Assembly: GCA_001412365.1 (NCBI GenBank)
Contig: LKUE01000386.1
Coordinates: forward strand, 1-15,835
Direction of reading: 5' to 3'
DNA length: 15,835 nt
Source: Desulfuromonas sp. SDB
GTDB lineage: Bacteria > SDB-A
Part shown: in pieces, positions 1-15,835 of the stretch
How positions within the stretch are numbered: position 1 is the first letter of the stretch
Layout of the letters: the number at the start of each line of letters is the position of its first letter
Notes under the pieces: model-generated
The model's database searches: none
The model's input: the letters and a program-made list of their open reading frames with translations, nothing else
Told to the model about the DNA's origin: nothing
Translations under genes and position numbers: made by a program

Positions 1-1020
1 AATTACAATATTTTTTATTGCGCTAAGATTTTCTATCTCCGGCAAAAAGCTTTGCTCATCAATTATGGCGTAATCCGCATTAGATAAAATGTTTTCATAT
101 AACCCTATGCTGTCGGGCATTAGATTAGATAATATGTCTTCAAATCGTTTTTCATTGGTATAAATTTTAATTTGCCCCAGGGAGGTCAGGGATAAAGTTA
201 AACTATCCTGAGGGGAGTTAAAGCTGACTTCAGTGTAGCTGTCAGAAATTGGTAGTTGAACTGGCAGGAATGCAAATTCCTCAACCCAGAAGATAGCTGT
301 ATCTAGAATTGTAGCTACCTCTACACTGCAAGGCTGATTAGCTGTGACCAGAAAAATTGCACTGTCCCCGGTTATCCACCAGGGAGGATATTGGATTTGG
401 TGAATGGTAAAATTTTTCGTGGCTATATCCCCTTTTAATGCATAGACTTCTGAATAATTCTCCACATGATTTCCCCAGGATATTTTTTGGTGATCTGAAA
501 ATATTATCAATGGACTGATTTGCTGACTCCGGGCGGCGAAAATGGCTAAGGGCAGATTAATATGTTGGTTTAACTTCAGACTATCCAGGGGGGGGATGGC
601 ATTGGATGGTGTTGACGCAGCGTAGTGAGGATATTTAATTGATGGAACAATTGATTTTCCGGACAAGGCAATAATTGATTCAACACTGTCTATAATTTCA
701 GGCTGCTTTGATAAATTCATACTTGGAGACAGGTCTACAATTATTCCGGATTGGGAAAAATTTTTACTGAAGGGAAGTTTAATTTTAAATTGGGGCTTTG
801 AAAAAATGAAAACAATCAGCATGACTATTAACAGTCTTAATATCAGTAAAAAAATATTTTTCAGACGGTAAATTTTAGATTGAGGTATTTTCTCATCTCT
901 GAAAAATATCATCGCAGGATACTCGATTTCCCTCCGGTAATATCTGAGGTGGAGATGTAAAATTATCGGACCAATTAAACACAGAAGGGCAATAAAATTC
1001 AGGGGATTGAGAAAAATCAT
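1..1020 (-). CDS. BatA-like double-transmembrane / VWA-domain membrane protein (3' part cut off by window edge)
   Basis: An uninterrupted frame reads from an ATG at 1020 to the window edge: 340 codons seen and no stop reached, so the gene is partial. The first ~25 residues (starting MIFLNPLNFIALL) form a hydrophobic segment, followed by HLHLRYYRREIEYPAMIFF. This is the signature of the BatA/aerotolerance-regulator N-terminal domain: a TM helix, a basic loop, then 'hEhPAhhFl'. A second TM helix lies near residues 56-76 (FLLILRLLIVMLIVFIFSKP). It is followed by a VWA-like beta strand with a MIDAS-type DxSxS (IIVDLSPSM, about residues 94-102) and later LIIFSDHQ, where canonical VWA domains have TDGx. 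The family is inner-membrane anchored with a periplasmic domain; its molecular role is poorly defined. The start overlaps the upstream methyltransferase stop as ATGA, implying translational coupling. No moxR-like ATPase or DUF58 gene is seen nearby. Residues 139-147 contain a C8 tract (588-595). Family confident, function not. Confidence 0.85.
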   Translation of the reverse strand, partial: MIFLNPLNFIALLCLIGPIILHLHLRYYRREIEYPAMIFFRDEKIPQSKIYRLKNIFLLILRLLIVMLIVFIFSKPQFKIKLPFSKNFSQSGIIVDLSPSMNLSKQPEIIDSVESIIALSGKSIVPSIKYPHYAASTPSNAIPPLDSLKLNQHINLPLAIFAARSQQISPLIIFSDHQKISWGNHVENYSEVYALKGDIATKNFTIHQIQYPPWWITGDSAIFLVTANQPCSVEVATILDTAIFWVEEFAFLPVQLPISDSYTEVSFNSPQDSLTLSLTSLGQIKIYTNEKRFEDILSNLMPDSIGLYENILSNADYAIIDEQSFLPEIENLSAIKNIVI

Positions 1021-2117
1021 AATTTCACCGAAGAAATTATACTGTAATTGTTTACTGCTGTAATTTCCGCATTTTCAAATAAATTTTTCATCCTCTGATA
1101 ATAACTTCCCGGGCGGAAAACTACACAAAGCATTTGTCCTCCTGTTTTCAACAATCTATGTGCTTCACTGATAATGAGATCAGCAGTATTTCCCCCGGAA
1201 TGAGTGGGGGGATTAACAATGAAGAAATCAGCCAGATGGGGGGGGTAATTGTACAAATTTCCGGAAAGGCAGATCTCACAATTATCAACCTCATTAATTC
1301 CCAGGTTATGCCACAAACATCTGAAAGCAGTTAAATTACATTCAGACATTATCACTTTTTCACATTTTTCAGCCAGGGAAACACCCATAGCTCCATAACC
1401 TGCGCCGAAATCAATTAAAGTTCCCCGGGGTTTTACTTTCTCTATCAATATTTTTGATCCGGGGTCAATTCTTTTACGGGAAAATATACCGGGCAGGGTT
1501 TTAAATTTATATAATCTTTGTTTATACCGGTTGGAAATAAGTCTGGTGTAATGGGGATAGGAAAAATTATTTTTTCCAGAACAGCACAGTGTTCTGAAAC
1601 CTCCTGAAATATCCAGAACTTCCACCAGCTTGAATAACTTTTTAAGATACTGATGGTACCATTTTGCTCCAAAGTTCCTCTTGGCAATGAAATAAAGCTG
1701 CTGTTCATAGTTCATCTTTTGATGAGCCTGGTGAATCATATTCAAAATTGCTTCTCTCCCCAGATGTACCGGCGCATTAATAATTATCTGATCAAAATAA
1801 CTAAGCTGGGATAAATTGTCGGAGAAAACCGGTATAATATTGGTTAGGGAATTATCTTCGATGTTTTTAGTTAATGCATTAAAGCTTCTGATATCCCATT
1901 CAACTGAATAAACTAATTTGGCATGCCTGGTCAGAGGGAGGGAAAGTAATCCGATTCCTGCGCCGAAATCAGCAACTTGACCAAGAAATCTGGTTTTTAG
2001 AATATTTTTGTATAAAAGCTTTACTGCAGGACTGGGACCTCTACTACCGGTAACTCCTACTGCTGGAGTAATAGAAAAATTATATGGCTTTAGCTGGTAA
2101 GGTGAAAGGTAATTCAT
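1017..2117 (-). CDS. RsmC/RlmG-like two-domain SAM-dependent methyltransferase (366 aa)
   Basis: The protein has two tandem Rossmann methyltransferase domains. Domain 1 has a SAM-binding motif I, DFGAGIG (residues 50-56), but its motif IV is INAPVHLG (113-120), not NPPF/Y. Domain 2 has DFGAGYG (236-242) and an intact VNPPTHSG (301-308), the motif that positions an exocyclic amine. The linker sequence LPGIFSRKRIDPGSKILIE (208-226) matches the conserved stretch before the catalytic domain of RsmC/RlmG guanine-N2 methyltransferases of rRNA ('PGVFS..xlDxGS.lLl'). In that family the N-terminal copy is a degenerate structural domain and the C-terminal copy is catalytic, and the same is inferred here. 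The length (366 aa) fits the family (about 340-380). The start overlaps the upstream DUF2520 stop (ATGA), and the stop overlaps the BatA-like start (ATGA). The specific target base (for example 16S G1207 or 23S G1835) cannot be told from the sequence. A C8 tract at 1238-1245 encodes Pro-Pro just before motif IV. Confidence 0.8.
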   Translation of the reverse strand: MNYLSPYQLKPYNFSITPAVGVTGSRGPSPAVKLLYKNILKTRFLGQVADFGAGIGLLSLPLTRHAKLVYSVEWDIRSFNALTKNIEDNSLTNIIPVFSDNLSQLSYFDQIIINAPVHLGREAILNMIHQAHQKMNYEQQLYFIAKRNFGAKWYHQYLKKLFKLVEVLDISGGFRTLCCSGKNNFSYPHYTRLISNRYKQRLYKFKTLPGIFSRKRIDPGSKILIEKVKPRGTLIDFGAGYGAMGVSLAEKCEKVIMSECNLTAFRCLWHNLGINEVDNCEICLSGNLYNYPPHLADFFIVNPPTHSGGNTADLIISEAHRLLKTGGQMLCVVFRPGSYYQRMKNLFENAEITAVNNYSIISSVKL

Positions 2118-2965
2118 GGAATATCTAAAATATCAGTGAAATCTTCATCTTCTGTGTCCATAACTTGTTGGGCAAGAGAAAGGTATAAATTAATCGTTTG
2201 GGGGAATTTTTCATTGATTACATCAATATGTTTCTGAATTACTTGGATGGCTCTTCTTTTCCACGGACCGCTTAATGCTTCCCGGGCACCCTGTTTTTCA
2301 ATGTTTTCGATTATTTGCAAAACGAATGAAGTCACCAGTTCCGGAATGTACTGTTCAGGAAATCCTGCTTCCTTTAAAAATTTTTCAGCACTATCAATTA
2401 AGCACACTGTTCCCCCGGCTAATATTGTTGCAGAAGCATGATAAAGGGGAAGATTGGAAGCGTCTAATTTTACCGGCGTGGCTTTTAATTTTTTAACTAA
2501 TTCCGCTAACACCGGGAAAATCTTTGAATCAGCCACAATTCCGATAAATGAATTTTCCAATATTCCCGGCTCGGTGGTCAAACCGGTAAAACTGCGGTAA
2601 GGATGGAACACTGCGGTTTGACATGATGTTTTCAGAGAAGAGAAGATATCTGTGGATAAACTTCCCGCGGTATGAGCCAATATAATATTATGGGCATTTA
2701 GTTTTTCCAGAGTATCAACTTGAGCAGAGAGATCCTCTTCCCGTAGGCATAAGAATATCACCGAACATAAATCCAATAATTCCTCAGCAGAACTGCAGAT
2801 GCCAATAGGGCGATTATCAATTTTTTGCTTTAACTTGAGTATATCTTTATCTAATGCCCAAACTTCAATTCCTGCGCTGCTCCAACTCGTTCCTAAAGCT
2901 GATCCTACCTTGCCATAGCCGATAATACCTATCTTGGGGTCAGTAAAATTCAATATCCACTCCAT
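2114..2965 (-). CDS. Rossmann-fold and DUF2520 domain protein (putative ProC/F420-oxidoreductase-like)
   Basis: At 283 aa this is the usual size for the DUF2520 family. The N-terminus has a dinucleotide-binding fold with KIGIIGYGKVGSALG (residues 11-25, GxGxxG) and an acidic residue after strand 2 (WALDKD), which favours NAD(H)-type binding. Strand 4 reads VIFLCLRE, then LAHTAGSLS and the family hallmark VFHPYRSFTGL. The C-terminal DUF2520 helical domain has LPLYHASATILAGG, where relatives have 'YHAAAxxxSN', and GPWKRRAIQVIQKHI, where relatives have 'GPxxRGDxxTVxxHL'. Relatives resemble pyrroline-5-carboxylate reductase and 6-phosphogluconate dehydrogenase, but no substrate is known. The Asn usually following the HAAA motif appears to be Gly here, so catalysis is uncertain. 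The ATG at 2965 lies inside the end of the DUF503 gene (26-bp overlap). Its stop overlaps the methyltransferase start. Confidence 0.85.
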   Translation of the reverse strand: MEWILNFTDPKIGIIGYGKVGSALGTSWSSAGIEVWALDKDILKLKQKIDNRPIGICSSAEELLDLCSVIFLCLREEDLSAQVDTLEKLNAHNIILAHTAGSLSTDIFSSLKTSCQTAVFHPYRSFTGLTTEPGILENSFIGIVADSKIFPVLAELVKKLKATPVKLDASNLPLYHASATILAGGTVCLIDSAEKFLKEAGFPEQYIPELVTSFVLQIIENIEKQGAREALSGPWKRRAIQVIQKHIDVINEKFPQTINLYLSLAQQVMDTEDEDFTDILDIP

Positions 2966-3221
2966 CTAAATTTACATCCCTGTTTTGCTCAATAAATTTC
3001 ACAATGTGATGAAGTTTTGGTTCAACATATTGTTTGTCTTTTCCCACCATGACGATGGCGATAAGCGCTCGGTTGTAGTACTGGTGGTGATCCACTTCAG
3101 AAATTGATATGTTAAATTTATTTTTCAATTTATTGGTAATGCTTTTAACCGCCTGTCTTTTATCTTTTAAAGAAAACGCCCAATCAATGGCAAGACTGAT
3201 TTTTATTATGCCTATACACAT
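2940..3221 (-). CDS. DUF503 family protein (YlxP-like)
   Basis: This small 93-aa protein spans the entire DUF503 family length. The diagnostic motifs are in order: an N-terminal beta strand MCIGIIKISLAI, SLKDKRQAVKSI (residues 17-28, the family's 'SLKEKRxVVRSL'), KNKFNISISEVDHH (33-46, 'RFNVSVAEVD'), and a C-terminal YVEPKLHHIVKFIE. In Firmicutes the homologue YlxP sits in the nusA-infB-rbfA cluster, which has led to suggestions of a ribosome-associated role, but the function is unproven. Here it lies elsewhere, one base after the citF stop (TAATATG), so it is almost certainly co-transcribed with citrate lyase. Its last 26 bases overlap the start of the DUF2520 gene in another frame. There is no convincing separate Shine-Dalgarno beyond AAGGAAT within the citF end. 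The identification is firm; the link with citrate metabolism is only by position. Confidence 0.88.
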   Translation of the reverse strand: MCIGIIKISLAIDWAFSLKDKRQAVKSITNKLKNKFNISISEVDHHQYYNRALIAIVMVGKDKQYVEPKLHHIVKFIEQNRDVNLDGVDIEFY

Positions 3222-3222
3222 A

Positions 3223-4791
3223 TTAAGGAATTACTTTTCTCACTGCATCAATTATTGTTCCGTCCCGGTATTCGATTAAGGCGATAATTTCATCGGATAG
3301 TTGGGGAGCTTGAGGAATACCTGTAATATTTTCTACTTTGCGCTTAAGTTCAGAAATACTCATAACAGGTAAATTTGAATTTTTTAAATTTTCATTAAGA
3401 ATTCTGCCCATCTCCGTTGAAGGATTAAATGAAATCCCTTGTTCAGTTACAATAGCATCAATGGTTTCGCCGGGGGCAGTAACGGTGGTAACTGAATCTC
3501 TAATTACCGGTATTCTTTTACGGTAAGACGGTATTAAAATCATAGATAGATTAACCCCCGCCGCTACATCAAGATGTCCGCCGATTCCATGAAGTAGATA
3601 ACCATCGGAGTGGGTGTTGACATTTACATTAAAATCAATGTCCACTTCAGTTGCCCCTAAGAAACCTATGTCCTGGCGATCAACCAAGCAGCCCTTGGAA
3701 TGATAGTTGGCATAATAGGTTACCGGTGTTTCCCAGTGAGCAGGATCTTCATGTAGGGATTGAATAGATGCAGTATCGAAAACCTGTACATCAAACAAAC
3801 TGCCCACCAGTCCCTGATGAAGTAAGTCCACTGCATATTTTGTAATACCACCGGTGATAAAGGATGCAGTTATATTCTTTTCTGCCATAAGTTCACCCAG
3901 GTACTTGGTCACTGCTAAAGAGATTCCTCCGGCGCCAGTTTGAAATGAAAAACCCGGTTTAAGTAACCCAGATTTTTCAATGATTTCCACTGCATATTTA
4001 GCAATTAAAAGACGGGTTGGGCTTTTGGTGATGCGGGTAGTCCCGCTGACAATTTTATCAGCATCCCCAATTTGATCAATATTGACTACCCAGTCCACAT
4101 GAGTGGCAGGAATGGAATGGGGAATACAGGGATAAGCAACTAAATTATCTGTGATCACCACAACTTGATCAGCATAAATACTGTCAATATGGGAATAAGC
4201 CAGAGGTCCACATGCTGATTTTCCCAGAGATCCGTAGGCATTTCCATAGTCGTCAGCGGTGGGGGCAGCAATGAAAGCTACATCAATATGAAGATCGCCA
4301 TCTTCAATTGCCCTGGCTCTCCCCCCGTGGGATCGAAGAATAGGAATATCCGGGAGCATTCCTCCCAGGGAAACAAATTTTCCGATAGGACCGTTCATAG
4401 ATCCCTCAATTCTTCTGATTACTCCCTGTTCAATGAGCTCGATTAAAGGTTGATGTACAGGAAATAATGCGCTGGGGGCAAGAATAAGATCTTTGAATCC
4501 CATTGCCGCAATTTCGTTCATCACCAAGTTTACTACTGCATCCCCGTTGCGCAGATGATGGTGAAAACTAATTGTATCTCCGTTAGCTAAACCTGATTTT
4601 TCTATAGCTTCCCTTATGTCTTTACATAATTTTGTCTGTTTTGAAATTCTAGCAGGTCTGGATACGGGGATGGGCGGTGCTGCCCGGTTTCCTCCCCCTA
4701 AATTATTAAACGCCCCTTGATAAGGTTTTAAAATTTTACCATTTGCCTCCCTGGGGATTATTCGTTGTAAACTATTAGTTATGGTCTCCAT
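3223..4791 (-). CDS. citF: Citrate lyase alpha subunit (citrate:acetyl-ACP transferase), CitF
   Basis: The alpha subunit of citrate lyase swaps acetyl for citryl on the phosphoribosyl-dephospho-CoA arm of the gamma subunit, giving citryl-ACP and acetate. It is cytoplasmic. At 522 aa it is full length (enterobacterial CitF is about 510). The N-terminus keeps the family start IPREANGKILKPYQGAF (12-28). Other hallmarks are SFHHHLRNGD (75-84), LAPSALFPVH (104-113), RSHGGRARAIEDGDLHIDVAFIAAP (in two parts, 153-177), LVAYPCIPHSIPAT, QTGAGGISLAVTKYLG, ITGGITKYAVDLL and HGIGGHLDVAAGVN near the C-terminus. These are typical of a family I CoA-transferase-like fold. An AGGAGA ribosome binding site (4797-4802) lies 5 bases before the ATG at 4791. 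The gene begins 24 bp after the citDE stop, and DUF503 follows one base after its stop. The order gamma-beta then alpha matches other cit operons, but citC, citX and citG are missing here. Confidence 0.96.
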   Translation of the reverse strand: METITNSLQRIIPREANGKILKPYQGAFNNLGGGNRAAPPIPVSRPARISKQTKLCKDIREAIEKSGLANGDTISFHHHLRNGDAVVNLVMNEIAAMGFKDLILAPSALFPVHQPLIELIEQGVIRRIEGSMNGPIGKFVSLGGMLPDIPILRSHGGRARAIEDGDLHIDVAFIAAPTADDYGNAYGSLGKSACGPLAYSHIDSIYADQVVVITDNLVAYPCIPHSIPATHVDWVVNIDQIGDADKIVSGTTRITKSPTRLLIAKYAVEIIEKSGLLKPGFSFQTGAGGISLAVTKYLGELMAEKNITASFITGGITKYAVDLLHQGLVGSLFDVQVFDTASIQSLHEDPAHWETPVTYYANYHSKGCLVDRQDIGFLGATEVDIDFNVNVNTHSDGYLLHGIGGHLDVAAGVNLSMILIPSYRKRIPVIRDSVTTVTAPGETIDAIVTEQGISFNPSTEMGRILNENLKNSNLPVMSISELKRKVENITGIPQAPQLSDEIIALIEYRDGTIIDAVRKVIP

Positions 4792-4815
4792 TATGGTCTC
4801 CTGATTTAGTGATTG

Positions 4816-6039
4816 CTAAATTAAATTTAATTTACGTGCAAGCTTTAGTATTTTCAATGCCCTGGCTTCTACCGGAGCATCTATCATTTTTCTTCCCAAA
4901 CTGGCTACTCCATTTCCCTGGGCGCGAGCTTTTTCCAATGCTTCCACTACTTTTTGGGCATACTCAATTTCTGATGGGGAGGGCTGGTAAACACGGTGAA
5001 CTATGTCAATTTGTTCAGGATGAATTATTCCCCTTCCATCAAACCCCAGTGACTTGCTGGTAATGGTGTCCTGTTCTAAACCCTGAGGATTTGAAATATC
5101 GCTGTACACCGTGTCCAATGCCTGTAATCCATTTGATTTTGCCGCCAGTAAAATCATTGCTTTAGCCCCTTGAAGTTCTTCACCGCCAGGGGAGCGGGAA
5201 ATTCCCATATCTGCGGTAAAATCTTCAGCTCCAAAAGTTAAAGCCACATTGCGTTTACTTGCAGATGCAATTTGGGGTGCATTTAAAACTCCTTTTGCGG
5301 TTTCAATAAGGGGGATCAGAGCTAATTGCTTTTGTCCGTAGTTGTATTTTTGTTCAAAGTAGGAAATGATTTTATCCGCGTTTAAAATATCTTCCCGGCA
5401 TTCACATTTGGGAAGCAGCACCGTGTCAAAATTTTTTAACTTCATAACTACCCTAAGGTCTTGGATTCCTTCTCCGTTAAGCGGATTGATTCGAACCATT
5501 CTTTCCTGGTCTTGGATGGGAAGAAAATTCAATGCTTCTGAAATGAGATATCTGGCTGGTAATTTTTCATGAGGTGAAACTGAATCTTCTAAATCAAAAA
5601 TTAAAGCGTCAGAGCCAAATAGATAAGCATTTTGCATTAAATAGGGATTGTTGCCGGGAAGATATAACCTTGTCCTCCTCAGCCTGCTTTTTAAATCAAC
5701 TAAATTTTTGCTTATTGAATCAAGGGGGGGGTGAGAAAAATCATTTTGCTGGACAGAACTTCCCCAAGCTGTAAAAAGCGCTGCGGTTAATCTTGCTTTA
5801 ATTGTAAAATCCAGCGCACCGTCATCATTAATTGTAATTTTCACCGCCTGGATTTGATGTTCGCTTAAAATTTCAGATACTAATTTCTTTATGTGTTCCC
5901 GGTATAGAGTTTTTACTGAACTGTTAATGTTAATTATCAGTGATTCAGATGGTTCAACCTCCACGGTTAGATCAGATTTTTCTGGCTGACCCTCCAGGGA
6001 AGAACGCCCCAATTTAACTTTGCTTATAATTTTATTCAT
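4816..6039 (-). CDS. citDE: Citrate lyase gamma-beta fusion (CitD acyl carrier domain + CitE citryl-ACP lyase)
   Basis: One 407-aa frame carries two subunits usually made separately. Residues ~5-98 are CitD-like: LTVEVEPSESLIININSSV (24-42) and ITINDDGALDFTIKARLTAAL (68-88) match CitD 'IxINSSV' and 'DDKGALDxxLRARL'. Residues ~118-407 are a complete CitE, the HpcH/HpaI-fold lyase that cleaves citryl-ACP to oxaloacetate and acetyl-ACP. Its motifs are RTRLYLPGNNP, IFDLEDSV (Mg/substrate), VRINPLNG, LIPLIETAKG (metal Glu), FGAEDFTADMG (metal Asp), DTVYSDI, GFDGRGIIHPEQI and RKMIDAPV. The CitD attachment region is unusual: where enterobacterial CitD has LES(S/G)D with Ser14 modified, this has PEKSD (19-23), so the modified Ser may be S22. 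The linker holds a C8 tract. The ATG at 6039 has GGAG upstream. The preceding 80-bp gap contains TATATT-type sequence (6082-6087) that could be a weak promoter. Confidence 0.93.
   Translation of the reverse strand: MNKIISKVKLGRSSLEGQPEKSDLTVEVEPSESLIININSSVKTLYREHIKKLVSEILSEHQIQAVKITINDDGALDFTIKARLTAALFTAWGSSVQQNDFSHPPLDSISKNLVDLKSRLRRTRLYLPGNNPYLMQNAYLFGSDALIFDLEDSVSPHEKLPARYLISEALNFLPIQDQERMVRINPLNGEGIQDLRVVMKLKNFDTVLLPKCECREDILNADKIISYFEQKYNYGQKQLALIPLIETAKGVLNAPQIASASKRNVALTFGAEDFTADMGISRSPGGEELQGAKAMILLAAKSNGLQALDTVYSDISNPQGLEQDTITSKSLGFDGRGIIHPEQIDIVHRVYQPSPSEIEYAQKVVEALEKARAQGNGVASLGRKMIDAPVEARALKILKLARKLNLI
5724..5731 (-). other. C8 homopolymer in the CitD-CitE linker
   Basis: Eight consecutive C residues on the coding strand span codons 103-106 (CAC CCC CCC CTT, His-Pro-Pro-Leu). 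They lie exactly between the acyl-carrier domain and the lyase domain. Adding one C gives a TGA stop four codons on; removing one C gives a TAA stop within seven codons. Either slip would therefore release an almost free CitD domain of about 106-108 residues. That it is used in this way is inference; it may be incidental. Confidence 0.6.
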
Positions 6040-6119
6040 ATCTGCTCCATTGGTTATCAGTTTCTGTCTTCGACATGATATAATATAACAAAATCATTAT
6101 TAATAAAGTTAATTCTTAG

Positions 6120-7817
6120 CTATTTGGAAATATTTGAGTGTATTGAATCTGTTAATGCCCGGACTTCTCCGGAGGAGGGGAATAATTGCAGCGCTGAATC
6201 TGAAAACAGCAGAGCTGCTGCATTATTATTTTGAAGGTAATTGATCCGGGCTAAATGGTAATAAGGTTCATACCAGAATGGAGCTAAATCTTTTGCTCTT
6301 AGTAAATTATCTTCAGCTCTGTGTAAATCCGTCTGCACAAATGAAAAATGTAAATAATACTCCGCCCGGAGAGGATTAACCTTGATTGCCTGATGATATT
6401 GCTTCCGGGCAATTTGCCAATTTTGAAATTTGTGATTTTGGTGGGCAGACATGAATAGAAATCCCCCTATGGTAGATCTAGCTAAAAAATAAAGACCTAA
6501 TGCCGCTAACAAAATACTAATTATTTTTACACCAGTTAAAACAAAAAAAGCCGGCTTGGGAACGGAAATATATTTTGGCATGCAGTATAGCCCTGCCAGT
6601 ATAAAAAAACTAAAACCGATACCGATGATATTAAAATTCCAATCTACCATGGAATGCAATAGAACTGAGCACAGCACTATAATAATGATTTTATTGTTTA
6701 AACAGGATTTTAAAATTAAAAACAATAAGATAAACAACAGCATTCCGCTGAAAATTCCGGTCTGAGCAGTGATATCGAGGAATAAATTATGTGCTGAATT
6801 TGGGGCATCGGTTTGGGATTGCGGTCGGTAGCGGTAGTAATTATGACCAAACAATCCTGCCCCCACCCCAAACCAGGGATGGTGCTTTATCATATTAACA
6901 GAGCCTTTAAAGGTCAGTAATTTACTGGCGGAGGTTTTGGAAATTTCAATGGTTCTGGTAGTTATGGTTTCAGCTGAATAATTTTCATTGGCTCTGTCCG
7001 TACTCAGTAAGCTCCAACTGCTGCAGATAACAGCTAGGGTTAATAAAATTGCGGATAATTTCAGATGGGTTTTTAAAAACAGCAAAACTATAATTGTCAC
7101 CTGAACCATCCATATAATAATTCCCGCCCGGGAAGCAGTTAACCAAATAAAAAAAGAACATCCCCCAAAAAGTATGATTAACCACCAATTAACAGGAGAA
7201 TGCAGTAATAATGACCAGTTTAATTTACAGTTTTTTTCCGATAACAATGAAGTTAATATTATTCCGGTGCTTAAAATGATAAAACTGGCAAGAGCATTGG
7301 GATATTGAAAAGATCCGTATAACCGGGGTTTGAGAACAGTATTGCTGAATATTCCTGTTAATTCAGGATGCTGTTGAAAGTATTTGATGGTAGCGGGGAA
7401 GATTTCATAATACTGCCACCAACAGTACAGTAAAACCAAGAACAGGCTTAGGGTGAAAATAAATAAAAATAATTTCCGGGCAAAACGGGTAGATTGAGCA
7501 GCCCAGAATACTGCAAACCATCCCACGTAATAAGCAGTCCAAACCAGGGAAAGCTCCTTTTCGCTGCTGAACAGCATTGAAATTAGCAGGGTCAATATAA
7601 AGCAACTGAATATTAATTTATGAAGTTCAATTTTCTTGGTTCGGTTGAAATTTATTACCGATAAAATTATCAGCAAGAGCAATGAAAAAAAAATTATAAT
7701 TCCTCCCCGATATTCAACTCGCCAGGAAGACAGGAGGGGGGAGAAAAAAATTATTATTATGAGCATCACTGATATGAATTTCTGATGCCCTGGCAATTTT
7801 TTATAAATTTCAATCAT
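6120..7817 (-). CDS. O-antigen ligase-like (Wzy_C/WaaL family) polytopic membrane protein with C-terminal TPR region
   Basis: The 565-aa protein has about ten or more hydrophobic segments between residues 14 and 455. Family motifs are RLYGSFQYPNALASF (165-179, 'R..G.f.nPN.lA'), the TASRAG (227-232) characteristic of O-antigen ligases and polymerases, HHPWFGVGAGLFG (312-324), and SAHNLFLDITAQTGIFSG (341-358), which contains the conserved His of the large periplasmic loop (~266-350). Members join or polymerise undecaprenyl-linked glycans at the periplasmic face of the inner membrane; some are instead bactoprenol-oligosaccharide:protein transferases. After the last TM segment (~425-455), residues ~460-550 look like TPR helices (KQYHQAIKVNPLRAEYY, LLRAKDLAPFWYEPYYHLA, SDSALQLFP). 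Substrate and glycan are unknown. No other glycan genes are nearby. The start at 7817 has no evident Shine-Dalgarno, and a TATAAT (7821-7826) sits only a few bases before it, so the true start could be a later Met such as M18. An 80-bp gap separates it from citDE, which may have its own promoter. Confidence 0.85.
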   Translation of the reverse strand: MIEIYKKLPGHQKFISVMLIIIIFFSPLLSSWRVEYRGGIIIFFSLLLLIILSVINFNRTKKIELHKLIFSCFILTLLISMLFSSEKELSLVWTAYYVGWFAVFWAAQSTRFARKLFLFIFTLSLFLVLLYCWWQYYEIFPATIKYFQQHPELTGIFSNTVLKPRLYGSFQYPNALASFIILSTGIILTSLLSEKNCKLNWSLLLHSPVNWWLIILFGGCSFFIWLTASRAGIIIWMVQVTIIVLLFLKTHLKLSAILLTLAVICSSWSLLSTDRANENYSAETITTRTIEISKTSASKLLTFKGSVNMIKHHPWFGVGAGLFGHNYYRYRPQSQTDAPNSAHNLFLDITAQTGIFSGMLLFILLFLILKSCLNNKIIIIVLCSVLLHSMVDWNFNIIGIGFSFFILAGLYCMPKYISVPKPAFFVLTGVKIISILLAALGLYFLARSTIGGFLFMSAHQNHKFQNWQIARKQYHQAIKVNPLRAEYYLHFSFVQTDLHRAEDNLLRAKDLAPFWYEPYYHLARINYLQNNNAAALLFSDSALQLFPSSGEVRALTDSIHSNISK

Positions 7818-7913
7818 AGCATTATAATAACTTATCTATTTATAAAATTGAATAGTTCAGCAAAATTAATTGTAAGAAATTCTGTTTGTAACGGTTAGTT
7901 TAATATGTTTATG

Positions 7914-7942
7914 TTGACTTGCCCCAGGGGGTCTGATAGATT
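7914..7942 (+). promoter_or_regulatory. Putative sigma70-type promoter of the nuoE/nuoF-like operon
   Basis: In the 206-bp divergent region (7818-8023) a TTGACT -35 (7914-7919) is followed after exactly 17 bases by a TAGATT -10 (7937-7942). This predicts a start near 7949 and a leader of about 75 nt before the ATG at 8024. The boxes match the consensus 5/6 and 4/6. The spacer is GC-rich (CCCCAGGGGG), itself a short dyad that could influence promoter geometry. No operator or riboswitch was recognised in the rest of the region, and the leftward promoter for the membrane-protein gene was not resolved. Confidence 0.45.
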
Positions 7943-8013
7943 GCTAAAAAAATTTCATATTAAGCCAAACAACAAAATTGATATGCTACAAATATCGTTG
8001 GTTACTTATTTTC

Positions 8014-8019
8014 AGGAGG
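8014..8019 (+). promoter_or_regulatory. Ribosome binding site of the NuoE-like gene
   Basis: A full AGGAGG lies 4 bases before the ATG at 8024. It fixes this start and signals a well-translated first gene of the redox operon. Confidence 0.75.
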
Positions 8020-8023
8020 ATTT

Positions 8024-8518
8024 ATGAAGGTCCAATTAGAGGATTTCAAGGTTGAACAATTTGAGAAAAAACTTAGAAAGTACAAAGGCATGGATGGATC
8101 AATTATACCCTTGCTTCAATCTGCTCAAGAAATTTTTTCCTATGTGCCAGAATTTGCAATTGAGAGAATTGCGGATTTGACCAGAACCCCTCCCAGCAAT
8201 ATTTACGGAGTGGCGACATTTTACAAACAATTCCGATTAGCCCCGGTGGGAAAGCATATTATCAGAGTGTGCCAGGGAACCGCATGTTATGTTAATGATG
8301 CCAAAGGGGTTATGGATGCAATAGTGGAAAAACTGGGTATAGCAGTGGGAGAAAATACAGAAGATGGTCTTTTTACGCTGCAATCAGTTGCCTGCTTAGG
8401 CTGCTGCAGCCTGGCTCCGGTGGTAATGATTGACAATGAGACTTATGGAAATTTAACTGGGGATAAAATCTCTAAAATACTTGATGAGTACATTGAAAGG
8501 GAAAGGGGGATGAAATGA
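8024..8518 (+). CDS. nuoE: NuoE-like [2Fe-2S] thioredoxin-fold subunit (HydC/HndA/StnA-type)
   Basis: This 164-aa protein matches the 24-kDa subunit family of NADH dehydrogenases and soluble bifurcating complexes. It has an N-terminal helical part (LLQSAQEIFSYVP, IADLTRTPPSNIYGVATFYKQF, residues ~30-70) followed by a thioredoxin-like domain. The [2Fe-2S] ligands are visible: C83 and C88 in VCQGTACYV (C-x4-C), and C124 and C128 in SVACLGCCSLAP (C-x3-C). The C-terminal YGNLTGDKISKIL is typical. It passes electrons between the partner NuoF-like flavin subunit and other centres in the cytoplasm. It is the first gene of a three-gene operon; its TGA stop overlaps the next ATG as ATGA, indicating coupled translation and probably 1:1 stoichiometry. 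It is not part of complex I, since no membrane subunits are present. The family is certain; the symbol is by homology only. Confidence 0.93.
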   Translation: MKVQLEDFKVEQFEKKLRKYKGMDGSIIPLLQSAQEIFSYVPEFAIERIADLTRTPPSNIYGVATFYKQFRLAPVGKHIIRVCQGTACYVNDAKGVMDAIVEKLGIAVGENTEDGLFTLQSVACLGCCSLAPVVMIDNETYGNLTGDKISKILDEYIERERGMK

Positions 8519-10287
8519 ATAAAATATTAGTGGGGATGGGTACTTGTGGTATTTCAGCCGGAGCGGATAAAGTTTGGAAATATTTACAGGCAGAAGTAAG
8601 GGAGAAGCAGTTGGAACAGGAAATCCAACTGGAAAAAACCGGATGTATTGGAATGTGTTACCGGGAACCGTTAGTAGAGGTAAAATTAGACGACGGAACC
8701 TCTAAAATTTATGGACAAGTAGATCTGTTGAAAGCAAAAGAAATTCTCTACGATGTAGCCCTGGACGGTAAAGATCGAAATCAGTGGATTGTTTATGATT
8801 ATAAACAGAAAGGGGATGTTTCTTTTTTTTCTAAACAGGTAAGAATAGTGTTAAGAAATTGCGGGTTGATAAATCCTGAAAGCATTGATGATTACATAGA
8901 TCACCAAGGATATCAGGCTTTAGAAACAGTGCTGTTTGACTACTCCCCTACTGAAGTAATAGATACTGTTTTAGATAGTGGTCTGAGGGGGAGGGGAGGA
9001 GGAGGATTTCCTACGGGGAGAAAGTGGATGTTTACCTATCAAAGCCCCGGGGAGAATAAATATATAATCTGCAATGCTGATGAAGGAGATCCCGGCGCGT
9101 TTATGGACCGAAGTGTATTAGAAGGGGATCCTCATTCAGTAATTGAGGGTATACTCATCTGCGCTTATGCAGTGGGGGCAGACCAGGGATATATTTATGT
9201 AAGAGCGGAATACCCCCAGGCAATCCAGCGGCTTAAAGTGGCTATAAATCAAGCATTGGAAAGAGGATATTTGGGTTATAATATTTTAGACAGCGGTTTT
9301 ACCTTTCACCTGAAGATAAAGGAAGGAGCAGGCGCTTTTGTGTGCGGAGAAGAGACTGCCCTGATGAAATCAATCGAGGGTGAACGGGGTATGCCCAGAG
9401 TTAGACCTCCTTTCCCTGCAGTGAAAGGATTGTGGGGCAAGCCCACTAATATTAATAATGTTGAAACCTATGCCAATGTTCCCTGGATCATTCTTAATGG
9501 ACCTGAAAAATTTTCTCAATACGGTACAGAAAGAAGTAAAGGAACCAAGGTGTTTGCTTTAGCCGGAAAGATAAACCGCAGCGGATTAGTTGAAGTTCCC
9601 ATGGGAATTACCATAAAAGAAATTATCTATGAGGTAGGGGGAGGCTTAAAGCAAGGAAAAAAATTTAAAGCGGTGCAGATGGGGGGACCTTCGGGCGGAT
9701 GTATCCCCGCACAGTTGGAAGATACTTCTATTGATTATGATGAAATAATAAAAACAGGAGCAATTATGGGATCGGGGGGCATGGTAGTTATGGATGAAGA
9801 TAGCTGTATGGTTGATGTGGCTAAATATTTTTTAACTTTTACTCAAGCGGAATCTTGTGGAAAGTGTACTTTTTGCAGAATTGGAACAAAGAGGATGCTG
9901 GAGATATTAACCCGGATTACGGAAGGGGAAGGAAAATTAGAAGATATTGATTTATTAATTGACCTGTCTGAAAAAATTAAATCTTCTTCTCTGTGCGGAC
10001 TGGGACAAACCGCGCCCAATCCTGTTTTGACTACTTTAAAATATTTTAGAGATGAATATGAAGCTCATATCGTGGAAAAGCGCTGTCCAGCGGGAGTATG
10101 TAAAGCGCTGATAACCTACCGGATTGATCCGGATAAGTGTATTGGTTGCACTATTTGTGCAAAAAATTGTCCAGTAGATGCAATAACTGGTGAAGTAAAA
10201 CAGGTTCATAAAATTGACAACCACAAATGTATTGCCTGTGGAAAGTGTTATCTGGTTTGTCCTAGAGATGCAATTATTAAGGAATAG
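8515..10287 (+). CDS. nuoF: NuoF-like NADH-binding FMN/iron-sulfur subunit with N-terminal thioredoxin-like and C-terminal 2x[4Fe-4S] domains (HydB/HndC/StnB-type)
   Basis: The 590-aa protein has four modules. Residues 1-80 form a thioredoxin-like [2Fe-2S] domain with MGTCGISAGA (Cys11) and TGCIGMCYREPLVEV (Cys44, Cys48). Residues ~110-420 are the NADH/FMN domain with LRGRGGGGFPTGRKW (157-171), ICNADEGDPGAFMDR (185-199) and AFVCGEETALMKSIEG (274-288), followed by an SLBB-like segment. Residues ~430-520 hold the NuoF [4Fe-4S] site, ESCGKCTFCRIG (C448, C451, C454) with C494. Residues 538-590 form a two-cluster ferredoxin, CIGCTICAKNCP (C542-C552) and CIACGKCYLVCP (C572-C582). This is the architecture of HydB of electron-bifurcating hydrogenases and of related formate dehydrogenase and transhydrogenase subunits, and not of complex I NuoF, which lacks the ferredoxin tail. 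It is the NADH entry or exit point and likely holds the bifurcating FMN. A purine-rich GGAAAGGGGGA precedes the ATG. The next gene starts 9 bases after the TAG. Confidence 0.95.
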   Translation: MNKILVGMGTCGISAGADKVWKYLQAEVREKQLEQEIQLEKTGCIGMCYREPLVEVKLDDGTSKIYGQVDLLKAKEILYDVALDGKDRNQWIVYDYKQKGDVSFFSKQVRIVLRNCGLINPESIDDYIDHQGYQALETVLFDYSPTEVIDTVLDSGLRGRGGGGFPTGRKWMFTYQSPGENKYIICNADEGDPGAFMDRSVLEGDPHSVIEGILICAYAVGADQGYIYVRAEYPQAIQRLKVAINQALERGYLGYNILDSGFTFHLKIKEGAGAFVCGEETALMKSIEGERGMPRVRPPFPAVKGLWGKPTNINNVETYANVPWIILNGPEKFSQYGTERSKGTKVFALAGKINRSGLVEVPMGITIKEIIYEVGGGLKQGKKFKAVQMGGPSGGCIPAQLEDTSIDYDEIIKTGAIMGSGGMVVMDEDSCMVDVAKYFLTFTQAESCGKCTFCRIGTKRMLEILTRITEGEGKLEDIDLLIDLSEKIKSSSLCGLGQTAPNPVLTTLKYFRDEYEAHIVEKRCPAGVCKALITYRIDPDKCIGCTICAKNCPVDAITGEVKQVHKIDNHKCIACGKCYLVCPRDAIIKE

Positions 10288-10296
10288 GGGCGGATA

Positions 10297-13200
10297 ATGA
10301 AAACTATCATAAATATTACTATTGATGGAAAATGTTTAGAGGTGGAGCCGGGAATGACCATCCTGGAAGCAGCTAGAAAGGAAAATATTGGAAATATCCC
10401 CACTCTTTGCTACGATCCTGAATTGCCTCCGTTTGGTTCTTGTTTTCTCTGCGTAGTGGAAGTTGAGGGCATTAACCGATTAGTTCCTGCTTGCTCAACC
10501 CCGGTCAGTAAAGGGATGATCGTTCATACCAATAATTCGAAAATCAGACAAACCAGAAAAACAGCATTGGAATTATTACTGTCCGAACACTATGCTGACT
10601 GTGAACCTCCTTGTTCACTGGCTTGTCCTGCCAATGTTGATGTACAAGGATATATAGCTTTGATATCCCAGGGAAAATATGAACAGGCAGTGGAATTAAT
10701 TAGAAAGTCTAATCCCCTCCCCATAACCTGCGGAAGGATTTGTGTCCGTAAGTGTGAACTTAAATGCAGAAGACTGATTATTGATGAAACCCCGGTGGGG
10801 ATTAATTTTCTAAAGCGTTATGCCACTGATCAGGAGAGGAAAAATCACCAGCCGGAAAAATCTCCTCCCCCCACCAAACATAAAATTGCCATAGTGGGAG
10901 GGGGTCCCACTGGATTAACCGCTGCTTACTTTTTAGCCCAAAAGGGGCATCAGGTTAAAATATTTGATATGATGCCGGAGTTGGGTGGGATGCTAAGATA
11001 TGGGATTCCTGAATACCGCTTGCCCAAAAAGATCCTGGATGAAGAAATTCAATTTATCCTGGACCTGGGAATAACGGTTGAAACCGGATCAAAACTGGGA
11101 TCTGATTTTACTATCAAATCTTTAAAACAACAAGGATTTGATGCGGTTCTGGTGGCATTAGGAGCGTGGAAAGCACAAAACATGAGACTACCCCTTGAAC
11201 ATGAGACCCCTCAAGTAATTGCGGGAATTGATTACTTGAGGAAGTACCAGCAGAACCAGGGAGAGCCCCTGAGTGGAAAGATTGTGGTGGTGGGCGGAGG
11301 AAATACCGCTATTGATGCTGCCAGAACTTCCTTAAGGGAAAAAGAGGTCAACCAGGTTACTTTAGTATACCGGAGAACTAAAAAGGAAATGCCTGCTGAT
11401 CCCCTGGAGATACATGCTGCCGAGGAAGAAGGGGTGAAATTTGAATTTTTAATTTCCCCCATTGAAATTATAACCGGGGAAGGGGAATTGAAAGCAATCC
11501 GCTGCCAAAGGATGAAACTAGGAGAACCGGATTCAAGTGGGAGAAGAAGACCCATGCCCATTCCCCAATCTGAGTTTGACCTTGAATGTGATTATCTGAT
11601 TTCGGCAATTGGGCAGAAAGCAGATGCGGAAAATCTGGATTTGGAGTTAACCAGATGGGGAACCATACAAATTGATGAAAACACATTGGAAACATCCCTG
11701 CCCGGTGTTTTTGCAGGAGGAGATGTGGTGTCCGGACCAGCAGTGGTTATAGATGCTATATCCCAGGGGCAGAAGGCTGCCGGCAGCATCCATCAATTTT
11801 TAACTACCGGTTCTATATCACTTACCCCCCCTCGATTTAATTCTTCCCGGGAGCTGTTTAAACAGGTAACTGGGGAATATTATGTGAAATACAGTGCTGA
11901 ACCCAGAAGTAAGATGAAGGAAGAACCAGTTGAACAGAGAATAAAGGACCACAGAGAGGTGGAATTGGGCATTGCTGATGAAGACGTACAAAAAGAATGC
12001 TCACGTTGTCTTGAGTGCGGATGTCTGATCAATGACACTTGCCTGTTACGGGAATATTGCAGTGAATACCAGGTGGAGGTAGATAATTATTTAGGAGAGG
12101 TAAAAATTAATCCCATTGACAATTCTCATCCACTAATTGTTCTAGATCCAAATAAATGTATCCTCTGTGGGAGATGTGTGAGAACCTGTCAAAATATTGT
12201 AGGTATCGGAGTATATGCCTTCATTGACCGGGGTTATCAAACTGTAGTAAAACCGGGAATGAGTGAGAGTTTAGCTGAATCAGACTGTATTGTATGCGGT
12301 AACTGTATTGATGCCTGCCCCACTGGCGCAATATTACAAAAACCAGCTGATAGTAAGCCTGTTCCTAAACAGCAAGAGCAAATCCCGCATAATTGCAGCT
12401 ACTGCTCGGTAGGATGTGATCTTATGGTAACCAAGAAAATCGGAGGAGCCTGGCAAATTGATTCAGACAGGGATGGAAAAGTTAAAGGACCAGGTCAAGG
12501 TTTACTTTGTTTTAGGGGAAAATTTGGCCATACTTATATAGATGATAAACAGCGTTTCACTTCTCCCCTGGTTAGAGAAAAAAATAAATTAACCCCAGTT
12601 AATTGGGATAAGGCAATTGATATTCTGGCGGATAAATTCAATTCAGTAACTGCTGCCGGCAATACTCAAGCAATGGGAATTTACTCATCTCCCAAGCAAA
12701 GTTTAGAAGAATTATATTTACTGAGAAATATTGCAGACCATCTGAAAGTGGAGAACTTCGGCAGTTTATTTTACCTGTTGAATAACATTGATCTTCATGA
12801 GTTAGACAGTACAGTGGGAATCACTGCATCTACCGGAGGATTTGAGGATCTAAAACAAGTTGATACTATCATCACCCTGGGAGAAATTGAACACGCCAAT
12901 CCTGTTGCCGCAATGAGAATTCATAAGGAATTAAATGATGGCAAAAGTTTAATTGCCATCAATCCTTCTCCCCGGGGCACCCTGGCTAAAAAGGCGGAAG
13001 TGGTGTTAGAGGTTAAACCTGGTGATGAAAGATATCTATTTGCCGGATTAATCAGAGAAATCGGAGAATCAAAACCAGTTCAGTGGGGTATTCTGGATAA
13101 ACTAACCAATGGGTACTACGATCTTCAGAATTCCGTCCAGCAGTTCAATTTAAGGAAACTGGAAAATTTAACCGGGGTCAGAAGAAGGTATTTGAAAAAA

Positions 13201-13968
13201 TTCATTTCAGAGTTATCTGATCCTTTTAAAAATATAATGTTGATGGTTAATGGAGACCAGGGAAATTTACGCAGTGAAGAAACATTAGGATTAATTACCA
13301 GTTATTTAATAATTACCGACCGCCTTTACCGAACTAACAATGGATTGCTGTTATTGCGTTCTCACAGCAATTCTCAGGGATTAGCTGAAATTTTCACCAG
13401 CTACAACCTGGCTGAATTGAAAGATAATTTCAGTTCGGGCAGGATAACCAACCTGTTAATTATGGGAGAAAATCCAGCAGTAGATAAAGCTTGTGCGGAA
13501 GTACTATCATCTTCTAATTTTCTTGCGGTTATTGATCTGTTCCCCACTCAGACCACCGAGATAGCAGATTTGATAATTCCCGCCACCGCATTTATGGAAA
13601 GTCCCGGCAGCATTATTTCCTCACAAAACCGTCTGGTAACCAGAGAAGCAGCTATCCCCACCTCTCTCTCCTATAACAATCAGGAAATTTTAATTAAATT
13701 AGCTGAAAAGTTAAATTGTCCCCTTCCCCCTTCTTCTAAACTTTTATCCCACTGTCTTGATCAGTTTAATTTGAAAAAGTATGTGTGGTCAGATACTGAA
13801 AAGTTTTACAAGTTAAAGCAGGAATTAAATTTGAAATTTCAAACTTCTGACGGAAAAGCTAATTTATGGCCCTTAAATGAACAAGCCAGATTAGTGGACA
13901 TTTCCGATAAAAAATTTGTTACCCTGGATCAATGGGTTGATAAATATAAGCAGAATATCGGTGTATAA
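10297..13968 (+). CDS. Fusion of [2Fe-2S] ferredoxin, GltD/NfnB-like FAD-NADP(H) oxidoreductase, 2x[4Fe-4S] and NuoG/FdhA-like domain with lost catalytic Cys/Sec (StnC-like)
   Basis: The 1223-aa multidomain redox protein is cytoplasmic. Residues 1-80 are a NuoG/HydA-type [2Fe-2S] ferredoxin (C38, C49, C52, C66). Residues ~100-160 are the GltD N-terminal iron-sulfur domain, with CEPPCSLACP and CGRICVRKCELKC (C102-C157). Residues ~195-505 are an FAD/NADP(H) module: FAD motif IAIVGGGPTG (197-206), EYRLPKKIL, NADP motif VVVGGGNTAIDAARTSLR (330-347), VYRRT (357-361, basic residues that favour NADPH) and FAGGDVVSGPAVVIDAI (472-488). Residues 567-590 are Cys-rich. Residues 620-675 bind 2x[4Fe-4S] (C621-C631, C664-C674). 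Residues 698-1200 are a molybdopterin-oxidoreductase fold with a [4Fe-4S] site (C700, C703, C707, C738). Where FdhA enzymes have the catalytic Cys/Sec and His (around 800-830), this reads SPKQSLEELYLL...FGSLFYLLNN, so formate chemistry is unlikely. No H-cluster motifs are present. GGGG (10287-10290) is the ribosome binding site. With the NuoE/F partners it most resembles an electron-bifurcating transhydrogenase. Confidence 0.92.
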   Translation: MKTIINITIDGKCLEVEPGMTILEAARKENIGNIPTLCYDPELPPFGSCFLCVVEVEGINRLVPACSTPVSKGMIVHTNNSKIRQTRKTALELLLSEHYADCEPPCSLACPANVDVQGYIALISQGKYEQAVELIRKSNPLPITCGRICVRKCELKCRRLIIDETPVGINFLKRYATDQERKNHQPEKSPPPTKHKIAIVGGGPTGLTAAYFLAQKGHQVKIFDMMPELGGMLRYGIPEYRLPKKILDEEIQFILDLGITVETGSKLGSDFTIKSLKQQGFDAVLVALGAWKAQNMRLPLEHETPQVIAGIDYLRKYQQNQGEPLSGKIVVVGGGNTAIDAARTSLREKEVNQVTLVYRRTKKEMPADPLEIHAAEEEGVKFEFLISPIEIITGEGELKAIRCQRMKLGEPDSSGRRRPMPIPQSEFDLECDYLISAIGQKADAENLDLELTRWGTIQIDENTLETSLPGVFAGGDVVSGPAVVIDAISQGQKAAGSIHQFLTTGSISLTPPRFNSSRELFKQVTGEYYVKYSAEPRSKMKEEPVEQRIKDHREVELGIADEDVQKECSRCLECGCLINDTCLLREYCSEYQVEVDNYLGEVKINPIDNSHPLIVLDPNKCILCGRCVRTCQNIVGIGVYAFIDRGYQTVVKPGMSESLAESDCIVCGNCIDACPTGAILQKPADSKPVPKQQEQIPHNCSYCSVGCDLMVTKKIGGAWQIDSDRDGKVKGPGQGLLCFRGKFGHTYIDDKQRFTSPLVREKNKLTPVNWDKAIDILADKFNSVTAAGNTQAMGIYSSPKQSLEELYLLRNIADHLKVENFGSLFYLLNNIDLHELDSTVGITASTGGFEDLKQVDTIITLGEIEHANPVAAMRIHKELNDGKSLIAINPSPRGTLAKKAEVVLEVKPGDERYLFAGLIREIGESKPVQWGILDKLTNGYYDLQNSVQQFNLRKLENLTGVRRRYLKKFISELSDPFKNIMLMVNGDQGNLRSEETLGLITSYLIITDRLYRTNNGLLLLRSHSNSQGLAEIFTSYNLAELKDNFSSGRITNLLIMGENPAVDKACAEVLSSSNFLAVIDLFPTQTTEIADLIIPATAFMESPGSIISSQNRLVTREAAIPTSLSYNNQEILIKLAEKLNCPLPPSSKLLSHCLDQFNLKKYVWSDTEKFYKLKQELNLKFQTSDGKANLWPLNEQARLVDISDKKFVTLDQWVDKYKQNIGV

Positions 13969-14030
13969 TAAATAATTGAATTAAACTATTATTTGAAATA
14001 TTATTATGCAGAGTACATAATTTCGTTGAA

Positions 14031-14063
14031 TAAAAGAATATAAGAGGTTATTATATTCTTTTA
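14031..14063. repeat. Perfect 13-bp inverted repeat (stem-loop) between the redox operon and the TPR/Roadblock gene
   Basis: TAAAAGAATATAA (14031-14043) and its exact reverse complement (14051-14063) flank a 7-base loop, GAGGTTA. The stem has a single G-C pair, so it is weak as an intrinsic terminator, although the right arm ends TTCTTTTA. The loop holds the only Shine-Dalgarno-like GAGG before the next gene. It lies in the 96-bp gap after 13968 and could be a weak bidirectional terminator, a regulatory hairpin or a protein-binding dyad. Confidence 0.6.
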
Positions 14064-14082
14064 ATTGTTAAATTTATTACTA

Positions 14083-15264
14083 ATGGATATTGAAACTCTT
14101 ATATCACGAGGAAATTTCCAGCTGGCAATACAGAAATGTATGGCTAGTTTGAAATCTGATTTGAATAATGCTCAATACTGGTATTTACTGGGGAAAGCAT
14201 TCAGGAAAAAAAAAGAAACCCAATTAGCCCAAGAAAGTTTTTATAAAGCTACTTTAATTGATCCATCCTCAGATGCTTATTTTGATTTAAAAGCAATGGG
14301 AGGCTCTCCTGAAAACAAGAAATTTATTAGAGATATCAGCAGCGGGGAATTTTATCAATACATTCTCAATAAGCTGGAAGGTGTTTCTAAGACGGATTTA
14401 GAGTTGGACAATGAAATGGAAGATAAGAAAACCGAACAAGTATTACCTCCTCCTCCCCCTCCTCCTCCCCAGGAACTTAAAAAACAAAGTGAAATTAAAA
14501 CTTCAGGAGCGGAAAAAATTAAATCAGCAGCCAGGGATTTAGATGAACTAATTGAACAATATCAGCCTCCTTCCCCAGAAGCTGAAGAAGTTGAACTTCC
14601 TCAAGATGAGCCCCTGGAGTTAAGCGACTTAGAAAAAGATATTACTCCCCAGGAAGCAGAGCAGTTGGATTTTGAAAAGGAAAAAGAACCGGAAAATGAA
14701 ATTTCCCTGGAACATTTGGAAGCAGCAGCTAAAGAAGCAGAAAATGCTCAATTAGAAAAAGGATTATCCCTGGAAGATCTGGATACCATTGAGCAGGATA
14801 AACTTTCCCCCGAAATAACTTCTCCGGTTTCAGATATTAGAGCAGAACAAGGGGAAATTGACCAAACTGCTGAAGAAAAAATAATTCCTAAAGAATTACA
14901 TGAAGGCATGGATCTGATTCTGGATGCGCTGAAGGAAAAGCATGAACATAAATCCATATCAGAATCTGAATTAAGAGAAATAATGAAGAGTATTGTGGAA
15001 CGGGAAGTGGCATTGTTTATTATAATCAGAATAAATGAAAACAGTGTGGAATTCGGTGATAAGAAGTGGGAAGAGCTGTGCCGGATATTTGTGGAAGGAT
15101 GTAGGAGCATTCAGCAATCAGTGTTCAGCAGTATGATTGAATTTGAAAAGCATGCTTTAATTGGATCTTTTAATGATGATGTTCATATCACTGCATGTGC
15201 GCTTAAAAAGAATAGTGGAGTGTTGAGATTGGAACTTGAAAGAGTTTTAAATACAATTTTATAA
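14083..15264 (+). CDS. TPR - Pro8/acidic linker - Roadblock/LC7-like protein (unnamed)
   Basis: From the ATG at 14083 the protein is 393 aa; an in-frame TTG at 14065 would add six residues (MLNLLL) and cannot be excluded. The N-terminal ~65 residues look like a TPR pair (LISRGNFQLAIQKCMASLK, NAQYWYLLGKAFRKKKETQLAQESFYKATLIDP). A run of eight prolines (residues 122-129) and a long, highly acidic, Glu-rich, probably disordered stretch (~135-285) follow, with loosely repeated 'ISLEHLEAA/LSLEDLDTI' segments. The last ~100 residues alternate strand, helix, strands: VALFIIIRINENSVEF, KWEELCRIFVEGCRSIQQSVFSSM, HALIGSFNDDVHITACAL and NSGVLRLELERVL. The ending resembles the Roadblock/LC7 signature 'aNLGLLRLELRR'. 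Such domains bind or regulate Ras-like/MglA GTPases or act as dimeric scaffolds. No GTPase is visible here. No signal peptide or TM segment. The following gene starts 12 bases after its stop. The domain assignment is from pattern only. Confidence 0.75.
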   Translation: MDIETLISRGNFQLAIQKCMASLKSDLNNAQYWYLLGKAFRKKKETQLAQESFYKATLIDPSSDAYFDLKAMGGSPENKKFIRDISSGEFYQYILNKLEGVSKTDLELDNEMEDKKTEQVLPPPPPPPPQELKKQSEIKTSGAEKIKSAARDLDELIEQYQPPSPEAEEVELPQDEPLELSDLEKDITPQEAEQLDFEKEKEPENEISLEHLEAAAKEAENAQLEKGLSLEDLDTIEQDKLSPEITSPVSDIRAEQGEIDQTAEEKIIPKELHEGMDLILDALKEKHEHKSISESELREIMKSIVEREVALFIIIRINENSVEFGDKKWEELCRIFVEGCRSIQQSVFSSMIEFEKHALIGSFNDDVHITACALKKNSGVLRLELERVLNTIL

Positions 15265-15276
15265 CTGGTTGTAGTT

Positions 15277-15582
15277 ATGGAAGAATTGGAAAAAATACTG
15301 GAATTAGCGGGAATAAAAGAAGGCTATTATGCAAATCAGCAGAGCAATGTTGAGTTCAGCACCCTGCATGATCAGAAAAAGAATCTTTTCACATCCATAA
15401 AAGAAAATATTATTGAAAAAATGGAAAAATTAAGTGATGAGAAAATTCATTTCATTTCCCTGTTGATTGAAAAGGATATGGTGGTCATTGCCAAATCAGA
15501 ACATAAGATTGTTGCCGCTATTGGCGATAAAAATATAAACTTGGGATTAGTTAAAATCCAGATGATGAAACTGGTTTCCTGA
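15277..15582 (+). CDS. Small Roadblock/LC7-like domain protein (101 aa)
   Basis: The protein consists of one domain and nothing else. Order: a short N-terminal helix (MEELEKILELAGI), strand YYANQQSNVEFSTL, helix KKNLFTSIKENIIEKMEKL, then strands IHFISLLIEKDMVVIA and IVAAIGDKNINLGLVKIQMMKLV. The last stretch closely resembles the Roadblock/LC7 C-terminal signature ('vlaDpsaNLGLvRlelrr'), and about 100 residues is the usual length of MglB/LC7 domains. Roadblock proteins dimerise through a continuous beta sheet, and in bacteria they can be GTPase-activating partners of MglA. Since the upstream gene ends in a similar domain and is only 12 bp away, the two are likely co-transcribed and may form a heterodimer; this is inference. 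There is no strong Shine-Dalgarno before the ATG at 15277, suggesting translation depends on the gene before it. Confidence 0.75.
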   Translation: MEELEKILELAGIKEGYYANQQSNVEFSTLHDQKKNLFTSIKENIIEKMEKLSDEKIHFISLLIEKDMVVIAKSEHKIVAAIGDKNINLGLVKIQMMKLVS

Positions 15583-15835
15583 GCCCCGCCCCTCCCCGGA
15601 ATATTTAACCACAGATGAACACAGAGTATTAAGAGTTTCTGCTTCGCAGATGCCTCCCCACACACCATTATTAAACCACAGATGAACACTGAGCCCAGCC
15701 CAATACATCCACTTCCTACACAGAGCACACCACCCAGCCAGGAACACGAATTACCACTAATCCCAACATCCCACCCCGGAGTATAAAAAGAAGATGAAAA
15801 GAATTGTTTCATGATCAGGACTATCAGCTTGATGA
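15583..15835. other. C-rich non-coding tail with repeat remnants
   Basis: About 250 bases without a credible gene. Composition changes abruptly from AT-rich coding to C/A-rich plus-strand sequence (GCCCCGCCCCTCCCC at the start, many CCAC/CCCA words). It contains the repeated 20-mer described separately, a small hairpin TCTGC-TTC-GCAGA (15638-15650) and 'aacacgaattaccac' (about 15743-15757). Open frames here have repeat-derived, Cys/Gly/Trp-rich translations and are not believable proteins. An ATG at 15811 (MIRTISLM...) could begin a gene running out of the window, but it has no convincing ribosome binding site. Confidence 0.55.
15607..15693. repeat. Direct repeat pair of a 20-mer containing ACCACAGATGAACAC
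   Basis: A 20-base unit starts at 15607 (to 15626) and again at 15674 (to 15693). The copies differ only at position 17 (A in the first, T in the second) and start 67 bases apart. A shorter relative, ACACAGAG, occurs near 15719-15726. The words ACCACAGATGAACAC and AACACGAATTACCAC resemble dispersed intergenic repeats that recur in several uncultured FCB-group genomes (recalled, not searched). Confidence 0.6.

Follow-up and report, generated by a model that had tools for sequence, protein, structure and literature searches.

The two genes at the end of the window (the whole 15,835-nucleotide stretch analysed, a single contig from a genome of 3.1 Mb) form a real, conserved and somewhat unusual pair. 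It is best placed among the Roadblock regulators of MglA-type GTPases, with the GTPase detached. The pair is a fast-evolving, GTPase-less version of an operon layout that recurs in distant bacteria, in which a head-bearing Roadblock protein is encoded directly ahead of a small bare one. We give an even chance to a more specific reading, that the pair is the diverged, GTPase-detached half of a recurrent MglA module and acts in trans as a heterotypic Roadblock adapter or regulator. A recoding signal in the large gene of the sister genus is the more surprising part of the result.

The gene pair and its products

The two open reading frames lie 12 bp apart, as the sequence-only reading had claimed (Table 1). 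The large gene starts with the ATG at 14083, with an alternative TTG start at 14065, and stops with the TAA at 15264. Promoter and terminator signals around the pair did not exceed those of shuffled sequences. Searches of both proteins against Pfam, NCBIfam and PHROGs gave nothing usable except the TPR. The TPR head claimed for the larger protein was confirmed as one repeat (TPR_8, E 5e-5, residues 30–62), which is under the Pfam cut-off. The claimed Pro8 run and long acidic arm are present as well, the arm being a segment of 170 residues. The four orthologues share the order TPR, LPxPPPP, LDE motif, variable acidic linker and C-terminal domain, and the linker motifs LPxPPPP and LDE are invariant across the 4 genomes in the orthologue alignment. 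Therefore, these features of the large protein are not due to chance.

Table 1. Coordinates of the pair and of its parts in the window.
Feature	Position	Strand	Basis
Large gene, 393 aa (TPR / Pro8 / acidic linker / C-terminal Roadblock-like domain)	14083–15264	+	ORF; orthologues in 4/4 phylum genomes
TPR head, residues 1–100	14083–14382	+	Pfam TPR_8; kept in relatives
A9 run, in frame	14206–14214	+	Sister-genus counterparts A10–A11, frame offset by one base
Pro-rich acidic linker, residues 101–270	14383–14892	+	29% D/E, net charge –31
Pro8, residues 122–129	14446–14469	+	LPxPPPP invariant in 4/4 orthologues
C-terminal domain, residues 271–393, probably Roadblock-like	14893–15261	+	Weak in-register profile signal
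Small gene, 101-aa Roadblock/LC7-fold protein	15277–15582	+	Profile, AlphaFold model, structure matches

Both proteins had been read as Roadblock-like. For the 101-aa protein, the Roadblock/LC7 fold is well supported by profile and structure prediction. With a Roadblock profile built here it reached E 5e-7, while its shuffled versions did not get below 0.02, and the profile alignment spans the full length. Its best profile matches are the small Roadblock gene of the TPR-Roadblock/MglA operons described below. Pfam's own Roadblock model does not reach this protein, and a PDB sequence search with it gave no match. Its AlphaFold model (pLDDT 74) has the Roadblock/LC7 order of helix-strand-strand-helix-three strands-helix; as it was built from two sequences, its details are not trustworthy. 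In Foldseek, the best 50 rows for this model were all of Roadblock type, including MglB, Ragulator p14/MP1 chains and MglC (7ct3). MglB crystal structures are thus among the structure matches. The comparison of the model with Roadblock structures gave VIA Z 9–10 over the full length, and profilins, a fold related to Roadblock, reached Z about 8.5. The motif NLGLVKIQM had been taken for a strand and sits instead in the last helix of the modelled fold (helix 89–100).

For the C-terminus of the large protein, the Roadblock assignment is only suggested. It scored E 0.02–0.03 with the Roadblock profile in the expected register, and its score was shifted relative to shuffled Roadblock domains, yet a wrong register competes. 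A direct profile comparison with the Roadblock groups was not significant, and the AlphaFold model, built on an alignment of two sequences, failed at pLDDT 37. The domain probably adopts a Roadblock fold, judging from its position, the layout of the pair and the weak in-register signal; it is taken so because the combination of TPR-Roadblock and small Roadblock recurs elsewhere. The absence of a significant Roadblock profile match or a confident model for this domain counts against our main reading.

Conservation of the pair and its neighbourhood

The four genomes compared from this phylum, which represent two genera, all carry both genes. A contig search with a single protein found no relative, and a contig profile search with a three-row alignment found one, a 'candidate division WOR-3' metagenome contig. 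The gap seen in the window is replaced by a 4-base overlap of the two genes in the three relatives, and a similar spacing of large and small gene was found in G070-type loci.

In 4/4 genomes the pair stands directly behind the same redox gene, and this also counts against the main reading. It speaks for an alternative that we judge unlikely, in which the pair would serve the neighbouring NuoE/NuoF/formate-dehydrogenase-like redox enzyme as an accessory or assembly factor. The pair would then be a TPR chaperone that dimerises through its Roadblock part and has no relation to any GTPase. The position is held despite an identity of only about 25% between the two genera. However, the genes beyond the pair keep their order too (membrane protein, then UDP-sugar dehydrogenase in G000 and G002), so the redox synteny may reflect vertical inheritance only. 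Moreover, related TPR-Roadblock pairs elsewhere accompany MglA.

The small membrane protein is encoded next to the pair in the three relatives, and in G002 it is followed by the UDP-sugar dehydrogenase. The window contig ends just past the small gene. A second contig of this genome, C40, has at its start the counterparts of the membrane protein and the dehydrogenase, with other genes between them, and the locus probably continues there. From the gene order in the relatives, C40 (L125 1–243) is probably the continuation of the window contig after its end at 15835; no overlapping sequence was found between the window contig end and C40.

Three other features of the window were recorded. A 1223-aa fusion with NuoG/HoxU-like, GltD-like and formate-dehydrogenase-like parts is encoded at 10297–13968, behind NuoE and NuoF genes. 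On the minus strand at 3223–6039, a citrate lyase alpha gene adjoins a gene for a 407-aa acyl-carrier (gamma)-beta citrate lyase fusion. The non-coding contig tail carries two copies of the short sequence accacagatgaacac (15611–15690).

Recurrence of the layout in other bacteria

The profile of the small protein was run over 386 genomes. It matched two genomes of one distant family, and the matched gene encodes a 113-aa Roadblock protein. In both genomes this gene immediately follows a TPR-linker-Roadblock gene and is itself followed by genes for a longer Roadblock protein and an MglA GTPase. A further 20 stretches, 18 of them from other genomes, were inspected together with Pfam scans. They gave a TPR-linker-Roadblock gene followed by a Roadblock gene of about 118 aa, with MglA, in G229, G276, G139, G065 and G206; the layout with MglA is also present in G132 and G269. 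G066 has a TPR-Roadblock gene and a Roadblock gene of about 118 aa with no MglA within 5.5 kb. In several of the TPR proteins the Roadblock part was seen only by the profile built here and was missed by Pfam. By profile comparison (99.5%, E 1.6e-22), the C-terminal domains of these TPR proteins are paralogues of the small proteins encoded next to them. Since the loci were chosen from Roadblock matches, no frequency is given for the layout.

The same operon position can be occupied by alternative heads, which are a response regulator, DUF4388 or a hydrophobic N-terminal region. The usual order in distant bacterial families is a Roadblock gene with a variable head, a Roadblock gene of about 115 aa, then MglA and a long MglB. 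Thus, heads can be exchanged while the tandem of Roadblock domains stays the same, which is the pattern expected if the head-bearing protein is an adapter and the small protein its partner. Roadblock genes with other heads were also noted at L062, L064, L066, L072, L075 and L028, and several of them precede a small Roadblock gene and MglA. The window pair resembles these operons in that a TPR-linker-Roadblock gene closely precedes a small Roadblock gene. It differs from them in that MglA and the long MglB follow there, whereas the GTPase of the window's genome is encoded elsewhere and the C-terminus of the large protein is hardly recognisable.

The recurring operons are consistent with the earlier suggestion that the pair may be a paired scaffold or GTPase regulator. 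The first reading had also recognised no described system with this layout. No description of a TPR-Roadblock pair was found in the papers searched; however, several bacterial families share the layout itself, and each of its parts belongs to a known kind. The comparison suggests a frequent arrangement among the Roadblock regulators of bacterial Ras-like GTPases, in which one paralogue bears an interchangeable head and the other is bare. It also suggests that a pair of this kind can become separated from its GTPase.

Proposed relation of the pair to the distant MglA

No MglA-type GTPase gene was found within the window, in agreement with the first reading of the sequence, and the pair has no adjoining MglA in any of the four phylum genomes. 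The genome search for an MglA-like GTPase that had been recommended found a single one, on another contig. It belongs to a dnaX-ybaB-recR-mglB-mglA locus, beside a canonical MglB that is distinct from the pair. Each of the four genomes has exactly one MglA. Among the three relatives, MglB stands beside MglA in both of the two that were inspected. MglA is 89–90% identical and the pair only about 25% identical between the two genera, and therefore no co-evolution is visible. Both this and the lack of an adjoining MglA weigh against the main reading. In the window's genome, a further Roadblock-like protein of 130 aa (E 0.001) is encoded away from MglA on contig C244 (L002 1402–1794).

Roadblock genes away from MglA have been treated as orphans, and 328 MglB relatives uncoupled from MglA have been counted, none of them characterised (PMC4316618). 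The pair provides a defined test case among these uncoupled relatives. Compared with the MglA/MglB module of Myxococcus and Thermus (PMC4316618), the likeness is a Roadblock-fold protein in a genome that has MglA and MglB at another locus. The pair differs in having no MglA neighbour, in its only remotely similar sequence and in the TPR head on one partner. Three described proteins serve as precedents. MglC of Myxococcus xanthus is a Roadblock paralogue with less than 9% identity to MglB; it binds MglB (PMC7949163) and does not act alone. The likeness to MglC is the Roadblock fold and homology is claimed no further than that; MglC has neither a TPR head nor a tandem partner gene. RomY stimulates MglB, and RomY/MglB is a bipartite GAP complex for MglA (PMC9481161), i.e. 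a two-part MglA regulator made from different proteins. It resembles the pair by description only, and RomY has no TPR according to the description in that paper. Bd2492 of Bdellovibrio is a TPR protein that binds MglA and is encoded away from it (PMC3983030). Unlike the large protein, it is not described with a Roadblock domain.

A role as adapter or regulator on the distant MglA is favoured because of the single MglA encoded elsewhere and the precedents of MglC, RomY and Bd2492. The two Roadblock domains would most likely form a heterotypic dimer, and the TPR head and the Pro-rich acidic arm would recruit a partner. The Roadblock face may engage the MglB/MglA couple, with MglA as the presumed target, so that the pair would act in trans as an adapter or regulator. 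A doubtful but possible alternative is an orphan, free-standing scaffold, in which the Roadblock heterodimer holds a TPR-bound client and the link to a GTPase has been lost. It would account for the missing MglA neighbour in 4/4 genomes and for the fast divergence of the pair relative to a nearly invariant MglA, and G066 provides another such pair with no MglA nearby. On the other hand, MglA is kept in all four genomes.

A conserved frame offset at a poly-A run

The large gene of the three sister-genus genomes (G001, G002 and G003) is interrupted inside the TPR. The frame is cut by the same one-base offset exactly at a run of A11, A10 and A11, respectively (L005, L006 and L015). Run lengths and codon phases differ and the offset is identical. 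One extra A in these runs would give a protein of 305–317 aa that is collinear with that of the window; past the run, 43 codons of the zero frame are free of stops. Among the three genomes, pS was 0.77–1.06 versus a pN of 0.28–0.33 over the 32–33 codons before the run, and dN/dS was 0.12–0.18 over 60 codons after it. Synonymous sites are near-saturated, and the protein sequence is conserved before and after the run, each part in its own frame. The conserved offset and the protein-level selection on both sides suggest that transcriptional slippage, or else –1 frameshifting, is conserved in the sister genus. Transcriptional slippage would be the first choice and –1 ribosomal frameshifting the second. 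A check for a frameshift stimulator found no conserved RNA structure after the run, a strong one being seen in only one of the three species.

An assembly error or gene decay with no recoding is an improbable explanation of the offset. All three assemblies are drafts, at least one of them metagenome-assembled, and homopolymers are a usual place for assembly errors. Against this, the same offset would have to arise in three genomes with near-saturated synonymous sites at different run lengths and codon phases with both sides under selection in their own frames, and the downstream frame would begin in the middle of the TPR. Moreover, runs of this length are uncommon, with at least 10 A's in a row at 4 places in 338 kb of G003 and at 2 in 252 kb of G001. 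Of the genes sampled there, the large gene alone is clearly frame-split.

Under conserved recoding, the full-length protein of the sister genus would need a one-base slip on the poly-A run inside the TPR, and the slip would yield a mixture of short and full forms. In the window's A9 run, slips would give fragments of 47 or 54 residues. If true, slippage inside the TPR would mean that recoding of a signalling adapter is conserved. A further and rather unlikely proposal is that poly-A slippage makes the TPR head in adjustable amounts and so sets the ratio of TPR adapter to small Roadblock protein in a bacterial GTPase pathway, through a GTPase-detached Roadblock heterodimer found so far in one phylum.

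Thermus dnaX and Shigella mxiE (PMC1088944) likewise have a frame that is joined or split where at least nine A's or T's follow one another. In Thermus dnaX, half of the product arises by slippage, and mxiE needs the slip for its long product, as the sister-genus gene, known here from its sequence, would. The signalling-adapter setting is a difference, as it is absent from the slippage cases consulted in that paper. The dnaX gene of the window's own genome (contig C198) also has an A10 run (L020 6981–6990), which was absent from the dnaX stretch of G002. It is accompanied by near-immediate stops in the other two frames, the arrangement that PMC1088944 describes for Thermus dnaX.
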